A stretch of DNA of 64,000 bases, taken from Sediminibacterium sp. FEMGT703S. GTDB lineage: Bacteria > Bacteroidota > Bacteroidia > Chitinophagales > Chitinophagaceae. The notes below the pieces were generated by a model, which was not told where the DNA came from, did not search any database, and worked only from the letters and a program-made list of their open reading frames with translations. The first letter of the stretch is position 1, and each line of letters begins with the position of its first letter. Of the stretch, positions 1-64,000 are shown piece by piece. Both the position numbers and the translations under genes were made by a program. The stretch is taken from the NCBI GenBank assembly GCA_002786355.1, contig PGCO01000013.1, positions 1 through 64,000 of the forward strand, written 5' to 3'.

Positions 1-17
1 CTGTATTAAAGGTCTAA

Positions 18-1550
18 ATTTTTTTAACCTTTGACACAGTTTATTTTACAGCCTCTTTAAATTACTTATCTAACACAAAAAAGAGATATTATTCTAACCG
101 ATTGAATTTTCAAGCTAACATAGATAAAGACGAAGCATCTATTATTTTAAAAGATAAAACTGATCAAGAAATTCTTTCAAGACAATTCAGTATTTCAAAT
201 GAAGGTATGTTCTTAAAAACAAATTCAAATAATTTAAAAGGAGTTTCATATTTTCTAAGTTATTCTCAGATGCCACAACAACTAGAAATAAATCCAGGCA
301 AATACAATAATCTTTTTAATAATAATAATCCTTACAAAAGTTTAGTACAAAAAGTTGCTTTAAATACTTTCTTTACTAATGTTACAATTACAAATGCAAA
401 AAAAATTAATGCTTTTTCATTTGAAAATAATTTTGGCATTTCTCTAACAACTCAATCTTATCAAACAGAATTATTAAAAAGAGAATTAAATTTATTAACA
501 AATATTAATGATAGTTTAAATAATAATTTAGTTGGGAAAGAAATAAACATTTATAATTATTTCAAAATAAATTTTATTCAAAAAAAAATAAAAATAAACT
601 TTAGTATCCCCGTAAACTATTTATTTCAAAACAATAATTCCGAAAAAGAGCAATCAATAAATAGATTATTCTTTAATTATGATATGACCATGCAACATAT
701 TATGAATAGTAACTTTTCAATGACGCTAAGATTAAATTCAAATGATATGTATTTACCTATATACTTGTCTACAGAACAATATATTTTAACTGACTATAGA
801 ACTTTACAGAATCGCAATAGCATCATTTCAAATTTAAAACAAAGAAAAATTACTCTAAGCGCAAATTTCAAGGAAGTACGAAAAATGCTATTTATCAATA
901 GCAGCATTGCTTTTGAGAACAACATAGACAATATACTTTTCAATCAAAATTTCGCAGGTAGTTTAGTAATAAGAAATGCATTTTATAATTTAAACCCCAA
1001 TACAAGTACAGTATTTTCATCTAATATAAGCAAGTATATCCATTCAATAAATGGGTCTTTCGCATTAGGTCTGGTTTTACAAAAGAAATCTAGCATTCAA
1101 ATGATTTCAAATAAACAAGATGAATTTAATGTAAAAACGGTAGGATTTAATTCTAAAATCTTGACGAACATAAAAAGTCATTCCATTGAGTATACATCCC
1201 AATATCAGATTTTGTATTCGGGATTAAAAAACAACTTGATGAATAAAACCCAAATATTTAATCAAACAGCAGCAATACACTTAAACTTTATAACAGATTT
1301 TCCTGTAAAAATAATTTTAGAACACTCCCATATAAATCAAAAATCGAAAGCAAATCGAAATTTTCTTTTTGGTGATATAGCAATTAGAAAAAAAGCTGTT
1401 AGTAAAAAAATGGATCTTGAATTGTCATTACAAAATATATTTAATGTAAAAGAATTTGAGACAGTATCCTACTCAGCTAATACTATAACAAATAATTTTT
1501 TTATACTAAGGCCTACTCAAATATTAATGAAAGCTCAATTTACTCTTTAA
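18..1550 (+). CDS. Outer-membrane beta-barrel protein (TonB-dependent receptor-like), 3' part, probably frameshifted
   Basis: C-terminal part of a large outer-membrane barrel protein. The translation is rich in alternating aromatic and polar strands and ends in FILRPTQILMKAQFTL, the style of closing strand seen in Bacteroidota TonB-dependent receptors. The only nearby start in this frame is a TTG at 102, but barrel-like text (FDTVYFTASLNYL) continues upstream of it to codon 18. There a TAA at 15-17 closes the frame, while the next frame is open from the window edge through a T7 run at 19-25. A one-base shift in that run would join the two, so this is probably not a complete gene starting at 102. 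It is visibly more AT-rich than its neighbours and full of AAT/AAA codons. The ligand is unknown. The class is fairly sure; the 5' structure is not. Confidence 0.6.
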   Translation: MFLTFDTVYFTASLNYLSNTKKRYYSNRLNFQANIDKDEASIILKDKTDQEILSRQFSISNEGMFLKTNSNNLKGVSYFLSYSQMPQQLEINPGKYNNLFNNNNPYKSLVQKVALNTFFTNVTITNAKKINAFSFENNFGISLTTQSYQTELLKRELNLLTNINDSLNNNLVGKEINIYNYFKINFIQKKIKINFSIPVNYLFQNNNSEKEQSINRLFFNYDMTMQHIMNSNFSMTLRLNSNDMYLPIYLSTEQYILTDYRTLQNRNSIISNLKQRKITLSANFKEVRKMLFINSSIAFENNIDNILFNQNFAGSLVIRNAFYNLNPNTSTVFSSNISKYIHSINGSFALGLVLQKKSSIQMISNKQDEFNVKTVGFNSKILTNIKSHSIEYTSQYQILYSGLKNNLMNKTQIFNQTAAIHLNFITDFPVKIILEHSHINQKSKANRNFLFGDIAIRKKAVSKKMDLELSLQNIFNVKEFETVSYSANTITNNFFILRPTQILMKAQFTL

Positions 1551-1556
1551 AAAAAA

Positions 1557-1589
1557 ATCCGAATCAAAATATGATTCGGATTTTTTTTT
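1557..1589. terminator. Bidirectional intrinsic terminator
   Basis: A perfect 10-bp stem, ATCCGAATCA at 1557-1566 pairing with TGATTCGGAT at 1572-1581, has a 5-nt loop. An A run precedes it and a T run follows it. It lies between the convergent barrel gene and glutamate dehydrogenase gene and can serve both. Confidence 0.88.
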
Positions 1590-1603
1590 AAATATTTAAT
1601 CTA

Positions 1604-3031
1604 CTATGGGAATATACCTAACTCAGTATAAGAAGTTCCTACTTTGTTGATAGCGCAAACATAGGCTGCAGTTCTCATATCAGGTATAGAAGGATTTTCT
1701 TTCCAGATAGCCATGATTTCTCTTGTAGCTGCAATCATTGATTCTTCTAAACCGCTGTGTACTAAATCTACTTCTTCAGGCCCGTGTAAAATGATATTAC
1801 GATCTGCTGCACTTACTGTTTTACCAGTCAATTCCTCCAACTGTGTAAGAATTTTGGTATTTAAATTCTCTGTAAAACGTTTTTCCATTCTACCATAACG
1901 AACGTGGCTAAGGTTCTTTAACCATTCAAAATAGGACACCGTAACACCACCTGCATTCAAGTACATATCAGGCACTACTAAAACACCTTTTTTAGCGAAT
2001 ACTTCGTCAGCTTCAGGAGTCAAAGGTCCGTTAGCAGCTTCTCCAATTATTTTTGCCTTTACTCTTTCTGCATTATCTCCATTAATCACGTTTTCTAAAG
2101 CCGCAGGAATTAAGATATCGCATTCAATTTCTAATGCATCGGTACTCTTAGCAATATTGGTAGCACCAGGGAAATTTAAGATTGAACCAGTTGCCTTTCT
2201 ATGTTGGAAAACTTCTTCTTCATTTAATCCATCGGCATTAAAAATTGCGCCTTCGTATTCTGCAATCGCGATAACTTTTGAACCATTTTCACGGAAAAAC
2301 TTTGCAGAGTGGTAACCTACGTTACCCAATCCTTGAACGATTACGGTCTTGCCCACTACACCTGTGGTTAAACCTAATTTTTCCATTACATCTGGCATAT
2401 TACATACTTCACGGATGCCAAAGAATACACCTAATCCAGTAGCTTCTTTTCTTCCACGCACACCTCCTTGGGTTACAGGTTTACCCGTAACACAACCAGC
2501 GGCATCAATTTCACCTGGCTTTAAAGAAGCATAAGTATCCACAATCCAAGACATTTCACGCTCACCAGTTCCGTAATCAGGAGCTGGAACATCAATACCA
2601 GGCCCAATAAAGTTCTTCTTTACTAATTCACTGGTATATCTACGAGTAATTTTTTCTAACTCGTAAACAGAATATTTTTTAGGATTAATTTTAATTCCTC
2701 CTTTACCACCACCAAATGGAACATTCACAATTGCACATTTGTAGGTCATTAATGAGGCAAGTGCCATCACTTCATCTTGATTCACTTCATCACTGAATCG
2801 AATACCACCTTTACAAGGCGACTTGTGTTGAGAGTGTTGTACACGATACGCTTCAATAACTTCAATACGGCCATCATCCATTTTTACTGGAAAGCGCATA
2901 CTGTAAATACTGTTACAAGCTTTAATTTGTTCAAGCAAGCCTTTTTCCCACTTGGTAAAACTGGCTGCTTTATCAAAACTTCTTTCAACACTGTGAAAAA
3001 AGCTGTACGGTTGATGATTCGACATTGGCAA
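1604..3031 (-). CDS. gdhA: Glutamate dehydrogenase (GLUD-type Glu/Leu/Phe/Val dehydrogenase)
   Basis: Catalyses reversible oxidative deamination of glutamate to 2-oxoglutarate and ammonia in the cytosol. Visible motifs are KGGIRFS near 74-80, the catalytic-lysine loop PFGGGKGG (105-112, Lys110), PAPDYGTGERE with Asp152, the nucleotide-binding GLGNVG (234-239), and NGPLTPEAD (334-342). The length of 475 aa and long identical stretches (GFIGPGIDVPAPD-like, YLNAGGVTVSYFEWLKNL) resemble mitochondrial GLUD enzymes more than E. coli GdhA. About 43 residues separate the VRYGR and VHSG motifs, roughly the place and size of the animal antenna. Cofactor preference cannot be read with certainty; the GLUD group uses NAD(H) or both. 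The gene stands alone, 31 bp downstream of ccmD on the same strand. Confidence 0.95.
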   Translation of the reverse strand: MPMSNHQPYSFFHSVERSFDKAASFTKWEKGLLEQIKACNSIYSMRFPVKMDDGRIEVIEAYRVQHSQHKSPCKGGIRFSDEVNQDEVMALASLMTYKCAIVNVPFGGGKGGIKINPKKYSVYELEKITRRYTSELVKKNFIGPGIDVPAPDYGTGEREMSWIVDTYASLKPGEIDAAGCVTGKPVTQGGVRGRKEATGLGVFFGIREVCNMPDVMEKLGLTTGVVGKTVIVQGLGNVGYHSAKFFRENGSKVIAIAEYEGAIFNADGLNEEEVFQHRKATGSILNFPGATNIAKSTDALEIECDILIPAALENVINGDNAERVKAKIIGEAANGPLTPEADEVFAKKGVLVVPDMYLNAGGVTVSYFEWLKNLSHVRYGRMEKRFTENLNTKILTQLEELTGKTVSAADRNIILHGPEEVDLVHSGLEESMIAATREIMAIWKENPSIPDMRTAAYVCAINKVGTSYTELGIFP

Positions 3032-3062
3032 TCGTTTTATAGGTTATTATCGATGATGAAAA

Positions 3063-3284
3063 TTATTGACGTTGTTCTTCTTTTTCTAAACGAGAAATTT
3101 TTTTATCAATGCTTATCAAGTAAGCAAACAAACCAAAAAGAATGGTTAACACTACCGCCATTACTACAAAAATCTTGCCGTTACTTCTCATTAATCCAAG
3201 GTCTGAAGTATTTTCCTGAGCGGTTGCAACAAAAGAAACTACTGTGCAAAATAATGCTGTAATAATCAATCGCATCTTAATCAT
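3063..3284 (-). CDS. ccmD: CcmD-family small membrane protein
   Basis: A 73-aa protein with an N-terminal hydrophobic segment that may be a signal peptide (ending FVATAQ). A single transmembrane helix follows at about 38-58, then a short charged tail IDKKISRLEKEE. That layout, with LFAYLISIDKKISRLEK, matches CcmD-family proteins that accompany CcmC in heme delivery for cytochrome c maturation. Its start overlaps the end of the ccmC-like gene by 8 bp, so the two are probably translationally coupled. Family assignment rests on layout and context more than on any catalytic motif. Confidence 0.8.
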   Translation of the reverse strand: MIKMRLIITALFCTVVSFVATAQENTSDLGLMRSNGKIFVVMAVVLTILFGLFAYLISIDKKISRLEKEEQRQ

Positions 3285-3957
3285 TGTTGTATTTATTTTC
3301 TGCTAGCATAGCGTAGCGAATTTTTAATGTACTGATCCAAACACCTAAAAGAGTCCATCCAATAACTGCTGGATAAAACACTGTTCGCATTTGAACATCC
3401 ATATCTTTTCCATTAATGCCTGGATTACCTTCTGCACCTTCTCCCCCCGGATGCAAAGATTCAGTTAATCTAGGCAATATCCATAAGGTCGGAAAAAGCA
3501 TGAAAAAAGCAAAAATATTATATACTGCACCAATCCTCCCCTTCTTATCATCCTCATTTAAACTGCCACGCAAAACAAAATAAGCCAGATAAATTAACAT
3601 AGCAATGGCAGCTCCATTTTGTTTAGGGTCTCCGCTCCAAGGACTTCCCCATTGATAGTTGGCCCAAATAGCTCCAGTAACTAAACCTAATATGCCATAT
3701 ATAACCCCTGTTGAAGCAAATGCAACTGCATAAGCATCATTTTTTGGAATAGGATTACGTAAATAACGAATAGAATAAATCATGGACACCAATAATAAAA
3801 TCATCATGGTAAACCACATTGGAACATGAAAGAAGAAGTTTCTAATAGATTCCTTCATTCGATCATCTAACCTGGGCACTTTCACATAAAAACCATAGGT
3901 GCAGGTATAGACCAACAAAGCAATTGACATTATTTTCCACCAATACTTCCGAATCAT
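3277..3957 (-). CDS. ccmC: CcmC/CcsA-family heme-handling protein of cytochrome c biogenesis
   Basis: Integral membrane protein of 226 aa with about six hydrophobic helices. It carries the tryptophan-rich heme-handling motif WGSPWSGDPK at 103-112, a variant of the WWD signature. Two histidines that probably ligate heme lie on flanking loops: His44 in FFHVPMWF and His169 in LHPGGEG. The length fits CcmC rather than the longer CcsA/ResC proteins. In the family it presents heme on the outer face of the membrane for attachment to cytochrome c. No ccmB or ccmA lies upstream here, so the rest of the pathway is elsewhere. The gene starts at 3957 and ccmD follows directly. Confidence 0.9.
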   Translation of the reverse strand: MIRKYWWKIMSIALLVYTCTYGFYVKVPRLDDRMKESIRNFFFHVPMWFTMMILLLVSMIYSIRYLRNPIPKNDAYAVAFASTGVIYGILGLVTGAIWANYQWGSPWSGDPKQNGAAIAMLIYLAYFVLRGSLNEDDKKGRIGAVYNIFAFFMLFPTLWILPRLTESLHPGGEGAEGNPGINGKDMDVQMRTVFYPAVIGWTLLGVWISTLKIRYAMLAENKYNND

Positions 3958-4080
3958 TGATTAATTATTTGCCAGTCCTGTGCCCAAAGCACTATTAAAT
4001 AGTGCTGCAAAATTAGGTGAAAGCAACTCAATAAACCTTAGTAATATGTAAAAATTACGCATCCTTTGCAATCTTTTAAA

Positions 4081-4112
4081 ATTGGATAATAGGCTATTTT
4101 TTTGTACTTTTG
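4081..4112 (+). promoter_or_regulatory. Bacteroidota-type promoter of queA
   Basis: The -7 element TACTTTTG (4105-4112, consensus TAnnTTTG) is preceded at 20 bp by ATTG (4081-4084), matching the -33 element. This is the best two-part promoter match in the window. It leaves a leader of roughly 95 nt before the queA ATG at 4212. The 254-bp gap after ccmC holds nothing else I can support. Confidence 0.7.
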
Positions 4113-4211
4113 CCAACTTTAAAAATTCATGCCGTAACATGAAGTTATCCTCTTTCGCCTTATGGCGGATTGAACAACTTGCTGTGGCTATCATCTAAAA
4201 AGATTAGTTAC

Positions 4212-5261
4212 ATGAAATTATCCCAGTTCAAGTTTGACCTACCGTTAAACCTGATTGCCCAGAACCCCACCAAAAGAAGAGAAGACAGCCGCCTGATGGT
4301 GGTAGATCGTAAAAGCGGCCACATGGAGAACCGCTACTTCAAAGACATTTTAGATTATTATGACGACAAAGATGTATTTGTTGTTAATAACACCAAAGTA
4401 TTCCCTGCTAGAATGTATGGAAGAAAAGAAAAAACAGGTGCTAAAATTGAAGTATTCTTGTTGCGTGAATTAAATAAGCCCAATCGTTTATGGGATGTTA
4501 TTGTTGATCCCGCAAGAAAGATTAGAGTTGGCAACAAATTGTACTTTGGAGACAACGAAGAATTGGTAGCAGAAGTTATTGACAATACTACTAGTCGTGG
4601 AAGAACCATCCGCTTTTTATGGGATGACGATGATGCTAGCTTTAAAAAAATGTTAGAATTTTTAGGAGAAACACCGCTCCCTAAATACATCAAGCGCAAG
4701 CCAGACGAAGAAGACAAAGAGCGCTACCAAACGGTATACGCAAAGCACGAAGGTGCAGTTGCAGCACCCACTGCGGGCTTACATTTCAGTAAAGAGTTAA
4801 TCAAACGTTGCGAAATTCAAGGTATCCGCTTTGCAGAAGTTACACTACATACCGGACTAGGCACTTTCCGTCCAATTGAAGTGGAAGATTTGAGCAAACA
4901 TAAAATGGATGCCGAATACTATCAAATTGACGAACAGGCTTGTGCAATTGTAAATAAAGCAAAAGAAAGTGGTAAACGTATTTGTTCAATAGGAACTACT
5001 ACTATGCGCGCCATGGAAAGCAGCTTTACTGCACAAAAATTGTTAAAACCAAGTGAAGGATGGACCAACCATTTTATTCATCCACCCTACACATTTAATG
5101 TTGCAGATAGTTTGGTAACCAATTTCCACTTGCCTAAAACAAGCTTATTGATTATGACTTGCGCTTTTGCAGGTTATGACTTAGCTATAGAAGCTTATAA
5201 GAAAGCAATTAAAGATAAATATCGTTTCTTCAGCTATGGGGATGCATTATTGATTGTTTAA
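4212..5261 (+). CDS. queA: S-adenosylmethionine:tRNA ribosyltransferase-isomerase QueA
   Basis: Transfers and isomerises the ribosyl part of SAM onto 7-aminomethyl-7-deazaguanine at the tRNA wobble position, giving epoxyqueuosine. The protein opens with [11 protein letters not shown] and LIAQNP, typical of QueA. It also has [19 protein letters not shown], the conserved block [21 protein letters not shown] and [12 protein letters not shown], which cover the whole family length (349 aa). I chose the ATG at 4212 because family proteins begin at MKLSQF; an in-frame ATG at 4170 would add 14 residues without family resemblance. The gene is monocistronic, with a good promoter upstream and a terminator at 5303. 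Confidence 0.97.
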
Positions 5262-5302
5262 TTTACAAATTAACATTGAACGCTACTTAGCTTTTAATAC
5301 GA

Positions 5303-5334
5303 AAAAACTCCCTTTAATTGAAGGGAGTTTTTTT
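5303..5334. terminator. Intrinsic terminator after queA
   Basis: The hairpin CTCCCTT / AAGGGAG, extended by A and T runs (5303-5314 with 5321-5332), has a 6-nt loop and ends in a run of T. It separates the convergent queA and DUF1801 genes and probably acts in both directions. Confidence 0.85.
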
Positions 5335-5338
5335 ATGT

Positions 5339-5809
5339 TTAAGATTTTTTAGGTGACTTCTTATAATTTTTTTCGTACAAATGAATCCAATCTTGTGTAT
5401 TCATTTTTTGAACCAGTTCCCCAATGAGATCGTAAGGAATAACACTATTCTTTTTAAACCTCATACAACTCTTCCCCATGTCTAGTTTAGAAGGGACAGA
5501 TTTAGCGTATGCGTCTGTAAACCACTTTAATAATTTGGCATCTGCATATATTCCCATATGGTAAAAAGCAACAAAATTTTTTTGAGCTGCTAAAGCCATA
5601 AAGGGTAGTGGCAACTTTGGATTACAGTGATATCCATCCCGATAAATACTATGCGGAACCACATAGCCTATCATACCGTAATTCACTACTTCAACAAAGC
5701 CGCTAGGTAAATTTTTTTTTATTGATTTACGCAATTGTTCTAGCTGAACTTTTTGTTCAGTTGGAATTTGGCTTATATATTCTGCAACTGTTTTTGCTTC
5801 GCTGATCAT
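5339..5809 (-). CDS. DUF1801-domain protein (YdhG-like)
   Basis: A 156-aa cytosolic protein resembling the DUF1801 family. It has the pattern SEAKTVAEYISQIP, then LRKSIKKNLPSGFVEVVNYGMIGY, then LAAQKNFVAFYHMG and CMRFKKNSVIPYDLI. Members are small single-domain proteins with an iron-chaperone/frataxin-like fold and no firmly assigned function. The lysine-rich tail (NYKKSPKKS) could bind nucleic acid, but that is a guess. Its ATG overlaps the TGA of the upstream Pr6Pr-type gene by 4 bp (ATGA), so the two are probably co-translated. Confidence 0.8.
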   Translation of the reverse strand: MISEAKTVAEYISQIPTEQKVQLEQLRKSIKKNLPSGFVEVVNYGMIGYVVPHSIYRDGYHCNPKLPLPFMALAAQKNFVAFYHMGIYADAKLLKWFTDAYAKSVPSKLDMGKSCMRFKKNSVIPYDLIGELVQKMNTQDWIHLYEKNYKKSPKKS

Positions 5810-6447
5810 CTTATTTTATTTATTTGCTTATGGCGCCAATTGGCTATAAAACTAAACAACAGACTTAAAAAGGCAAACATGACTAACACCACCAAACAAT
5901 TTAAAAACGATTGCACTAACCCAATTTTAGCTACATCCAAAAATGGATAAGGATAAAAATTTGTAATTGAACCGTGAATAATGGTATACCCAAAATATAA
6001 AACTGGATAAATTAGCCAATATGGTATTGATGCATAATTCACTTTTTTAGTGGAAACAAATACGATCCAATACAAAACTGTAACAATTGGTGTAAATGTA
6101 TGTAGGCCATGGTCTGCAATTCTTGCTAATCCTTGAGGGTGATAAATTTTGCTTAATATCAAATGATAAACAATTCCTACAATAGAAATATAAACTGTAA
6201 CTGCTGTGCTTGTTTCAGGTCTTTTCCAAAATGAATTTTCAATAAAATCAGTGGATAGTGATCTGGAAGTAAAATAAGTTAGTACAATCAGATTACTCAA
6301 AATAGTAAAATAGCTAAAAAAATGAATGATTTTGATTAATATATCATTACTACTAGGTGCTTGTATCGCAAGAATAAACTGAATGAAAATGCCACAAAAA
6401 ACCAATAACGCAATAATTCCAGCTAATGTATTGGGGTGTTTCTTCAT
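5806..6447 (-). CDS. Pr6Pr-family membrane protein
   Basis: A 213-aa polytopic membrane protein with about six hydrophobic helices. Features of the Pr6Pr (FAR-17a/AIG1-like) family include an early FFSYFTILSNLIVL segment, HGLHTFTPIVTVLYW with conserved histidines in the fourth helix, and YPFLD in the fifth loop. The function of bacterial members is not settled; eukaryotic relatives include androgen-induced membrane hydrolases. It is the first gene of a two-gene unit with the DUF1801 gene. Confidence 0.78.
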   Translation of the reverse strand: MKKHPNTLAGIIALLVFCGIFIQFILAIQAPSSNDILIKIIHFFSYFTILSNLIVLTYFTSRSLSTDFIENSFWKRPETSTAVTVYISIVGIVYHLILSKIYHPQGLARIADHGLHTFTPIVTVLYWIVFVSTKKVNYASIPYWLIYPVLYFGYTIIHGSITNFYPYPFLDVAKIGLVQSFLNCLVVLVMFAFLSLLFSFIANWRHKQINKIR

Positions 6448-6486
6448 ATAGATAATTGTTCCTACCCAATATACTAAGAAAATGAA

Positions 6487-7608
6487 TTATCGTCGATAAT
6501 CAAGTGGCAGTAAATTAGAAAGTTTCTCAGACCAAGCCCAATAATCCACTGTAAGAATATCCTTACCAAAAAAATAACTTCCATTTGCAAAAACCGATAA
6601 AACTTTATTAGAATCGGGCATGATTAAGCGAGAAGTGATTGGTTGGCCAATTTTTACATTTCGATGCCCCTCAACGTACATTGATGGTAATAATTTATGC
6701 TTATAAACCACCCTCAAATAATCAGGAAACTGAAGGCCCACAGAAAAACTATCAATGGCAAAAGCAATACTATCGCCTGTCAAAGGTATATCGATAAGGA
6801 TTTCTCTTTCCCGCACGGGATTAACGCCATTGATTCTGATAGTTTTATCTTCGAATCTTTGTTTTTTTATTCTGCGTATTTCAAATCCATCTTGAACCAA
6901 AGTATTCCTATACAAACTACGCATAAAATGCATCAGAGAGCCATCATAAGTTTCAGCCCTCCTGGTCAACCATCGATTAAGCTGGCGAGCATTCTTTGGG
7001 ATTTTTTCTATAAATAAAGGGAACCCTTGATAATAAAATACATTAGTATTATAATTATTTTCAAACCCTTTCAGTTCGTAGATTAAATCATACCCTAATG
7101 CATTGTTACTAATTTGTAGTGGCTCCGTAGCAAATGCCCTTAAAACATTTTCTTTTTTATTGAATTTAAACTTAACTACATCCTTATTTAAAAGCATACA
7201 ATTTAAAGAATTTGGAGTTTTACCAATCAACATATCCATAAAAAATTCACCCCATTGCTCCCAGCCATTTTTATCATAGTTTCCTACAATAACTTCTTCA
7301 AGTTCTTTTGGTTTGGGATGCAGTACAATGACTAAATTTTCAGGCAGATTGTTAGAATTAATTTCTGCAGTATAGGTTTCATAACCAAGTATTGTAACAA
7401 CTAAATCATACCGACCATTAGGGAAATTTTGAATTGTAAATTGTCCATTTTCTTTAGATATGGCACCAACCGATGTGTTGCTTAAAAACACACTTGCATT
7501 AGGAATGGGTTCATTTGTTCCAGCTACAATAATTTTTCCGTTCAAGCTTTTTTGTGCTTGAGTACCTATAACCAAAAAACTAAAAAGCAAAATAAAAAAA
7601 TACTTCAT
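6487..7608 (-). CDS. Secreted protein with carboxypeptidase-regulatory-like domain
   Basis: A 373-aa exported protein. A signal peptide (about 1-18, ending IGTQAQ) is followed by a carboxypeptidase-regulatory-like beta-sandwich at about 20-110: LNGKIIVAGTNEPIPNASVFLSN, GQFTIQNFPNG, VVTILGYETY. This is the module common at the N terminus of Bacteroidota surface proteins and TonB receptors. The remaining 260 residues match no family I can name and show no membrane anchor or catalytic motif. It probably resides in the periplasm or at the outer membrane. It lies 15 bp upstream, in reading direction after gntP, and may be the last gene of that unit. Confidence 0.7.
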   Translation of the reverse strand: MKYFFILLFSFLVIGTQAQKSLNGKIIVAGTNEPIPNASVFLSNTSVGAISKENGQFTIQNFPNGRYDLVVTILGYETYTAEINSNNLPENLVIVLHPKPKELEEVIVGNYDKNGWEQWGEFFMDMLIGKTPNSLNCMLLNKDVVKFKFNKKENVLRAFATEPLQISNNALGYDLIYELKGFENNYNTNVFYYQGFPLFIEKIPKNARQLNRWLTRRAETYDGSLMHFMRSLYRNTLVQDGFEIRRIKKQRFEDKTIRINGVNPVREREILIDIPLTGDSIAFAIDSFSVGLQFPDYLRVVYKHKLLPSMYVEGHRNVKIGQPITSRLIMPDSNKVLSVFANGSYFFGKDILTVDYWAWSEKLSNLLPLDYRR

Positions 7609-7623
7609 GGCATTTAAGTTTTA

Positions 7624-8979
7624 TTACGAACCTATGTAAAAAAAGAAAATTGATAACATACCCGCAACCAAAGAGACCAATAATGTCATTGTAGACCATG
7701 ACTGAAAAGTTTGCTTTTCAGTCAACCCTAAATACTGCTTTACCAACCAAAACCCACTATCATTAACATGTGAAAAAATAGTAGCCCCCGCTGCAATGGC
7801 AGAAACTAACGAAGCCATTTGTATGGAAGAATACATTCCTGCAACTAATAAAGGCGCCAATAAACTTGAAGCAGTAATCATTGCAACTGTTGCAGAACCT
7901 TGCAAAAGACGAATCATTGCAGCTGCTAAGTATGCAAATAAAACAATTGATACCCCCGCATCTAAAAGCATTTCTGCTAATAATTTACCAGCCCCGGTAT
8001 TCACCAGCACTTGCTTAAAAACACCACCTGCTCCTGTTACTAATATAATTGCCCCAGCAGGTGCCATAGACTGAATAGAGATTTTGCTTAAGTCGCTTGC
8101 ACTGTAGCCCTTTTTAATCCCTAATAAAATCCATGCAATAATATTGGCAATAATTAAAGCAGAAAATGGATGCCCTAAAAAAGCAATCAATTGAGTAAAA
8201 AATGAATTATTGATAATGAATAATCCACTCTTAAAACAAGTGTTCAGTAATATTAAAATGATTGGTAAAAAAACTATTCCAATTGTCAATCCGAAGGAAG
8301 GTAATTGCTTAAGCGTAATATACTCTTCATTAGATACCGCTAACGCTTGTTCAGGTGCAGTTATATGGATTTTCCTTGCAATCATTTTACCGAATAAAAC
8401 CCCGCATAAGATAACAGTTGGAATACCAATTAAGATAGAAGTCAAAATTACCCAGCCCATTTCTGCTCCAATAATTTCAGCAACTGCTATTGGACCAGGT
8501 GTAGGCGGAATAAATGCATGTCCAAAAGCTAAACCAGCCAACAAAGGCATGGCATACAATAACAAAGACTTTTGAGTGTTTCTTTGAATTGCATAAACTA
8601 TGGGGATTAATAAAATAAAAGCAACATCAAAAAATACTGGGATGGAAATAATTAATCCTGTAAAACCCAATGCAAGTGGAGATTTATTATTTCCAGCTTT
8701 ATTGATTAGATATCGTGCAATGGCGTCTGCTCCACCCGAGTTCTCTAAAATAGCCCCAAACATTGCTCCCAAACCCACAATTGTAGCTACAAAACCCAAT
8801 GTAGACCCCATACCTTCTTGCATCGTCTCTATCATTTTTTGTACTGATAATCCTGCCAAAATTCCAGTAACAATAGAAGCAATTAATAAAGCTATAAATG
8901 CTGGTAACTTAAAATATAAAACCAATATAAGCAAACTGGCTATTCCCGCTAATACACTTAACATCAATAAATAATTCAT
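7624..8979 (-). CDS. gntP: Gluconate permease, GntP family
   Basis: A polytopic inner-membrane proton symporter of about 451 aa with roughly twelve helices. Family features are visible: FVATIVGLGAMFGAILENSGGAD, IPVFFDVAFILLIPIVYA, HAFIPPTPGPIAVAE, GAGGVFKQVLVNTGAG and HVNDSGFWLVKQY. It would import gluconate or a related sugar acid. An ATG at 8979 gives the family-like start MNYLLML and an ATGA overlap with the stop of the upstream kinase/dehydrogenase fusion; an alternative ATG at 8991 adds MAGS. Direct coupling to the enzymes that phosphorylate and decarboxylate gluconate supports gluconate as substrate. Confidence 0.92.
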   Translation of the reverse strand: MNYLLMLSVLAGIASLLILVLYFKLPAFIALLIASIVTGILAGLSVQKMIETMQEGMGSTLGFVATIVGLGAMFGAILENSGGADAIARYLINKAGNNKSPLALGFTGLIISIPVFFDVAFILLIPIVYAIQRNTQKSLLLYAMPLLAGLAFGHAFIPPTPGPIAVAEIIGAEMGWVILTSILIGIPTVILCGVLFGKMIARKIHITAPEQALAVSNEEYITLKQLPSFGLTIGIVFLPIILILLNTCFKSGLFIINNSFFTQLIAFLGHPFSALIIANIIAWILLGIKKGYSASDLSKISIQSMAPAGAIILVTGAGGVFKQVLVNTGAGKLLAEMLLDAGVSIVLFAYLAAAMIRLLQGSATVAMITASSLLAPLLVAGMYSSIQMASLVSAIAAGATIFSHVNDSGFWLVKQYLGLTEKQTFQSWSTMTLLVSLVAGMLSIFFFYIGS

Positions 8980-10904
8980 ACTTCCTGCCAATTAGTATGA
9001 TAAAATGGACCTTTAGGATCTTCTTTTAATTGGTAAGTATGTGCCCCAAAAAAATCTCGTTGAGCTTGAATTAAAGAAGCTCCAGATTCGGCTTGCTTAT
9101 AAGCAAATAGATATTGAGCTGAAGCACTAAAACAATCCATTGGCAACTCATTCATTAAAGCAGCTTCAAGCATTTGCTTTAGAGAATCCACTGACTGATT
9201 ACACTGCTGTAAAATTTGTGGATGCAAAAGCAAACTATTTGAATGACTAAAAAGTTCAGTTAATGATTCCATTAGCTTTGATCGAATAATACAACCCGCT
9301 GTCCAAACCTCAGCTAATGCTGGCAAATTGATATTCCAACCTTGTTGTTTTGAAACATTTGAAATCAAATGAAATCCTTGATGATGATTGATGATTCTAC
9401 ATAGCTGGTATGCTTCCATTACCGCATTTATATCTATTGGCTGCTTTTTTTGAGTCGTTGATATTTTAGCAGCTATTTGCCTACGCTCTTCCCACATAGC
9501 AGACATAAAACGAGCATTTAAAGCAGCTGTCAGCGTAGGTATTGGGACACCTGATTTTGCGGCTTCAATCGAAGTCCAACTGCCTGTTCCTTTATTACCT
9601 GCATTATCTAGGATTTGATCTACTAAATAATTCCCCTTCCATTTTTTCTGTAAAATCTGAATGGTTATTTCTAATAAATAACTTGTTTTTTCTGTTTGAA
9701 GAAATGGCCGTAAAAGAAGAATGATTAAATCATTGGTAAATCCACCCGTAACTTTTAAAAACTGAACTAATTCAGTCAATAATTGCATTTCAGCATATTC
9801 AATTCCGTTGTGAACCATTTTTACAAAATGACCCGCACCTCCTTCTCCTATATATTTACAGCAATTGATTCCATTAGTATTCATTGCTGCAATTTTTTCT
9901 AAATATGGTTGAATCAGCTGATATCCTTCAATAGAACCTCCTGGCATTATTGAAGGCCCTATTAATGCACCTTCCTCTCCTCCAGACACTCCAGTTCCAA
10001 TAAAGTGAATACCCAAACTATTCAGCCGTGAGCATCTTTTCTCTGTGTCTAGATAATGGGTGTTCCCTCCGTCAACTAATACATCTCCCTTATCCAAAAG
10101 CGGTATAAGCTGATTGATCAAATCGTCTATAGCTTCCCCCGCATTAACCATTAACATGATTTTTCTAGGCAAAGACAGTGATTGAACAAATTCAGAAAGA
10201 TCCTCAAATCCTAAAGCGCATTTTAGTTCAGGATATTCAGCAATAAATTTTTCAGCTACTTTTTCTTCTTTGTGTTTTACGTATCGATTATACAAAGAAA
10301 GCCGAAAGCCATTGTTGGCAAAGTTTCTACTGAGACTCTTTCCCATAACGCCTAAACCAATTAAACCAAATTCTTGCATACCTAAAGTTATTGGTAGTTT
10401 GTCAATAATTTGCGCTACAATTTTTGATGGTGATTGGGCAATATCAACTACTAAAGCATTCATAGGAATTTCTAAAATATTCAGTTGAGAGCTTAACAGA
10501 TTTATTGGCATAAAATGGCCTACCCTTTCTTGCAAACGATCTCTGAGTAATGCTTCTGTGCCTTGCAATAAAATAAAATAACAGTTAGCCGATGGAATAT
10601 TTGAAAGTATATCCCGATATTGCTGCTTCAGCGCAGAGCAAGCAATAATTATTGAGTTTCCTTCTGCTTGCTTCTCGGCAAAGCACTTGATATTGTTAAG
10701 CCAGGGCAAGCGATCATCATCGCTTAAAGGAATACCCGAAGCCATTTTTTCAATATTTTCAGAGAGATGAAATTGATCCCCATCAAAAAAAGGATACCCA
10801 GTTTGTTCAGACAATAAATTGCCGATGGTTGTTTTACCACAACCAGATACCCCCATGATATAAATAATAGTATTCAACAAATTATAACCCAAACAATCCA
10901 GCAT
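8976..10904 (-). CDS. gntK/gnd: Fused gluconokinase / 6-phosphogluconate dehydrogenase
   Basis: One continuous 642-aa frame holds two complete enzymes. Residues 1-172 are a GntK gluconokinase with P-loop GVSGCGKT (18-25), DGDQFH (41-46) and ACSALKQQYRD. Residues 176-642 (467 aa, close to E. coli Gnd) are 6-phosphogluconate dehydrogenase with Rossmann GLGVMG (183-188), GGNTHYLDT, VSGGEEGA (306-313), GHFVKMVHN with catalytic Lys362, and GTGSWTSIEAA. Together they convert gluconate through 6-phosphogluconate to ribulose 5-phosphate, CO2 and NAD(P)H. The ATG at 10904 overlaps the lysC stop by 23 bp; TTG codons at 10880 and 10877, just past that stop, are alternatives. An internal ATG at 10379 (Met176) could give free dehydrogenase. 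Confidence 0.93.
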   Translation of the reverse strand: MLDCLGYNLLNTIIYIMGVSGCGKTTIGNLLSEQTGYPFFDGDQFHLSENIEKMASGIPLSDDDRLPWLNNIKCFAEKQAEGNSIIIACSALKQQYRDILSNIPSANCYFILLQGTEALLRDRLQERVGHFMPINLLSSQLNILEIPMNALVVDIAQSPSKIVAQIIDKLPITLGMQEFGLIGLGVMGKSLSRNFANNGFRLSLYNRYVKHKEEKVAEKFIAEYPELKCALGFEDLSEFVQSLSLPRKIMLMVNAGEAIDDLINQLIPLLDKGDVLVDGGNTHYLDTEKRCSRLNSLGIHFIGTGVSGGEEGALIGPSIMPGGSIEGYQLIQPYLEKIAAMNTNGINCCKYIGEGGAGHFVKMVHNGIEYAEMQLLTELVQFLKVTGGFTNDLIILLLRPFLQTEKTSYLLEITIQILQKKWKGNYLVDQILDNAGNKGTGSWTSIEAAKSGVPIPTLTAALNARFMSAMWEERRQIAAKISTTQKKQPIDINAVMEAYQLCRIINHHQGFHLISNVSKQQGWNINLPALAEVWTAGCIIRSKLMESLTELFSHSNSLLLHPQILQQCNQSVDSLKQMLEAALMNELPMDCFSASAQYLFAYKQAESGASLIQAQRDFFGAHTYQLKEDPKGPFYHTNWQEV

Positions 10905-12204
10905 TTAAAAGCTGCAAAGTTTTTGTTTTATAGTCTTGTGGCACCAACAAAGAAATATTGTGTGCACTACCTCCATAACTCACCATTGTAACAGGCACTT
11001 CATTTAATGCATCAAATAATTTCTGCAATACATGATCCGTTTGTGAAATTTCATTGCCCACAATTGATACAATTGTTTGACCCTTATCTACATCCACTGT
11101 TCCAAATGGCTCAAGTTCTCTTACAATATCCTCTAAAAATAAATCTGAGTCAATTGTTACAGAAACTGCCACTTCAGAAGTGGTAATCATATCAATAGAA
11201 GTCTTATATTTTTCAAATACTTCGAATACTTTTCTTAAGAATCCATATGCCAAAAGCATTCTACTACTCTTAATTTTAATGGCAATGATGCCATCTTTTG
11301 CAGCTACTGCTTTAACACCCACACTACCCGCTTCTTTAGTAATAACAGTTCCGGGCGCATCTGGCTGCATAGTATTCAACAATTTTACAGGTACATTTTC
11401 TTGTTGTGCAGGCCAAATACAAGTAGGATGTAAAATTTTAGCGCCAAAATAGGCCAACTCCGCTGCTTCGTCAAAACTCAACTGTTCAATAGCTACGGTT
11501 TTATTTACAATTCTTGGATCATTGTTGTGCATTCCGTCTATATCTGTCCAAATTTCACAAACGGAAGCATTAGACGCTGCCGCAACTAAAGAAGCAGTGT
11601 AATCACTACCCCCTCTTTTTAAGTTATCCACTTCGCCTCTTGCATTCTTACAGATATATCCTTGTGTGACCAATATTTTTTTATCCGAATGCTTTCTTAA
11701 TAGATCATTTAATTTAATTCGTATAGCACCTAACTGAGGCTCTTCATTTACATCTATGCTCATGAATTCCAAAGCAGGAAGTAATTCATGATCTACGCCG
11801 ATTTCAGACAGATAGACTGAAAATAATTTAGTACTCATTAGTTCGCCTTGTGCAAGAATATCTTTATTCAAAGCTTCACTAAATGAAATTCTTAAGATTA
11901 TATGAAGAAACTCAAAATGCTCCGCAATGATTTGATTGGCTTTTTTTTGATTTTCCTCTTTTTGAACCAATTGGAGAATAAACTGCTTATAATGATCATG
12001 AAGTTTTTCAATAGTGTTTTTAGCTCCTTCTCTATTTCCTTGAGCAAGAAAATTACTGATTTCAACTAATGAATTGGTAGTTCCACTTAATGCACTTAAT
12101 ACAACTATTTTATGGTCGGTATCGCGGGTAATTAATTTGGCCACCTCATGCATACGCTCTGGTTTACCCACACTTGTACCGCCAAACTTCATAACTTTCA
12201 TCAT
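10882..12204 (-). CDS. lysC: Aspartate kinase
   Basis: A monofunctional aspartokinase (440 aa) that phosphorylates aspartate, the first step toward lysine, threonine, methionine and diaminopimelate. The N-terminal kinase domain shows VMKFGGTSVGKPERM, LKRGGSDYTASLVAA, and EIWTDIDGMHNNDPR. The C-terminal part has two ACT-like regulatory segments (IAIKIKSSRML..., VSIVGNEI...). That layout implies amino-acid feedback, though the effector cannot be read. No homoserine dehydrogenase domain is attached. Start at 12204 or the next Met at 12201; the family start MKVMKFGG favours 12201. It is the first gene of an apparent unit with gntK/gnd and gntP, an unexpected partnership. Confidence 0.95.
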   Translation of the reverse strand: MMKVMKFGGTSVGKPERMHEVAKLITRDTDHKIVVLSALSGTTNSLVEISNFLAQGNREGAKNTIEKLHDHYKQFILQLVQKEENQKKANQIIAEHFEFLHIILRISFSEALNKDILAQGELMSTKLFSVYLSEIGVDHELLPALEFMSIDVNEEPQLGAIRIKLNDLLRKHSDKKILVTQGYICKNARGEVDNLKRGGSDYTASLVAAASNASVCEIWTDIDGMHNNDPRIVNKTVAIEQLSFDEAAELAYFGAKILHPTCIWPAQQENVPVKLLNTMQPDAPGTVITKEAGSVGVKAVAAKDGIIAIKIKSSRMLLAYGFLRKVFEVFEKYKTSIDMITTSEVAVSVTIDSDLFLEDIVRELEPFGTVDVDKGQTIVSIVGNEISQTDHVLQKLFDALNEVPVTMVSYGGSAHNISLLVPQDYKTKTLQLLNAGLFGL

Positions 12205-12220
12205 TGCTGCTAATTTGCTG

Positions 12221-12228
12221 CAAATGTA
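12221..12228 (-). promoter_or_regulatory. -7 element before lysC
   Basis: On the minus strand TACATTTG matches TAnnTTTG and is followed by C. It lies 16 bp before the lysC ATG, which predicts a leader of only about 10 nt. I see no clear -33 element at the usual distance. Confidence 0.5.
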
Positions 12229-12274
12229 ACGCTAACAAGGGAATTTTTCTCTATTCGCGTTGTTAAAGAGATAG

Positions 12275-13357
12275 CTATTGGTTTAATTGAATGCCAAATA
12301 TTTCACCTGTTTTTTGCAAATCATCCACCACAACTGATAATAATGGTATGCCATTCATTGTTCTTTCCTTTTCCATCATTCGCTCTGGATCACCAGGTAT
12401 TAAAACTTTTTCTTTACCCTGAATAGGTTGAGCGTTTCTGAACCGGTTAATCCAATGATCCATATGACTTTTAAATTCATAAGCAGGCCTAAAGGCGTCA
12501 ACACGCATTGCACCTAGAAAATGGCCCAATCCTTTACCTGGCATATTTCCTGGCATTGGTATATAAGCAGGGAAAGGAGGAGCCCAAGGGCCGTAAGCCG
12601 CACCACTTAATACTGCTGAAAAAATATCTACTATACTGCCTAATGCATATCCCTTATGACTTCCATGCTCCCTATCAGAACCCAGTGGTAAAAGCGCGCC
12701 TGATTTTTTTAAAATATTGGCATCCGAACTGGCTTGCCCTTCATGGTCTTGTACCCAACCACTAGGTGTGTCTTGACCCTTTCTTTGCAATATTTCTAAT
12801 TTCCCATTTGCAGCAGTAGTTGTTGCAAAGTCAGCAACGAAAGGTGGTTGTTCCTGTGCTGGAATTGCAACTGCAATCGGATTAGTGCCTAACATTTTTT
12901 CTACTGAAAAAGTAGGTGCAACCAATGCACTAGCATTGGTCATTGCCATCCCAATCATATCATTTTCTAATGCCATCATTGCATGGTAACCAGCAATACC
13001 AAAATGATTAGAATTTTGAACAGCCACCCAACCAGTTCCAACCGCTGCAGCTTTTTGCATGGCAATTTCCATAGCAAATGGAGCAACTACTAAACCTAGG
13101 CCTTGGTCTCCATCTACCACAGCTGTTGAAGGAGTTTCATGAACTATTTTTAATGAAGGCTTTGCATTAATTCTACCCGCTTGCCAAAGGCGAACATAGC
13201 CACTTAATCGTGCAACGCCATGACTATCTATTCCACGCAAATCTGCTGACAGCAACACTTTTGTTGCAATTGCTGCATGTTCAAAAGAACAGCCCATACT
13301 AGTAAATACTGCATTGGTAAACGCATACAATTGCTCATATTGGAATCTCTTTTCCAT
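12275..13357 (-). CDS. Ldh-family NAD(P)-dependent oxidoreductase (malate/L-lactate/ureidoglycolate dehydrogenase type)
   Basis: Member of the Ldh/MDH2 fold, distinct from classical lactate dehydrogenases. Visible features are LLSADLRGIDSHGVARLSGYV with the conserved His, VDGDQGLGLVVA, VQNSNHFGIAGYHA with the catalytic-region His, MTNASALVAPTFS, LGTNPIAVAIPA and GHKGYALGSIVDIFS-like text. Substrates in the family include malate, sulfolactate, ureidoglycolate and 2,3-diketogulonate; the sequence alone does not decide. I chose the ATG at 13357 (MEKRFQYEQL) over 13381, because family proteins begin near there. It follows ssb on the same strand, with 24 bp between the ssb stop and this start. Confidence 0.85.
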   Translation of the reverse strand: MEKRFQYEQLYAFTNAVFTSMGCSFEHAAIATKVLLSADLRGIDSHGVARLSGYVRLWQAGRINAKPSLKIVHETPSTAVVDGDQGLGLVVAPFAMEIAMQKAAAVGTGWVAVQNSNHFGIAGYHAMMALENDMIGMAMTNASALVAPTFSVEKMLGTNPIAVAIPAQEQPPFVADFATTTAANGKLEILQRKGQDTPSGWVQDHEGQASSDANILKKSGALLPLGSDREHGSHKGYALGSIVDIFSAVLSGAAYGPWAPPFPAYIPMPGNMPGKGLGHFLGAMRVDAFRPAYEFKSHMDHWINRFRNAQPIQGKEKVLIPGDPERMMEKERTMNGIPLLSVVVDDLQKTGEIFGIQLNQ

Positions 13358-13381
13358 ATATGCAATGTACGAAGCAATCAT

Positions 13382-13825
13382 TTAAAAGGGCAAATCGTCA
13401 AAAGGTTCTGTTATATCGTTAGATGGAGTTGAAACACTCGAATTTACCGCTGGTGCGGGTTGATATCCTCCTGATGCGTATCCTCCTGATGATGGAGCAG
13501 CATCGTTGTTTCTGCTTCCCAATAGCTGAACACTACTCACTCTTAATGAAAGCGTTGCACCACTAGTTCCCTCTTTGGTAGTATAAGTTCTTACATCTGG
13601 TTGCCCTTCAACATATACTTGTGTTCCTTTTTTTAAATAAGGAGCAATACCAGTTCTTTCTGTCCAATAGGCACAGTCAACCCAAGTGGTTTTATCTTTT
13701 TGATTTCCTTGTGCATCTTTATAACGTTCGGTATGAGCAACCGTAAAATTGATGACATTCTTTCCATTCACATTATTCAGAATGGCATCTTTTCCAAGAT
13801 TACCGATAGCAGTTAGTTTAATCAT
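13382..13825 (-). CDS. ssb: Single-stranded DNA-binding protein
   Basis: A 147-aa OB-fold protein. The N-terminal domain runs from MIKLTAIGNLGKDA through VINFTVAHTERYKD, WVDCAYWTE, LKKGTQVYVEGQPDVRTY and LSLRVSSVQLLG. A glycine/proline-rich linker and the acidic tip DITEPFDDLPF follow. That tip is the usual docking peptide for repair and replication partners. The protein binds ssDNA as a tetramer in known relatives. It is somewhat shorter than E. coli SSB, and a genome may carry another copy. The 146-bp gap upstream is shared with divergent mnmA and holds inverted repeats (AAACCCA/TGGGTTT at 13922-13939) that may be regulatory. Confidence 0.95.
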   Translation of the reverse strand: MIKLTAIGNLGKDAILNNVNGKNVINFTVAHTERYKDAQGNQKDKTTWVDCAYWTERTGIAPYLKKGTQVYVEGQPDVRTYTTKEGTSGATLSLRVSSVQLLGSRNNDAAPSSGGYASGGYQPAPAVNSSVSTPSNDITEPFDDLPF

Positions 13826-13946
13826 AATTATTTTTTTGTCAATGTCTAAAAATTGAAATTAAGAAAAATGCGTATTAACCGTGGATCCATTTTGTTTTTT
13901 AACGGTTATTATCGTATTCCGAAACCCATTTTTGGGTTTGATGTTC

Positions 13947-13954
13947 TACTTTTG
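13947..13954 (+). promoter_or_regulatory. -7 element before mnmA
   Basis: TACTTTTG followed by C matches TAnnTTTG and ends 17 bp before the mnmA ATG. A 7-bp inverted repeat with a T4 spacer (13922-13939) lies directly upstream, where the -33 region would be, and may be an operator. Confidence 0.55.
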
Positions 13955-13971
13955 CATAAAAACTTAATAAA

Positions 13972-15087
13972 ATGAGCCGTAAAGGAAAAGTACTAGTGGC
14001 AATGAGCGGAGGTATAGATAGTACCGTTACGGCATTAATGTTGCACCACGAGGGGTATGAAGTGATTGGTATTACCATGAAAACTTGGGACTACGCAAGT
14101 AGCGGATCAAGTACCAAAGAAACAGGATGTTGTAATATTGACTCATTCAATGATGCAAGACAGGCCGCTGTGCACCATGGTTTTCCGCATTTTATCTTAG
14201 ACATTAGAGATGAATTTGGTGATTTTGTTATTGAAAATTTTGTTGAAGAATATTTAGCTGGAAGAACCCCCAACCCTTGTGTAATGTGTAATACACATAT
14301 CAAGTGGAAAGCCTTATTAAAAAGGGCCAATGCGTTGGGTTGCGACTTTATTGCAACCGGGCACTATGCCGAAATAAGACAGCATACCAATGGAAGATAT
14401 GTTATCAGCAAGGGTTTAGACGATACCAAAGACCAGAGCTATGTTCTTTGGGGATTAGATCAAGAACTACTTAGTAGAACCATGATGCCTTTGGGAGGCT
14501 ACCATAAAACGGCAATCAGACAAATGGCTATAGATATGGGATACCCAGAATTAGCCAAGAAAAGTGAGAGTTACGAAATCTGCTTTGTTCCAGACAACGA
14601 TTATAGAGGATTTTTAAAAAGAAGAGTAGACGGTTTAGAAGAACAGGTTGCAGGTGGATGGTTTGTAGATAAATCAGGGAAAAAACTTGGACAGCATAAA
14701 GGTTACCCATTTTATACAATTGGGCAACGTAAAGGACTGGATATTGCAATGGGGCACCCCGTTTATGTTACTTCTATCAACCCCAACACCAATACAGTAG
14801 TGCTAGGAGATGAATCTGACCTTGAGCAAAACGACATGATGGTAGGGAAATTAAACTGGATGAAATACGATGGCATTGCCGATGGAATGGAAGCTGTTAC
14901 TAGAATTCGTTATAAAGACAAAGGCGCTCTTAGCAACTTATACAATGAACCCAATGGTATAATTCGCGCCCGATTCTACGAAAATGTAAAAAGCATAGCC
15001 CCAGGACAAAGTGCCGTTTTTTACGAAGGCAATGATGTAATTGGAGGAGGTATTATTCAGCGAGGTGAATTAATATTGAATGGCTAA
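13972..15087 (+). CDS. mnmA: tRNA 2-thiouridine(34) synthase MnmA
   Basis: Thiolates C2 of wobble uridine 34 in tRNAs for Lys, Glu and Gln, using persulfide sulfur and ATP. It has the PP-loop AMSGGIDSTVTA, where Ile replaces the more common Val. The first catalytic cysteine is in NPCVMCN and the second in SYEICFVPD. Other features are FIATGHYAEI, KDQSYVLWGL, and the C-terminal GQRKGLDI and GQSAVFYEGNDVIGGGII. The length of 371 aa is normal. It stands alone and its TAA overlaps the TAG of the convergent methyltransferase gene by 4 bp. Confidence 0.97.
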   Translation: MSRKGKVLVAMSGGIDSTVTALMLHHEGYEVIGITMKTWDYASSGSSTKETGCCNIDSFNDARQAAVHHGFPHFILDIRDEFGDFVIENFVEEYLAGRTPNPCVMCNTHIKWKALLKRANALGCDFIATGHYAEIRQHTNGRYVISKGLDDTKDQSYVLWGLDQELLSRTMMPLGGYHKTAIRQMAIDMGYPELAKKSESYEICFVPDNDYRGFLKRRVDGLEEQVAGGWFVDKSGKKLGQHKGYPFYTIGQRKGLDIAMGHPVYVTSINPNTNTVVLGDESDLEQNDMMVGKLNWMKYDGIADGMEAVTRIRYKDKGALSNLYNEPNGIIRARFYENVKSIAPGQSAVFYEGNDVIGGGIIQRGELILNG

Positions 15088-16283
15088 TCCATTTTTTTAA
15101 ATAAAGCAGCAAACATTGTGTCTGCTTTTACATCATACCCTTTAATAGTAGTATGTTCTATAAGTTTCATAAAAGGGAAACTACTTTCAATAAAGGGAAT
15201 CATTGCTTCATTCTCAGCTTCAAATACAGAACAAGTGATGTACAATAGATATCCATTATTTCGAAGCTTCGGTAAAGCGTTTTGCACAATTTGCTGTTGC
15301 AATTGCTGAAAACCAATTATTTGTTGATCACTAAACTGGGTTAACTGCTCTGGTGTTCTACCCCAGGTACCACTACCACTACAAGGAGCATCACAAATAA
15401 TTAAATCAAATTGCATTCCTGCTAATTCAGGAGCTGTGATGGGCTTGCTCAAATCGGCAACTAAAGATTGGTATTTTCTTATACCTGCCCTCTCAAATCT
15501 TTGTGCCAAATTCTGTATGATACTTTTACGAATATCAGATACAGTCAGCTCCATATTTCCTAAAACATCTCTGGCTAAAATTGATTTACCGCCACTTGCA
15601 GCACAACAATCCCAAATATCAACAGATGCATCCTTTCCTTTACGAAGTTGCTTCCCAGCTTCCAGAATGCTAGCTATTCGCTGAGAACTATAATCTTGAA
15701 CTACATAGTCTTTGTCTAATTCTCCAACACCATCTAGTTTGGTTCCATTTGGTAAAGCATAACAAGTCTCCGTAACCGCTTTATACTCAATACCAGCAGC
15801 TGTTAACGCTTTTTCTACATTGGCTATTCTCCCTGGTCTTACTCTTATAAATAAGTCTGGTTGAATTAAATGTGACGAACTAAAACTATCAGCATCGATG
15901 ATATTGCTCAAGTAATCAACAAAAGGAAATAACTGTGTTGGATTAAAATAGGCAAGATTGTTTTTCACAAATTCAATCCTTTTATGAACCAATTTAGACC
16001 AATCATTTAACCAATTTTGATCATACAAATCGGCCCATTCACCAGGTTCAGTATTGCAGAGATAGAGTGCAGCTTTTAGTGCTAACACCAAATCAATTCC
16101 TACCATGGAATTACCTGTTCTAAAGAAACTATAGCAAATTTGTGAGATATACCTTCTATCCTTAGATCCAAATTTTTTATTGGCAGCAAAATGCGTTTTT
16201 AAAAAACCAGCAAAGGGCGTATCTCCGTTATATGCAGTGATTATTGCAGCGGCAGAACGTAAATAATTTTCGGCGTACTTCAC
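15084..16283 (-). CDS. RsmB/NOP-family RNA (cytosine-5) methyltransferase
   Basis: A 399-aa SAM-dependent methyltransferase for cytosine C5 in RNA. The Rossmann domain shows motif I as WDCCAASGGKSI, motif IV DAPCSGSGTWGR with a catalytic-region cysteine, and motif VI YITCSVFEAENE with the second cysteine. The N-terminal 130 residues are an RsmB-like helical region. The likely target is 16S rRNA, but NOP-family members also modify 23S rRNA and tRNA, so no symbol is given. The start at 16283 abuts the stop of the sucB gene, and the two are probably in one transcript. Confidence 0.9.
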   Translation of the reverse strand: MKYAENYLRSAAAIITAYNGDTPFAGFLKTHFAANKKFGSKDRRYISQICYSFFRTGNSMVGIDLVLALKAALYLCNTEPGEWADLYDQNWLNDWSKLVHKRIEFVKNNLAYFNPTQLFPFVDYLSNIIDADSFSSSHLIQPDLFIRVRPGRIANVEKALTAAGIEYKAVTETCYALPNGTKLDGVGELDKDYVVQDYSSQRIASILEAGKQLRKGKDASVDIWDCCAASGGKSILARDVLGNMELTVSDIRKSIIQNLAQRFERAGIRKYQSLVADLSKPITAPELAGMQFDLIICDAPCSGSGTWGRTPEQLTQFSDQQIIGFQQLQQQIVQNALPKLRNNGYLLYITCSVFEAENEAMIPFIESSFPFMKLIEHTTIKGYDVKADTMFAALFKKMD

Positions 16284-17509
16284 TATAGTTCTAATAATGC
16301 CTTTACAGGATCTTTACCCATTAATAATAAGGCAGGGTTTTCTAAAAGATCCTTTACCCGAACTAAAAAGCTAACACTTTCTCTTCCGTCAATGATGCGG
16401 TGATCATAGCTCAGTGCCAAATACATCATTGGCCTAACTACCACTTGCCCATTCATTGCCATTGGACGTTCTTGAATTTTGTGCATTCCTAAAATAGCAC
16501 TTTGTGGTATATTGATAATTGGTGTGCTCATTAAACTTCCGAATACACCACCATTGGTAATTGTAAATGTTCCACCTTGTAGTTCGTCTGCAGTTAGCTT
16601 ACTATCTCTTGCTTTTCCAGCCAACTCCACAACCTTCTTTTCGATATCAGCCATGCTCAAACTTTCTACATTCCTCATTACAGGAACTGTTAATCCCCTT
16701 GGGGTACTAACAGCAATACTTATATCTGCATAATCATGATAAATAATCTGATCGCCATCGATATATGCATTTACAGAAGGCCATTCTCCTAAAGCAATTG
16801 CGCAGGCTTTTGCAAAGAAGCTCATAAATCCTAAATTAACCCCATGCCCTTCTTTAAATTTATCTTTATACTGTTTTCTAATTTCCATGATTTGCGTCAT
16901 ATCCACTTCGTTAAAAGTGGTTAGCATAGCAGTAGTATTTTTAGATTCTACCAATCTTCTGCTAATGGTTCTACGCAAAGCGCTCATTTTTTCTTGACGC
17001 ACATTTCTACTGAATAAAGCACCATCGGCAGCAAAAGATTTTTTCCCTGGATTATTCAAAGCATCTAATACGTCTTGCTTCATGATTTTACCACCAGTAC
17101 CAGATGGTGTAATCGATTTAGTATCTACCTTCTTGTCTGCAATAATTGCCGATGCTACAGGACTTGCTTTAATATCATTAGAAACACTTGTTACAGCAGC
17201 TTGATTTGTAGAAGCAACGGCAGGAGTTGGTGCTGCTTCGGCAATAACAGGCGTAGCTACACCCTCAGGCTTTGCGGCTGTTTCATCAATATTTGCTAAT
17301 ACATCTCCAATATTAAGGGTATCCCCTTCTTTACCAATAGTTGTAAGAATGCCTGCTTTTTCTGCATTCACTTCAAAAGTGGCTTTTTCACTTTCTAACT
17401 CAGCAATCACTTCGTCACGTTCTACCCATTCTCCATCTTTTTTAGTCCATTTCAAAAGGGTCACTTCATTTATTGATTCTCCAACCGTAGGTACTTTTAT
17501 CTCGATCAT
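16283..17509 (-). CDS. sucB: 2-Oxoglutarate dehydrogenase E2, dihydrolipoyllysine succinyltransferase
   Basis: Core subunit of the 2-oxoglutarate dehydrogenase complex, moving succinyl groups from E1 to CoA. One lipoyl domain at 1-76 carries the lipoate on Lys42 in ESEKATFEV. An Ala/Pro/Thr-rich linker follows, then a peripheral-subunit-binding domain at about 120-155 ([12 protein letters not shown]...[12 protein letters not shown]). The catalytic domain ends with [13 protein letters not shown] (His near 370 and Asp near 374). [13 protein letters not shown] is also typical. The gene lies 29 bp downstream of sucA, a classic pair; the E3 subunit gene is not in this window. Confidence 0.96.
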
Positions 17510-17538
17510 AACGATGTATTAATAAGGTGTGTAGTTAA

Positions 17539-20280
17539 TTAAATATTAAATGCAGTTTCAATGATTTCAGCTTGTTCTTGTGCATGCACTTTAGCGTATC
17601 CCGTTGCAGTAGCAGCACTTGCATTGCGACTAATTACACCAAAATTGATGGTCTTTAAATTAGCTTGTAAAAAGCTGGCAGCTCCCATATTCAGAGGTTC
17701 TTCTTGAACCCAGAACCAAGTTGCTTTATGGTACTTTTTATAAAGTGAATCCAATTGTTGGTAAGGCAAAGGATAAATTTGCTCTAAACGAACAATAGCA
17801 ATATCATTCCTATTCTCTTTTGATTGCTTATCTGCCAATTCAAAATACAATTTACCAGAACAGAATAATACTTTTTTAACTGCGGATGCATCCGAAACAA
17901 AAGCATCGTCAATCAGTTCTTTAAATCCTCCTGAAGTGAAATCAGATTTAGTACTATATGTGCCTGGATTTCTTAAATTGGCTTTAGGAGAAAAATTGAT
18001 TAAAGGTTTTCTAAAATTCCAACTTACCTGTCTTCTAAATACATGGAATAGATTGGCTGCAGTTGTAATATTAGTAATTACCATATTTAGTTCTGCACAC
18101 ATTTGTAAAAACCGTTCCATTCTAGCACTGCTATGTTCTGGGCCTTGGCCTTCATATCCGTGAGGCAACAACATAACTAAACCATTTTGACGCTGCCATT
18201 TTTGTTCGCCAGCAGCAATAAATTGGTCAATCATGGTTTGAGCTCCATTACAAAAATCTCCAAATTGAGCTTCCCAAATAACTAGTGCATTTGGGTTAGC
18301 CATTGCATAACCATATTCAAATCCTAGAACGCCATATTCGCTCAGCAAAGAATTGTAAATTCTGAACTGTTGTTGTCCTTCTTGAAAATGATTCAATCGG
18401 TTATACTCTTGGTTGGTTTCTTCGTCTCTGATAACTGCATGTCTATGACTGAATGTGCCACGCTTTACGTCTTGACCACTCATTCTAACAATGTTCCCAT
18501 CTGTTAATATTGACCCATATGACATTAACTCAGCGGTAGCCCAATCAATCTTACCCTCCGTTTCAAACAACTTTATTTTATCCTGAATTAATTTCTCAAT
18601 TTTCTTCAATGGCTTTAAATCAGCAGGCCATTTCATTAACCCTTGGAACAACAAATCAAACTTGGGTTCATCAATTGCTGTTGAGGGAGAACTTTCAAAA
18701 TCTTCCGGCTTAGCTTTTACAAATGACTTCCAAATTAATTCCGGTGGCTGATATTTATAAGGTAGTGGATTCTGTTTTACTTCATCTAATCGTTCTTGTA
18801 AATCTGACCAGAATTTCTTTTCCATTTCTTTGGCTAAGTTCTGGGCGTCATCAGTCCCATTTTGAATAAGGAACTGAGTATAAATCTCTCTTGGATTTTG
18901 ATGCTTATCAATTAAAGCATACAACTGCGGTTGTGTATATTTTGGGTCATCTCCTTCATTATGGCCATGCTTACGATAGCATACCATATCAATGAAAATG
19001 TCAGAATGGAATTGATCTCTATAACGTGTTGCAATTTCAGCGCATTTTACTACTGCTTCTGCATCGTCTCCGTTTACATGCAAAACAGGAGCCTGCACCA
19101 TTGCTGCTACTGATGTTGAATAGTCTGCACTTCTTGCATCATCAAAATCAGTTGTAAAACCAATTTGATTATTAATTACAAAATGAATAGTTCCCCCTGT
19201 ATAATACCCACGAAGCTTACTCATTTGTAACACTTCATAAACAATACCCTGACCTGCTACCGATGAATCTCCATGAATTAAAATGGGTAAAATATTTTCG
19301 AAATGACTTTCAGAAATTAAATCTGCTTTTGCTCTAGCAAACCCTACTACCACCGGATCAACAGCCTCCAAGTGGGAAGGATTGGGCATTAATTTTAAGT
19401 GAATGGTTTGGTCATCAGGCGTTTTGACTTCACTACCGTAACCCATATGATACTTAACATCCCCACTACCCATCGTTTGATCTATAGTTGCCGTTCCTTC
19501 AAACTCACTAAAGATTTGCTCATAGGTTTTTCCCATAATATTTGCCAAAACATTCAATCTCCCTCTATGTGCCATACCAATAACCACTTCTTGTACGCCA
19601 TGGTTCGCGGCTGTATTTATAATGGCATCCAGCGCGGCAATGGTAGTTTCTCCACCCTCTAAAGAAAATCTTTTTTGACCTATATATTTGGTGTGTAAAA
19701 ACTTTTCAAACATCACTCCCTGATTGAGCTTTTCAAGGATGCGCTTTTTCTTATTAATTGAGAGCGGCTCGGCAAACTTTTGTTCCATTTCAGCAGTCAA
19801 AAAATCTACTTTCTTTTGATCGCTAATATATTTAAATTCAATACCTACATGTTTAGCATAAGTATTTTGTAAATGGTTCAGGATGTTCTTTAAGGTAGTA
19901 GCCCCTAGACCAACCAAATTACCTGCCTGATAAACCGTATTCAAATCGGCATCGGACAAGCCAAAAAAAGACAGGTCCAAGTTAGCTCCACGGTCTTTTC
20001 TGGTTCTAATAGGATTTGTCTTAGCAATTAAATGCCCCTTATTTCTGTAGCCCAGTATAAGCCTGTACACTTTAATTTCTTTCATCCAATCTGCAGAAGC
20101 AGTTACTCCCCCATCAACTGAAGCCTGACCAGCAGCATAATTACCTGCTACAGCAAAGTCAAAACCTTCAAAAAATTTCCTTAAATCGGGGTCAACGCTC
20201 TCTGGATTGGTCAGAAAATCTTGATAAAGACCCTCTATGAACGCTGGATGTGAATTGGTGATGTACGAAAAATCCTTCAT
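17539..20280 (-). CDS. sucA: 2-Oxoglutarate dehydrogenase E1 component
   Basis: Thiamine-diphosphate decarboxylase of the TCA cycle, 913 aa, close to the E. coli length. The N-terminal 40 residues show the E2-binding style (NSHPAFIEGLYQDFLTNPESVDPDLRKFF). Family motifs include FLHTKYIGQKRFSLEGGE, GMAHRGRLNVLANI, HLKLMPNPSHLEAVDPVV, HGDSSVAGQGIVYE, QIGFTTD, VNGDDAEAVV, YRKHGHNEGDDP and LLPHGYEGQGPEHSSAR. These cover substrate-binding histidines and the ThDP/Mg region. It is the first gene of sucA-sucB-methyltransferase. Upstream at 20319-20326 a minus-strand GATATTTG matches seven of eight promoter consensus bases. Confidence 0.97.
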   Translation of the reverse strand: MKDFSYITNSHPAFIEGLYQDFLTNPESVDPDLRKFFEGFDFAVAGNYAAGQASVDGGVTASADWMKEIKVYRLILGYRNKGHLIAKTNPIRTRKDRGANLDLSFFGLSDADLNTVYQAGNLVGLGATTLKNILNHLQNTYAKHVGIEFKYISDQKKVDFLTAEMEQKFAEPLSINKKKRILEKLNQGVMFEKFLHTKYIGQKRFSLEGGETTIAALDAIINTAANHGVQEVVIGMAHRGRLNVLANIMGKTYEQIFSEFEGTATIDQTMGSGDVKYHMGYGSEVKTPDDQTIHLKLMPNPSHLEAVDPVVVGFARAKADLISESHFENILPILIHGDSSVAGQGIVYEVLQMSKLRGYYTGGTIHFVINNQIGFTTDFDDARSADYSTSVAAMVQAPVLHVNGDDAEAVVKCAEIATRYRDQFHSDIFIDMVCYRKHGHNEGDDPKYTQPQLYALIDKHQNPREIYTQFLIQNGTDDAQNLAKEMEKKFWSDLQERLDEVKQNPLPYKYQPPELIWKSFVKAKPEDFESSPSTAIDEPKFDLLFQGLMKWPADLKPLKKIEKLIQDKIKLFETEGKIDWATAELMSYGSILTDGNIVRMSGQDVKRGTFSHRHAVIRDEETNQEYNRLNHFQEGQQQFRIYNSLLSEYGVLGFEYGYAMANPNALVIWEAQFGDFCNGAQTMIDQFIAAGEQKWQRQNGLVMLLPHGYEGQGPEHSSARMERFLQMCAELNMVITNITTAANLFHVFRRQVSWNFRKPLINFSPKANLRNPGTYSTKSDFTSGGFKELIDDAFVSDASAVKKVLFCSGKLYFELADKQSKENRNDIAIVRLEQIYPLPYQQLDSLYKKYHKATWFWVQEEPLNMGAASFLQANLKTINFGVISRNASAATATGYAKVHAQEQAEIIETAFNI

Positions 20281-20433
20281 TTGGCTTATTTATGCAGCTT
20301 TTCAATCAAAATTGTTGGCAAATATCGGTCATTGAAGGCAGAAAATAAACCAAAAATTAAGCCAAATCACACTATTTTATACACAGCGGTTGAATGCCCA
20401 TAAAACAACATTTTTCATTTTTTTTAATTTAAA

Positions 20434-20465
20434 TTTCAGAAATTGCTATAAAGCCATTACCTTTG
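20434..20465 (+). promoter_or_regulatory. Promoter of rpsT
   Basis: The -7 element TACCTTTG (20458-20465), followed by C, is preceded at 20 bp by TTTC (20434-20437), a near match to the -33 element. The rpsT ATG lies 21 bp downstream. The rest of the 206-bp gap between sucA and rpsT is AT-rich, with nothing else I can support. Confidence 0.6.
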
Positions 20466-20486
20466 CCGTCCTGAAAAAAATAGAAA

Positions 20487-20741
20487 ATGGCAAATCACTC
20501 AGCTACAAAGAAAGACGTCAGACAAGCATCTAAGCGCCGTGACCGTAACCGTTACTATGGTAAAACTACCCGTAACGCTATCCGTGACCTAAAAACGAAC
20601 GCAGAGAAAAAAGGATATGAAGAAAAACTTCCTGATGTTATTTCAATGATTGACAAATTAGCAAAGCGTGGAATCATCCACAAAAACAAAGCAGCTAATT
20701 TGAAAAGCAAATTAGTGAAGAAAGCAGCTGCATTAGCATAA
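20487..20741 (+). CDS. rpsT: 30S ribosomal protein S20
   Basis: An 84-aa basic ribosomal protein that binds 16S rRNA early in 30S assembly. The sequence MANHSATKKDVRQASKRR, then KTTRNAIRDLKT, and the C-terminal GIIHKNKAANLKSKLVK are diagnostic for S20. The gene is monocistronic, with its own promoter and a strong terminator directly after it. Codon use is more conservative than in neighbouring genes, as expected for high expression. Confidence 0.97.
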   Translation: MANHSATKKDVRQASKRRDRNRYYGKTTRNAIRDLKTNAEKKGYEEKLPDVISMIDKLAKRGIIHKNKAANLKSKLVKKAAALA

Positions 20742-20764
20742 CTGCTCAATCTCTTAAAATATTT

Positions 20765-20795
20765 AAAGCCAATTGTTAGCAATTGGCTTTTTTTT
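20765..20795. terminator. Intrinsic terminator after rpsT
   Basis: A perfect 11-bp stem (AAAGCCAATTG with CAATTGGCTTT) and TTAG loop are followed by a T run. It lies between convergent rpsT and the histidine kinase gene. Confidence 0.9.
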
Positions 20796-20811
20796 ATTTA
20801 AATGCACTTCA

Positions 20812-22182
20812 TCATCCTTTAACGGGAAGTTGCAACAGTAACAAATTCCTATTTTTATTGAGCGCTTGATAATCTAATTTTCCCTTATGTATTTGAACTA
20901 TTCTATTAACAATAGGTAGTCCTAACCCAAATCCCTTCTTTTTTTGAACATTACTTCCCCGGAAAAAAGGAACAAAGATTTTATCCTGTTCGTCTTTATC
21001 AATTTGCATTCCAGCATTTTCAAATTTTATAACAATATTTTGCTTATTGGTATTTAGACTAATATTGATTGTTTTGTCGTCCGAATACAAATAGGCATTT
21101 TTAAGTAGGTTCATAAAAGCCGCCTTCAATAAAGATTCATTTCCCTTCACCATTAACTCAGCATCATCTAAAGGCATAGTGTCGAATGCGATTGCAGTTT
21201 TTACATCAGGAAAATTCTTGTTAAAATAAGCAACCGTATCGAAAAGTAATTCATCAATTCTGAGATAGGGCCATTCATCCATGAACTCAATTTGCTCATT
21301 TTGAGAAATCAATAACAAAGCGTTTGTCAATTCAATTAAGTGCTGTTGATCTTCCTTTAAAGACATCAATACTTTTCTATACCCTGCTGCATCATAGTTA
21401 CTATTTAAAGCTGCCTCAGTTTGAGAAAGCATAACAGCTAAAGGAGTCCTTAATTCATGCGAGGTTTGATGAACATAACTTTTTCTAAACTCAAAAGCAT
21501 TTTTAAGCCGCTCCAACATGGCATTAAAATTCTGCGCAATGGTATTAATTTCATCTTTTGCAGGCTTCACAAAAATTCGTTCAGATAAGTTCAATTCATT
21601 GGTTCGCTTCATTTGATTACTTAACTCTACGATGGGTTTTATTGCCTGACCCACAAATAGAAAAGACATGATGGCCGTTAATAATAGGGATGCCCCAAAA
21701 ACACCCGCTAAAATCAATTGCATGGTTTTTAATTTTTTAAAACCTATTCGATCATATGCAGTTGTAATTAGATACTGTCTTTCATTGGGTTTATAGGTTA
21801 CCACAATTTGATGATTATTCTTATCGGTTAAACGCATTAAGCCCATTTTTCTTACCTGTGCAAAATTGAATACAGGAAAATCAACTGGTGTATTTCGGCC
21901 TAGGCTAAAAATCAAGGAACCTGTAGAATCTAATAAATATAATCGCTCGTAAACCAAAGCAATTCTATGAATGCGCATGACATCATCTTGGTTTACAACA
22001 GATGATTTTGATTTTAAATTAACATAAATACCATATAAGTCATTCCCCTCAGTTTGGACCCTATTATAGTAATCATCCTCTCGATAAGTGGCATAAAAAA
22101 AATAGATACTTGTAAAAGCAACCAGCAGAATAGCAGCCACAAAGCTGGTAAAAAGCAGTGCAAATCGAAGTTTTAAATTCAT
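20812..22182 (-). CDS. Sensor histidine kinase
   Basis: A 456-aa membrane-bound histidine kinase. Transmembrane helices at about 8-30 and 155-177 bracket a periplasmic sensor of about 120 residues with no family I recognise. HAMP follows (IKPIVELSNQMKRTNEL). The HisKA box has phospho-accepting His242 in SHELRTPLAV. The ATPase domain shows the N-box NLLKNAYLYSDD and the G-box FGLGLPIVNRIV. It is the last gene of a unit with a head-GIN lipoprotein and an OmpR-type regulator, starting 4 bp after the regulator stop, so the three probably act together. The signal is unknown; the location suggests envelope state. Confidence 0.93.
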   Translation of the reverse strand: MNLKLRFALLFTSFVAAILLVAFTSIYFFYATYREDDYYNRVQTEGNDLYGIYVNLKSKSSVVNQDDVMRIHRIALVYERLYLLDSTGSLIFSLGRNTPVDFPVFNFAQVRKMGLMRLTDKNNHQIVVTYKPNERQYLITTAYDRIGFKKLKTMQLILAGVFGASLLLTAIMSFLFVGQAIKPIVELSNQMKRTNELNLSERIFVKPAKDEINTIAQNFNAMLERLKNAFEFRKSYVHQTSHELRTPLAVMLSQTEAALNSNYDAAGYRKVLMSLKEDQQHLIELTNALLLISQNEQIEFMDEWPYLRIDELLFDTVAYFNKNFPDVKTAIAFDTMPLDDAELMVKGNESLLKAAFMNLLKNAYLYSDDKTINISLNTNKQNIVIKFENAGMQIDKDEQDKIFVPFFRGSNVQKKKGFGLGLPIVNRIVQIHKGKLDYQALNKNRNLLLLQLPVKG

Positions 22183-22186
22183 GCAA

Positions 22187-22867
22187 TTACTTTATAAAAT
22201 AACCAAATCCTGGTTTAGTATGAATGAGTTTTTTACTAAATGGTTTGTCAATTTTATTACGAAGAAAGCTAATGTAAACTTCAATGGTATTGGTTCCTGT
22301 ATCAAAACTCAGATCCCATACTTTTTCTAAAATCTCTTGCTTAGAGATAACTCTCTCGGGAGTTCTAACCAACAAGGTTAATAGGGTGAACTCTTTCGAA
22401 GTAAGATTAATTTGAATACCACTTCTATTTACGCTTTTAAGTTTGAAATCAATTTCCAAATCTTCATAAACCAACTTTTCATGTTTTTCTATGGTATCTG
22501 TACGCTTAAATAAAACCTTTAATCTTGCAAATAACTCATCAAAATGAAACGGCTTTACTAAATAATCATCTGCCCCAATATTAAATGCAGCTACTTTGTC
22601 GTGAATTTCTCCAACAGCTGTTAACATTACAATAGGCATATTGGCACTTCTTTTTCTAAAATCACTACATAATGCCATCCCATTTTTACCAGGCAAATTA
22701 ATGTCTAGTAAAGCCATGGAATAATCATTTTCCATGAACATCTTATCGGCTTGTAAGCCATTATCCGCAACATCCACCTCATACCCAACCCTGGTTAATT
22801 CAGCTTGAATTGCTTTTGCCAATTTTGCTTCATCTTCCGCTAATAATATTCTGTATTTTTTCTCCAT
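22187..22867 (-). CDS. OmpR/PhoB-family response regulator
   Basis: A 226-aa two-domain regulator. The receiver domain (about 5-118) has acidic residues ED at 11-12, phospho-accepting Asp55 in LLDINLPG, Thr in MLTAVG and Lys in YLVKPFHFDEL. The C-terminal winged helix (about 130-225) shows INLTSKEFTLLTLLVRTPERVISKQEILEKVW and ends in RNKIDKPF...HTKPGFGYFIK, typical of the family. Its ATG shares one base with the TAA of the head-GIN gene (TAATG), and the kinase gene follows after 4 bp. Its DNA target is not apparent. Confidence 0.95.
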   Translation of the reverse strand: MEKKYRILLAEDEAKLAKAIQAELTRVGYEVDVADNGLQADKMFMENDYSMALLDINLPGKNGMALCSDFRKRSANMPIVMLTAVGEIHDKVAAFNIGADDYLVKPFHFDELFARLKVLFKRTDTIEKHEKLVYEDLEIDFKLKSVNRSGIQINLTSKEFTLLTLLVRTPERVISKQEILEKVWDLSFDTGTNTIEVYISFLRNKIDKPFSKKLIHTKPGFGYFIK

Positions 22868-23598
22868 TAGTCATTTTTTTTAACATTGCCCGCTCCCACT
22901 ATTTTCTGACTTACCACTGCGTTTCCTTTATAAAAAACATCGCCCGAACCCATGATTTTTATGTCTAATGTAACGTCTGCATATACTTTTACATTTCCGT
23001 TCCCTGCTATTTTAATCTTTGCATTTTCAGCCTTAAGCATTTCTGCGTTACAATCGCCAGTACCTGCAATATCAAAAGACGCACTTTGGGTTTCCCCTTG
23101 CAAATTCACGTTCCCTGAACCTCTAATATCCACTTCAACTTTTGGAGTATTTACAGATAAATCAACATCGCCTTGCCCTGCAATATCTATTTTCAATTCG
23201 TTACCGCCGATAAACTTACCCTCCCCACTCACATTTCCAGATCCTGCTAAATGAACACCCGTTAGAATAGGGGTAGTTATAACAATCTTTATTCCATGAT
23301 CGGACTTAAGGTTGAACTTAGACTTTGTTTTAAAAACTAATTCGTCTTTACTTTCAGTCATGATGATATACTTCTGCAAATTTTCATCAGTTTCAATAGT
23401 AACTGAAGTTGTTTTCCCTGGAACTAACACAATATCAAAGTTCCCTTTAAGTACAATCTTCTCTGCTTTGGTTACTTTTCGATTCTCTGTGATGATATTT
23501 CCGTCTCCATGAATAGATTTCCCTATCCAGTTACAAGACAAATTACAAGACATAAGTACCATTGACAGTAAAATAGCAGCAAAAACCTTGCTTTTCAT
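22867..23598 (-). CDS. Head-GIN-domain lipoprotein (DUF2807)
   Basis: Exported lipoprotein. From the ATG at 23598 it starts MKSKVFAAILLSMVLMSC, a signal peptide with lipobox LMSC. The frame is open further upstream to 23682, but that would run into the guaA promoter and give no signal peptide. The mature part is a repetitive right-handed beta helix of the head-GIN type, with glycine-rich turns such as LAGSGNVSGEG, DIAGQGDVDLS, DIRGSGNVNL, DIAGTGDCNAE and KIAGNGNVKV. The family is believed to sit in the envelope as an adhesion or sensing protein; its job is not established. It is the first gene of a three-gene unit with the two-component system. Confidence 0.87.
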   Translation of the reverse strand: MKSKVFAAILLSMVLMSCNLSCNWIGKSIHGDGNIITENRKVTKAEKIVLKGNFDIVLVPGKTTSVTIETDENLQKYIIMTESKDELVFKTKSKFNLKSDHGIKIVITTPILTGVHLAGSGNVSGEGKFIGGNELKIDIAGQGDVDLSVNTPKVEVDIRGSGNVNLQGETQSASFDIAGTGDCNAEMLKAENAKIKIAGNGNVKVYADVTLDIKIMGSGDVFYKGNAVVSQKIVGAGNVKKND

Positions 23599-23667
23599 AT
23601 TATATAAATTATAGTTCACGAAAGATAGCAAAAAACCGCATAAATATCGGAACAAGTAAATTTGAAT

Positions 23668-23675
23668 TAACTTTG
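23668..23675 (+). promoter_or_regulatory. -7 element directly before guaA
   Basis: TAACTTTG matches TAnnTTTG and ends only 5 bp before the guaA ATG at 23681. In this promoter class transcription starts a few bases after the element, so the guaA mRNA should be leaderless or nearly so. No good -33 element is seen. Confidence 0.6.
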
Positions 23676-23680
23676 ACCCC

Positions 23681-25216
23681 ATGACAGAAAAAATACTGAT
23701 TCTCGATTTTGGTAGTCAATACACCCAGTTAATAGCTCGTGCTGTACGTGAAGCGAATATTTATTGTGAAATCATCCCATTTCACAAAGAATTCAAAATT
23801 GACGAAACCTTAAAAGGGATTATTTTAAGTGGATCTCCCTTTAGCGTTAATGAAGAAAAAGCACCTTCGGTAGATATAGCTTCGTTTATAGCACAACTAC
23901 CTGTATTAGGGGTATGTTATGGAGCACAGCTAACTGCCAAAGTATTTGGAGGGATAGTAGACAAATCGAATAAAAGAGAATACGGCAGAGCGCAATTGGA
24001 CATACAACAAGAAGACCAACTTTTCAGTGGAATAAGTACAAAGTCTCAGGTTTGGATGAGCCATAGCGATTCAATTAAAAGTTTACCAGAAGGATTCTCC
24101 ATTTTAGCAACAACTGAGAGCATTCCTGTTGCTGCATTCAAGAAAAACGGTACAGACAGTTTTCCATTATATGGTTTTCAATTTCACCCAGAAGTTTATC
24201 ACTCAACTGAGGGTAAAAAAATGATCAAAAACTTTCTGGTTGATATTTGCGGATGTAGCCAAAACTGGACGCCCGCTTCATTCGTAGAAGAAACGGTAGC
24301 TAGATTAAAAGAAGAAATTGGCGACAAGCAGGTCATCATGGCTTTAAGCGGTGGAGTAGACAGTACTGTTGCTGCAACATTAATTGCAAAAGCAATTGGG
24401 CCAAGATTACATGGAATATTTGTAGACAACGGCGTATTAAGAAAAGACGAATTTGAACAAGTACTAGAAACCTACAATGCAATAGGACTAAATGTAAAAG
24501 GGGTTGATGCTAAAGAACTTTTTTATACTGCGTTAAAAGATCAAACGGATCCAGAAGCCAAAAGAAAAGCAATTGGAAAACTATTTATAGACGTTTTTCA
24601 ATCTGAAGCACTTCAATTACAGAATATTTCTTTTTTAGGTCAGGGTACTATCTATCCTGACGTAATTGAAAGCGTTAGTGTTCACGGTCCTTCGCAAACT
24701 ATTAAAAGCCATCATAATGTAGGAGGCTTGCCCGATACAATGCATTTATCTTTAGTTGAACCATTGAGGTACTTATTTAAGGATGAAGTGCGGAAAGTAG
24801 GGCTAGAATTGGGCATACCTGCGGATATGATCAACCGACACCCTTTTCCTGGCCCAGGATTAGCAATACGTATTTTAGGAGAAGTAAATGCTGAAAGAGT
24901 AGACTTACTACAAAGAGCAGATGCCATTTTTATTAACGGATTAAAGCGGGCTGGATTATACACCCAGGTTTGGCAAGCCGGCACCATTTTGTTGCCTGTA
25001 AAAAGTGTAGGAGTAATGGGAGACGAAAGAACCTATGAATTCACTGTTGCTCTAAGAGCTGTTACTTCTGTTGATGGAATGACTGCAGACTGGGCGCATT
25101 TACCATATGAATTCTTAGCAGATATCTCCAATGAAATTATCAATAACGTAAGAGGTATCAACCGAGTTGTTTACGATATCAGCAGCAAACCACCAGCAAC
25201 AATTGAGTGGGAATAG
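23681..25216 (+). CDS. guaA: GMP synthase (glutamine-hydrolysing)
   Basis: Converts XMP to GMP with ATP and glutamine-derived ammonia. The N-terminal class I amidotransferase has the nucleophile Cys79 in GVCYGAQL, and [10 protein letters not shown] supplies the His/Glu pair. The synthetase domain has the PP-loop [12 protein letters not shown], then FVDNGVLR and [12 protein letters not shown]. The C-terminal dimerisation domain shows [33 protein letters not shown], and ends [19 protein letters not shown], the universal GuaA ending. The length of 511 aa is normal. It is divergent from the head-GIN operon. The periplasmic-binding-protein gene follows 9 bp downstream. Confidence 0.98.
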
Positions 25217-25225
25217 TCTAACTTA

Positions 25226-26395
25226 ATGAAAAGTGTAATGCGGTTAAAAAAATTTATAGTAAGTATATGGATGCTAGTGATTGGCTACAGTTTATCTGCG
25301 CAGCAAACTGCTCCTTTAAAAATAGCCGTTTTTGCTCCTATTTACTTAGACACTGTTTTCAATGGTAGTAATTATACTTTAGGCAACAATAAATTGCCAA
25401 AGAATATTTTACCCGGATTAGATTTTTACAACGGTGTACAATTGGCTGTTGATTCTTTGAACGCAGAAGGTCAGTCTTTAACTATTTTATTTTTTGATAG
25501 TAAAAGCAATTCAACATCTGTAAAAGAATTATTGGCGAAAGAATCATTGCAGGATATTTCAATGATAATAGCTTCTTTTAATCATCGAAATGATATAAAA
25601 CCCTTAGCAGATTTTGCACTAAATAAAGGCATACCATTAATTTCCATGACATATCCCAATGATGGCGGAATTAAAGGCAATCCATACTTTGCTTTAGTTA
25701 ATCCTACGCTCACTACACATGTAGAAGGGATTTTTAAATTTCTACAAAAAAACTATCCAACAGAGCCTATTATTTACGTAAAAAAACCAGGGGGATTAGA
25801 GGATATGATTGAGGAATTATTTTTAGAACTAAATAAAAAGACTCCTGCTTTACCGCTAAAAATCAGAACAATTAGTGCTACCGATAGTACCAATATTGCT
25901 TCTTTTAATACAATCATGGATAGTACCAAAACAAATATTATTTTTTGTGGCAGTTTAAATGAAAATTTTGGCATTAACCTAGTTAAATCTGCAGCAGCAA
26001 ATAAAAATTATAAATCAATACTTGTAGGCATGCCTACTTGGGATGCTATCAAAGATTTAGGTAAAGGAACAGAAATAATTTATTCTACCCCCTACAACTA
26101 CAATAGAACAGATAAGTTAGCACAGTACATTAATCAAAGCTATAGAAACAAAGTGGCTGGCAGACCATCGGATATGGTATTTAAAGGATTTGAAGCTATG
26201 TATCATTTTGGGAAATTATTGATTAAGCACCAAAACAATATAGCTACTCAATTATCTGACAATAGCTTTAAACTATTTAATGAATTTGATTTTGTTCCGG
26301 TAAAAAATAAAGGCGAAAAACTGCCCGCCTATTTAGAAAACAAAAGAATTTATTTTATCAAAAAGACAGACGGGGTAATTAAATCGATTCAGTAA
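25226..26395 (+). CDS. Periplasmic binding protein type 1 (LivK-like)
   Basis: A 389-aa exported protein. The signal peptide ends near SLSAQQ (about residue 26). The body follows the Leu/Ile/Val-binding fold: [78 protein letters not shown], and a second lobe with [17 protein letters not shown]. The ligand is unknown and no ABC permease genes lie nearby, so it may not serve transport. Starts at 25226 and 25238 are both possible. It lies 9 bp after guaA and is probably co-transcribed with it. Confidence 0.75.
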
Positions 26396-26426
26396 ACTGT
26401 TTAGTGTTGAAACTGTTACATTAAGT

Positions 26427-26597
26427 ATGGCTGGCAATAAAGGAAATAAATCATACTTACCCCAAAAGAACTGTGCCACTTGTGGCAAGCCCTTTACTTG
26501 GAGAAAAAAATGGGAAAAAAATTGGGCTGAAGTAAAATATTGCAGTGATAGATGCAGAAATTCAAATAAAGGAAATGCTGGCCAACAAGGGAAATGA
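26427..26597 (+). CDS. Small DUF2256-type zinc-ribbon protein
   Basis: A 56-codon gene, starting ATG 26427 and ending TGA 26597. It encodes [16 protein letters not shown], then [18 protein letters not shown], then VKYCSDRCR. Two CxxC-like pairs (Cys16/Cys19 and Cys39/Cys43) and the core [12 protein letters not shown] match the DUF2256 family of very short zinc-ribbon proteins. Function is unknown; relatives often lie near photolyase or repair genes. Its last 23 bases overlap the helicase start, so the two are probably translationally coupled. It is easily missed because of its length. Confidence 0.85.
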
Positions 26598-29022
26598 TAT
26601 CATACATCAATGGCTTCAACAAAATCAACTTACTCCTTTCGAATTTCAGGAACAAGCTTGGCAAGCCATACTAAATGGCCAAAGCGGGCTAATTAATGCG
26701 CCCACTGGTTGTGGAAAAACCTACTCTGTTTTTTTAGGCGCATTGATGCAATTTATTCAGACCAATCCAACTAATTGGGACACTCAAAAAAACAACGGAC
26801 TACAATTACTTTGGATTACCCCCTTAAGAGCATTAGCCAAAGATATTGGAAGGGCAATGGAAGAAGTAATTGAACAATTGGGGTTACAATGGAAGGTAGC
26901 AATAAGAAATGGGGATACTTCCACTGCCGATCGAGCAAAGCAAAAAAGGCAAATGCCTGAATTACTCATTATTACTCCAGAGAGTCTACATTTACTCTTA
27001 ACACAAAAAAATTATCCAAATTACTTTAGTAGTTTAAAAATACTTGCAGTAGACGAATGGCACGAATTGATGGGTAGCAAAAGAGGGGTACAAACAGAAC
27101 TAGCCATTAGTAGAATTGCACATTGTACCAATGAATTACAAGTATGGGGCATTAGTGCTACAATTGGAAATTTAGCAGAAGCAAAAAATGTTTTGTTGTC
27201 CCCCCTAAAAAAAGAAGGCATCATCATCAAGGCTGATATTAACAAACCTATTGAAGTTCATACCATTATACCCGACGAAATTGACCAATACCCTTGGGCA
27301 GGCCATTTAGGAATTAAATTAGCGCATAGCCTAATACCCATTATTGCAGAAAGTAAAACCACCCTAATATTTATCAATACCAGAGGGATGAGTGAAACCT
27401 GGTATCAAACATTACTGACTGTTGCACCAGAATTAGCAGGAGCGATTGCATTACATCATGGTAGTATAGAACAAGAATTAAGACTTTGGGTTGAAGATGC
27501 TTTACATACTGAGAAGTTGAAAGCAGTAGTATGCACGGCTAGTTTAGATTTAGGAGTAGACTTTAGACCTGTAGATACCGTCATTCAAGTTGGATCACCC
27601 AAAGGTATTGCACGTTTTTTGCAAAGAGCAGGACGAAGTGGACATCGACCAGGCGAGATCAGTAAAATCTATTTTCTGCCTACACATAGTTTAGAATTAG
27701 TAGAGGCAGCCGCTTTAAAATCAGCATTAGAGGAAGGCAATGTAGAAAGTAAAAATCCTTTATTACTTTGTTTTGATGTGTTGCTACAATACCTATGCAC
27801 ATTAGCAACAGGAGAAGGTTTTATTGCTAAAAAGGTATACGAAGAAGTAAAGTCTACACATTGTTTTGCAGATATGCAAGAACAAGAATGGCAAGAATTA
27901 TTGCAACATATTACCACCGGAGGCAATGCTTTACAAGCATATGATGATTATAGAAAAGTAGAAATCATTGAAGGCATATACAAAATAACCAATAGAAGGA
28001 TTGCTATGCGTCATCGAATGCATATTGGTACAATTGTAAGCGATGCAATGCTTAAAGTAAAGTTTTTAAGTGGAGGATATATTGGTGTAATAGAAGAATA
28101 TTTTATCAGTAGATTATCTCCAGGAGATGTGTTTACATTGGCTGGTAGAAACGTAGAATTAGTCATGATAAAAGAGATGACTGTACTCGTAAAAAAATCA
28201 ACAGCAAAAAAGTCTTTAATTCCAGCATGGATGGGAGGAAGAATGAGTTTGACTGCAAACTTAGGTGCTGTTTTAAGAAAAACTTTTTCAGCTGCATTAA
28301 CTTCTGGTGCAGGATTAGAACTAAAAAGCCTAGAACATCTTTTTTTACTTCAAAAACAGTTATCACATATTCCAAAACACCATGAATTATTGATTGAACA
28401 AATTGAAGATAAAGATGGATATCACTTATTGGTTTATCCATTTGAAGGTAGGCAAGTTCATGAGGCCCTAAGTGCAATTTTAGCTTATCGTATTTCACAA
28501 ATTCAACCCATGAGTTTTTCAATTTCAATGAATGATTATGGATTTGAATTATTAAGTGATTCACCAATACCTGTTGATGACAGCAATGTGAGAGAACTTT
28601 TCAGTGCCAATCATTTGTTACAACATATTCAACAGAGCATCAATAATACCGAAATGGCTAAACGAAAATTCCGAGATATTGCCGTTATTGGAGGACTTAT
28701 TTTTCAAGGTATGCCCGGAGAAAAAACCAAGGCAAGGCATTTACAGTCTTCCGCCTCATTACTGTTTAAAGTATTTGAAGAATATGACCCCAATAATATT
28801 TTACTAAGACAGGCTTATAATGAAGTGCTAGAACAACAAATGGACGAAGTAAGATTAAGATTAGCATTACAAAGAATTCAAGAGAGCGAAATCGTTTTGC
28901 AATTTCCCAAAAAACTAACGCCCCTCTCCTTCCCCATTGTGGTAGATGGCTTAAATAGAAATAATCTTTCTTCGGAAAAATTGGAAGACCGCATTAAAAA
29001 GATGCAACAACAGTTATCTTAG
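26575..29022 (+). CDS. Ligase-associated DEXH-box DNA helicase (Lhr-like)
   Basis: An 815-aa superfamily 2 helicase. Visible are Q-motif-like [14 protein letters not shown], Walker [10 protein letters not shown], motif Ia TPLRALAKD, motif Ic TPESLHLLL, Walker B DEWHEL, motif [11 protein letters not shown], and motif [14 protein letters not shown]. The C-terminal region, with [27 protein letters not shown], is the Lhr-core style seen in ligase-associated DEXH helicases. I chose ATG 26575 ([10 protein letters not shown]), preceded by AAAGGA, over the GTG at 26545, which lies inside the DUF2256 gene. PdeM follows after 6 bp. In the known system these two accompany an ATP-dependent DNA ligase and an exonuclease, both absent here. 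Confidence 0.92.
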
Positions 29023-29028
29023 TAGCCA

Positions 29029-29691
29029 ATGAGTATTCCATTACTTCATATCATTCACGACCAACATTTTTGGCTCTCTCCACAAAGAAGTATTTATTGG
29101 GAAGAAGAAAAAACTATAATCGTTTCCGATACTCATTTTGGAAAAACAGGTCATTTTAGAAAAAGCGGCATTGCAGTACCACAGCAGGTTTACAAAGAAG
29201 ACTTACAACGTTTTTTTAGTTTAGCAACAGCATTAAAGCCTGAAAGAATACTAGTTGTAGGTGATTTTTTTCACAGCACAGCCAACGAGGAAATCAATTT
29301 ATTTTTGAAATGGAAAAATGATTTCAACAGCTTGCAAATTACTTTGATAAAGGGGAATCATGATATTTTGGGAAATAGCTGGTATGAAAATGCTGACATC
29401 CAAATAATTGAGCAATTATATACGATAGGACCATTTAGCTTTCAACACGACCCATCAGAAGAACATAACAAACAAGATGGCAATGCATTTGTTTTTTCTG
29501 GACATATACATCCAGGAATACAAATAAAAGGGATTGGCAAACAATCGCTACGATTCCCTTGTTTTTATTTTACAAAAAATCAGTGCATACTACCTGCTTT
29601 TAGCAAGTTCAGTGGATTGGCCATTGTAAAGCCCAAGAAACAAGATCAGGTATATGCAATTACAAATGATTCTATTATTAAACTAGCATGA
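29029..29691 (+). CDS. pdeM: Ligase-associated DNA damage response endonuclease PdeM
   Basis: A 220-aa calcineurin-like metallophosphoesterase. The metal-binding motifs are in order: VSDTHFGKTGHFRKSGI (D-x-H), VGDFFHS (GD), IKGNHDIL (GNHD) and FSGHIHPGI (GHxH). The text after the first motif, HFRKSGIAVPQQ, is typical of the PdeM group that works with the Lhr-like helicase. The expected role is nuclease processing in DNA repair; direct biochemical support is limited. It is sandwiched between the helicase and the deacetylase-like gene, with an ATGA overlap at its end. Confidence 0.93.
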   Translation: MSIPLLHIIHDQHFWLSPQRSIYWEEEKTIIVSDTHFGKTGHFRKSGIAVPQQVYKEDLQRFFSLATALKPERILVVGDFFHSTANEEINLFLKWKNDFNSLQITLIKGNHDILGNSWYENADIQIIEQLYTIGPFSFQHDPSEEHNKQDGNAFVFSGHIHPGIQIKGIGKQSLRFPCFYFTKNQCILPAFSKFSGLAIVKPKKQDQVYAITNDSIIKLA

Positions 29692-30590
29692 TCAAAATTG
29701 CATTTGACCCCATTTATGCTCATCCATTGCCCGAGAACCATCGATTCCCGATGTTAAAATATCAATTGATACCCGAACAATTAATTTATGAAGGAACCTA
29801 TACTGCAAATCATTTTTTTACTCCTAGTATTTGTGAAGAAGAAATTATTTTATACACCCACGACCAAGCCTATTTAAATAAACTATTGCATCAACAATTA
29901 AGCCCTTCGGAACAAAGAAAAATAGGATTTCCTCAATCACCAGAACTAATACAAAGAGAATTAATCATCACGCAAGGTACTATTGATGCTTGTTTGTATG
30001 CATTAGAAACAGGCATTGCACTCAACGTTGCTGGAGGTACGCACCATGCTTTTGCAGATAGAGGCGAGGGATTTTGCTTATTGAACGATATGGCTGTAGC
30101 TGCAAACTATTTATTGCGCAAACAGATTAGTAAAAAAATATTAATCATTGATTTAGACGTGCACCAAGGAAATGGAACAGCCAAACTGATGGAAAAGGAG
30201 GAAAGGGTTTTTACCTTCAGCATGCACGGAGCACATAACTATCCCTTTCACAAAGAACATTCCGATTTAGATATAGGATTAAAAGACGGCACTACTGGTC
30301 AAGAATATTTAGCCATCTTAGAAGAAACACTTCCCAAATTAATCAATCAAGTAAAACCAGATTTTGCCTTTTATTTATCAGGAGTAGACATTTTAAACAC
30401 AGATAAATTTGGCAAACTTCAAGTAAGCCTTGACGAATGCAAGCAAAGAGACAAAATGGTATTTGCACAATTAAAAAAGCATCAAATACCCGTAACTGTT
30501 GCACTCGGAGGGGGCTACTCACCCGATGTCAGAACAATTGTTGAAGCTCATTGCAATACCTTTAGATTAGCTGCCAACTTCTATGAATAA
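29688..30590 (+). CDS. Histone deacetylase-family hydrolase (class IV-like)
   Basis: A 300-aa zinc hydrolase of the arginase/deacetylase fold. Key motifs are AGGTHHAFADRGEGFCLLND (tandem active-site His pair), IIDLDVHQGNGTAKL (Asp and His zinc ligands), FSMHGAHNYPF, LSGVDIL (second Asp, although relatives usually read GxD with a different tail), and LGGGYSPD. The short length and the GTHHA style resemble class IV HDAC11-like bacterial proteins. The substrate is unknown: acetylated protein, polyamine or other acyl amide. It overlaps the pdeM stop by 4 bp (ATGA), so it is translated with the repair pair; a link to DNA repair is inference. Confidence 0.9.
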   Translation: MIKIAFDPIYAHPLPENHRFPMLKYQLIPEQLIYEGTYTANHFFTPSICEEEIILYTHDQAYLNKLLHQQLSPSEQRKIGFPQSPELIQRELIITQGTIDACLYALETGIALNVAGGTHHAFADRGEGFCLLNDMAVAANYLLRKQISKKILIIDLDVHQGNGTAKLMEKEERVFTFSMHGAHNYPFHKEHSDLDIGLKDGTTGQEYLAILEETLPKLINQVKPDFAFYLSGVDILNTDKFGKLQVSLDECKQRDKMVFAQLKKHQIPVTVALGGGYSPDVRTIVEAHCNTFRLAANFYE

Positions 30591-30598
30591 GCTACCAA

Positions 30599-31351
30599 CT
30601 AGTTAAGCTTCTTTTTAAGCGTACTTACTTGTTCCTGCAAATTGTTAACCATACCAGCTAGCTGATTCACATCCCAAACAGGTGCTGCATTGGCTTTTTG
30701 CAAAATGTACACGGCTTTCCAAATCTCCAAAACATCTTCTGCGCTTACGTTGTAAGGCTCGTATTGAGGATTGTCGCTAATTAAAGTGATTTTATTTTTC
30801 AAGCGATTGTTTTTCATAACTCGCTTGTAAGCAACTCCTTCATTACGAGATAAAACCACGTAAGTATTACTATTTTTTAAATCATCAAGGTCTTCTACTT
30901 TTTCACCTACAATCACACTACCGCTTGGAGTAGGCAACATAGAATCACCCATTATTTCAAACGCCCTGTACTGACCAGGAGCCAACATAGGCAATGTAAA
31001 AGTATTCAGTTCGTCAACAAACTCTGGGTCTGCATATCCAGTCATATAACCTGCAGCTGCTTTAACAGGAACAAAACGAATTTCATTGGATTCAGCAACC
31101 ATTTTCAATTGACGTCTTCTATCCAAATAAGAACCACCTGTTGTTTCAGTAAGGTCCTTAAATAGAAAATCTTCCAGTGTAAGCTTAAAAATACTGCAGA
31201 CCTGCTCCATTACTTCCAATTTTGGCTCAGCTCTTTCTTCTTCATAAGCACCCACTAAAGAGCGCTTAATTTTTAGCTTGTTGGCAAACTCTTCCTGGGT
31301 CCAGCCCCGCAGTTTGCGCAGATACCGTAAATTCTTTCCAGCGTTTGACAT
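30599..31351 (-). CDS. XRE-S24 LexA-like autocleaving repressor
   Basis: A 250-aa regulator. The Cro/C1-type HTH at about 5-62 (LRYLRKLRGWTQEEFANKLKI) is followed by a linker and an S24 peptidase domain. The probable self-cleavage bond is Ala100-Gly101 in KAAAGYMTG. The catalytic serine is Ser137 in MGDSMLPT and the lysine Lys176 in VAYKRV. The C-terminal 25 residues form a leucine heptad (MVNNLQEQVSTLKKKL), which is unusual for LexA and may mediate oligomerisation. An SOS-like or stress response is the likely role; proximity to the convergent repair genes fits. Inverted repeats upstream suggest autoregulation. Confidence 0.9.
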   Translation of the reverse strand: MSNAGKNLRYLRKLRGWTQEEFANKLKIKRSLVGAYEEERAEPKLEVMEQVCSIFKLTLEDFLFKDLTETTGGSYLDRRRQLKMVAESNEIRFVPVKAAAGYMTGYADPEFVDELNTFTLPMLAPGQYRAFEIMGDSMLPTPSGSVIVGEKVEDLDDLKNSNTYVVLSRNEGVAYKRVMKNNRLKNKITLISDNPQYEPYNVSAEDVLEIWKAVYILQKANAAPVWDVNQLAGMVNNLQEQVSTLKKKLN

Positions 31352-31352
31352 A

Positions 31353-31389
31353 ACTAATACTTTTAGCGCAATTTACTAAACTTTTTAGT
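31353..31389 (-). promoter_or_regulatory. Candidate operator of the XRE-S24 repressor
   Basis: A perfect inverted repeat, ACTAAA-CTT-TTTAGT (31375-31389), lies 24 bp before the repressor ATG. A looser copy, with CTAA and TTAG arms, spans 31353-31366, about 22 bp away centre to centre. A minus-strand TAAATTGC near 31370-31377 resembles a -7 element. The arrangement suggests that the repressor controls itself. Confidence 0.5.
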
Positions 31390-31472
31390 TTTTCAAAATT
31401 TATTTTCATTTTTATTTTTTCAAGTCAATTCTAAAAAATGTTTGCAGTACTTTTCATGTGTAATAAATGACC

Positions 31473-33125
31473 ATGAAAAAAATAGCTATTCTGTTTTCCA
31501 TTTGTTTTTCTGTTAGTGCAACTGCACAACAAAATGCATCATTTCCAGCGTCTTTAATGATAACGCCCGAGAAATCAAATTTCGAAAAAACATCTTCCTA
31601 TGCAGATGTAATGCAGTTTTTAAACACCATTAAAACAATGAGCCCTCTCATTCACGTGGGTTCAATAGGAAAAAGTACGATGGGAAAAGACATTCCCTTT
31701 GCTGTATTAGCGAACCCTGCCATTAGTTCTCCAGAACAAGCAAAGCAATCAGGCAAACCGGTTGTTTACATTCAAGGAAATATTCATGCAGGAGAAGTTG
31801 AAGGCAAAGAAATAAGCATGATGTTAATGAGAGATATTTTATTGGGAAATTTATCCGAATTACTTAGCAAACAAATCATCGTATTCGTACCCATTTACAA
31901 TACAGATGGGAACGACCAATTTGCAAAGGGATTAAGGCCGTCTCAAGAGAATAGCCCACTAGAAACAGGTATCAGAGAAAACGGACAAGGGCTCGACTTA
32001 AACAGGGACGGAATGAAGATGGAAACCCCTGAAACCAAGGCAATGGTTGCCAATATTTTGAATGCATGGGATCCTCAAATGGTAGTAGACTTACATACCA
32101 CCAACGGTACATGGCATGGCTATGATTTAACATGGGCTCCTGGGTATTTATCAGCAGGAGAACCAGGGCCTTATCATTATACGAATAGTACTATCCTACC
32201 ATTTATTACAGACCAAGTAAAGAAAAAAAATGATTTATTATTTGGACCATTTGGCGATTTTTCTACAAGAGAGGGATGGCCAATTAAAAATTTTTATACC
32301 TACAATCATCATCCAAGATATATTATCAATCAAATTGGTTTAAGAAATAGGATGTCCATATTAAGTGAATCTTTTGCCCATGAACGGTTTTATCAACGCA
32401 TGAATAGCACATACCAGTTTGTAAAAGAGATTTTAACTTTTTGTAACAATAATGCCGCTGAAATTATTCAAATAAACCAGCAAGCAGAAAAAAATGCTAT
32501 TGAAAACGTACGCAATAATGCAGGTTTAGTTTCTAAGGGAGTTAGATTTAAAATGGTTCCTACATTGGAGGGTTTACGCAACTTTAGGACCTACGACTAT
32601 ATTCCTTTTAAAAAGGAAGATGGAACTACAAGCATCGTTAAAACAGGTAGAATCACGCATTTAGACAAAGTAAATTACTATGCGGATTTTAAAGACACGG
32701 TGAATGCAGTTTTACCTAGAGGTTATATTATACCAGCAGCAATGGACAGCATCGTTCAACACTTGAAATTAATGGGTGTAAAAGTAGAAAAGCTAGAGAA
32801 AAAAACGGAGTTCAAAGGAGAGGAATTCATGATTGAAAAATTCACTAAAGCCACTAGAAAATTTGAAGGACATCAAATGGCATCCGCAGAAGGTAAATTT
32901 ATTCCCAAAAATTTTACTGCTGAAAAAGGAGATTTTATGGTAGACTTGGCACAACCCTTGGCCAACCTAATTTTTTATGCCTTAGAGCCTCAATCGGATG
33001 ATGGTTTATTAACTTGGAATTTCTTTGACCATTATTTAAATACAAATGGAATTAGCACCCAACCAGTAGCCTATCCAGTATTTAAATTTTTTAGCACAAT
33101 TACAACAACGAAAAAGAAAAGATAG
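31473..33125 (+). CDS. M14-family zinc carboxypeptidase, exported
   Basis: A 550-aa exported metallopeptidase. The signal peptide MKKIAILFSICFSVSATAQ is followed by an M14 domain with zinc ligands His and Glu in GNIHAGEVEGKE (107 and 110 counted from an ATG at 31467). The third His is in VVDLHTTNG (210), and the substrate-binding arginine lies in GLDLNRDG. A long C-terminal part (after about 330) is probably a family-specific beta domain. It likely trims peptides or peptidoglycan stems in the periplasm. I took the ATG at 31473 because it gives a clean signal peptide; 31467 adds two residues. A seven-of-eight promoter element (TACTTTTC) lies at 31448-31455. Confidence 0.88.
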   Translation: MKKIAILFSICFSVSATAQQNASFPASLMITPEKSNFEKTSSYADVMQFLNTIKTMSPLIHVGSIGKSTMGKDIPFAVLANPAISSPEQAKQSGKPVVYIQGNIHAGEVEGKEISMMLMRDILLGNLSELLSKQIIVFVPIYNTDGNDQFAKGLRPSQENSPLETGIRENGQGLDLNRDGMKMETPETKAMVANILNAWDPQMVVDLHTTNGTWHGYDLTWAPGYLSAGEPGPYHYTNSTILPFITDQVKKKNDLLFGPFGDFSTREGWPIKNFYTYNHHPRYIINQIGLRNRMSILSESFAHERFYQRMNSTYQFVKEILTFCNNNAAEIIQINQQAEKNAIENVRNNAGLVSKGVRFKMVPTLEGLRNFRTYDYIPFKKEDGTTSIVKTGRITHLDKVNYYADFKDTVNAVLPRGYIIPAAMDSIVQHLKLMGVKVEKLEKKTEFKGEEFMIEKFTKATRKFEGHQMASAEGKFIPKNFTAEKGDFMVDLAQPLANLIFYALEPQSDDGLLTWNFFDHYLNTNGISTQPVAYPVFKFFSTITTTKKKR

Positions 33126-33150
33126 GCCATGGCTTATCGTACCTTGCAGT

Positions 33151-33960
33151 ATGGCAAAAGAAAAAGTAAAAGTAAAAGCAACTAAGAAAAAAGAAGAACC
33201 GATTATATTGGTAACCAATGATGATGGTTTTACCGCACCGGGTATACATGCATTGGTAGAAGCGGTAAAAGGATTGGGGAAGATTATTGTAGTTGCCCCA
33301 GACAAACCTCAAAGTGGTATGGGACATGCTATTACCATTGGAGAGCCTTTACGCTTGCATAAAGTGCACAATTTTGGGGATATTGAAGCCTATAGCTGCA
33401 GTGGTACACCAGTTGATTGTGTAAAGCTGGCTGTAGACAAAGTATTACACCGCAAACCAGACATCTGCATCAGTGGTATTAACCATGGTGCCAACCACTC
33501 CATTAATGTAATTTATTCGGGCACGATGAGTGCTGCATTGGAAGCTTCTATAGAAAGTATCCCCAGTATTGGCTTCAGCTTATTAGACTATAGTATAGAA
33601 GCGGATTTTGAGGGGGCTAAAAAATACGCCCGCATTATTGTAGAGCAGTTATTGGCCAGCAAAAAATTAGATAAGCATATTTGCTTAAATGTGAATATTC
33701 CTAAAGTAAAAACAGAACTAATTAAAGGAATCAAAATCTGCTCTCAGGCTTATGCCAAATACCAAGAAAAATTTGACGAAAGAAAAGACCCACACGGAAG
33801 AAAATATTTCTGGTTGACTGGTGAGTTTGTGAATTTTGACAAGAGCAAAGAGAGTGATGTTTGGGCCCTAAAAAATAATTATGTTAGTGTGGTACCCGTG
33901 CAATTTGACTTAACCAACTACGAACTAAAAAAGCAGTTGGAAAAAAACTGGAAATTCTAA
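33151..33960 (+). CDS. surE: 5'/3'-nucleotidase SurE
   Basis: Dephosphorylates nucleoside monophosphates and is linked to stationary-phase survival in other bacteria. The family core starts with ILVTNDDGFTAPGIHAL, whose two aspartates bind metal. It continues with VVAPDKPQSGMGHAIT, SGTPVDCVKLAV, and CISGINHGANHSINVIYSGTMSAA, the hallmark block. A lysine-rich extension of about 17 residues (MAKEKVKVKATKKKEEP) precedes the fold and is longer than in most SurE proteins. The stop TAA overlaps the ATG of the next small membrane gene by one base. Confidence 0.96.
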   Translation: MAKEKVKVKATKKKEEPIILVTNDDGFTAPGIHALVEAVKGLGKIIVVAPDKPQSGMGHAITIGEPLRLHKVHNFGDIEAYSCSGTPVDCVKLAVDKVLHRKPDICISGINHGANHSINVIYSGTMSAALEASIESIPSIGFSLLDYSIEADFEGAKKYARIIVEQLLASKKLDKHICLNVNIPKVKTELIKGIKICSQAYAKYQEKFDERKDPHGRKYFWLTGEFVNFDKSKESDVWALKNNYVSVVPVQFDLTNYELKKQLEKNWKF

Positions 33961-34256
33961 TGCTGTTTAATAAAGATCAATTTGGTTTTGGCTTGCTATT
34001 GGGATTTATTGCCCCCATATTTGGCTTATTTGGCTATTACTATTGGAAGTTTAGCCTATTTACGTTGAATGAATTCTTTCAGGTACTGATGCTTCAAAAA
34101 TCTTTATTGAGTGGTATCATTAGCATTGCATTAATTGCCAATGCCATTGTATTTACCGTTTATATCAACAAGCAGAAAGATAAAACAGCCAAGGGAGTTT
34201 TTATTGCAACCTGTGTGTATGCGTTAATCTCCCTTGGCTTTAAGTGGTTTTTATAA
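33960..34256 (+). CDS. Small three-helix membrane protein
   Basis: A 98-aa hydrophobic protein of unknown function. Three likely transmembrane helices lie at about 9-29 (FGLLLGFIAPIFGLFGYYYW), 46-67 and 77-96, with a lysine-rich loop (NKQKDKTAKG). I recognise no family. It is translationally coupled to surE (TAATG) and keeps its orientation toward lpxB. That suggests an ancestral surE-membrane protein-lpxB unit and a possible envelope role, which is inference. Confidence 0.75.
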   Translation: MLFNKDQFGFGLLLGFIAPIFGLFGYYYWKFSLFTLNEFFQVLMLQKSLLSGIISIALIANAIVFTVYINKQKDKTAKGVFIATCVYALISLGFKWFL

Positions 34257-34265
34257 TTTAAGTTC

Positions 34266-34304
34266 AATAATCATTTACTTGATAATTGATTTCAAATGAT
34301 TATT
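34266..34304. terminator. Hairpin between convergent surE and M56 genes
   Basis: A perfect 11-bp AT-rich inverted repeat, AATAATCATTT (34266-34276) with AAATGATTATT (34294-34304), encloses a 17-nt loop. It spans the stop codon of the M56 gene. There is no strong T run, so it is a weak terminator candidate. Confidence 0.4.
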
Positions 34305-37290
34305 CTTCGCTAATTACATAAGTAATCGACTGCTTTACTTTCGATTTAACTGCTTTTCCGTTTTGTTTAGCTGGGACCCATTTAGGTCCTTTAACAATCA
34401 TCCTAACAGCTTCTGCTGCAGTTTGATATCCAGGATCATTGTCGGCTTTTACATTACTGATACCACCGTCTGGTGCAACTATAAATGAAACAATTACAGT
34501 ATATTTTCCTGGAGGTGCCCCATTTATTACCGGCAAATCCATTTTTAAATTTCTTTCTAAATATTTTTGCCAAGCTTCTTTACCCCCAGGGAATGATGCA
34601 GGAACTTCAGTTTTGGTAAACACTTTATCATAGCTCTCTTCTTTAACTTGAGCGGGACGACCTGAAGGAGGAGGTGGCGGAGGCGCAGGCAATGACAACT
34701 TTCCATATTTTTTCATTGCTTTTTCTACACTAGAAGAGTTGCTCAAATCATAAGTCTCAATACTTCCATCTTTAAACTCAAGATTCATGCGCAATGGATC
34801 ATGATTCCAAGAAACCCTTTTTATTGCTGGATTCTTAATCAAAAATGCTTTGGTACCTGAAGGGTCATCGGTAATTTCTTTAAAACTGTATCCTATTTGA
34901 TTTCTTGTTTTTATTTCAATAGCACCGAATTCAGCAGCATTACCGTATTTTTTTCTTGCACTTTCACCTTTTAAGACATTTACAGATTCAATATCTTTTG
35001 GATTGATTTTAACCTCATCAAAGTTAACATCATAAACTGGTTGTTTGTTTACAATAACCAATGGATTAGGATTGATTTTAAACCCTTGAACAACCTTCAT
35101 TGGCTTTTCACTAAGTTCACTAGCATTAAGCTTGTACCCTTCAACTACAATCCCATTATTTAATGGAGTTCCTATTAATTTATTGGGATTGATTTTACCC
35201 TCTTTTTCAACTGAAACAAATCCTCGCATTTTTACATCATCGCTCAAATGAAGTGGTTGACCTTGAACAAATTTCACAGAATCTAGACTTGTATTATTCA
35301 GTTGCAAAGCCATCACTGGTGGCATCCCTGCTTTGTTTTTAGTCGTAATTAAAATTACTCCATGCTTCCCTTCTTCACCATATAATTCTACGGCAGATTT
35401 ATTTTTTAATACTGTGATTTCTTTAATAGAATTAGGATCAATTTGAGTAGACATTTTTTCCACCTTTACCCCATCTACTACAAACAGTGGTGGAATTGAA
35501 TCTCCGTTTAGTGGTGGAACCTTTAAAACTCCATTTTCTTTTCCATATCCACTTACAGAAATAGAACTATTCTTAGAATTGAAATTCATTTTATCCTGCA
35601 TGGCTATTCCTGTAAATCGAATTGCTTTAGATGAATCTATACCTTCGGATATAAATTGTACATTTTTACCTTTAGGAATAATATAAACAGAATCTGAATT
35701 TAAAATAGTGGTATCAATTGAAATCCCTTTTTCCTTATTTGAAAAATAGTATTGTACTCCATTCAAAATAGAAGCGGCCAGCTTCTGTTGGTAGCTTTCA
35801 TTTTTCAGTTGATTCAGATCGGATGTATTAGATAAATAACCAGTTTCCAATAAAATAGCAGGACTCTTTACATTTTGTAAGACATATACGCCTTCTTTTC
35901 TACTTTTTAACCCAGTCATTGAAATATCTAAACCAGTTAAACTATTAGCCATTTGGTTAGCAAACAAATAACTTTCTTCGTGATTATAACTTTTCGTTTT
36001 GTCAGCAATATAAATTTCCATACCCTTCTTTGCAGTCGCCAAACTTTTAGGTGCTGTATTACAATGTAATGAAATAAATAAATCTGGGGATTGCTGATTG
36101 GTATACTTAGCTACTTCATAAATACTTTGATTAATATCAGTTTCGCGAGTTAAAATAATCTTTATTTGATTATTTTGATTAACCTGTTGAATCGTTTTTG
36201 CTAATTCCAACGTTAGGTTTTTTTCCTTAATGTTGCCATCAAATGCAGTTGCACCATCATCTTCTCCACCATGACCAGCATTTATTACAACGGTATATTG
36301 TTTATTTAAATAAATATTTATGGGTGAAAATGTAGGTGTTTTTTTTGCTGTGATTTTATCCACCAAATTATCTACTAGCGTTCCGACAGAAATAATTTCC
36401 TCATTTCTTAACTCTTTTGTTCTAAATGCAAATAGCACAACAACAATGGCCAATAAAGGCAGTACAATCAATCTACGCATATAGCTAAATCTGGGGTTGG
36501 TATTTTTGGTAATCATTTGAAGTCTTCTTTTAATAGGTGAAAAGAAAAAAGGATTGGTGAGTAAATAATGTTGCTGTGGATAAGCAGCAGCCAATAACAT
36601 TTGTGCAAGTGAAGCAGAGTCGCCATTGGCAACAGCTTTTTTATCAGCAATGAATTCATGGATCATTTCCATTTCTTTTTTGATCAGCCAGAAAAATGGA
36701 TTGAACCAACCGGCAATCAAAACAAGTTGAATGATTATTTTATCAATACTATGCTTTTGCTGAACATGGGTGAGTTCATGTTGCATCATTTGTTTGCCTG
36801 CATCGCTTCTAAGGTCAATTGATTCGTGCCAGAAAATATAACTGAAGAAAGAAAATGGTGCACCCTTTGCTTTTGTTAAAATAAGGAATATCTCCCCAAC
36901 CGTTTTACAAGAATGGGTTTGTAATAAACGATAAATTTGAATCAAACTTTTGATAAGTCCTACCAATAAAACAAAAGCGATCAATGCATAAATCATCATT
37001 AAAATACCTTGCCAGCCATACTGAAACCAGCTAGAATGTAGATTAGATTCTATCTCTGTATTATTATCGGCAATCACCGAAAAGAATTGAATCAATTGGG
37101 GATCAGTTTCAACTGGCTTGTTCCATTGAATTTTGATCAAAGGAACAATCCATGAAAACAAGGCAATCGCCAATAAATAAAATCGATTGTATTGGTGAAA
37201 TCGATTATTGCGTAAAACCAGCCAGTAATACCCAACCATGATCCCACTGCAAAGTATTACCTGCAAAAAATAATAGAGTGTAGTTGACAT
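34300..37290 (-). CDS. BlaR1-like M56 metalloprotease fused to amidase_3, two plug-like segments and TonB C-terminal domain
   Basis: A 996-aa multidomain envelope protein. Residues 1-290 form an M56 (BlaR1/MecR1-type) membrane protease with helices near 1-26, 37-53, 93-118, 186-205 and 273-289. Zinc motif HELTH is at 171-175 and the third ligand region is EFIAD (212-216). Residues 331-518 are a zinc N-acetylmuramoyl-L-alanine amidase (amidase_3) with GHGG (His340), Glu356, SLHCN (His409) and LLETGYLSN (Glu482), so all zinc and catalytic positions are present. Two TonB-plug-like segments follow (about 600-650, VVDGVKV...GVILITTK; 742-795, IVNKQPV...GAIEIKT). A proline run (868-876) precedes a TonB C-terminal domain (898-993). 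It starts 3 bp after the blaI stop. It probably senses envelope damage, cleaves the repressor and may remodel peptidoglycan; the mechanism is inference. Confidence 0.9.
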   Translation of the reverse strand: MSTTLYYFLQVILCSGIMVGYYWLVLRNNRFHQYNRFYLLAIALFSWIVPLIKIQWNKPVETDPQLIQFFSVIADNNTEIESNLHSSWFQYGWQGILMMIYALIAFVLLVGLIKSLIQIYRLLQTHSCKTVGEIFLILTKAKGAPFSFFSYIFWHESIDLRSDAGKQMMQHELTHVQQKHSIDKIIIQLVLIAGWFNPFFWLIKKEMEMIHEFIADKKAVANGDSASLAQMLLAAAYPQQHYLLTNPFFFSPIKRRLQMITKNTNPRFSYMRRLIVLPLLAIVVVLFAFRTKELRNEEIISVGTLVDNLVDKITAKKTPTFSPINIYLNKQYTVVINAGHGGEDDGATAFDGNIKEKNLTLELAKTIQQVNQNNQIKIILTRETDINQSIYEVAKYTNQQSPDLFISLHCNTAPKSLATAKKGMEIYIADKTKSYNHEESYLFANQMANSLTGLDISMTGLKSRKEGVYVLQNVKSPAILLETGYLSNTSDLNQLKNESYQQKLAASILNGVQYYFSNKEKGISIDTTILNSDSVYIIPKGKNVQFISEGIDSSKAIRFTGIAMQDKMNFNSKNSSISVSGYGKENGVLKVPPLNGDSIPPLFVVDGVKVEKMSTQIDPNSIKEITVLKNKSAVELYGEEGKHGVILITTKNKAGMPPVMALQLNNTSLDSVKFVQGQPLHLSDDVKMRGFVSVEKEGKINPNKLIGTPLNNGIVVEGYKLNASELSEKPMKVVQGFKINPNPLVIVNKQPVYDVNFDEVKINPKDIESVNVLKGESARKKYGNAAEFGAIEIKTRNQIGYSFKEITDDPSGTKAFLIKNPAIKRVSWNHDPLRMNLEFKDGSIETYDLSNSSSVEKAMKKYGKLSLPAPPPPPPSGRPAQVKEESYDKVFTKTEVPASFPGGKEAWQKYLERNLKMDLPVINGAPPGKYTVIVSFIVAPDGGISNVKADNDPGYQTAAEAVRMIVKGPKWVPAKQNGKAVKSKVKQSITYVISEE

Positions 37291-37293
37291 AGC

Positions 37294-37656
37294 CTATTTT
37301 TTTAATTTTTTTATTTCTAGTAATAGAAGTTCCAACTCTTTTACACTGATGTCATTTTGTTTCACCATAAAAGAAACAGCATCAGCAAACGAACCTTCAA
37401 AATATCCATCTACCAATGTTCTAATACTACTCGAAGAATAATCTTCTTTAGATACTATTGGATAATATTCATGTACCCTTCCTATTTGGTTTACCCCTAC
37501 AAATCCTTTGTCTACTAAAATTTTTACGATGGTAGCAATGGTATTGCTATGGGGCTTGGGTTCAGGTTGGGCATCAATAACGTCTTTTAAGAAAGCTGTT
37601 TCCAACTTCCAGATAGACTGCATTATTTGTTCTTCTGCTTTGGTTAATGGTTTCAT
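37294..37656 (-). CDS. BlaI/MecI-family transcriptional repressor
   Basis: A 120-aa winged-helix repressor. The N-terminal DNA-binding domain reads MKPLTKAEEQIMQSIWKL, then HSNTIATIVKILVDKGFVGV and GRVHEYYPIV. The C-terminal dimerisation helix ends in leucine-rich SVKELELLLLEIKKLKK. The length matches BlaI/MecI. I prefer ATG 37656 over 37665, since a probable promoter element (minus-strand TACTCTTG, 37669-37676) would leave almost no room for the earlier start. Three 16-bp dyads lie directly upstream and are its likely operators. Proteolysis by the adjacent M56 protein would relieve repression, as in the beta-lactam response; the inducer here is unknown. Confidence 0.93.
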   Translation of the reverse strand: MKPLTKAEEQIMQSIWKLETAFLKDVIDAQPEPKPHSNTIATIVKILVDKGFVGVNQIGRVHEYYPIVSKEDYSSSSIRTLVDGYFEGSFADAVSFMVKQNDISVKELELLLLEIKKLKK

Positions 37657-37683
37657 GATGTACATTTACAAGAGTAAACTTAT

Positions 37684-37739
37684 AACTAAATTTTTAGTTT
37701 AACAACTATTTTTTTAGTTATTTAACTATTTATTTAGTT
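37684..37739. promoter_or_regulatory. Triple BlaI-type operator between blaI and lpxB
   Basis: Three 16-bp dyads with arms AACTA...TAGTT occupy 37684-37699, 37704-37719 and 37724-37739. They start exactly 20 bp apart (about two helical turns). They sit upstream of the blaI promoter element on one side and end 7 bp before the lpxB ATG on the other. A repressor bound there could control both directions. Confidence 0.8.
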
Positions 37740-37746
37740 ATTCAGC

Positions 37747-38856
37747 ATGAAATACTATATCATAGCGGGGGAAGCCAGCGGAGATTTACATGGCAGTAAC
37801 CTGATTAAACAATTGAAAATACAAGACCCTTCGGCACAAATTCAATGCTGGGGTGGAGATTTAATGAAAGCGGCAGGAGCCCAACTGGTAAAGCATTACA
37901 GAGATTTAGCTTTCATGGGATTTGCTGAAGTGATTAAAAACTTACCCACTATTTTAGGCAACCTAAGCTATTGCAAAAAAGACATTTTAGGCTTTCAGCC
38001 TGATGTACTTATTCTAATTGACTATCCAGGATTTAATTTACGCATTGCTGAATGGGCTAAACAACAAGGATTTAAAGTAGTCTACTATATTGCCCCACAA
38101 GTGTGGGCTTGGAAAGCCAATCGAGTAAAGAAAATGAAGCAATGCATCGATTTAATGCTGTGCATTCTACCTTTTGAAAAAAACTATTTTAAAGAACAAT
38201 GGAATTGGGAGGTTAATTACGTAGGTCATCCTTTGATTGAAGTCATTGAAGAATTTAAAGCATCGCATCCATCAGAACCAAAGCCAATTATAGCTTTATT
38301 ACCAGGAAGTCGTAAACAAGAAATTGCGAAAAAGTTGCCCATCATGTTAAGTGTAGCTTCTTATTTTCCTGATTATGAATTTGTGGTAGCTAAAGCCCCA
38401 GGCCAAGAAGATCAATTTTATGAACCATTTTTAGCTGGACAAAACAATGTAAAAGTGGTGAAAGATAGTACCTATGCGTTATTAATGCAATCCAGCGCAG
38501 CATTGGTTACGAGCGGAACTGCAACTTTAGAAACTGCCTTATTTAGTGTACCAGAAGTTGTTTGTTACAAAGGAAGCAATATCAGTTACCAAATTGCAAG
38601 AAGATTGGTTAAAATCAAATACATTTCTTTGGTGAACCTAATTATGGATAAGGAAATAGTAAAGGAATTAATTCAGGATGAATTAAATACAGCCAACTTG
38701 GTACAGGCCTTGAATTCAATCTTAAAAAATAATCAAGCTCAAGAAATACTTAAGGAAGAATATTCAAAATTGTATCAATTACTATCAGCGGGTGGGCATG
38801 CATCCAAAAACGCTTCGAATCTAATTATGCAATTCCTACAACCATCAATTATTTAA
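37747..38856 (+). CDS. lpxB: Lipid-A-disaccharide synthase
   Basis: Glycosyltransferase (GT19) joining UDP-2,3-diacylglucosamine to lipid X at the inner face of the membrane in lipid A synthesis. The protein starts MKYYIIAGEASGDLHGSNLI and has FMGFAEVI, LIDYPGFNLRIA, YYIAPQVWAWKANRVKKMK, GHPLIE, LLPGSRKQEI and TSGTATLETAL, the standard LpxB blocks. At 369 aa it is complete. Its start lies 7 bp after the third BlaI-type dyad, so lipid A synthesis may be under BlaI influence. Its end overlaps the small convergent gene on the other strand by 8 bp. Confidence 0.96.
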   Translation: MKYYIIAGEASGDLHGSNLIKQLKIQDPSAQIQCWGGDLMKAAGAQLVKHYRDLAFMGFAEVIKNLPTILGNLSYCKKDILGFQPDVLILIDYPGFNLRIAEWAKQQGFKVVYYIAPQVWAWKANRVKKMKQCIDLMLCILPFEKNYFKEQWNWEVNYVGHPLIEVIEEFKASHPSEPKPIIALLPGSRKQEIAKKLPIMLSVASYFPDYEFVVAKAPGQEDQFYEPFLAGQNNVKVVKDSTYALLMQSSAALVTSGTATLETALFSVPEVVCYKGSNISYQIARRLVKIKYISLVNLIMDKEIVKELIQDELNTANLVQALNSILKNNQAQEILKEEYSKLYQLLSAGGHASKNASNLIMQFLQPSII

Positions 38857-39025
38857 ACATTGGAATGACCACTTGTTTAATAATGATGAATAAGACTGCA
38901 ATCAAAAACATCAACAAAGAAATTCTATTCATCCCATGCATATACTTCATCCAAGCAGATTTGGGTGCATTGGGATCTTCTTTCTTGATAAATAAATACT
39001 GCTGAATTTGGTTCCAGATTCCCAT
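38849..39025 (-). CDS. Small single-helix membrane protein (DUF6728-like)
   Basis: A 58-aa gene. The translation starts MGIWNQIQQYLFIKKED, continues NAPKSAWMKYMHGMNRIS, and ends in a hydrophobic helix LLMFLIAVLFIIIKQVVI with short tail PMFK. The order (amphipathic N terminus, KSxWMKYMHGMNRIS, one helix) resembles the small Bacteroidota DUF6728 proteins, which have no known function; that match is from memory. It overlaps the 3' end of lpxB by 8 bp and lies in an otherwise unexplained gap. Confidence 0.72.
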   Translation of the reverse strand: MGIWNQIQQYLFIKKEDPNAPKSAWMKYMHGMNRISLLMFLIAVLFIIIKQVVIPMFK

Positions 39026-39115
39026 GGTTGATTATTTTAACAAAGATAACATGCTGGTAGCATTTTAGTTCAATCAACCTTATACCCTTAGATTTGTTAA
39101 AACGAAAACCGGTTT

Positions 39116-41161
39116 ATGTTTCAAAAAATCATCCTGATTGCTTGCTTGCTCTTTACTATCCATTCTCAAGCACAAATTAATCCTTCCAAAATTGATATTA
39201 TCCGCGACAAATACGGCGTTCCCCATATTTTCGGAAAAACAGACCCTGAAGTAGCGTATGGCTTGGCTTGGGCGCATGCGGAAGACGACTTTACTACCAT
39301 ACAACAATCCCTTCTTGCAGGCAAAGCCATGCTGGCGCAGTACCAGGGGAAAAGAGGGGCTTCTATCGATTATATTGTTCATTTATTAAGAATACCAGAA
39401 TTGGTAGAAGAAAGATATGAATCGGATTTAGCACCCGACTTTAAAAAACTATTGGAAGGATATTGCGCTGGTCTAAATGCCTACGCGGCCAAACATCCCA
39501 AAGAAGTATTGCTTAAGAAAGTATTCCCCGTTACCCCCAAAGACATGGTGCAGTACTCTGTTTTACAACTTTGTGTGCTTTCAGGGGCTGATAAAGCATT
39601 GGCTGCAATTTTTGGTGGTACCGTTCCCTTGTTAGAAAATTATAAAACACAGGGAAGCAATGCATTTGCCTTTAACAGTAACAAAACAACAGACGGTAAT
39701 GTATACCTTGCTATCAATGCCCATCAGCCGCTGGAGGGACCAGTAGCTTTTTATGAAGCCCATTTAAGCAGTGAAGAAGGATGGAATATATTGGGAGCAA
39801 ACTTCCCAGGTGCTCCGTCCATATTGCATGGAGTAAATGAACATTTAGGCTGGGCACACACGGTGAATGAGCCTGATAAATTGGATGTATACCAATTAGA
39901 AATAAACCCAGAAAATAAGACCCAATATAAATTTGACGGTAAATGGGAGATATTAGAAGAAAGAGTGGCCCATTTAAAAGTAAAACTTGCTGGTTTAAAA
40001 ATCAATGTTAAGAAAAAAGCATACTGGAGTAAATATGGACCAACCATTATTACAGACAGAGGCACTTTCTCTATCAGAATGCCTGCGCAAATGGATATCA
40101 GAGGTTTAGAACAATGGTATCGCTTTAATAAAGCCAAAAACTTTACAGAGTTTAAAGCAGCTGTAAATATGAAAGCTATTCCTGGTTACAATATTGTGTA
40201 CGCAGATAAATACGATACCATTTATTATATCAGTAATGGTCGAATTCCAGTCAGAGATAAAAACTATAATTGGAAAGCCACTTTACCCGGTAATACCAGT
40301 GCTACGTTGTGGAATCAGTTACATCCAATAGAGGCTTTGCCACAGGTATTGCAACCAAAGTCTGGATTTGTATACAATACCAACCATTCTCCTTTTCATT
40401 CTACGGAAGGTCCTGAAAATCCTATGGTGAAAGATATTACGATGGGATATGAAACTCTAGAAAACAATCGCAGCAAGCGTTTTGAGGAAATGCTCAAACC
40501 CTTGAATAAAGTAAATTACGAAGACTTTAAGCGAATCAAATTCAGTAGACAGTTTCCATCCAACTTTTATTTTCCGTATAATATCGATACGCTATTCATG
40601 CTAGATGAAACGAAGTACACTGATATTGCAGACTTGATTTCAAACTTAAAATCTTGGAATAAAATTGCTGATGCGGAAAGTATTGGAGCTGGTACCTTTT
40701 TTATGATTACGCATACTGTTTATGATAATAGAGCGCTTTACTTAAAACAAAAAACAATTACCGAAAATCAGTCGGTGGAAATACTTAGAGCAGCAAAAAA
40801 TAAAATGCTTGCAGGATTTAATAGAACCAATTTGCAATTGGGCGATATTCAAAAACTAGTGAGGGGAAATGTTGCTTTGCCCTTGCCTGGCTTACCAGAT
40901 GTATTAGCGCCCATGTATTCTCTTCCCTATAAAGATGGGATGTACAAAGGCAATCAAGGTGATGCTTACATTGAATTGGTGCGTTTTACTAAAGACGGGC
41001 CAATGATTGAAAGCATCAATGTATATGGAGCATCTGCTAGAAAGGATTCGCCGCATTACACCGATCAAATGGAAATGTATGTGAATCAACAAACGAAAAA
41101 AATGACTTTAGATAAAGCAACGGTATATCAACAAGCGGTAAAAAAATACAATCCGCTTTAA
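39116..41161 (+). CDS. Penicillin acylase-family Ntn hydrolase, exported
   Basis: A 681-aa exported amidase precursor. The signal peptide ends near HSQAQ (about 20). The alpha part starts IDIIRDKYGVPHIFGKTD and includes GLAWAHAEDDF. Autoprocessing is expected before Ser181 in TQGSNAFAF, the N-terminal nucleophile of the beta subunit, followed by INAHQPLEGP, FPGAPSILHGVNEHLGWAHTVN and NTNHSPF. Relatives include penicillin, cephalosporin and N-acyl-homoserine-lactone acylases. The substrate is not predictable, although a lactone-quenching role is possible. The stop shares TTAA with the metX stop on the other strand. Confidence 0.92.
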   Translation: MFQKIILIACLLFTIHSQAQINPSKIDIIRDKYGVPHIFGKTDPEVAYGLAWAHAEDDFTTIQQSLLAGKAMLAQYQGKRGASIDYIVHLLRIPELVEERYESDLAPDFKKLLEGYCAGLNAYAAKHPKEVLLKKVFPVTPKDMVQYSVLQLCVLSGADKALAAIFGGTVPLLENYKTQGSNAFAFNSNKTTDGNVYLAINAHQPLEGPVAFYEAHLSSEEGWNILGANFPGAPSILHGVNEHLGWAHTVNEPDKLDVYQLEINPENKTQYKFDGKWEILEERVAHLKVKLAGLKINVKKKAYWSKYGPTIITDRGTFSIRMPAQMDIRGLEQWYRFNKAKNFTEFKAAVNMKAIPGYNIVYADKYDTIYYISNGRIPVRDKNYNWKATLPGNTSATLWNQLHPIEALPQVLQPKSGFVYNTNHSPFHSTEGPENPMVKDITMGYETLENNRSKRFEEMLKPLNKVNYEDFKRIKFSRQFPSNFYFPYNIDTLFMLDETKYTDIADLISNLKSWNKIADAESIGAGTFFMITHTVYDNRALYLKQKTITENQSVEILRAAKNKMLAGFNRTNLQLGDIQKLVRGNVALPLPGLPDVLAPMYSLPYKDGMYKGNQGDAYIELVRFTKDGPMIESINVYGASARKDSPHYTDQMEMYVNQQTKKMTLDKATVYQQAVKKYNPL

Positions 41162-42180
41162 CCTTGATGCATAAAGGGTTTTAATAGATTGGAGATTTGT
41201 TGCGTCTCAATAATGAAGCCATCGTGCCCAAAAGTGGAATGGATGATTTCTAGTGATGCATTGGGCATATAAGTAGCCATGAATTGTTGTTCATCCACAG
41301 GACAAAGTATATCAGAACTTATTCCAATGATTAATGTAGGATGTTGTATGCTTTGTAATACAGCAATTAAGTTTCCTCCCCTGCCCCTTGCTAAATGATG
41401 GCTATCCATTGCCTTAGTAAGCAACCAATAACTGAATGCATTAAAGCGGTTGACTAATTTCTGACCCTGATAATTAATATAGGAAGATGCTTTAAAGTCA
41501 TCTATTTTTTCAGGATCTGGGTCCGTCTGTTTCTCTTGAAAAGTAGCGTAATTGCGATAAGTGAGCATCCCTATGGCGCGAGCGGCTTTTAATCCTGCAG
41601 CGCCAGCATCTGAAGTATGATGTCTCCAAGTAGCATCTGCTTCAATGGCTAGTCTTTGAGCGGTATGTACCGCAACACCCCATGCGGATTCTGAAGGAGA
41701 TGTTGCAATTAAGAACAACTTCTTAATAACCGATGGCTCCATCACTGCCCATTCCAACACTTGGTATCCACCCATACTTCCCCCCATCATTAATTCAATC
41801 GAATGAATTCCTAAATGCTGTCTTAGCAGTATATGTGCAGCTACCATATCGCGTATGGTAACTAAAGGAAAATGAGAATAATAAGGTTGGTGACTAGCTG
41901 AGTTAGCACTCAAAGGTCCGGTTGATCCATAACAAGACCCAATAATATTTGCACAAACAATAAAATATTCATCAGGATTGATTAAACATTTTTCTCCTAT
42001 CAATCCCTTCCACCAATCAGCCATATCAGCACTAGCGGTTAATGCATGGCAAACCCAAATCACATTGGTACCAGAGGCATTCATTTTACCATAGGTATGA
42101 TAGGCTATTTCTAAACCATTTAATGTTTCACCACATTCAAGTAAAAAGGGTGCTTTGCAGATATATTGCTGTATGGCCAT
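41158..42180 (-). CDS. metX: Homoserine O-acyltransferase MetX
   Basis: Alpha/beta-hydrolase-fold enzyme that activates homoserine by acylation for methionine synthesis. The nucleophile is Ser135 in MMGGSMGGYQ, with the acid in SSDILCPVDEQ and the His in HSTFGHDGFIIE. YHTYGKMN, WVCHALTASAD and GSCYGSTGP are also MetX hallmarks. The name homoserine O-acetyltransferase is usual, but many MetX use succinyl-CoA. The divergent partner resembles MetZ, which uses O-succinylhomoserine, so acyl specificity is open. At 340 aa it is slightly short for the family. Confidence 0.94.
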   Translation of the reverse strand: MAIQQYICKAPFLLECGETLNGLEIAYHTYGKMNASGTNVIWVCHALTASADMADWWKGLIGEKCLINPDEYFIVCANIIGSCYGSTGPLSANSASHQPYYSHFPLVTIRDMVAAHILLRQHLGIHSIELMMGGSMGGYQVLEWAVMEPSVIKKLFLIATSPSESAWGVAVHTAQRLAIEADATWRHHTSDAGAAGLKAARAIGMLTYRNYATFQEKQTDPDPEKIDDFKASSYINYQGQKLVNRFNAFSYWLLTKAMDSHHLARGRGGNLIAVLQSIQHPTLIIGISSDILCPVDEQQFMATYMPNASLEIIHSTFGHDGFIIETQQISNLLKPFMHQG

Positions 42181-42219
42181 TGCTCAAAATTCTAGTACAA
42201 AATAAAGACATGTGAAGCG

Positions 42220-42227
42220 TACCTTTG
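42220..42227 (+). promoter_or_regulatory. -7 element before metZ
   Basis: TACCTTTG matches TAnnTTTG and ends 27 bp before the metZ ATG. It lies in the 74-bp gap between divergent metX and metZ. No methionine-linked riboswitch fits in so short a space. Confidence 0.55.
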
Positions 42228-42254
42228 TGAAAATTTTAAAGCAGCACTAAGACT

Positions 42255-43415
42255 ATGAGAAAGCAAACCCAGGCCATTCGCATTCAAACAGAACGCACCC
42301 AAGAAATGGAACATTCAACTCCCCTTTTCTTAACCAGCAGTTTTTGTTTTGATAATGCGGAAGACATGCGTGCCGCTTTTGCAGATGAATCGGATGATAA
42401 TATTTATTCGCGTTTTAGTAATCCAAGTGTACAAGAATTTGTAGATAAATTAGTGGCTTTAGAAGGTGCTGAAGCAGGATATGCTACCGCTTCTGGAATG
42501 AGTGCTGTATTCGGTTCGTTCATGGCATTACTAAAACAAGGAGATCGCTTATTGTCTTGTAATTCAATATTTGGTAGTACCCATACCGTTATTGCAAAAT
42601 ATTTGCCCAAATATGGAATTGAATACGGTTATATAGGCGCTAATGCAACAGAAGAAGAATGGGAAGCTGCTATTACACCTAATACTAAAATGATATATCT
42701 GGAAACGCCTACTAATCCAGGACTTGAAGTATTAGATTTAGCAATGATTGGGAAGCTGGCAAAAAAGCATAATATTATTTTAAATGTAGACAACTGTTTT
42801 GCAACCCCTGTAAACCAGCAGCCCATTGCATTTGGAGCAGATTTGGTAGTCCATTCTGCAACTAAATGGTTAGATGGTCAAGGTCGTGTATTAGGGGGCG
42901 CTGTAGTTGGACGCAAAGATTTGATTAAAGAAATTTATTTATTCTGCCGCAGTACAGGTCCAGCACTTTCGCCATTTAATGCTTGGGTGTTAAGTAAGAG
43001 TTTAGAAACTTTGGATGTTAGAATGGAGCGACATGCATCCAATGCTCTATTTATAGCACAAGCATTGGAAAATCATCAGGCAATTGCTTCTTTAAAGTAC
43101 CCTTTTTTACAATCGCATCCGCATTATTCAATTGCAACAAAACAAATGCAAAATGGTGGCGGAATAGTATGTTTCGATTTAAAGGGAGGGATTGATGCTG
43201 GCCGATCTTTTCTAGATAAACTCAAAATGCTTTCACTCACCGCTAATTTGGGGGATACCAGAAGCATTGCATCACATCCTGCAAGTACAACCCATGCTAA
43301 ACTTACTGAAGGGGAAAGACAGGCCGTAAACATTACTCCAGGACTGATAAGAATTAGTGTAGGACTTGAAAACAAAGAAGATATATTGGCTGATATCTTA
43401 CAAGCGCTTGATTAA
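42255..43415 (+). CDS. metZ: O-succinylhomoserine sulfhydrylase-type PLP enzyme
   Basis: A 386-aa gamma-family PLP enzyme that joins sulfide to acylated homoserine, giving homocysteine. Cofactor features are YSRFSNPSVQEF, ATASGMSAVFG, ETPTNPGLEV, VDNCFATP, and the Schiff-base lysine Lys204 in VVHSATKWLDGQGRVLGG. The GQGRVLGG context is the MetZ signature rather than MetB or MetY. Near the end SHPASTTHAKLTEGER is typical for the family. It is divergent from metX, which makes its substrate. The last 18 bp overlap the convergent calcium-ATPase gene. Confidence 0.93.
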   Translation: MRKQTQAIRIQTERTQEMEHSTPLFLTSSFCFDNAEDMRAAFADESDDNIYSRFSNPSVQEFVDKLVALEGAEAGYATASGMSAVFGSFMALLKQGDRLLSCNSIFGSTHTVIAKYLPKYGIEYGYIGANATEEEWEAAITPNTKMIYLETPTNPGLEVLDLAMIGKLAKKHNIILNVDNCFATPVNQQPIAFGADLVVHSATKWLDGQGRVLGGAVVGRKDLIKEIYLFCRSTGPALSPFNAWVLSKSLETLDVRMERHASNALFIAQALENHQAIASLKYPFLQSHPHYSIATKQMQNGGGIVCFDLKGGIDAGRSFLDKLKMLSLTANLGDTRSIASHPASTTHAKLTEGERQAVNITPGLIRISVGLENKEDILADILQALD

Positions 43416-45959
43416 TTTTTCTAGCTCAACTGCATGAAAAACAATCATTGCCATCAAAATACAAAAGCCAAGTTCCTGCAAGCTTAATGGTTGTGTTTTC
43501 AATAATTGATTTAAGAAAGGAATATATATCACTGCCAACTGTAAGCAAAAAGTAAATAATACGGAAAGTAGTAATAGGGTATTAGAAAAAATCCCTTGCT
43601 TAAATAAGAATGTTTTATCGCTTCTCACTGCCAATACATGCCCTAGTTGAGCAAACGATAAAACAGTGAAGACCATTGTTTGCCAATGCGCAGATTCATT
43701 GTACAGAGCATAGGCCTGAGTTGCTAAAGTAACGCCAGCCATCAATAAGCCAACCCACAAAATATGATAGCCTAATCCATCTGCAAACAAGCTTTCAGTT
43801 GCATTTCGAGGCGGTCTTTTCATAATATCCACTTCCGCTTTCTCATTAGCCAGGGCCAATGCAGGCAAACCATCCGTGACCAAATTGATCCATAAAATAT
43901 GAATAGGTAATAAGGGAATAGGCATACCTAAAATGGGTGCTAAAAACATAGTCCATATTTCAGCACCGTTACAAGTCATAATATACTTAATGAATTTTCG
44001 AATATTATCAACTATTCTTCGACCTTCCTTCACCGCATTTACGATAGTTGCAAATCCATCATCCAATAAAATAATATCAGCAGCTTCCTTGCTAACATCT
44101 GTTCCTGTTATACCCATTGCTACACCAATATTCGCTGCCTTTAAAGAAGGTGCATCATTAACCCCATCCCCCGTCATTGCAACAAAGTGGTTATTACTTT
44201 GCAATGCTTTTACAATACGCAGTTTTTGATTAGGAGATACCCTTGCATAAACAGCAATTTCTAAAACCTGTTTCTTGAACTGCTCATCACTTAAATGATC
44301 TAGTGCTGTTCCCAACATCACCATGTCATTTTCCTTCATGATGCCTACCTGCATAGCAATTGCCTTAGCAGTTGCGGGATGGTCTCCTGTAATCATTACG
44401 GGCTTTATTCCAGCATTTTTACACTCTTGAATAACTTTAATTACATTCGTTCTAGGAGGATCCATTAACCCAATATTTCCAATCCATTCCAAATCAAAAG
44501 CTATGGATTCTGGTGCTATATTTTGAGGCAATTGATCAAGTAATTTAAAACCATAGGCGATAATTCGCATTCCTTTTTCTGCCCATTGATCCGACTGCTT
44601 TACTAACATTTTTTTATCCGCTTCATCCGATAAAAAACTTTGTATGGTTTCACCTGCTCCTTTCACAATGACTAAAAATTGATTCCCTACTGTATGAACA
44701 GTAGTCATACATTTTCGATCAGAATCAAAAGGTATTTCTGCAATCCTAGGAAATTGTTGATACAATTGGTGAAACTCAGATATGGCGAGTTGGTCTAGAG
44801 CATATTTTACTATAGCTAACTCAGTTGACTCCCCCATTGGTTCTTCCAATGAATCAAACTGAATATCCTGATTTAGAATCATAGCAAGCAACAATGGAGT
44901 ATCAGTAAATGGCAACGCTAAATCATTCTTTTCAAAATGTTCAACAACTTTCATTTTGTTTTGCGTTATCGTACCCGTTTTATCTGTACAAATAAAACTA
45001 ACTGAACCCAAGGTTTCCACAGCGGGTAATTTTCTTACCAATGCTTTACGCTTAGCCAACCTTGCTGCACCCTTAGACAATGCAATAGTTATTAAAGCAG
45101 GCAGTGCTTCTGGAATTGCTGCAACTGCTAAACTAATTGAGAGTAGTAATAATTTAAATGGCTCCTCACCTCTTACAAGTCCACTAACAAATAAGGCCAA
45201 ACAAATCAATAAAATAATATACGACAAATTTTTTCCAAACTGCCCCATCCTAATTTGCAATGGGGTTTTAACTTTCTCTTCTTGTAATAGACCTGCAATT
45301 TTACCTAATTCCGTTTCCATTCCTGTTGCAACAACCAAACCCACGGCCCTACCACTTGTAACTAATGTGCCTTTGAATGCCATATTTAATTGATCGCCTA
45401 ATGCTACATCCTCATTATCGATAGTTGATACTTTTTTATGTACAGCATTAGACTCTCCAGTTAAGGAAGACTCATCAATACTTAAAGAATGTATTTCAAC
45501 TAATCGAATATCAGCTGGTACCATATTGCCAGCTTCCAAATGTATCAGGTCTCCAGAAACCAATTGCTCAGAAGGAATTATTTCTGGCTGCCCATCCCGA
45601 ATCACCTGAGCTGTTGTGACACTCATTTTCTTTAATGCTTCCATCGATTTCTCAGCCTTGTATTCTTGACTAAAACCCAATAAAGCATTCAATAGAATGA
45701 TGACTAATATAATGATAGTATCAGCAATATCACCCATGAACCCAGAAATAATAGCAGCAGCTATTAAAATGAGAATCATAAAGTCTTTAAACTGAGCAAA
45801 AAAATAAACCCATGCGGGTTTATTTTCCTTGGCAATCAATACGTTTAATCCGTAATGGGTTAAACGATTAGACGCTTCGATCGGGGATAAGCCATTGAGT
45901 GAAGTTTTCAATTGCTTGATAACTTCATCAAGACTAATATTGAAAAAATATTTAATCAT
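43398..45959 (-). CDS. Calcium-translocating P-type ATPase
   Basis: An 853-aa P2-type cation pump. The cytosolic N terminus starts with the SERCA-like stretch LKTSLNGLSPIEASNRL. Actuator loop SLTGESNAV, ion-binding PEALPA (283-288) in the fourth helix, phosphorylated Asp326 in CTDKTGTITQNK, nucleotide-binding KGAGE, hinge MITGDHPATA and TGDGVNDAPSLK are all visible. About ten helices are expected. The PEALPA sequence and the C-terminal helix text (MTCNGAEIWTMF, LWINLVTDGLPALALANE) suit Ca2+ export. The coiled-coil lipoprotein gene overlaps its start by 8 bp, so the two probably form a unit. Confidence 0.94.
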   Translation of the reverse strand: MIKYFFNISLDEVIKQLKTSLNGLSPIEASNRLTHYGLNVLIAKENKPAWVYFFAQFKDFMILILIAAAIISGFMGDIADTIIILVIILLNALLGFSQEYKAEKSMEALKKMSVTTAQVIRDGQPEIIPSEQLVSGDLIHLEAGNMVPADIRLVEIHSLSIDESSLTGESNAVHKKVSTIDNEDVALGDQLNMAFKGTLVTSGRAVGLVVATGMETELGKIAGLLQEEKVKTPLQIRMGQFGKNLSYIILLICLALFVSGLVRGEEPFKLLLLSISLAVAAIPEALPALITIALSKGAARLAKRKALVRKLPAVETLGSVSFICTDKTGTITQNKMKVVEHFEKNDLALPFTDTPLLLAMILNQDIQFDSLEEPMGESTELAIVKYALDQLAISEFHQLYQQFPRIAEIPFDSDRKCMTTVHTVGNQFLVIVKGAGETIQSFLSDEADKKMLVKQSDQWAEKGMRIIAYGFKLLDQLPQNIAPESIAFDLEWIGNIGLMDPPRTNVIKVIQECKNAGIKPVMITGDHPATAKAIAMQVGIMKENDMVMLGTALDHLSDEQFKKQVLEIAVYARVSPNQKLRIVKALQSNNHFVAMTGDGVNDAPSLKAANIGVAMGITGTDVSKEAADIILLDDGFATIVNAVKEGRRIVDNIRKFIKYIMTCNGAEIWTMFLAPILGMPIPLLPIHILWINLVTDGLPALALANEKAEVDIMKRPPRNATESLFADGLGYHILWVGLLMAGVTLATQAYALYNESAHWQTMVFTVLSFAQLGHVLAVRSDKTFLFKQGIFSNTLLLLSVLFTFCLQLAVIYIPFLNQLLKTQPLSLQELGFCILMAMIVFHAVELEKLIKRL

Positions 45960-46389
45960 TTTTTACTGTAAAATCCTTTAAAGCTTTCCCTAATTCATCC
46001 ATATCATGGTTGAATTCCTCCTTAAATTTTGCCCAACCATCTTTACCATCCGCTTTATAATCTGCCATTTTTTTCTGCATGTCAGTGTTTTTCAACTCTA
46101 ATGCAGCAATCTTCTCTTTGTATTCTGCTTTTGCAAGTTTCTTGTCTGTTGCGATCCTTGCATTAAAGTCTGCAATACTTTTTGCATTATCAGCAATTTT
46201 TTGATTAGTCTCTAACTTAAACTGCTCAACATCTGCCAAATATTCGGCATTTGCTTCATCTAGATTTTCGTTAGCTACTTTAACCTCGTCTTCTGCTTTT
46301 TCTACTTTTTCAGCAGAGGTATTACAGCTAATCAATTCCGTTCCTGCCAATAGAATAAGGGCAGAAAAAATCAAACTTAATTTTTTCAT
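45952..46389 (-). CDS. Coiled-coil lipoprotein
   Basis: A 145-aa exported lipoprotein. The signal peptide ends in lipobox LISC (about residues 19-22). The mature part is almost entirely charged helix (KVEKAEDEVKVANENLDEANAEYL, then KQLAKAEYKEKIAALELKN-type heptads) and ends in a short amphipathic DELGKALKDFTVKND. No enzyme motif is present. It lies between the Ca2+ pump and a CsbD stress protein, and envelope-stress use is plausible but unproven. Confidence 0.78.
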   Translation of the reverse strand: MKKLSLIFSALILLAGTELISCNTSAEKVEKAEDEVKVANENLDEANAEYLADVEQFKLETNQKIADNAKSIADFNARIATDKKLAKAEYKEKIAALELKNTDMQKKMADYKADGKDGWAKFKEEFNHDMDELGKALKDFTVKND

Positions 46390-46412
46390 TTTATACTTTT
46401 AGATTGTAATAA

Positions 46413-46601
46413 CTATAATGAAGTAAGGATTTTTTGTATCTCGTCTTTAGTCTTACCTAATTTAACTTGAAGACGTCCCATTAGTTCCTCCTGCTTTCCC
46501 TCAACCAACAACATATCGTCATCGGTTAGCATTGCATACTTTTGTTTCAATTTTCCTTTAAGCTCTTTCCAATTTCCTAATAATTCTGTTTTGTTTTTCA
46601 T
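46413..46601 (-). CDS. CsbD-family stress protein
   Basis: A 62-aa hydrophilic protein: MKNKTELLGNWKELKGKLKQKY, then LTDDDMLLVEGKQEELMGRLQ and KLGKTKDEIQKIL. The W-KELKGK-K and LTDDDL-EGK patterns are those of CsbD (YjbJ), induced by general stress in other bacteria. The molecular role is unknown. It is 23 bp upstream of the lipoprotein gene and probably the first gene of the CsbD-lipoprotein-ATPase unit. No promoter consensus is clear in the 147-bp gap before it. Confidence 0.88.
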   Translation of the reverse strand: MKNKTELLGNWKELKGKLKQKYAMLTDDDMLLVEGKQEELMGRLQVKLGKTKDEIQKILTSL

Positions 46602-46686
46602 GTAGTCTTTTTTAATGTTATTTTGAAAGACTAAAGGTCAAAAACATTGTACTGTAGTTTATTACAGAACTAGAACTAAATGATAC

Positions 46687-46722
46687 ATTATTTACAGATT
46701 GTTGGGAATATTTGTAAATAAT
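46687..46722. repeat. 10-bp perfect inverted repeat
   Basis: ATTATTTACA (46687-46696) and TGTAAATAAT (46713-46722) are exact inverses with a 16-nt spacer, upstream of csbD and downstream of the DUF4199 gene. There is no T run for a terminator. An operator for the csbD unit is possible. Confidence 0.4.
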
Positions 46723-46748
46723 TTTTGATTTTATTGAAATGGGTGAAA

Positions 46749-47231
46749 TTACTTTTTGGTTCTAATAAAAATCATTGCAATAGCAGTAGTTACCAAACCC
46801 ATAATTAATGCTGCAATTGCTCCTTGAACTGCATAATTTGAATAATTAAAATTTGCTTCTGCTTCTGCAGTTGTTTTGAAATACCCAATTTCAACAGATC
46901 GCTTAATTACATTAGGGAAATAATCTGGAGTTATTATATAAGTTGTAATCCATTGAGTTAAAGGACTAAATAATGCAATAATAAAAGACAAAAAAATTCC
47001 AGATATCAACCCTTGCTTATAGGAGATATTACCATTATAGTAGACTTTCTTTTTTTCTTTTAATGCTAATACCATTACCCAAATTGCAGGAATTGCAAAT
47101 AAATTGGTTAAATAAAGATGATAATCAATATAAGTACTATGCAAACCGCTTAGTTTTTCTAATAACATCCAAACTAATCCCATTATAGAAAAAATAATCG
47201 CCCATTTGATTTCAATTTTAATTGATGCCAT
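46749..47231 (-). CDS. DUF4199-domain membrane protein
   Basis: A 160-aa inner-membrane protein with about four helices (about 10-25, 40-57, 72-95 and 133-155). KQGLISGIFLSFIIALFSPLTQWI and the cytoplasmic KKKVYYNGNISYKQG segment resemble DUF4199 proteins, common in Bacteroidota. Function is unknown. It is 11 bp after the TRIC-channel gene on the same strand and is probably co-transcribed with it. Confidence 0.8.
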   Translation of the reverse strand: MASIKIEIKWAIIFSIMGLVWMLLEKLSGLHSTYIDYHLYLTNLFAIPAIWVMVLALKEKKKVYYNGNISYKQGLISGIFLSFIIALFSPLTQWITTYIITPDYFPNVIKRSVEIGYFKTTAEAEANFNYSNYAVQGAIAALIMGLVTTAIAMIFIRTKK

Positions 47232-47242
47232 AGTACATGGTT

Positions 47243-47884
47243 TTATTTTTTAATATTTATGTTATCGCTTGAGGGTATTGAACGCAAAATAGGCAAATGA
47301 ATACGAAACTGAACCGCTAAAACACGAACTAATATCACAACAGATGCTGCAATGATTTCTGTTAACCCTGTAGTTAAGTTAAAATAAAGACAACCAAAAT
47401 AAACTACCCCTCCAATTATACAAGCTAAGGCATAAATGTCTTTTTGTAACAGCAATGGAACTTCGTTCAATAAAATATCTCTGATCACCCCACCAATTGA
47501 ACCTGTAATTGCCCCCATAACAATGCAAACCCAATATGGGAAATTGGCATCTAAGCTCTTGGTAATTCCTACAATAGTGACAAGACCTAAACCAATGGTG
47601 TCAAATAAAAAAAGCGTGTTTTTCCATCTGAACAATTTTTCTTTGAAAAATAAAGTAGCCAATAATGCAACCCCTGTGGTAATAAAATAACGGCTATCTA
47701 GCATCCAAAATGGCGTGACCCCCAATAACAAATCTCTGATTGTTCCTCCCCCTATTGCTGTTGCTAAGCCTATAATATAGGCTCCCAACCAATCTACTTG
47801 CTTGCCAGATGCCAATTTTATTCCACTAATTGCAAAAGCAAATGTTCCAACTAGATCGGGTAGAATAGTGAATAAATTTTCCAA
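47243..47884 (-). CDS. TRIC-type cation channel family protein (UPF0126)
   Basis: A 213-aa membrane protein with seven helices arranged as two repeated three-helix units. The repeats carry the glycine-rich motifs GGGTIRDLLLG and GSIGGVIRDILLNEVP, the YicG/UPF0126 signature of prokaryotic trimeric intracellular cation channels. Homologues conduct K+ or Na+, but the bacterial role is not settled. It has no long leader and is followed closely by the DUF4199 gene. Confidence 0.92.
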   Translation of the reverse strand: MENLFTILPDLVGTFAFAISGIKLASGKQVDWLGAYIIGLATAIGGGTIRDLLLGVTPFWMLDSRYFITTGVALLATLFFKEKLFRWKNTLFLFDTIGLGLVTIVGITKSLDANFPYWVCIVMGAITGSIGGVIRDILLNEVPLLLQKDIYALACIIGGVVYFGCLYFNLTTGLTEIIAASVVILVRVLAVQFRIHLPILRSIPSSDNINIKK

Positions 47885-47954
47885 TGTAATGGCTACTAAA
47901 AAGGGAATAAAAAATGGTGAAATAAATCCAACTGATGAAAAAGGAATTTATCTG

Positions 47955-48332
47955 CTATTTTATCAATTGTAGGTACTTAGCTCTATCTTCCCACATAATC
48001 CACAATAATACTAGAGAGAGAATAATCGCCAGGGGCAAACCACTCAAAGCTACTGTAGCATGAATATGCAAAATACCTACCATGATTGGGAATATTATAA
48101 TGGCACCAAGTGCTCTAAATTTTGGAATTAATAATAAAACACCACCTACCAATTCAACTACAGCAATCAATGGCATTAACCAAACAATTTCCATTAATGC
48201 AGTATTCACTTTTACCATTTCAACTGGCAAATCAGGAGGTACCGGTATATAGTTGAAGAATTTATTTAAGCCTCCATTGATAAACATCAATGCAAATATT
48301 ACAGTTAGAACTGTAAAGATTTTCCGTATCAT
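47955..48332 (-). CDS. DoxX-family membrane protein
   Basis: A 125-aa four-helix membrane protein. The first helix ends in a GGLNKFF motif and the second includes LMPLIAVVELVGGVLLLIPKFRALGAIII, the DoxX-like core. Members are small quinone-associated or redox-stress proteins with diverse names; function here is unknown. It lies between the SbtA-like gene and the TRIC gene on the same strand, with gaps of 43 and 70 bp. Confidence 0.82.
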   Translation of the reverse strand: MIRKIFTVLTVIFALMFINGGLNKFFNYIPVPPDLPVEMVKVNTALMEIVWLMPLIAVVELVGGVLLLIPKFRALGAIIIFPIMVGILHIHATVALSGLPLAIILSLVLLWIMWEDRAKYLQLIK

Positions 48333-48375
48333 ATATTTGATTTATGCTTAAATATAGAAAAGATAAATCAGTATA

Positions 48376-49338
48376 TCAAGTAGATTGAGCAATTAGAAAG
48401 TAAAGCGGCATACCAATGGTAATATTCACTGGAAAAGTAATAGCCAATGCCATTGGTAAAAACAGACCTGGATTTGCTTTGGGGACGGATATTTTCATTG
48501 CAGCAGGAACAGCAATATAGGAGGCACTTGCTGCTAAAATTGCAAACATAAATCGATTGGTCACATCATCCGTAACAAACAAGCTAGCCCATGCAAAAAA
48601 TGCACCATTTAATAAAGGAATAAAGAAGGCAAAAAAGAAAGGAAAAAATCCAAAAGAGAAAAAAGCTTTTAGTTTCTTTCCGCTTGAAATTCCCATATCT
48701 AATAAAAAAATGGCTAGAAATCCTTTGAACAAATCATTGGTAAATGGCTTGATCCCTTCTGCTTGTTTAGCATTGGCAACAAAACCAATTAGTAAACTCC
48801 CCAAAATAAGCAAAACACTTCCGTTGGTAAATGAATGTTTAACGACATCCCTTTTTTTAATATCGGTTGCTTCCTCGCTATCAAAAAAACTAATCAGTAA
48901 TAAACCAACAATAATTGCAGGAGATTCCATTAAAGCCATTATGGCAACCATGTAACCGTGAACACCTAATTGTTGAGATTCCAGATAAGTCACTGCTGTT
49001 ACAAATGTAACTGCACTTACAGAACCATAAGCAGCAGCAATAGCACCAGCATTATAAATATTCAATCGTTTTTTTAGAATGAAAAAAGTATACAAAGGAA
49101 TAATAATTGAAATCATTACCCCAAAAAGCATTGACCAAGCAATTTCCGAAGTGAATGTTTCATGTGAAAGTTCTTGTCCTCCTTTAAAGCCAATAGCAAA
49201 CAACAAGTAAAGCGAAATAAACTTTGATGAATTGGGAGGTATTTCTAAATCACTTTTTAAATAAACAGCTAAAATACCTAAAACGAAAAATAATAAAGCC
49301 GGATTGGTTAGATTGTCTAATAACAAATTATAGTTCAT
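48376..49338 (-). CDS. sbtA: SbtA-like sodium-dependent bicarbonate permease
   Basis: A 320-aa polytopic protein with about ten helices. It matches the SbtA/DUF897 family of sodium-bicarbonate symporters: an early PALLFFVLGILAVYLKSDLEIP, FIALYLLFAIGFKGGQEL-like text, AAAYGSVSAVTFVTA, ALMESPAIIVGLLLI, FLLDMGISSGKKL and SASYIAVPAAMKISVPKANPG. The best-studied members feed carbon fixation in cyanobacteria; heterotrophs probably use it for anaplerotic carboxylation. A LysR-type gene lies divergent nearby, as for cyanobacterial bicarbonate genes. No PII-like SbtB gene is adjacent. Confidence 0.9.
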   Translation of the reverse strand: MNYNLLLDNLTNPALLFFVLGILAVYLKSDLEIPPNSSKFISLYLLFAIGFKGGQELSHETFTSEIAWSMLFGVMISIIIPLYTFFILKKRLNIYNAGAIAAAYGSVSAVTFVTAVTYLESQQLGVHGYMVAIMALMESPAIIVGLLLISFFDSEEATDIKKRDVVKHSFTNGSVLLILGSLLIGFVANAKQAEGIKPFTNDLFKGFLAIFLLDMGISSGKKLKAFFSFGFFPFFFAFFIPLLNGAFFAWASLFVTDDVTNRFMFAILAASASYIAVPAAMKISVPKANPGLFLPMALAITFPVNITIGMPLYFLIAQST

Positions 49339-49454
49339 ACGCTACTTTAATAGGAGATGTTATTCTATACTCATTAATCAACTGTATTGAAGAGTGTAGA
49401 ACAAAGGTCTTAACCAAAATTTTCTTTTCAATTATGAGATCAGTAAAAAGATTA

Positions 49455-49637
49455 TTACTCATTAGTTGATTTACTTTGATTACGATTTAAGAAAGTATGT
49501 GTTGTAAATACTGCCATTATAATTGAAACCGAAGAAAATAGATTACTATAAATTGGGTCAACTGATTTAATAGAGAAGATTAATAGGAATGCTACGATAA
49601 TGATCCCTATTGATGACTTAAATTGAAATTTATTCAT
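49455..49637 (-). CDS. Small two-helix membrane protein
   Basis: A 60-aa hypothetical protein with two predicted helices (about 9-24 and 32-50) and a short charged tail, FLNRNQSKSTNE. I recognise no family. It is 116 bp upstream of the SbtA-like gene on the same strand and 94 bp from the divergent LysR gene, so it may belong to the same regulon. A palindrome upstream (49665-49676) could be a regulator site. Confidence 0.55.
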   Translation of the reverse strand: MNKFQFKSSIGIIIVAFLLIFSIKSVDPIYSNLFSSVSIIMAVFTTHTFLNRNQSKSTNE

Positions 49638-49664
49638 ACTTCATGTTTGCTTGTAACTAACGGG

Positions 49665-49676
49665 TGCAAATTTGCA
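49665..49676. promoter_or_regulatory. Palindrome in the LysR divergent region
   Basis: TGCAAATTTGCA is a perfect 12-bp palindrome between the small membrane gene and the LysR gene. LysR regulators bind T-N11-A dyads in such divergent regions, which makes it a candidate site for this regulator. Confidence 0.4.
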
Positions 49677-49731
49677 AGTATTTTACATAAATTTTTATTT
49701 ATATTTAATATATTAAGCATAAACAATTTTT

Positions 49732-50631
49732 ATGAATTACACATTAAATCAGTTGCAAATTTTCATAAAAGTGGTAGAAACACAGAGTGTTACTAAAGCT
49801 TCAGAAGAGTTGCATTTGAGTCAGCCAGCTGTTTCCATTCAATTGAGAAATCTTCAAGACCAATTCGAAATACCTTTAACAGAAGTGGTTGGCAGAAAGA
49901 TATATATCACAGATTTTGGGAAAGAAATTGCTTTAGCAGCAGCAGAAATAATTAATCAAGCGAATGCCATTAACAATAAAACTTTAGCATACAAAGGTCA
50001 ACTTTCAGGTCGGCTAAAATTGTCTGTAGTTTCAACAGGAAAGTATATTATGCCATATTTTCTAACCGAATTCATGAAACACAATACTGGCATAGAATTA
50101 AATATGGATGTAACAAATAAGTCTAAAGTAATAGAGAGTTTAGAAAAAAACGAAATCGACTTTGCCTTAGTATCCATTTTACCTAATTCATTAAACATTG
50201 AAAAACTAGATTTATTACAAAACAAATTATACCTGGTAGGAAATAATAAACCCAAACTTTCTATTAAAGATATACCCATCATATTTCGAGAACAAGGTTC
50301 AGGAACTAGACAAACAATGGAGAAGTATTTTGAAAAAAATCAATTAAGCATTCAGAAAAAAATGGAGTTAACTTCTAATGAAGCAGTTAAACAAGCATTA
50401 ATGGCCGGACTTGGGTATTCCATAATGCCACTCATTGGTATTAAGAATGAATTGCAAAACAAAGAATTACAAATTATTCCAACAAAAGGACTACCCATTA
50501 AAACTACTTGGAGTTTAATTTGGCAAAAAAGTAAAAAACATTCTCCCGTTTCTCTGGCTTTTTTAAATCACTTGAAACAAGAAAAAGCAAGTATCATCAA
50601 AGAAAAATTTAGCTGGTACGAACAGTATTAG
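49732..50631 (+). CDS. LysR-family transcriptional regulator
   Basis: A 299-aa regulator. The N-terminal HTH reads MNYTLNQLQIFIKVVETQSVTKASEELHLSQPAVSIQLRNLQ. A coil to about 85 and a substrate-binding domain with LKLSVVSTGKYIMPYFL, IFREQGSGTR and NEAVKQALMAGLGYSIMPL follow. The ISTAKYF/STGKYIMP pattern is close to CbbR/CmpR/CysB-like members that sense carbon or sulfur metabolites. The position upstream of a bicarbonate-permease gene suggests carbon control, but the effector is unproven. Its stop overlaps the convergent HTH gene by 4 bp. Confidence 0.92.
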   Translation: MNYTLNQLQIFIKVVETQSVTKASEELHLSQPAVSIQLRNLQDQFEIPLTEVVGRKIYITDFGKEIALAAAEIINQANAINNKTLAYKGQLSGRLKLSVVSTGKYIMPYFLTEFMKHNTGIELNMDVTNKSKVIESLEKNEIDFALVSILPNSLNIEKLDLLQNKLYLVGNNKPKLSIKDIPIIFREQGSGTRQTMEKYFEKNQLSIQKKMELTSNEAVKQALMAGLGYSIMPLIGIKNELQNKELQIIPTKGLPIKTTWSLIWQKSKKHSPVSLAFLNHLKQEKASIIKEKFSWYEQY

Positions 50632-50834
50632 TGATCTACAAATTCAAGAATATCACCTGGCTGACATTCTAATACTTTACATATCGACTCTAATGTACCA
50701 AATCGAATTGCTTTAGCTTTTCCCGTTTTCAAAATGGACAAATTAGATAGAGTCAAGCCAACTTTTTCTGAAAGCTCGTTTAACGACATCTTACGCTTTG
50801 CCATCATAACATCTAAGTTTACTATAATTGGCAT
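50628..50834 (-). CDS. YozG-like Cro/C1-type HTH regulator
   Basis: A 68-aa single-domain DNA-binding protein. MPIIVNLDVMMAKRKMSLNELSEKVGLTLSNLSILKTGKAKAIRF and CKVLECQPGDILEF are the YozG (HTH_26) pattern. It lies 2 bp after the DUF2975 membrane gene. That pairing is common and suggests that the membrane protein modulates the regulator, as in other HTH/membrane-protein pairs. The target is unknown but may be its own operon. Confidence 0.9.
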   Translation of the reverse strand: MPIIVNLDVMMAKRKMSLNELSEKVGLTLSNLSILKTGKAKAIRFGTLESICKVLECQPGDILEFVDH

Positions 50835-50836
50835 AC

Positions 50837-51391
50837 TTATACAGTTAAATCATTTTCAGTTTGAATGTCAATCCCCCGTTTAACAATCTGGGCAATCACA
50901 AAAAGAATAACACTCATAAACAGCCAAACATCTGCTCCACCTAAACGTAAATCTTCAACAGATGGGACATAAACATTACTTAACCTCAACCATGCAGCGT
51001 ATTTTAGTCCCCAAATCGAAAACAAGCCAATTCCAAAAGTCAAGTAAGCTAAATTGGAAATAAATTGCTTTAATGTTGAGTTAAAGGGATGAGTAAAATC
51101 AAATGCTTTTTTATGGAAGAGTTTAACAATCAAATAAAACATTAATGCCTTCATAAATGCAACGATGCTCATAATTACCGTAATAACTAAAAAATATCCT
51201 TTATCGTAGCTCATTAAATTAGAAAGATCAATTTTCATCCAAAAGTTTTTTGCACCGATTGGATTAATAACCATTGCAAAGAAAGTATTGAAAATAATTC
51301 CTCCTGCCTCAATACAAACTCCAATAAAAATTATCCATGCGAAAATGTGCAAGATGGTTAACATCTCTTTAGAGCCAATTTTGATTTCCAT
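50837..51391 (-). CDS. DUF2975-domain membrane protein
   Basis: A 184-aa membrane protein with four helices (about 12-35, 64-88, 110-130 and 152-172). KLFHKKAFDFTHPFN and LRLGGADVWLFMSVILFVIAQIVKRG resemble the DUF2975 family, in which the last helix is followed by a short cytoplasmic end. It is always or almost always found with a YozG-like HTH, as here. Function is unknown; membrane sequestration of the regulator is inference. An AT-rich hairpin precedes it. Confidence 0.86.
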   Translation of the reverse strand: MEIKIGSKEMLTILHIFAWIIFIGVCIEAGGIIFNTFFAMVINPIGAKNFWMKIDLSNLMSYDKGYFLVITVIMSIVAFMKALMFYLIVKLFHKKAFDFTHPFNSTLKQFISNLAYLTFGIGLFSIWGLKYAAWLRLSNVYVPSVEDLRLGGADVWLFMSVILFVIAQIVKRGIDIQTENDLTV

Positions 51392-51432
51392 AATATCAGT
51401 TTGAATAAATTAATTAAAAATCAAAAATAGGT

Positions 51433-51457
51433 AAATTTATTGAATAACAATAAATTT
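51433..51457. terminator. AT-rich hairpin after the pentapeptide gene
   Basis: A perfect 10-bp stem (AAATTTATTG with CAATAAATTT, loop AATAA) lies 21 bp after the pentapeptide-gene stop and upstream of the DUF2975 start. On the minus strand a TATTTTTGATTTTT run follows, so it may terminate the pentapeptide transcript; an operator is also possible. Confidence 0.45.
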
Positions 51458-51478
51458 TTCTTGTTTTATAATTATTTT

Positions 51479-52045
51479 TTAATCAATAACAATATTATAT
51501 CTACTAAGGAGACCAGGCAACCCATCTAATGAAAATCTTGTTTTATTGATACTATTGACAGCTGGATCAATTAAAAAATGATACGCAGTAGTCAAATTTG
51601 CTTTATCCAAAATAGTTCGTTCAAAAATAACTTGTGCAAGATTACAATGGTCTAAAACAGCAGCAGTTAAATCCGCAGCAGAGAAATCTGATCCTGTTAA
51701 ATCGGATTGTTCAAATACCGTTTTGTTCAATCTTAACTGAAAAAAAGTAGCATGTTGAATAATACATTTTTTAAAGGAAACAGCTAAGGCAAATGGATTA
51801 CAGGTATCAAATTGAACTCCAGACAATTTTGAATCTATAAACTGCACATTTTGCAAAGCAGTATTTTTAAGATTTACTAATGATAAATTACAGTCAGAAA
51901 AAACACAATCTATAAATTTACAATCAGAAAGATCTTGATTGGAGAAATCACAATGATCAAATTGACAATTTTCATACTCGCCTCTAGATATAGGCTGAAT
52001 TAAAAAATCAGATTTAGAAAACTTCTTTTCACTACAATAATCCAT
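51479..52045 (-). CDS. Pentapeptide-repeat protein (Qnr-like)
   Basis: A 188-aa right-handed beta-helix protein. Pentapeptide repeats A(D/N)LxX run through the body (CDFSNQDLSDCKFIDCVFSD, LTGSDFSAADLTAAVLDHCNL). A short loop about a third of the way along interrupts the helix. The tail LIDPAVNSINKTRFSLDGLPGLL is the C-terminal signature shared with Qnr and related chromosomal proteins. Qnr proteins mimic DNA and protect gyrase from quinolones; whether this one does is not known. It stands alone between the YdeI-like and DUF2975 genes. Confidence 0.88.
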   Translation of the reverse strand: MDYCSEKKFSKSDFLIQPISRGEYENCQFDHCDFSNQDLSDCKFIDCVFSDCNLSLVNLKNTALQNVQFIDSKLSGVQFDTCNPFALAVSFKKCIIQHATFFQLRLNKTVFEQSDLTGSDFSAADLTAAVLDHCNLAQVIFERTILDKANLTTAYHFLIDPAVNSINKTRFSLDGLPGLLSRYNIVID

Positions 52046-52086
52046 AACTAAGTTTAACGAATTGATTTCAATTTACTCATAATGCA

Positions 52087-52560
52087 TCAACTATTAACAA
52101 CAAGCTTTTGAATAACAGCATTAATTCTACTTACTTTAGTCTCGTCTTTTTTAACAGCATAAATCCACTGAAGTTGAGCAATTTGCTCCGCTTCAGATTG
52201 ATTTTTAAAAGCTTGCAAACTACCTGGCATATCAATGAAGCACAACATTAACTCTTCAGGAATATCTATAGGAAGATCATCTAAGTAAAGCGTAATATAA
52301 ACAGTATCCCCTGATTGTTTCTTTATTTTCTTTCGAATCTCAGCCTTAACTGGTAAAAACAAACTCCCATTTCCCATTGGCATTAAATGGTAATGTTCAA
52401 TTTTGTAATCATCAATAAAGCCATTTACCCTAACCCATCCAAAATGAGCATGTTTATCTGGAAGAATCTCAGGAATTCTTGCATAAGTCCATCCCCCTTT
52501 ACCAGGAAATTTTTCAAGTAAATACAACTTACTTACAAGGGATTTTTCTGTTTTAAACAT
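52087..52560 (-). CDS. YdeI/OmpD-associated-like protein with DUF1905 domain
   Basis: A 157-aa cytosolic protein. The N-terminal DUF1905 part (WTYARIPEILPDK, GWVRVNGFIDDYKIEHYHLMPMGNGSLFLPVKAEIRKKI) forms a small beta barrel. The C-terminal part, with PEELMLCFIDMPGSLQAFKNQSE, is the YdeI-like helical end linked to bacteriocin tolerance in enteric bacteria. That role is not established here. Its start abuts the porin stop by one base, so it may be co-transcribed with the porin. Confidence 0.83.
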   Translation of the reverse strand: MFKTEKSLVSKLYLLEKFPGKGGWTYARIPEILPDKHAHFGWVRVNGFIDDYKIEHYHLMPMGNGSLFLPVKAEIRKKIKKQSGDTVYITLYLDDLPIDIPEELMLCFIDMPGSLQAFKNQSEAEQIAQLQWIYAVKKDETKVSRINAVIQKLVVNS

Positions 52561-52561
52561 T

Positions 52562-53764
52562 CTAAAAATTTACTTGAGCCTGAATCCTAAGCAGATTACC
52601 TCTTTGCAAGTTGTTTTGCAAAATATAATCTTCATACCTTCTGTTAGAAATGGTATAATTAACCACAAGCTCAAAGTTTTTATTAGGTTGCCATTCTGCA
52701 CCTATTTCTAAATCATTAACGATATAGCTTCTTGCGTCCCGCTCATGTTTTTTACCCCCATTATAATATTGATAGCGAACAAAAGGAATCAAAGTTTGCT
52801 TATTGAGTTTTTTTAAGTAACTAAAGGTAATATAGCCCCCATTTAAAGGTTGTACCTCAATTGAATCAGTAATCTTATTAAATGCTGGCCCTCTTCCAAT
52901 ATTATATTCTGATAAAATACCAAAGGGTTTTGGATATAAAACGAAACTTGTAGCAATTCGCTCATCAACATAATTTAAATCAGAATTGTACTTAACACCG
53001 TTTGACAAATTAGACCTTGGAATAACAAATTTTCCCTTGTACGCTTGTAACCCAACCTCAACAATCTGATTATTTAATTCAAATGGGTAACTAAACCTTG
53101 AAACAATATGCAACTTATTATTCAACTCAGGATTATTTGCCGTTTGGCCGTTATAAAGTCCAAAAGCAAAAACACCATAATCACCGCTACCCTTTAACCC
53201 TTCACTGATTAAACTAGAAAACAACTTTCGTTTTTCTTTGGGTGCCCAGTAAAAGAATGTACCAATATCACGTTCATTTGAAACAGCACTGTTAAGTGCA
53301 TCATTTCTATCTAATGGAATTCGGTTCTGACTAGATTGCATATTTTCAAATCCAAATGGAACTTTACTTTGACCTATTCGAAGCCTAAATTCGTTGTCTT
53401 TGTCTAAACCAACATCTACATAAGCATCTCTTATTTGACCAAAATGAAGTCTATCTGAAGCAGGACTGCTGGCAAAATCAGGCTGTATATAGAAATAAAC
53501 ATTTTTACTTAATTGCCCAGAAAAAATGACTCGCATACGTCTCATGAAAAAACCACCGTTATTACCCCATGAACGATCGCATTGTTCACAATTTAGATTT
53601 GGATTGGTTTCGAATAAGCGGTTATATCTAAATTGACTATATCCCCTTATAGAGAAGCTCTCATACCATTTTGATGTGGGTGAGGTTTCTTTACGAATTT
53701 GTAAATCTAACTGAGCATATGCAAAGCATGGGAAAAACAAAACTCCAATTAAAAAAAGGCGCAT
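52562..53764 (-). CDS. OprO/OprP-type phosphate-selective porin
   Basis: A 400-aa outer-membrane barrel. The signal peptide ends near FAYAQL (about 17). SFSIRGYSQFRYNR opens the barrel, then RRMRVIFSGQLSKNVYFYIQPDFA, LRIGQSKVPFGFENMQSSQNR and DIGTFFYWAPKEKRK are the porin O/P pattern. The C-terminal strand ends in RIQAQVNF with terminal Phe, used for barrel insertion. The family includes anion- and phosphate-selective porins, though ion specificity cannot be read here. Confidence 0.87.
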   Translation of the reverse strand: MRLFLIGVLFFPCFAYAQLDLQIRKETSPTSKWYESFSIRGYSQFRYNRLFETNPNLNCEQCDRSWGNNGGFFMRRMRVIFSGQLSKNVYFYIQPDFASSPASDRLHFGQIRDAYVDVGLDKDNEFRLRIGQSKVPFGFENMQSSQNRIPLDRNDALNSAVSNERDIGTFFYWAPKEKRKLFSSLISEGLKGSGDYGVFAFGLYNGQTANNPELNNKLHIVSRFSYPFELNNQIVEVGLQAYKGKFVIPRSNLSNGVKYNSDLNYVDERIATSFVLYPKPFGILSEYNIGRGPAFNKITDSIEVQPLNGGYITFSYLKKLNKQTLIPFVRYQYYNGGKKHERDARSYIVNDLEIGAEWQPNKNFELVVNYTISNRRYEDYILQNNLQRGNLLRIQAQVNF

Positions 53765-53917
53765 TAACTTGAATTTGAACGCAATTATAGGTATATATCT
53801 ACACTATATTATCAAATCGTTAACATTTTTAGAATTGTTCTTTTTTTGGATTATTTTGATTATAATGATTTTATATATTCTGAATCGCAATCCTTCGACT
53901 CCCTTCTGAAAATAAGA

Positions 53918-54202
53918 TTAGGCAATTTGATCCACTTCTTTTGCAAAGTCAAAATCTAATTGAGTTATCCCTCCTGAATCGTGTGTTGTAAGTGTTATAT
54001 AAACCTTATTATAAACATTAGACCAATTAGGATGATGATTCAATTTTTCAGCAATAACTGCAACAGAAGTCATAAACCCAAATGCTTGAGCAAAATCTTT
54101 AAAAATAAACTCCCGCTCAATGCACCCCGAATTATAATTCCAACCAGGGGCTAATTGAGAAATGCTTTGTTTAATTTCTTCAACATAAAGTCTATCCTTC
54201 AT
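53918..54202 (-). CDS. phhB: Pterin-4a-carbinolamine dehydratase
   Basis: A 94-aa enzyme that recycles 4a-hydroxytetrahydrobiopterin. The conserved core [33 protein letters not shown] contains the catalytic histidines (His56 and His57) and the later His in LTTHD. The length is normal for a PCD/DCoH protein. No phenylalanine hydroxylase gene is near, so it may act with an enzyme encoded elsewhere or with molybdopterin metabolism. It lies divergent from the MFS operon, sharing a 107-bp gap rich in palindromes. Confidence 0.93.
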
Positions 54203-54230
54203 TTATATTTTGTTCTTTATAAAAATTTCG

Positions 54231-54291
54231 AATTCGATTGATTAGGGGCCAAAATCGAATTTTCATTCTACAATATAAATATTTATATTGT
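54231..54291. promoter_or_regulatory. Palindromes upstream of the MFS-oxidoreductase operon
   Basis: Two dyads sit between divergent phhB and the MFS gene. One is a 9-bp inverted repeat (AATTCGATT 54231-54239, AATCGAATT 54253-54261). The other is a perfect 22-bp palindrome at 54270-54291, with core CAATATAAATATTTATATTG, ending 18 bp before the MFS ATG. Neither has a T run; operator use is likely. Confidence 0.55.
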
Positions 54292-54309
54292 CCATTCAAA
54301 ACTTGCTTT

Positions 54310-55503
54310 ATGAATATAACTACCGGTATTAAATTATCGTTGATGATGTTTCTACAGTACTTTATCTGGAGTGCTTGGTATGTAACTATGGGTACATATA
54401 TGAGCGAAGCACCTTTAGGAGCTTCGGGTATTCAAATTGGGGCCACTTATGGGGCACTAGCAATTGCTACCATGATTTCGCCCTTTTTTGTGGGATTAAT
54501 TGCCGATCGTTTTTTTGCGGCCCAAAAAATCATGGGGATATTACATGTATTGGGTGCTGGCCTTTTATTTATGGCCACAAAAATTACTGATAACAATACT
54601 TTTTATTGGATAATTCTTTGTTATTCGTTGGTATATATGCCCACTATTGCATTAAGCAATAGCGTGGCTTTCTCTCAAATGACCGACCCAGGCAAACAGT
54701 TTCCTTGGATTCGTGTTTTTGGAACCATTGGATGGATTGTTGCAGGCGTGATGATTGGTCAAATGGGAATTGAAAAATCTGCTGATACATTTTACATAGC
54801 TGCAGCAGTATCTGGGGGATTAGGGCTGTTTAGTTTTATATTACCCAACACTCCTCCTAAAGCTCAAACAACTGATGCTTCTTCTGCTTTAGGCACCGAA
54901 GCATTTGTGTTATTTAAAGACAAATCCTATTTAGTATTTTTTATAGCGGCCATTTTAATTTGCGTTCCTCTATCATTTTACTATGGCTTTGCCAATCCTT
55001 TTTTAAACGAAATTGGTTTTCCGAATGCCGCTTCTAAAATGACTTTAGGTCAAGTTTCGGAAGCTGTTTTTATTTTAGCCATTCCATTGCTATTTAACAG
55101 AATTGGGGTGAAGAATATGCTCATTTTTGGCATGCTAGCTTGGGTATTGCGTTATATATTCTTTGCTTACGGGAATACAGGTGATTCCAATTGGATGTTG
55201 TACGCAGGTATTGTGTTACACGGCATCTGTTATGATTTCTTTTTCGTTACAGGCTATATGTATACAGAGAAAAAAGCGGGAGAAAAAATTAAGAATGCTG
55301 CCCAAGGCTTATTCACATTTGCTACTTATGGATTAGGTATGGTGATAGGGACTGGCTATTCTGGTTATGTAGTAGATGGTGCTAAAACCGCTACAGGACA
55401 TGATTGGATGAGTATCTGGATGGTGCCTGCATATATTGCAGCAGCCGTTTTAGTTTTCTTTATCCTTTTCTTTAAAGAGAAAAAATCAATTGCAACCACT
55501 TAA
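54310..55503 (+). CDS. MFS nucleoside/sugar:H+ symporter (NHS-like)
   Basis: A 397-aa permease with about twelve helices. MNITTGIKLSLMMFLQYFIWSAWYVTMGTYM opens the family, then SPFFVGLIADRFF, VYMPTIALSNSVAF, FPWIRVFGTIGWIVAGV and KKAGEKIKNAAQGLFTFATYG. These are the features of the nucleoside:H+ symporter branch (NupG-like) of the MFS. The ORF is open upstream to 54238, but the ATG at 54310 gives the family start. The substrate is a nucleoside or sugar; the Gfo/Idh/MocA gene 18 bp after it favours a sugar or polyol. Confidence 0.88.
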   Translation: MNITTGIKLSLMMFLQYFIWSAWYVTMGTYMSEAPLGASGIQIGATYGALAIATMISPFFVGLIADRFFAAQKIMGILHVLGAGLLFMATKITDNNTFYWIILCYSLVYMPTIALSNSVAFSQMTDPGKQFPWIRVFGTIGWIVAGVMIGQMGIEKSADTFYIAAAVSGGLGLFSFILPNTPPKAQTTDASSALGTEAFVLFKDKSYLVFFIAAILICVPLSFYYGFANPFLNEIGFPNAASKMTLGQVSEAVFILAIPLLFNRIGVKNMLIFGMLAWVLRYIFFAYGNTGDSNWMLYAGIVLHGICYDFFFVTGYMYTEKKAGEKIKNAAQGLFTFATYGLGMVIGTGYSGYVVDGAKTATGHDWMSIWMVPAYIAAAVLVFFILFFKEKKSIATT

Positions 55504-55521
55504 TTATAAAAACTCAATTTC

Positions 55522-56715
55522 ATGCAGCGTATTGCCATGTTAGGTTCCGGCTTTATTGGCCGTTTTTATGCAGACTCTTTGCAAGGTTATAGAAGCAGAG
55601 ATACTATTGTGAGTATTTATTCCAGAAGGGAGGAGAGCGCACGCAAATTTGCGGAAGATTATCAATGTCATCATTACACTACCGTAATGGAAGAAGCCAT
55701 TGCAAGAGAAGATGTAGATATTGTTTGTATTGCACTTCCCAATAATTTACATGAGGCCGCAGTGATGCTTTGTTGCAAACACAAGAAAGCGGTAATGACA
55801 ACCAAGCCTTTGGGCAGAAATGCAGCAGAAGCCAAGCGAATGTTAGAAGCAGTAGAAGCAGCTGGCATTTTCAATGGATATTTAGAAGACTTGGTGTACA
55901 CACCCAAATTCATCAAAGCCAGTCAAAGTGTACAAGAAGGTGCATTGGGTAGAATTTTGTGGGCAAAAAGTCGCGAAACGCATCCTGGTCCACATAGCGA
56001 ATGGTTCTGGGATATTGAACAAGCTGGTGGAGGCTGCATACTAGACTTAGGTTGCCATTGCGTAGAGATTACGCGTAGTTATATTGGCAAAGACATTAAA
56101 CCGGTAGAAGTTATGTGTTGGGCTGATACGCAGGTAAAGCCTATTGATGCGGAAGACCATGCCATTGGTTTAGTGAGATATGAAAACGGAGCCATTGGTC
56201 AATTTGAAGTAAGCTGGACTTTCCGAGGAGGATTAGATCTTAGAGATGAAGTTATGGGCACCGAAGGCACTATTTGGATCAACTCTTTTTTGAGAACCGG
56301 ATTTGATATGTTCACTACAGGAAAAGGAGGTGATTATATTGCAGAGAAAGCCGAAAGCAATAGTGGTTGGTTATTCCCCGTAGGTGACGAGCTAAATGAA
56401 TTGGGCTACAACCATATGTTTATGGATATGTTCAACGCCTTGGAAAAAGGAATTGCACCCAAAGAAACTTTTTATGACGGCTATGTAGTTAATGCCATCT
56501 TAGATGCCGCTTACAAAAGCGCCAAGTCTAAAATATGGGAACCTGTACAATTAGATATCTGGAGGGGGAAAACAGGATTAACCAAAGAATCGCACTTAGT
56601 TTCTTACGATCAAGACCACTATTTGGTAAAAGAAGAGATGACCCATTATGGGGCTAAAAAACTCATCTTAAAACACAAAAGCACTGGTAAAATTACTGAA
56701 CAGATATTGAATTAA
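55522..56715 (+). CDS. Gfo/Idh/MocA-family oxidoreductase
   Basis: A 397-aa NAD(P)-dependent oxidoreductase. The N-terminal Rossmann start [16 protein letters not shown] and the EKP-like motif [16 protein letters not shown] are visible, with Arg in place of the usual Glu before. The C-terminal domain has [17 protein letters not shown] with the catalytic-region His, and a tail to 397. The family acts on sugars, inositols and related compounds. The adjacent MFS transporter suggests it uses the imported compound. The last 23 bp overlap the convergent cmk gene. Confidence 0.9.
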
Positions 56716-57385
56716 TTTTCTCATTTGCCCATTGGAGAGCAGTATTCAACTGCTCTTCTCTGGTTAAATGACTATTGTCTAAAACCACTGCATCATCCGC
56801 TTTTCTTAGAGGGCTAAATTCTCTAGTGCTATCTATTTCATCACGCATGGCTAAATTGGCCTGAACTTCCTCTTTCGTAATCCCAGGATTCTTAGCAGCT
56901 AATTCCAAATGTCGCCTAGCAACACGAATGGCAGGGTCTGCTGTTACAAATATTTTCAATTCGGCGTTGGGGAACACGGTAGTTCCAATATCTCTTCCAT
57001 CCATTACGATGCCTTTTTGCAATCCCATTTTTTGTTGTTGTGCCACACCAAATTCTCGTACAAATTGATTAGCAGCTACATCACTTACTAAATTGCTGAT
57101 GCGCATTTCGCGTATTTCATTTTCAACATTCCGACCATTTAATAAAATATCGCTACTGCCTGTAATTGCATTATAATCAAACGCTAGGCTAATATTTTTT
57201 AACGCTGCTTGAACTGTTATATCATTTGTGTAATCTATTTGATTTTCAACAAAATATAAAGTGATGGCCCTATACATGGCTCCACTATCAATAAAAATAT
57301 AATTCAGCACTTTGGCCATCTGTTTCGCTAGGGTACTTTTTCCACAAGAGGAATACCCATCAAGCGTAATAATAATTTTTTCCAT
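56693..57385 (-). CDS. cmk: (d)CMP kinase
   Basis: A 230-aa cytidylate kinase that phosphorylates CMP and dCMP. The P-loop [14 protein letters not shown] (8-16) departs from the usual GPSGSGKG by Tyr-Ser-Ser-Cys. [42 protein letters not shown] and [22 protein letters not shown] are the CMP-binding and lid regions. The length is normal. Upstream the minus-strand TACCTTTG (57401-57408) lies 15 bp before the ATG. It overlaps the oxidoreductase gene at its 3' end. Confidence 0.96.
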
Positions 57386-57400
57386 AAACGCTACTTAATG

Positions 57401-57408
57401 CAAAGGTA
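57401..57408 (-). promoter_or_regulatory. -7 element before cmk
   Basis: Minus-strand TACCTTTG, followed by C, matches TAnnTTTG 15 bp before the cmk ATG. A very short leader is predicted. The gap to the GDPD gene is only 52 bp. Confidence 0.55.
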
Positions 57409-57437
57409 ATCAAGAAGGAAGTACTACTAATCTACTT

Positions 57438-58340
57438 TTAAGGAAAGTAAAAAAGGTTGGGATAATCTGAAATGATTCCGTTTACGCCCAAAGCCCTTAG
57501 ATTTTTCATAGTGGCTAAATCATTCACAGTCCAAGGAACCAATCGCATACCCTTCAACTTACAATCCTTTACTATCGCCTCATTCACCAAACTATAATGA
57601 GGGCTATAAACGGTAGGCGTAAAACCCAATTCTTGCAATTGCTCATTCAAAGTTTTTTTATTGTAATCCTCTATCAATAAAACAGTAGCAATAGAAGGAT
57701 ACTGTTGATGTAAGTATTGCAATGTTCTTATGTCAAAAGACTGAACAGTAACTCTATCTGATATTTTTTTATGTTTGATTACAGCCACTAATAAATCAAC
57801 AAATTCTTTTGGACTTGGATGGTATTGATTATCTGTAGAAGGTTGGGATTTAGTTTCGATATTATAAAAAGGCAATGGCTTATTTTTAGATAAAGCATAT
57901 TGGTCAGCCGCTTCAATCACATCTAATAATAAGGGTTTGGTAACTGCCATTTTTTGCTGTTGTGGAAACCTAGTGTTCCCTTTTAAACCAACATCATACC
58001 GCTGTGTAGTTGCATAACTCATAGTGTAAATATTCAACTGCTTCTCTTCTGCTTTGCTAACTGGTGTACCGTCTGGCTTAGTAGTAATTTCATGGTTAAA
58101 AAAAGGCTCATGACTTAAAATAACTTGTTTATCTGCAGTAATTACCGCATCCATTTCTAACGTAACCGCACCCAAATCAATTGCTTTAATCATGGCCGGA
58201 ATGGTATTTTCTGGAACCAATCCTCTAGCACCACGATGACCTTGCCAATCAAATTGAGTCATTTTATTTTGTTGATTCATTTTTGTACTATTACAGCTAA
58301 AAAAGCCAATAATAACCCCCATTATGAATATATTTTTCAT
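57438..58340 (-). CDS. Glycerophosphodiester phosphodiesterase, lipoprotein
   Basis: A 300-aa exported lipoprotein with signal peptide and lipobox near FFSC (about 12-15). The GDPD catalytic His35 is in GHRGARGLVPENT, with metal-binding Glu44 and later EMDAVITAD and SHEP (His near 80). LIEDYN, LRALGVNGIISDYPNLF close the TIM barrel. It hydrolyses glycerophosphodiesters to glycerol 3-phosphate and alcohol in the periplasm. It starts 6 bp before the PaiB stop, so the two may be one transcript. Confidence 0.93.
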   Translation of the reverse strand: MKNIFIMGVIIGFFSCNSTKMNQQNKMTQFDWQGHRGARGLVPENTIPAMIKAIDLGAVTLEMDAVITADKQVILSHEPFFNHEITTKPDGTPVSKAEEKQLNIYTMSYATTQRYDVGLKGNTRFPQQQKMAVTKPLLLDVIEAADQYALSKNKPLPFYNIETKSQPSTDNQYHPSPKEFVDLLVAVIKHKKISDRVTVQSFDIRTLQYLHQQYPSIATVLLIEDYNKKTLNEQLQELGFTPTVYSPHYSLVNEAIVKDCKLKGMRLVPWTVNDLATMKNLRALGVNGIISDYPNLFYFP

Positions 58341-58346
58341 AAATAA

Positions 58347-58970
58347 TTATTGTTTGTTCAATCTTATTTTCATTTCGTTTGCAGCAATTTGATTTTCTAT
58401 GCTCCCATTGGCTAAACTTTCTACTATTTTATCTTGGATATGAGTTGGTTTATTTTGACTCCATTTAAACACATGTTGCAATTGAGTCACTTCAATTTCA
58501 AATGCAACAATCGCTTTCATATTTGATTGAATATAGTCATCACTCATATGCTTCATTTGAGATGGAGATGCAGGATCCTGCTCATATTTAGCCGTTAAGT
58601 TTTTTAACATAGAATACAATTCTGCATCCCCTAGAAACCGAATAATTCCAGTAGCATGAACAGCAGAATAATTCCAGGTACTAGCAGTGTTTTGTGGTTC
58701 ATAATGTTGTGCGCTTACATAAGCATGAGGGCCATTAAATATTGCTAGCACTTTTTCATTTTGTTCAAAAGCAATTGTATGTGCTTGTTTCCGCATAATA
58801 TGCGCCTGCAAAAACAGTCTATTTTCACGCATATCAATCATGACTGGCACATGCGTAGCTACAGGAAATCCATCAGACCCCATGCCACAAATAGTTGCAA
58901 ATGAATTGGACTCTATAAACGCCAATATATCTGCTTGTTCTGCTGTAGAAAAATGATTAGTTAAATACAT
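58347..58970 (-). CDS. PaiB-family FMN-binding protein
   Basis: A 207-aa protein of the FMN-binding split-barrel fold. It starts MYLTNHFSTAEQADILAFIESNSFATICG and has FPVATHVPVMID, LQAHIMRKQAHTIAFEQNEKVLAIFNGPHAYVSAQHY, and STWNYSAVHATGIIRF, the PaiB pattern. In Bacillus PaiB affects sporulation and protease genes; in other bacteria the role may be enzymatic. A DNA-binding motif is not evident. It lies just upstream of the GDPD gene. Confidence 0.9.
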   Translation of the reverse strand: MYLTNHFSTAEQADILAFIESNSFATICGMGSDGFPVATHVPVMIDMRENRLFLQAHIMRKQAHTIAFEQNEKVLAIFNGPHAYVSAQHYEPQNTASTWNYSAVHATGIIRFLGDAELYSMLKNLTAKYEQDPASPSQMKHMSDDYIQSNMKAIVAFEIEVTQLQHVFKWSQNKPTHIQDKIVESLANGSIENQIAANEMKIRLNKQ

Positions 58971-59001
58971 TGTAGCTGCAATGTACCATTAATTTGAAAA
59001 T

Positions 59002-60093
59002 TTAAAAGCTAACTGCAAAAGCCGTTAAAGCAGTAAATAAATTTTGCGTAGGCAAATGGCCTTGTTTGGTAAAAATAAAATCCCTGCTTTGTAGTTGCTT
59101 GATTTCCGCACGCCATAAAATATGCTTACTAATGGCATAGTCTACATTTAAGGAAATGCCTTTAACCCTAAATCCATGTTGCGTTCCTGTAGCAATCATT
59201 ACCCCATTTGCATCTTGATAAGACTCTGTTCTTAATGCAAACTTCATTTTATCACTAGCAGCATATTGTAACATCAAAACCGGAGTATACCAAATTTGGC
59301 CCCGTTTAGTCTGTGTGTTTGTTTGTAGGCCCAAATCAAATCCCCCTATTAATCCAATCCGATTACTCCACTGATAAATAGCATAAAAATTATGAAAATA
59401 ACGCATTACTCCTTTGATGCCTGCTGTTGGGTTACCAATAAATGAACTGCTATTGATAGTCCATTTACTATTGGGCTTGTATTGAATTTGATGCCCAAAA
59501 GATGGGCTAGTATTTCCTTTTAGCATTTGGATACGCTGCCAACCAGTTAATAGCAAGGCACTCATAAACCATTTTTCATTGGGAGAAGTATAGGATAATT
59601 TTACGCCCGTTTCAAAATAGGGAGAATTATCTGCTGCAATACTTCTACTCAATGTCCAACAATCTTTTCCGATAGCACTTTCAAATCCAATATGTGAAGT
59701 GAATACGCCAGCATCTAACCAAAGGTTATTGTCTTTACTTAATTTCCAACCGAAGTTCGCTTCTAATACCTGTTTATAAATTCCTTGTTCTCCTGCATAA
59801 TTGGCGCGCATATAAGAGCCCAGCGCCAAGGCTAGATTGGCTCTTATTCGATCCCTTTTATATGCTGCTTTTACAAATGCAAGGTTTACACTAAGTTGTT
59901 TATTATTATCATGGCTGTATACAAAAGAAGCATCATTGTTGGTGACAGGTCCATTGGTATTATGCTGATAATAAATTTCTGCATATCCACTCAATTGAAT
60001 GGCAGCACTATTTTGTTTCTCCGTTGTATCATTGGATTGAGCTACAACAGTTAAACATATGCACCAACTAATTATGGTGACAATACATTTCAT
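59002..60093 (-). CDS. OmpL-like (BBP2) outer-membrane porin
   Basis: A 363-aa outer-membrane barrel. The signal peptide ends near VVAQSN (about 20). IQLSGYAEIYYQHN opens the barrel, and LWLDAGVFTSHIGFESAIGKDCWTLSRSIAADNSPYFETGVKLSY is the BBP2/OmpL-like signature. The C-terminal strand ends TAFAVSF. Transport substrate is unknown. Its start abuts the mrp stop with no gap, so the two are likely co-translated. Confidence 0.85.
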   Translation of the reverse strand: MKCIVTIISWCICLTVVAQSNDTTEKQNSAAIQLSGYAEIYYQHNTNGPVTNNDASFVYSHDNNKQLSVNLAFVKAAYKRDRIRANLALALGSYMRANYAGEQGIYKQVLEANFGWKLSKDNNLWLDAGVFTSHIGFESAIGKDCWTLSRSIAADNSPYFETGVKLSYTSPNEKWFMSALLLTGWQRIQMLKGNTSPSFGHQIQYKPNSKWTINSSSFIGNPTAGIKGVMRYFHNFYAIYQWSNRIGLIGGFDLGLQTNTQTKRGQIWYTPVLMLQYAASDKMKFALRTESYQDANGVMIATGTQHGFRVKGISLNVDYAISKHILWRAEIKQLQSRDFIFTKQGHLPTQNLFTALTAFAVSF

Positions 60094-61185
60094 TTAAACC
60101 ACTTCTATTAATGAAGTCTGTGGAAAATTAGCATTGCGCATGGCTATATTCCGAACGGTTTGTGCTGTAAAATTTCTAAATGCTTCTTTAGTCAAATCAT
60201 CGTTTCCTACCATAGCTGGAACTCCTTCATCTCCTCCTTCTCGAATAGTTTGCACTAAAGGGATTTGGCCTAAGAAAGAGAGGTCATATTCCTCCGCCAG
60301 TTTCGTTCCCCCCTCTTTACCAAATAAATAATACTTATTATTCGGTAATTCTGCAGGGGTAAAATAAGCCATATTTTCTACTAGCCCAATGATGGGCACA
60401 TTTATTTGGGCTTGACTAAACATAGCAATTCCCTTTTTTGCATCTGCTAATGCAACATTTTGTGGAGTAGTTACAATTACCGCACCCGTTACTGGTACCG
60501 TTTGCATTAAAGTTAAATGTATATCTCCCGTTCCCGGCGGCATGTCAATCACTAAGTAATCTAGCTCACCCCAATCTACTTCTGTTACAAATTGTCTAAT
60601 AGCAGAGCTTGCCATTGGACCTCTCCATACTACTGCATTCTTTTCATCTACCAACAAGCCAATACTCATCAATTTAATGCCGAACTTATCCAAAGGCACA
60701 ATCATACCCTTCCCATTCACTTCTTTCATCATGGGTCTGGCGCCTCGTACACCAAACATAATTGGCACACTAGGTCCATAAATATCTGCGTCCATTAATC
60801 CAACTGATGCTCCCCCTTCTGCTAAAGCCAATGCTAAATTTGCGGATATAGTGCTTTTGCCTACTCCCCCTTTTCCACTCACTACAGCAATAATATTTTT
60901 AACCCCCCCTAGCACTTTCTGATCGTCTTTTCTGGTTGAAGTGGTATTAGCAGTAAAGTTTACGGTTACTTTGGCATTTTTATTCACCAATAATTTAATG
61001 GCATTTTCACTTGCTCTGCTCATTAAATCTTTCATTGGGCAGGCAGGAGTAGTCAAAACAATGGTAAAACTAACCGCATCCCCGTCAATCGCTATATCTT
61101 TTACCATGTTTAGGGTTACCAAATCCTTCCCTAAATCTGGTTCCTGCACATTACTCAATGCTTGTAAGATTAATTCCGTTGTCAT
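60094..61185 (-). CDS. mrp: Mrp/ApbC-type iron-sulfur cluster carrier ATPase
   Basis: A 363-aa scaffold/carrier that binds a [4Fe-4S] cluster between two subunits and delivers it to apoproteins. The N-terminal MIP18/DUF59 domain (about 1-80) has TTPACPMKDLMSRA with the conserved Cys. The deviant Walker A is SGKGGVGKST (103-112), with MDADIYGPSVPIMFG, DYLVIDMPPGTGD and VTTPQNVALAD downstream. The usual CxxC near VENMAYF is altered here: VENMAYFTPAELP lacks the cysteine pair. It starts 130 bp from the divergent regulatory-domain gene. Confidence 0.93.
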   Translation of the reverse strand: MTTELILQALSNVQEPDLGKDLVTLNMVKDIAIDGDAVSFTIVLTTPACPMKDLMSRASENAIKLLVNKNAKVTVNFTANTTSTRKDDQKVLGGVKNIIAVVSGKGGVGKSTISANLALALAEGGASVGLMDADIYGPSVPIMFGVRGARPMMKEVNGKGMIVPLDKFGIKLMSIGLLVDEKNAVVWRGPMASSAIRQFVTEVDWGELDYLVIDMPPGTGDIHLTLMQTVPVTGAVIVTTPQNVALADAKKGIAMFSQAQINVPIIGLVENMAYFTPAELPNNKYYLFGKEGGTKLAEEYDLSFLGQIPLVQTIREGGDEGVPAMVGNDDLTKEAFRNFTAQTVRNIAMRNANFPQTSLIEVV

Positions 61186-61222
61186 TGTTGCTCAAGTTTT
61201 TGTTAAAATAACCGTTGGATTG

Positions 61223-61230
61223 CAAAGTTA
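61223..61230 (-). promoter_or_regulatory. -7 element before mrp
   Basis: Minus-strand TAACTTTG, followed by C, matches TAnnTTTG 37 bp before the mrp ATG. It lies in the divergent region with the regulatory-domain gene. Confidence 0.5.
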
Positions 61231-61281
61231 ACAACCTAGGACTTTACTTTGTTATGAAATACGGAGAACAAAGCAAATTAG

Positions 61282-61289
61282 TACCTTTG
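61282..61289 (+). promoter_or_regulatory. -7 element before the regulatory-domain gene
   Basis: TACCTTTG, followed by C, matches TAnnTTTG and ends 26 bp before the ATG at 61316. Confidence 0.55.
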
Positions 61290-61315
61290 CCATCCTCTAA
61301 ACCGCAACTGCCTTT

Positions 61316-61966
61316 ATGAAAAGATTGATTTTACCTTTTTTGATCATATTTATCGGCATTGGATTGATGCAAAAGGCAAATGCACAACAAAACAATCCCT
61401 ACAGAGATTCAATCGTTCAGTTATATGGGGTGATCATGACCGCGGATAGTTTAAGGGGTATCCCTTCTGCCTCTGTAATTGTTGAAGGGAAAGGTCGTGG
61501 TACTATTACGAGTTATGATGGGGTATTCTCTATTGCAGTAATGAAAGGAGATAGAATTACATTTAGTAGCGTAGGATTCAAAAATAATAGCATTCAAATT
61601 CCACTCAATTTAGAGAGCAATCAATACAGTGTGATTCAATTATTGGTTAGTGATACTGCTTATTTGCCAGCTACTATCTTAAAGCCAAGACCTACTCGAG
61701 AGCAATTTGAACGAGATTTTTTAAATAATCGATTCCCAGACGATGCTTATGAAATTGCCCGTAAAAATACGGATGAAGCTACTCGTAGAATTTTATTGAA
61801 CAGTTTACCTGCTGATGGAAGAGAGGCAGTTAATTTTCAATTAAGACAACAGACCAATAAATATTATTATGCAGGTCAAGTGCCTCCTATGAATATTATG
61901 AATCCTGCCGCATGGGCAGATTTTATTACCGCTTGGAAACGGGGTGATTTCAAAAGAAAAAAATAA
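61316..61966 (+). CDS. Secreted carboxypeptidase-regulatory-like protein
   Basis: A 216-aa exported protein. The signal peptide (MKRLILPFLIIFIGIGLMQK...ANAQQ) ends near residue 24. VQLYGVIMTADSLRGIPSASVIVEGKGRGTITSYDGVFSIAVMKGD forms the carboxypeptidase-regulatory-like beta sandwich (about 35-105). The C-terminal half (about 115-216) is charged and helical, with LKPRPTREQFERDFLNN, and unassigned. It is followed 6 bp later by the 3-hydroxybutyryl-CoA dehydrogenase gene, so the two are probably one transcript, although a functional link is not obvious. Confidence 0.8.
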   Translation: MKRLILPFLIIFIGIGLMQKANAQQNNPYRDSIVQLYGVIMTADSLRGIPSASVIVEGKGRGTITSYDGVFSIAVMKGDRITFSSVGFKNNSIQIPLNLESNQYSVIQLLVSDTAYLPATILKPRPTREQFERDFLNNRFPDDAYEIARKNTDEATRRILLNSLPADGREAVNFQLRQQTNKYYYAGQVPPMNIMNPAAWADFITAWKRGDFKRKK

Positions 61967-61972
61967 TTCACT

Positions 61973-62869
61973 ATGTCTATATTTAATGTTTCTGTAATTG
62001 GAGCAGGTACCATGGGTAATGGTATTGCGCATGTATTTGCACAAAAAGGGTTCAAAGTGACATTGGTAGATGTGCAGCCTGTGCAATTAGAAAAAGCTTT
62101 GGCTACAATTGGCAAGAATTTGGATAGAATGGTTGCTAAAGGAACTATCAGTCCCGAAGAAAAAAATGATACCCTCGCTAATATTAGCACCCACACTTCT
62201 ATTGGTGGAGGTGTTGCTGCTGCTGATTTAGTAGTGGAAGCTGCTACAGAAAACATTGAATTGAAATTAAAAATATTTGGTGAGATAGATGCCGCTGCTC
62301 CATCTAATGCCATACTCGCTAGTAATACTTCTTCTATTTCTATTACTAAAATTGCTGCTGCTACCAATCGTCCCAATAAAGTAATTGGAATGCATTTTAT
62401 GAACCCGGTTCCTGTCATGAAATTGGTAGAAATCATCAATGGATATGCTACAGATGCTACTGTTACGGAAACTATTGTAGCATTAAGCAAACAGTTGGGC
62501 AAAGTACCTTCTGTTGTAAATGATTATCCAGGATTTATTGCTAATAAAGTATTGATGCCCATGATTAATGAAGCCATCTATTCTTTATACGAAGGCATTG
62601 CAGATGTTGAATCCATTGACACAATCATGAAACTTGGAATGGCCCATCCGATGGGACCTTTACAATTAGCAGACTTTATTGGATTAGACGTATGCTTGAG
62701 CATCATGAATGTATTGTATAATGGATATGGCAATCCTAAATATGCTCCTTGTCCTTTATTAGTCAATATGGTAACCGCCCGAAAATTAGGAGTGAAATCT
62801 GGTGAAGGATTTTACGTTTATACCCCTGGTTCAAAGGAATTGGTTGTAAGCCCAAACTTTAAAAAATAG
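61973..62869 (+). CDS. hbd: 3-Hydroxybutyryl-CoA dehydrogenase
   Basis: A 298-aa NAD(P)-dependent oxidoreductase of acyl-CoA metabolism, interconverting 3-hydroxybutyryl-CoA and acetoacetyl-CoA. Rossmann GAGTMGNGIAH (10-20) and VTLVDVQ are followed by EAATENIELKLKIF, SNTSSISITKIAA and IGMHFMNPVPVMKLVEII with the catalytic His. VVNDYPGFIANKVLMPMINEA, MGPLQLADFIGLDVCLSIM and KSGEGFYVYTPG complete the domain. It may serve fatty-acid degradation, polyhydroxybutyrate or phenylacetate pathways; the neighbours do not decide. Confidence 0.94.
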   Translation: MSIFNVSVIGAGTMGNGIAHVFAQKGFKVTLVDVQPVQLEKALATIGKNLDRMVAKGTISPEEKNDTLANISTHTSIGGGVAAADLVVEAATENIELKLKIFGEIDAAAPSNAILASNTSSISITKIAAATNRPNKVIGMHFMNPVPVMKLVEIINGYATDATVTETIVALSKQLGKVPSVVNDYPGFIANKVLMPMINEAIYSLYEGIADVESIDTIMKLGMAHPMGPLQLADFIGLDVCLSIMNVLYNGYGNPKYAPCPLLVNMVTARKLGVKSGEGFYVYTPGSKELVVSPNFKK

Positions 62870-62876
62870 TACACTT

Positions 62877-63767
62877 TTATAGCGAGTTCCCAAATGCAAT
62901 CAGGTAAATGGCAATAGCAGATAATGCTATTCCAGTCCAATTGATAATTGATAGTTTTTCTTTAAAAAGAAGGGCTGCTACCAGCGTACTGAATAATACA
63001 ATACCCATATTATTCACTGGTAAGCTTGCACTGGTTTCCCATGGACTATCTTGAAGAAAATGAACCAAACACCAGATAGAAAAATAATTTGGGATACCGA
63101 TGCATATACCAGCAATCACTTGATTGAATTTAAAAACCAATTGTTTTTTCCAATATTGAAAAATTAAGACTAGGGAACCTATAGATGCTGCAGAGAAAAA
63201 TCCTGAAATCAAAAAAGCATTATTGGTCTCTTTAGTTACATAAGTTTGTTGCACATGATTAATTAATGCGTCTAAAAATCCACTTCCTATAAATACTAAC
63301 AAAGGCAATAATATTTTTTGAAACATGGGAATTGGCTGAGTATTTCCCGATTCATTTTTTTGCGGGTAACAGGTAAATATGACTGCAATTAAGGCTAATG
63401 AGATACCTACTATTTCCCAGCCCACCACTTGTTCGTTGTATAATACAATGGTCAAAATAACTGGAATAATTAAAGATAATTTATTAGCAACAGATGCCAC
63501 TGCAACGCCCAGTTTTTGAGCGGTTATCCCTATCAAATTAAAACTAGTAATAAAGAGCAATCCCATGATCATTGCCCACCTAAACCAAGGCGTAGTAACC
63601 GATTCAGCCTGAATAGGGAATGCACCGTTTACGATAGAACCGGTAATAACACAAGTTATATAATTGAATACGATAGCGGGAAATACCGGTATATTGAATT
63701 TGCCACAAACCTTAAAAGAGAGTAATAAATAGCTGGTTAAAACTATGCTGCCTAATAAAAAAATCAT
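62877..63767 (-). CDS. EamA-family transporter (DMT superfamily)
   Basis: A 296-aa permease with about ten helices in two EamA-like halves. WFRWAMIMGLLFITSFNLIGITAQKLGVAVASVANKLSLIIPVIL and the second half, LPVNNMGIVLFSTLVAALLFKEKLSIINWTGIALSAIAIYLI, show the drug/metabolite-transporter pattern. The substrate is unknown. Its start is 2 bp after the ribD stop, so it is probably in the ribD transcript, which raises the possibility of a flavin or precursor transporter. Confidence 0.88.
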   Translation of the reverse strand: MIFLLGSIVLTSYLLLSFKVCGKFNIPVFPAIVFNYITCVITGSIVNGAFPIQAESVTTPWFRWAMIMGLLFITSFNLIGITAQKLGVAVASVANKLSLIIPVILTIVLYNEQVVGWEIVGISLALIAVIFTCYPQKNESGNTQPIPMFQKILLPLLVFIGSGFLDALINHVQQTYVTKETNNAFLISGFFSAASIGSLVLIFQYWKKQLVFKFNQVIAGICIGIPNYFSIWCLVHFLQDSPWETSASLPVNNMGIVLFSTLVAALLFKEKLSIINWTGIALSAIAIYLIAFGNSL

Positions 63768-63769
63768 AA

Positions 63770-64000
63770 TTAATTCCGCTTAAAATATTGAATAATATCT
63801 GTACCTACTTTTGCTTCATTCATCAACTGCTCATTAAATAAATGGGGTGCTTGAATTACATATTCATAGTTGGTTCCTATTGCATGACTAGCTTTTATAA
63901 CTCTTGCTTCATCCCATAATGCTTGGTTAATAAAGCTTTGCAACAGCTTTGCTCCTCCCTCAACTAAAATACTTTGTACTTGATGCTCATATGCGTATGC
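63770..64000 (-). CDS. ribD: RibD reductase domain, 3' end (truncated by window)
   Basis: The last 76 codons of a gene that runs off the window edge. The translation includes SILVEGGAKLLQSFINQALWDEARV and ends TDIIQYFKRN. The SILVEGGAxLLxSF block is the C-terminal reductase domain of RibD, which deaminates and reduces the riboflavin pyrimidine intermediate. The deaminase half lies beyond 64000. The EamA transporter gene follows after 2 bp. Confidence 0.9.
   Translation of the reverse strand, partial: AYAYEHQVQSILVEGGAKLLQSFINQALWDEARVIKASHAIGTNYEYVIQAPHLFNEQLMNEAKVGTDIIQYFKRN

Follow-up and report, generated by a model that had tools for sequence, protein, structure and literature searches.

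BlaR1/BlaI and MecR1/MecI, from staphylococci and Bacillus licheniformis, are the closest described systems for the locus reported here. In BlaR1, the sensor is extracellular and lies after the transmembrane (TM) segment equivalent to TM4 below; according to the portions of that study used here, BlaR1 alone cleaves BlaI directly, and it spontaneously cleaves itself between Ser283 and Phe284 (PMC9834060). A BlaR1-like protease and a BlaI-like factor also serve a non-beta-lactam use, as here, in PetP/PetR of cyanobacteria, which is described as responding to copper; unlike the present case, the text available on that system mentions no wall hydrolase domain (PMC7896320). Peptidoglycan hydrolases in the slot of the BlaR1 sensor have already been noted in print as M23–M56 fusions, M56 being described, in the relevant part of a review, as one of the rare partners of M23, which together with other catalytic domains account for less than 1% of hits; that text assigns such fusions no function (PMC9662197). 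The hydrolase is a different one in our locus, and a fusion of M56 with an amidase was not found described in our literature searches.

A membrane protease and an amidase in one reading frame

In the window (the whole 64,000-nucleotide stretch of DNA that was analysed), a first-pass annotation had described, without indicating the strand, one 996-aa frame joining a BlaR1-like protease, a complete zinc amidase, two TonB-plug-like segments, a proline run and a TonB C-terminal domain. This single frame does exist, on the minus strand, and a Pfam search found in it Peptidase_M56, Amidase_3, Plug (twice) and TonB_C, all above their curated cut-offs:

34300..37290, minus strand: fusion gene M56 / Amidase_3 / plug-like / TonB_C, 996 aa (single ORF, Pfam)
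36403..37290, minus strand: M56 (BlaR1-type) membrane protease part, residues 1–296 (Pfam; profile; model)
36766..36780, minus strand: HELTH zinc motif, residues 171–175 (H171, E172 and H175 invariant in 87 rows)
36643..36657, minus strand: EFIAD, residues 212–216 (E212 and D216, each invariant across the 87 rows)
36424..36480, minus strand: predicted TM4, residues 271–289 (hydropathy and charge; helix in the model)
35752..36291, minus strand: Amidase_3, residues 334–513, with H340, E356, H409 and E482 (Pfam; model)
35356..35586, minus strand: plug-like segment 1, residues 569–645 (Pfam Plug; SusC/RagA signature at 622–651)
34900..35067, minus strand: plug-like segment 2, residues 742–797 (profile built from segment 1; second Pfam stretch)
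34687..34890, minus strand: small folded segment without family, residues 801–868 (pLDDT mostly 79–90)
34666..34689, minus strand: proline run, residues 868–875 (sequence)
34315..34500, minus strand: TonB C-terminal domain, residues 931–992 (Pfam TonB_C; pLDDT about 90)

An assembly error joining two genes, which the annotation itself had considered, was ruled out since the frame is intact in independent records (995 aa in L034, 1021 aa in L062).

The Peptidase_M56 match (E 1.1e-11; 44.9 bits versus a curated cut-off of 31; best stretch 168–260) comes with the whole gluzincin active site, namely HExxH plus Glu and Asp, and with an Arg near TM4. The HELTH residues H171, E172 and H175 stand where they had been placed, Glu212 is presumably the third zinc ligand of the protease, and R272/R273, near TM4, are invariant in alignments A1 and A2. 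The counterpart named for BlaR1 of Asp216 in EFIAD is Asp246 (PMC9834060). A profile of the M56 part (A3) matches BlaR1 8exp (E 2.2e-8), and the model of this part aligns with BlaR1 8exs (Z 16.0; 214 aligned residues; 3.6 A); the NCBIfam blaR1_generic score, 24.9, is below its cut-off of 400. The M56 key residues and fold are shared with BlaR1 and MecR1, as are four TM helices and an outside domain after TM4, both predicted here.

The first full-length fold (alignment A2) had a mean pLDDT of 59.9, with most of the M56 part below 50, and was usable only for the amidase, the 810–860 segment and TonB_C. A second AlphaFold model, of residues 1–529 with 87 aligned rows, reached a mean pLDDT of 89.2; its pTM is 0.64, and the coupling between domains thus stays a proposal. 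The net charge is +7 in residues 254–273, on the N side of TM4, and no hydrophobic segment occurs beyond residue 300. Topology prediction from TM4 charge and hydropathy points to the periplasm, not the cytosol, as the location of the amidase, in agreement with the earlier expectation.

Unlike BlaR1, the 996-aa protein has no Pfam domain of the penicillin-binding sensor type, and Amidase_3 stands there instead. The domain is complete (E 1.4e-41; 142.9 bits versus a cut-off of 27; profile positions 1–173 of 174), so that the mismatch to the Amidase_3 HMM envisaged as a refutation did not occur, and the four residues first read as its active site, His340, Glu356, His409 and Glu482, are all present. 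AlphaFold gives it a complete, compact fold, with Z 28.4 to 4rn7 and, among the compact insert-free Amidase_3 enzymes whose fold and zinc site it shares, 26.8 to CwlV (1jwq; TM-score 0.93), 26.0 to LytH and 25.2 to CwlD; against the CwlD equivalog TIGR02883 (NCBIfam) it scores 93.9 bits, below the cut-off of 221.55. Unlike CwlV, LytH and CwlD, the present amidase sits behind a membrane protease in the same chain. CwlD is described as requiring a binding partner for zinc, and the activity of LytH as likewise partner-dependent (PMC8496864).

Pfam Plug matches in two stretches (E 6.9e-8), the best of which covers positions 40–107 of 107, the second half of the plug; the two plug-like segments first noted are accordingly half-plugs. 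The SusC/RagA signature TIGR04057 (NCBIfam) scores above its cut-off at 622–651, but half-plug segments and 67 bits to TIGR04056 (cut-off 368.25) do not make the protein a SusC/RagA receptor. Residues 801–868 have no Pfam match. The proline run and the TonB C-terminal domain were correctly recognized from the start, TonB_C matching with E 3.7e-8 (34.2 bits versus 24.6) while NCBIfam tonB_Cterm, at 13.5, is below its cut-off of 27.1. In three fused relatives (L077, L106 and L132) the tail is just 3 aa long; the plug/TonB tail is therefore variable and optional, outside the core architecture.

Distribution and turnover of the amidase

M56–amidase is a recurrent architecture rather than one odd protein, since 49 fused proteins were collected, 48 of them complete. 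The survey of Chitinophagaceae proposed at first pass gave the fusion in no fewer than 28 of the 133 genomes sampled, and two other families also have it. No plasmid-borne fusion was found among 124 matching plasmid records, none of which covers 80% of residues 1–529.

The amidase starts 4–44 aa past the M56 domain in the 48 complete fused proteins, and it therefore occupies the slot of the beta-lactam sensor domain of BlaR1. Each of the zinc ligands (His, Glu and His) is kept in 48/48 of these proteins, and the catalytic Glu in 46/48 by alignment; its replacements, by Q in L078 and by G in L136, count against an active amidase, whereas a dN/dS of 0.09–0.11 was counted toward activity. Judged from its residues, the amidase of our fusion protein is apparently an intact enzyme, with predicted activity.

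In the M56 tree, amidase presence changes 17 times, with at least seven changes forced (L005, whose contig is cut within the amidase, was scored as amidase-less; L035 and L189 represent one contig). The amidase has been repeatedly lost or gained at the locus: L049 has none though its M56 part is 88% identical, and orthologues with and without amidase are found at one locus within the same genus. The sister state of this locus is seen in those Bacteroidota M56 proteins that have plug and TonB_C segments but no amidase and retain the same BlaI-linked operon and tail.

A single origin of the fused amidases was rejected. An earlier tree, whose free set held only the top-scoring insert-type enzymes, had a branch (SH-aLRT 87) with the 48 fused sequences all on the same side; once compact free amidases were added, the fused group needed three changes and no bootstrap tree kept it together. 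Our claim is limited to the fused amidases belonging to a compact group, split from the insert-type one at 97/85.

Operators and reach of the circuit

Upstream of the fusion gene lie the following features:

37294..37665, minus strand: blaI-type repressor gene, 123 aa (Penicillinase_R, E 3.2e-27)
37685..37738, no strand: three tandem palindromes ACTA-N6-TAGT, predicted BlaI operators (starts 37685, 37705 and 37725; 20-bp period)
37747..38856, plus strand: lpxB, divergent from blaI (LpxB, E 2.2e-92)

The adjacent BlaI, already spotted at first pass, is encoded 3 bases upstream of the fusion gene, and blaI adjoins 49/49 fused genes. This locus shares with BlaR1/BlaI and MecR1/MecI an adjacent BlaI and, as predicted here from sequence, operator palindromes at the promoter and an autoregulated operon. 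ACTA-N6-TAGT has three matches in the window versus 0.06 expected from shuffles, and a tandem pair occurs in 43/48 fused loci (counting loci with 100 bp or more upstream), as well as in 21/38 non-fused loci. Operator and operon are thus present without the amidase, and the circuit can do without it. Staphylococcal operators are of the TACA/TGTA type, unlike those of the present locus; this type was tried and rejected, being found in 2/39 relatives and absent from the window. The Bacteroidota promoter type, TTG-N17-23-TAnnTTTG, was retrieved in 20/48 fused and 14/38 non-fused upstream regions, the window itself having no match to the strict pattern.

The tandem operator was detected in 27 of the 61 genomes of the genus, at one place per genome (26 at blaI–M56, one at a contig end). 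The single-site pattern ACTAWWWWWWTAGT has six places in the genome, three before blaI and three within open frames, versus 14 for the reversed control; the tandem pattern with up to three mismatches has 23 versus 43, so relaxed matches carry no signal either way. Neither pattern revealed a dispersed regulon in the genome and, unlike in BlaR1/BlaI and MecR1/MecI, the tandem pattern found no second operator-bearing gene there or in the genomes of the genus. This distribution points to a circuit acting on its own operon rather than on damage-response genes scattered over the genome; what the switch regulates appears to be chiefly its own synthesis. Of the damage-response circuit initially proposed, the link to BlaI holds, whereas the strict operator at one place per genome speaks against a dispersed damage regulon. 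The third palindrome ends 8 bases ahead of the lpxB start, and lpxB adjoins blaI in 28 of the 29 loci L034–L062; lpxB may be co-regulated by the predicted operators.

What the amidase may do

The domains, the active-site residues, their order, the operon, the operator and its one place per genome are seen in the sequence or in the model. We see about an even chance that the locus is a BlaR1/BlaI-type switch whose beta-lactam sensor was replaced by a peptidoglycan amidase, predicted to work, the hydrolase being both sensor and main output. Four TM helices would hold a cytoplasmic M56 protease, and a short linker directly past TM4 would carry the compact zinc amidase on the periplasmic side, with the TonB/plug-like tail following here. 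BlaI, on tandem palindromes overlapping the promoter of blaI and the fusion gene, would keep the operon low. The amidase domain would engage cuttable wall, i.e. uncrosslinked or damaged strands, and its state could be relayed via TM4 to the M56 protease, which would cleave BlaI; the operon would then be derepressed and more amidase made, sensor and main output being one protein. Amidase catalysis, wall sensing, signal direction and BlaI cleavage are all parts that we infer.

The amidase could instead make the signal rather than receive it, by freeing wall stem peptides which, after uptake and trimming, would yield gamma-D-Glu-mDAP that binds BlaI and aids its release. Binding of this dipeptide to BlaI/MecI, with wall hydrolases proposed as its source, and a suggested wall hydrolase as the blaR2 product of Bacillus licheniformis, are set out in the portions used here of Amoroso et al. 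2012 (PMC3305447), and the amidase active site is intact; however, BlaR1 alone was later found to cleave BlaI directly, and operon and operator remain in loci without amidase, which makes this route unlikely.

Alternatively, the amidase would be cargo. Either the variable plug/TonB tail or the membrane part would then take in the signal, and how much amidase is present, or is released by cleavage, would be set by the M56 protease. Plug and TonB segments are indeed kept in amidase-less orthologues, BlaR1 cleaves itself, and seven loci encode an Amidase_3 protein separately, downstream and in the same orientation, as if the amidase were the wanted product of the operon. However, these downstream amidases are one clade, possibly a single event, and a tail of only 3 aa in L077, L106 and L132 argues against a general input there; we hold this version to be quite improbable. 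That the amidase is retained solely as an anchor, fixing the sensor to the wall by binding peptidoglycan, with catalysis incidental or lost, is very improbable, as the two proteins lacking the catalytic Glu stand against ligands kept throughout, a low dN/dS and a slot exchanged for M23 endopeptidase domains.

The proposed switch with a hydrolase as sensor bears on how BlaR1-type proteins beyond beta-lactams sense. Wall fragments or wall state as an input to BlaI have been debated since a wall hydrolase was proposed to be the source of the BlaI coactivator (PMC3305447, in the part used here); in our locus the hydrolase sits on the receptor itself. The same-genus orthologues with and without amidase are a ready-made comparison, and with a single operator place in each genome the circuit lends itself to simple tests.

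More tentatively, and less likely than not, there may be in Bacteroidota a whole class of BlaI-linked membrane proteases with exchangeable hydrolase modules for wall sensing (Amidase_3, M23 or both); in the Chitinophagaceae branch the hydrolase would both sense the wall and be the sole product under regulation, as a one-protein wall homeostat reading the wall by cutting it. M23 occupies the same slot in five BlaI-linked M56 proteins (L192–L196), and one protein (L186) combines M56, M23 and Amidase_3. A strict pattern for both M23 catalytic motifs matches in three of seven proteins (L190, L191 and L195).

Architecture of the fusion protein

The one-chain architecture proposed in the first-pass annotation was borne out: Pfam recovers Peptidase_M56, a complete Amidase_3, two half-plug stretches and TonB_C within a single open frame, each above its cut-off, and a SusC/RagA signature (NCBIfam) is also matched. 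The gene and its blaI, which ends 3 bases before it, have surE plus a 98-aa gene as neighbours to one side and a divergent lpxB to the other.

34300-37290, minus strand: fusion gene, one open frame, 996 aa
37294-37665, minus strand: blaI
37685, 37705, 37725: three ACTA-N6-TAGT palindromes (predicted operators), 20-bp period, 0.06 expected from shuffles

The same architecture in two relatives, L034 (995 aa; 84% in the best segment) and L062 (1021 aa), rules out an assembly artefact as the source of the fused frame. With 3.22 Mb in 16 contigs and a completeness of 99.97%, the genome holds one M56 match, two Amidase_3 matches (the fused domain and a 315-aa frame on contig C8) and, as BlaI matches, the 37294-37665 gene and a weak one with an internal stop on contig C12. 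Among the 29 loci L034-L062, lpxB adjoins blaI-M56 at 28, and the remaining one (L057) starts within an M56 gene; the locus is therefore orthologous, with the periplasmic part of the M56 protein changing. Adjoining lpxB, a penicillin-amidase-family gene (39116-41161, plus strand) is kept in most of the neighbouring loci that extend far enough. M56 genes stand in tandem pairs at L016, L057 and L120.

An amidase in the sensor slot of a BlaR1-like protease

The protease part is BlaR1-like. An 87-row profile finds BlaR1 8exp (E 2.2e-8, profile positions 14-292), a model built for residues 1-529 (mean pLDDT 89.2, pTM 0.64) matches BlaR1 8exs (Z 16.0, 214 residues aligned, 3.6 A), and H171, E172, H175, E212 and D216 are invariant across the 87 rows. 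In BlaR1, according to PMC9834060, the N terminus and the sensor are both outside; here TM4 (residues 271-289) follows a stretch of net charge +7, which suggests that the amidase should be periplasmic, as the first-pass annotation had expected. As the amidase starts 4-44 aa beyond the M56 domain in 48/48 proteins, it occupies the slot that in BlaR1 holds the beta-lactam sensor. Pfam detected no beta-lactam-sensor domain in the fusion protein.

The fused amidase is full-length in 48 of 89 distinct M56 proteins and cut in L005. The fused amidase is complete and constrained: in the alignment made here, the H/E/H zinc ligands are present in all 48 and the catalytic Glu in 46 (Q in L078, G in L136), and amidase dN/dS is 0.091 between the window and L034 and 0.111 between the window and L062; the corresponding M56 values are 0.047 and 0.055, and linker and tail segments give 0.13-0.72. 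Its predicted fold aligns over nearly the whole domain with 4rn7 (Z 28.4), CwlV (26.8; Foldseek TM-score 0.93) and LytH (26.0), and fused domains measure 181-203 aa in the cut used, against at least 225 aa for free insert-type ones.

The plug/TonB tail is optional, its segments varying in number and order, and only 3 aa follow the amidase in L077, L106 and L132. Residues 801-868 (34687-34890, minus strand) form a confidently folded segment without a Pfam match, whose letters may resemble a KTSC-like domain.

Regulation

An adjacent blaI accompanies 49/49 fused and 38/40 non-fused proteins. At loci with at least 100 bp of upstream sequence in view, a tandem pair of ACTA-N6-TAGT palindromes with a 20-bp period precedes 43/48 fused and 21/38 non-fused ones. 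Three more single sites occur elsewhere in the genome, all inside open frames, and the total of 6 is below the 14 of the reversed control, so that only the tandem arrangement is informative. The exact pair is found in 27 of 61 genus genomes, at one place each (control: one match in all 61), 26 of these places being upstream of blaI-M56 and one at a contig end; the other 34 genomes lack an exact pair, many of these genomes being incomplete. The lpxB start lies 8 bases from the third palindrome. The simplest reading of these sequences would be a private, autoregulated blaI-M56 operon, perhaps including lpxB.

At seven loci, a separate insert-type Amidase_3 gene lies 75-274 bases downstream of the M56 gene, on the same strand:

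L047, 7467-8408
L052, 8212-9153
L055, 8956-9876
L056, 8222-9163
L057, 3625-4575
L058, 8472-9407
L148, 5633-6553

These genes form one clade, and five of the seven loci have an M56 protein without amidase, that is, five of the nine non-fused loci of the same synteny with this side visible. In the window genome, a relative of these genes sits on another contig (L002).

Distribution and evolution

The survey of Chitinophagaceae suggested by the first-pass annotation reveals a recurrent architecture. In an order-level sample of 396 genomes (three candidates per genome scored, counted by eye), at least 28 carry the fusion, all in this family: at least 11/14 in the window's genus and at least 17/119 in the family's other genera. 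A class-level sample (295 genomes) adds fusions outside the order in G565 (L132, 481 aa) and G633, where BlaI precedes one protein joining M56, M23 and Amidase_3 (L186:2638-4605, plus strand). M23 and Amidase_3 also stand behind an M56 with a split frame in G706 (L191), and M23 alone in five BlaI-linked M56 proteins (L192-L196), whose five genomes represent several families within the class. Thus, the slot repeatedly holds wall hydrolases. In L191 (1167-3072, plus strand) the M56 part spans two overlapping frames, by a real break or a sequence error.

The M56 tree requires 17 changes of amidase state, at least seven forced by well-supported branches; in L049, whose M56 is 88% identical to that of the window, the amidase is cleanly missing. 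The fused amidases fall in a compact group, but they do not form a single clade when the tree includes free compact amidases. For the window compared with L034, synonymous divergence stays at 0.05-0.21 in most windows over residues 361-580 and mostly below 0.6 onward to residue 900, whereas in five flanking genes it is above 1.7 or at saturation; p98 (0.93) and BlaI (0.42) are also lower. This contrast of low middle and high flanks suggests cassette exchange of the central part of the protein. From amidase to mid-tail (34687-36291), divergence lies far below that of the flanking genes.

A proposed role of the wall hydrolase as sensor and output

Our preferred reading, at about even odds, makes the amidase sensor and output at once. 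A rival reading, which we hold improbable, is that it frees the wall-derived peptide acting as BlaI coactivator; it follows Amoroso et al., who proposed that a wall hydrolase supplies this coactivator (PMC3305447). Partner control of compact amidases is known: CwlD acquires zinc via GerS, and LytH is likewise partner-dependent (PMC8496864). Among the papers listed by literature searches, which covered few subscription journals, none dealt with an M56-amidase fusion; a review lists M56 among rare M23 partners (PMC9662197). We rate the blaI-M56-amidase system as a variant of the BlaR1/BlaI kind, apparently not previously described.

At L185 (4450-5682, minus strand), a compact amidase again appears to be coupled to a DNA-binding protein: 410 aa join an XRE-type HTH (Pfam HTH_3, E 4.8e-13) to a compact Amidase_3 (8.2e-43), with a hydrophobic stretch seen by eye.
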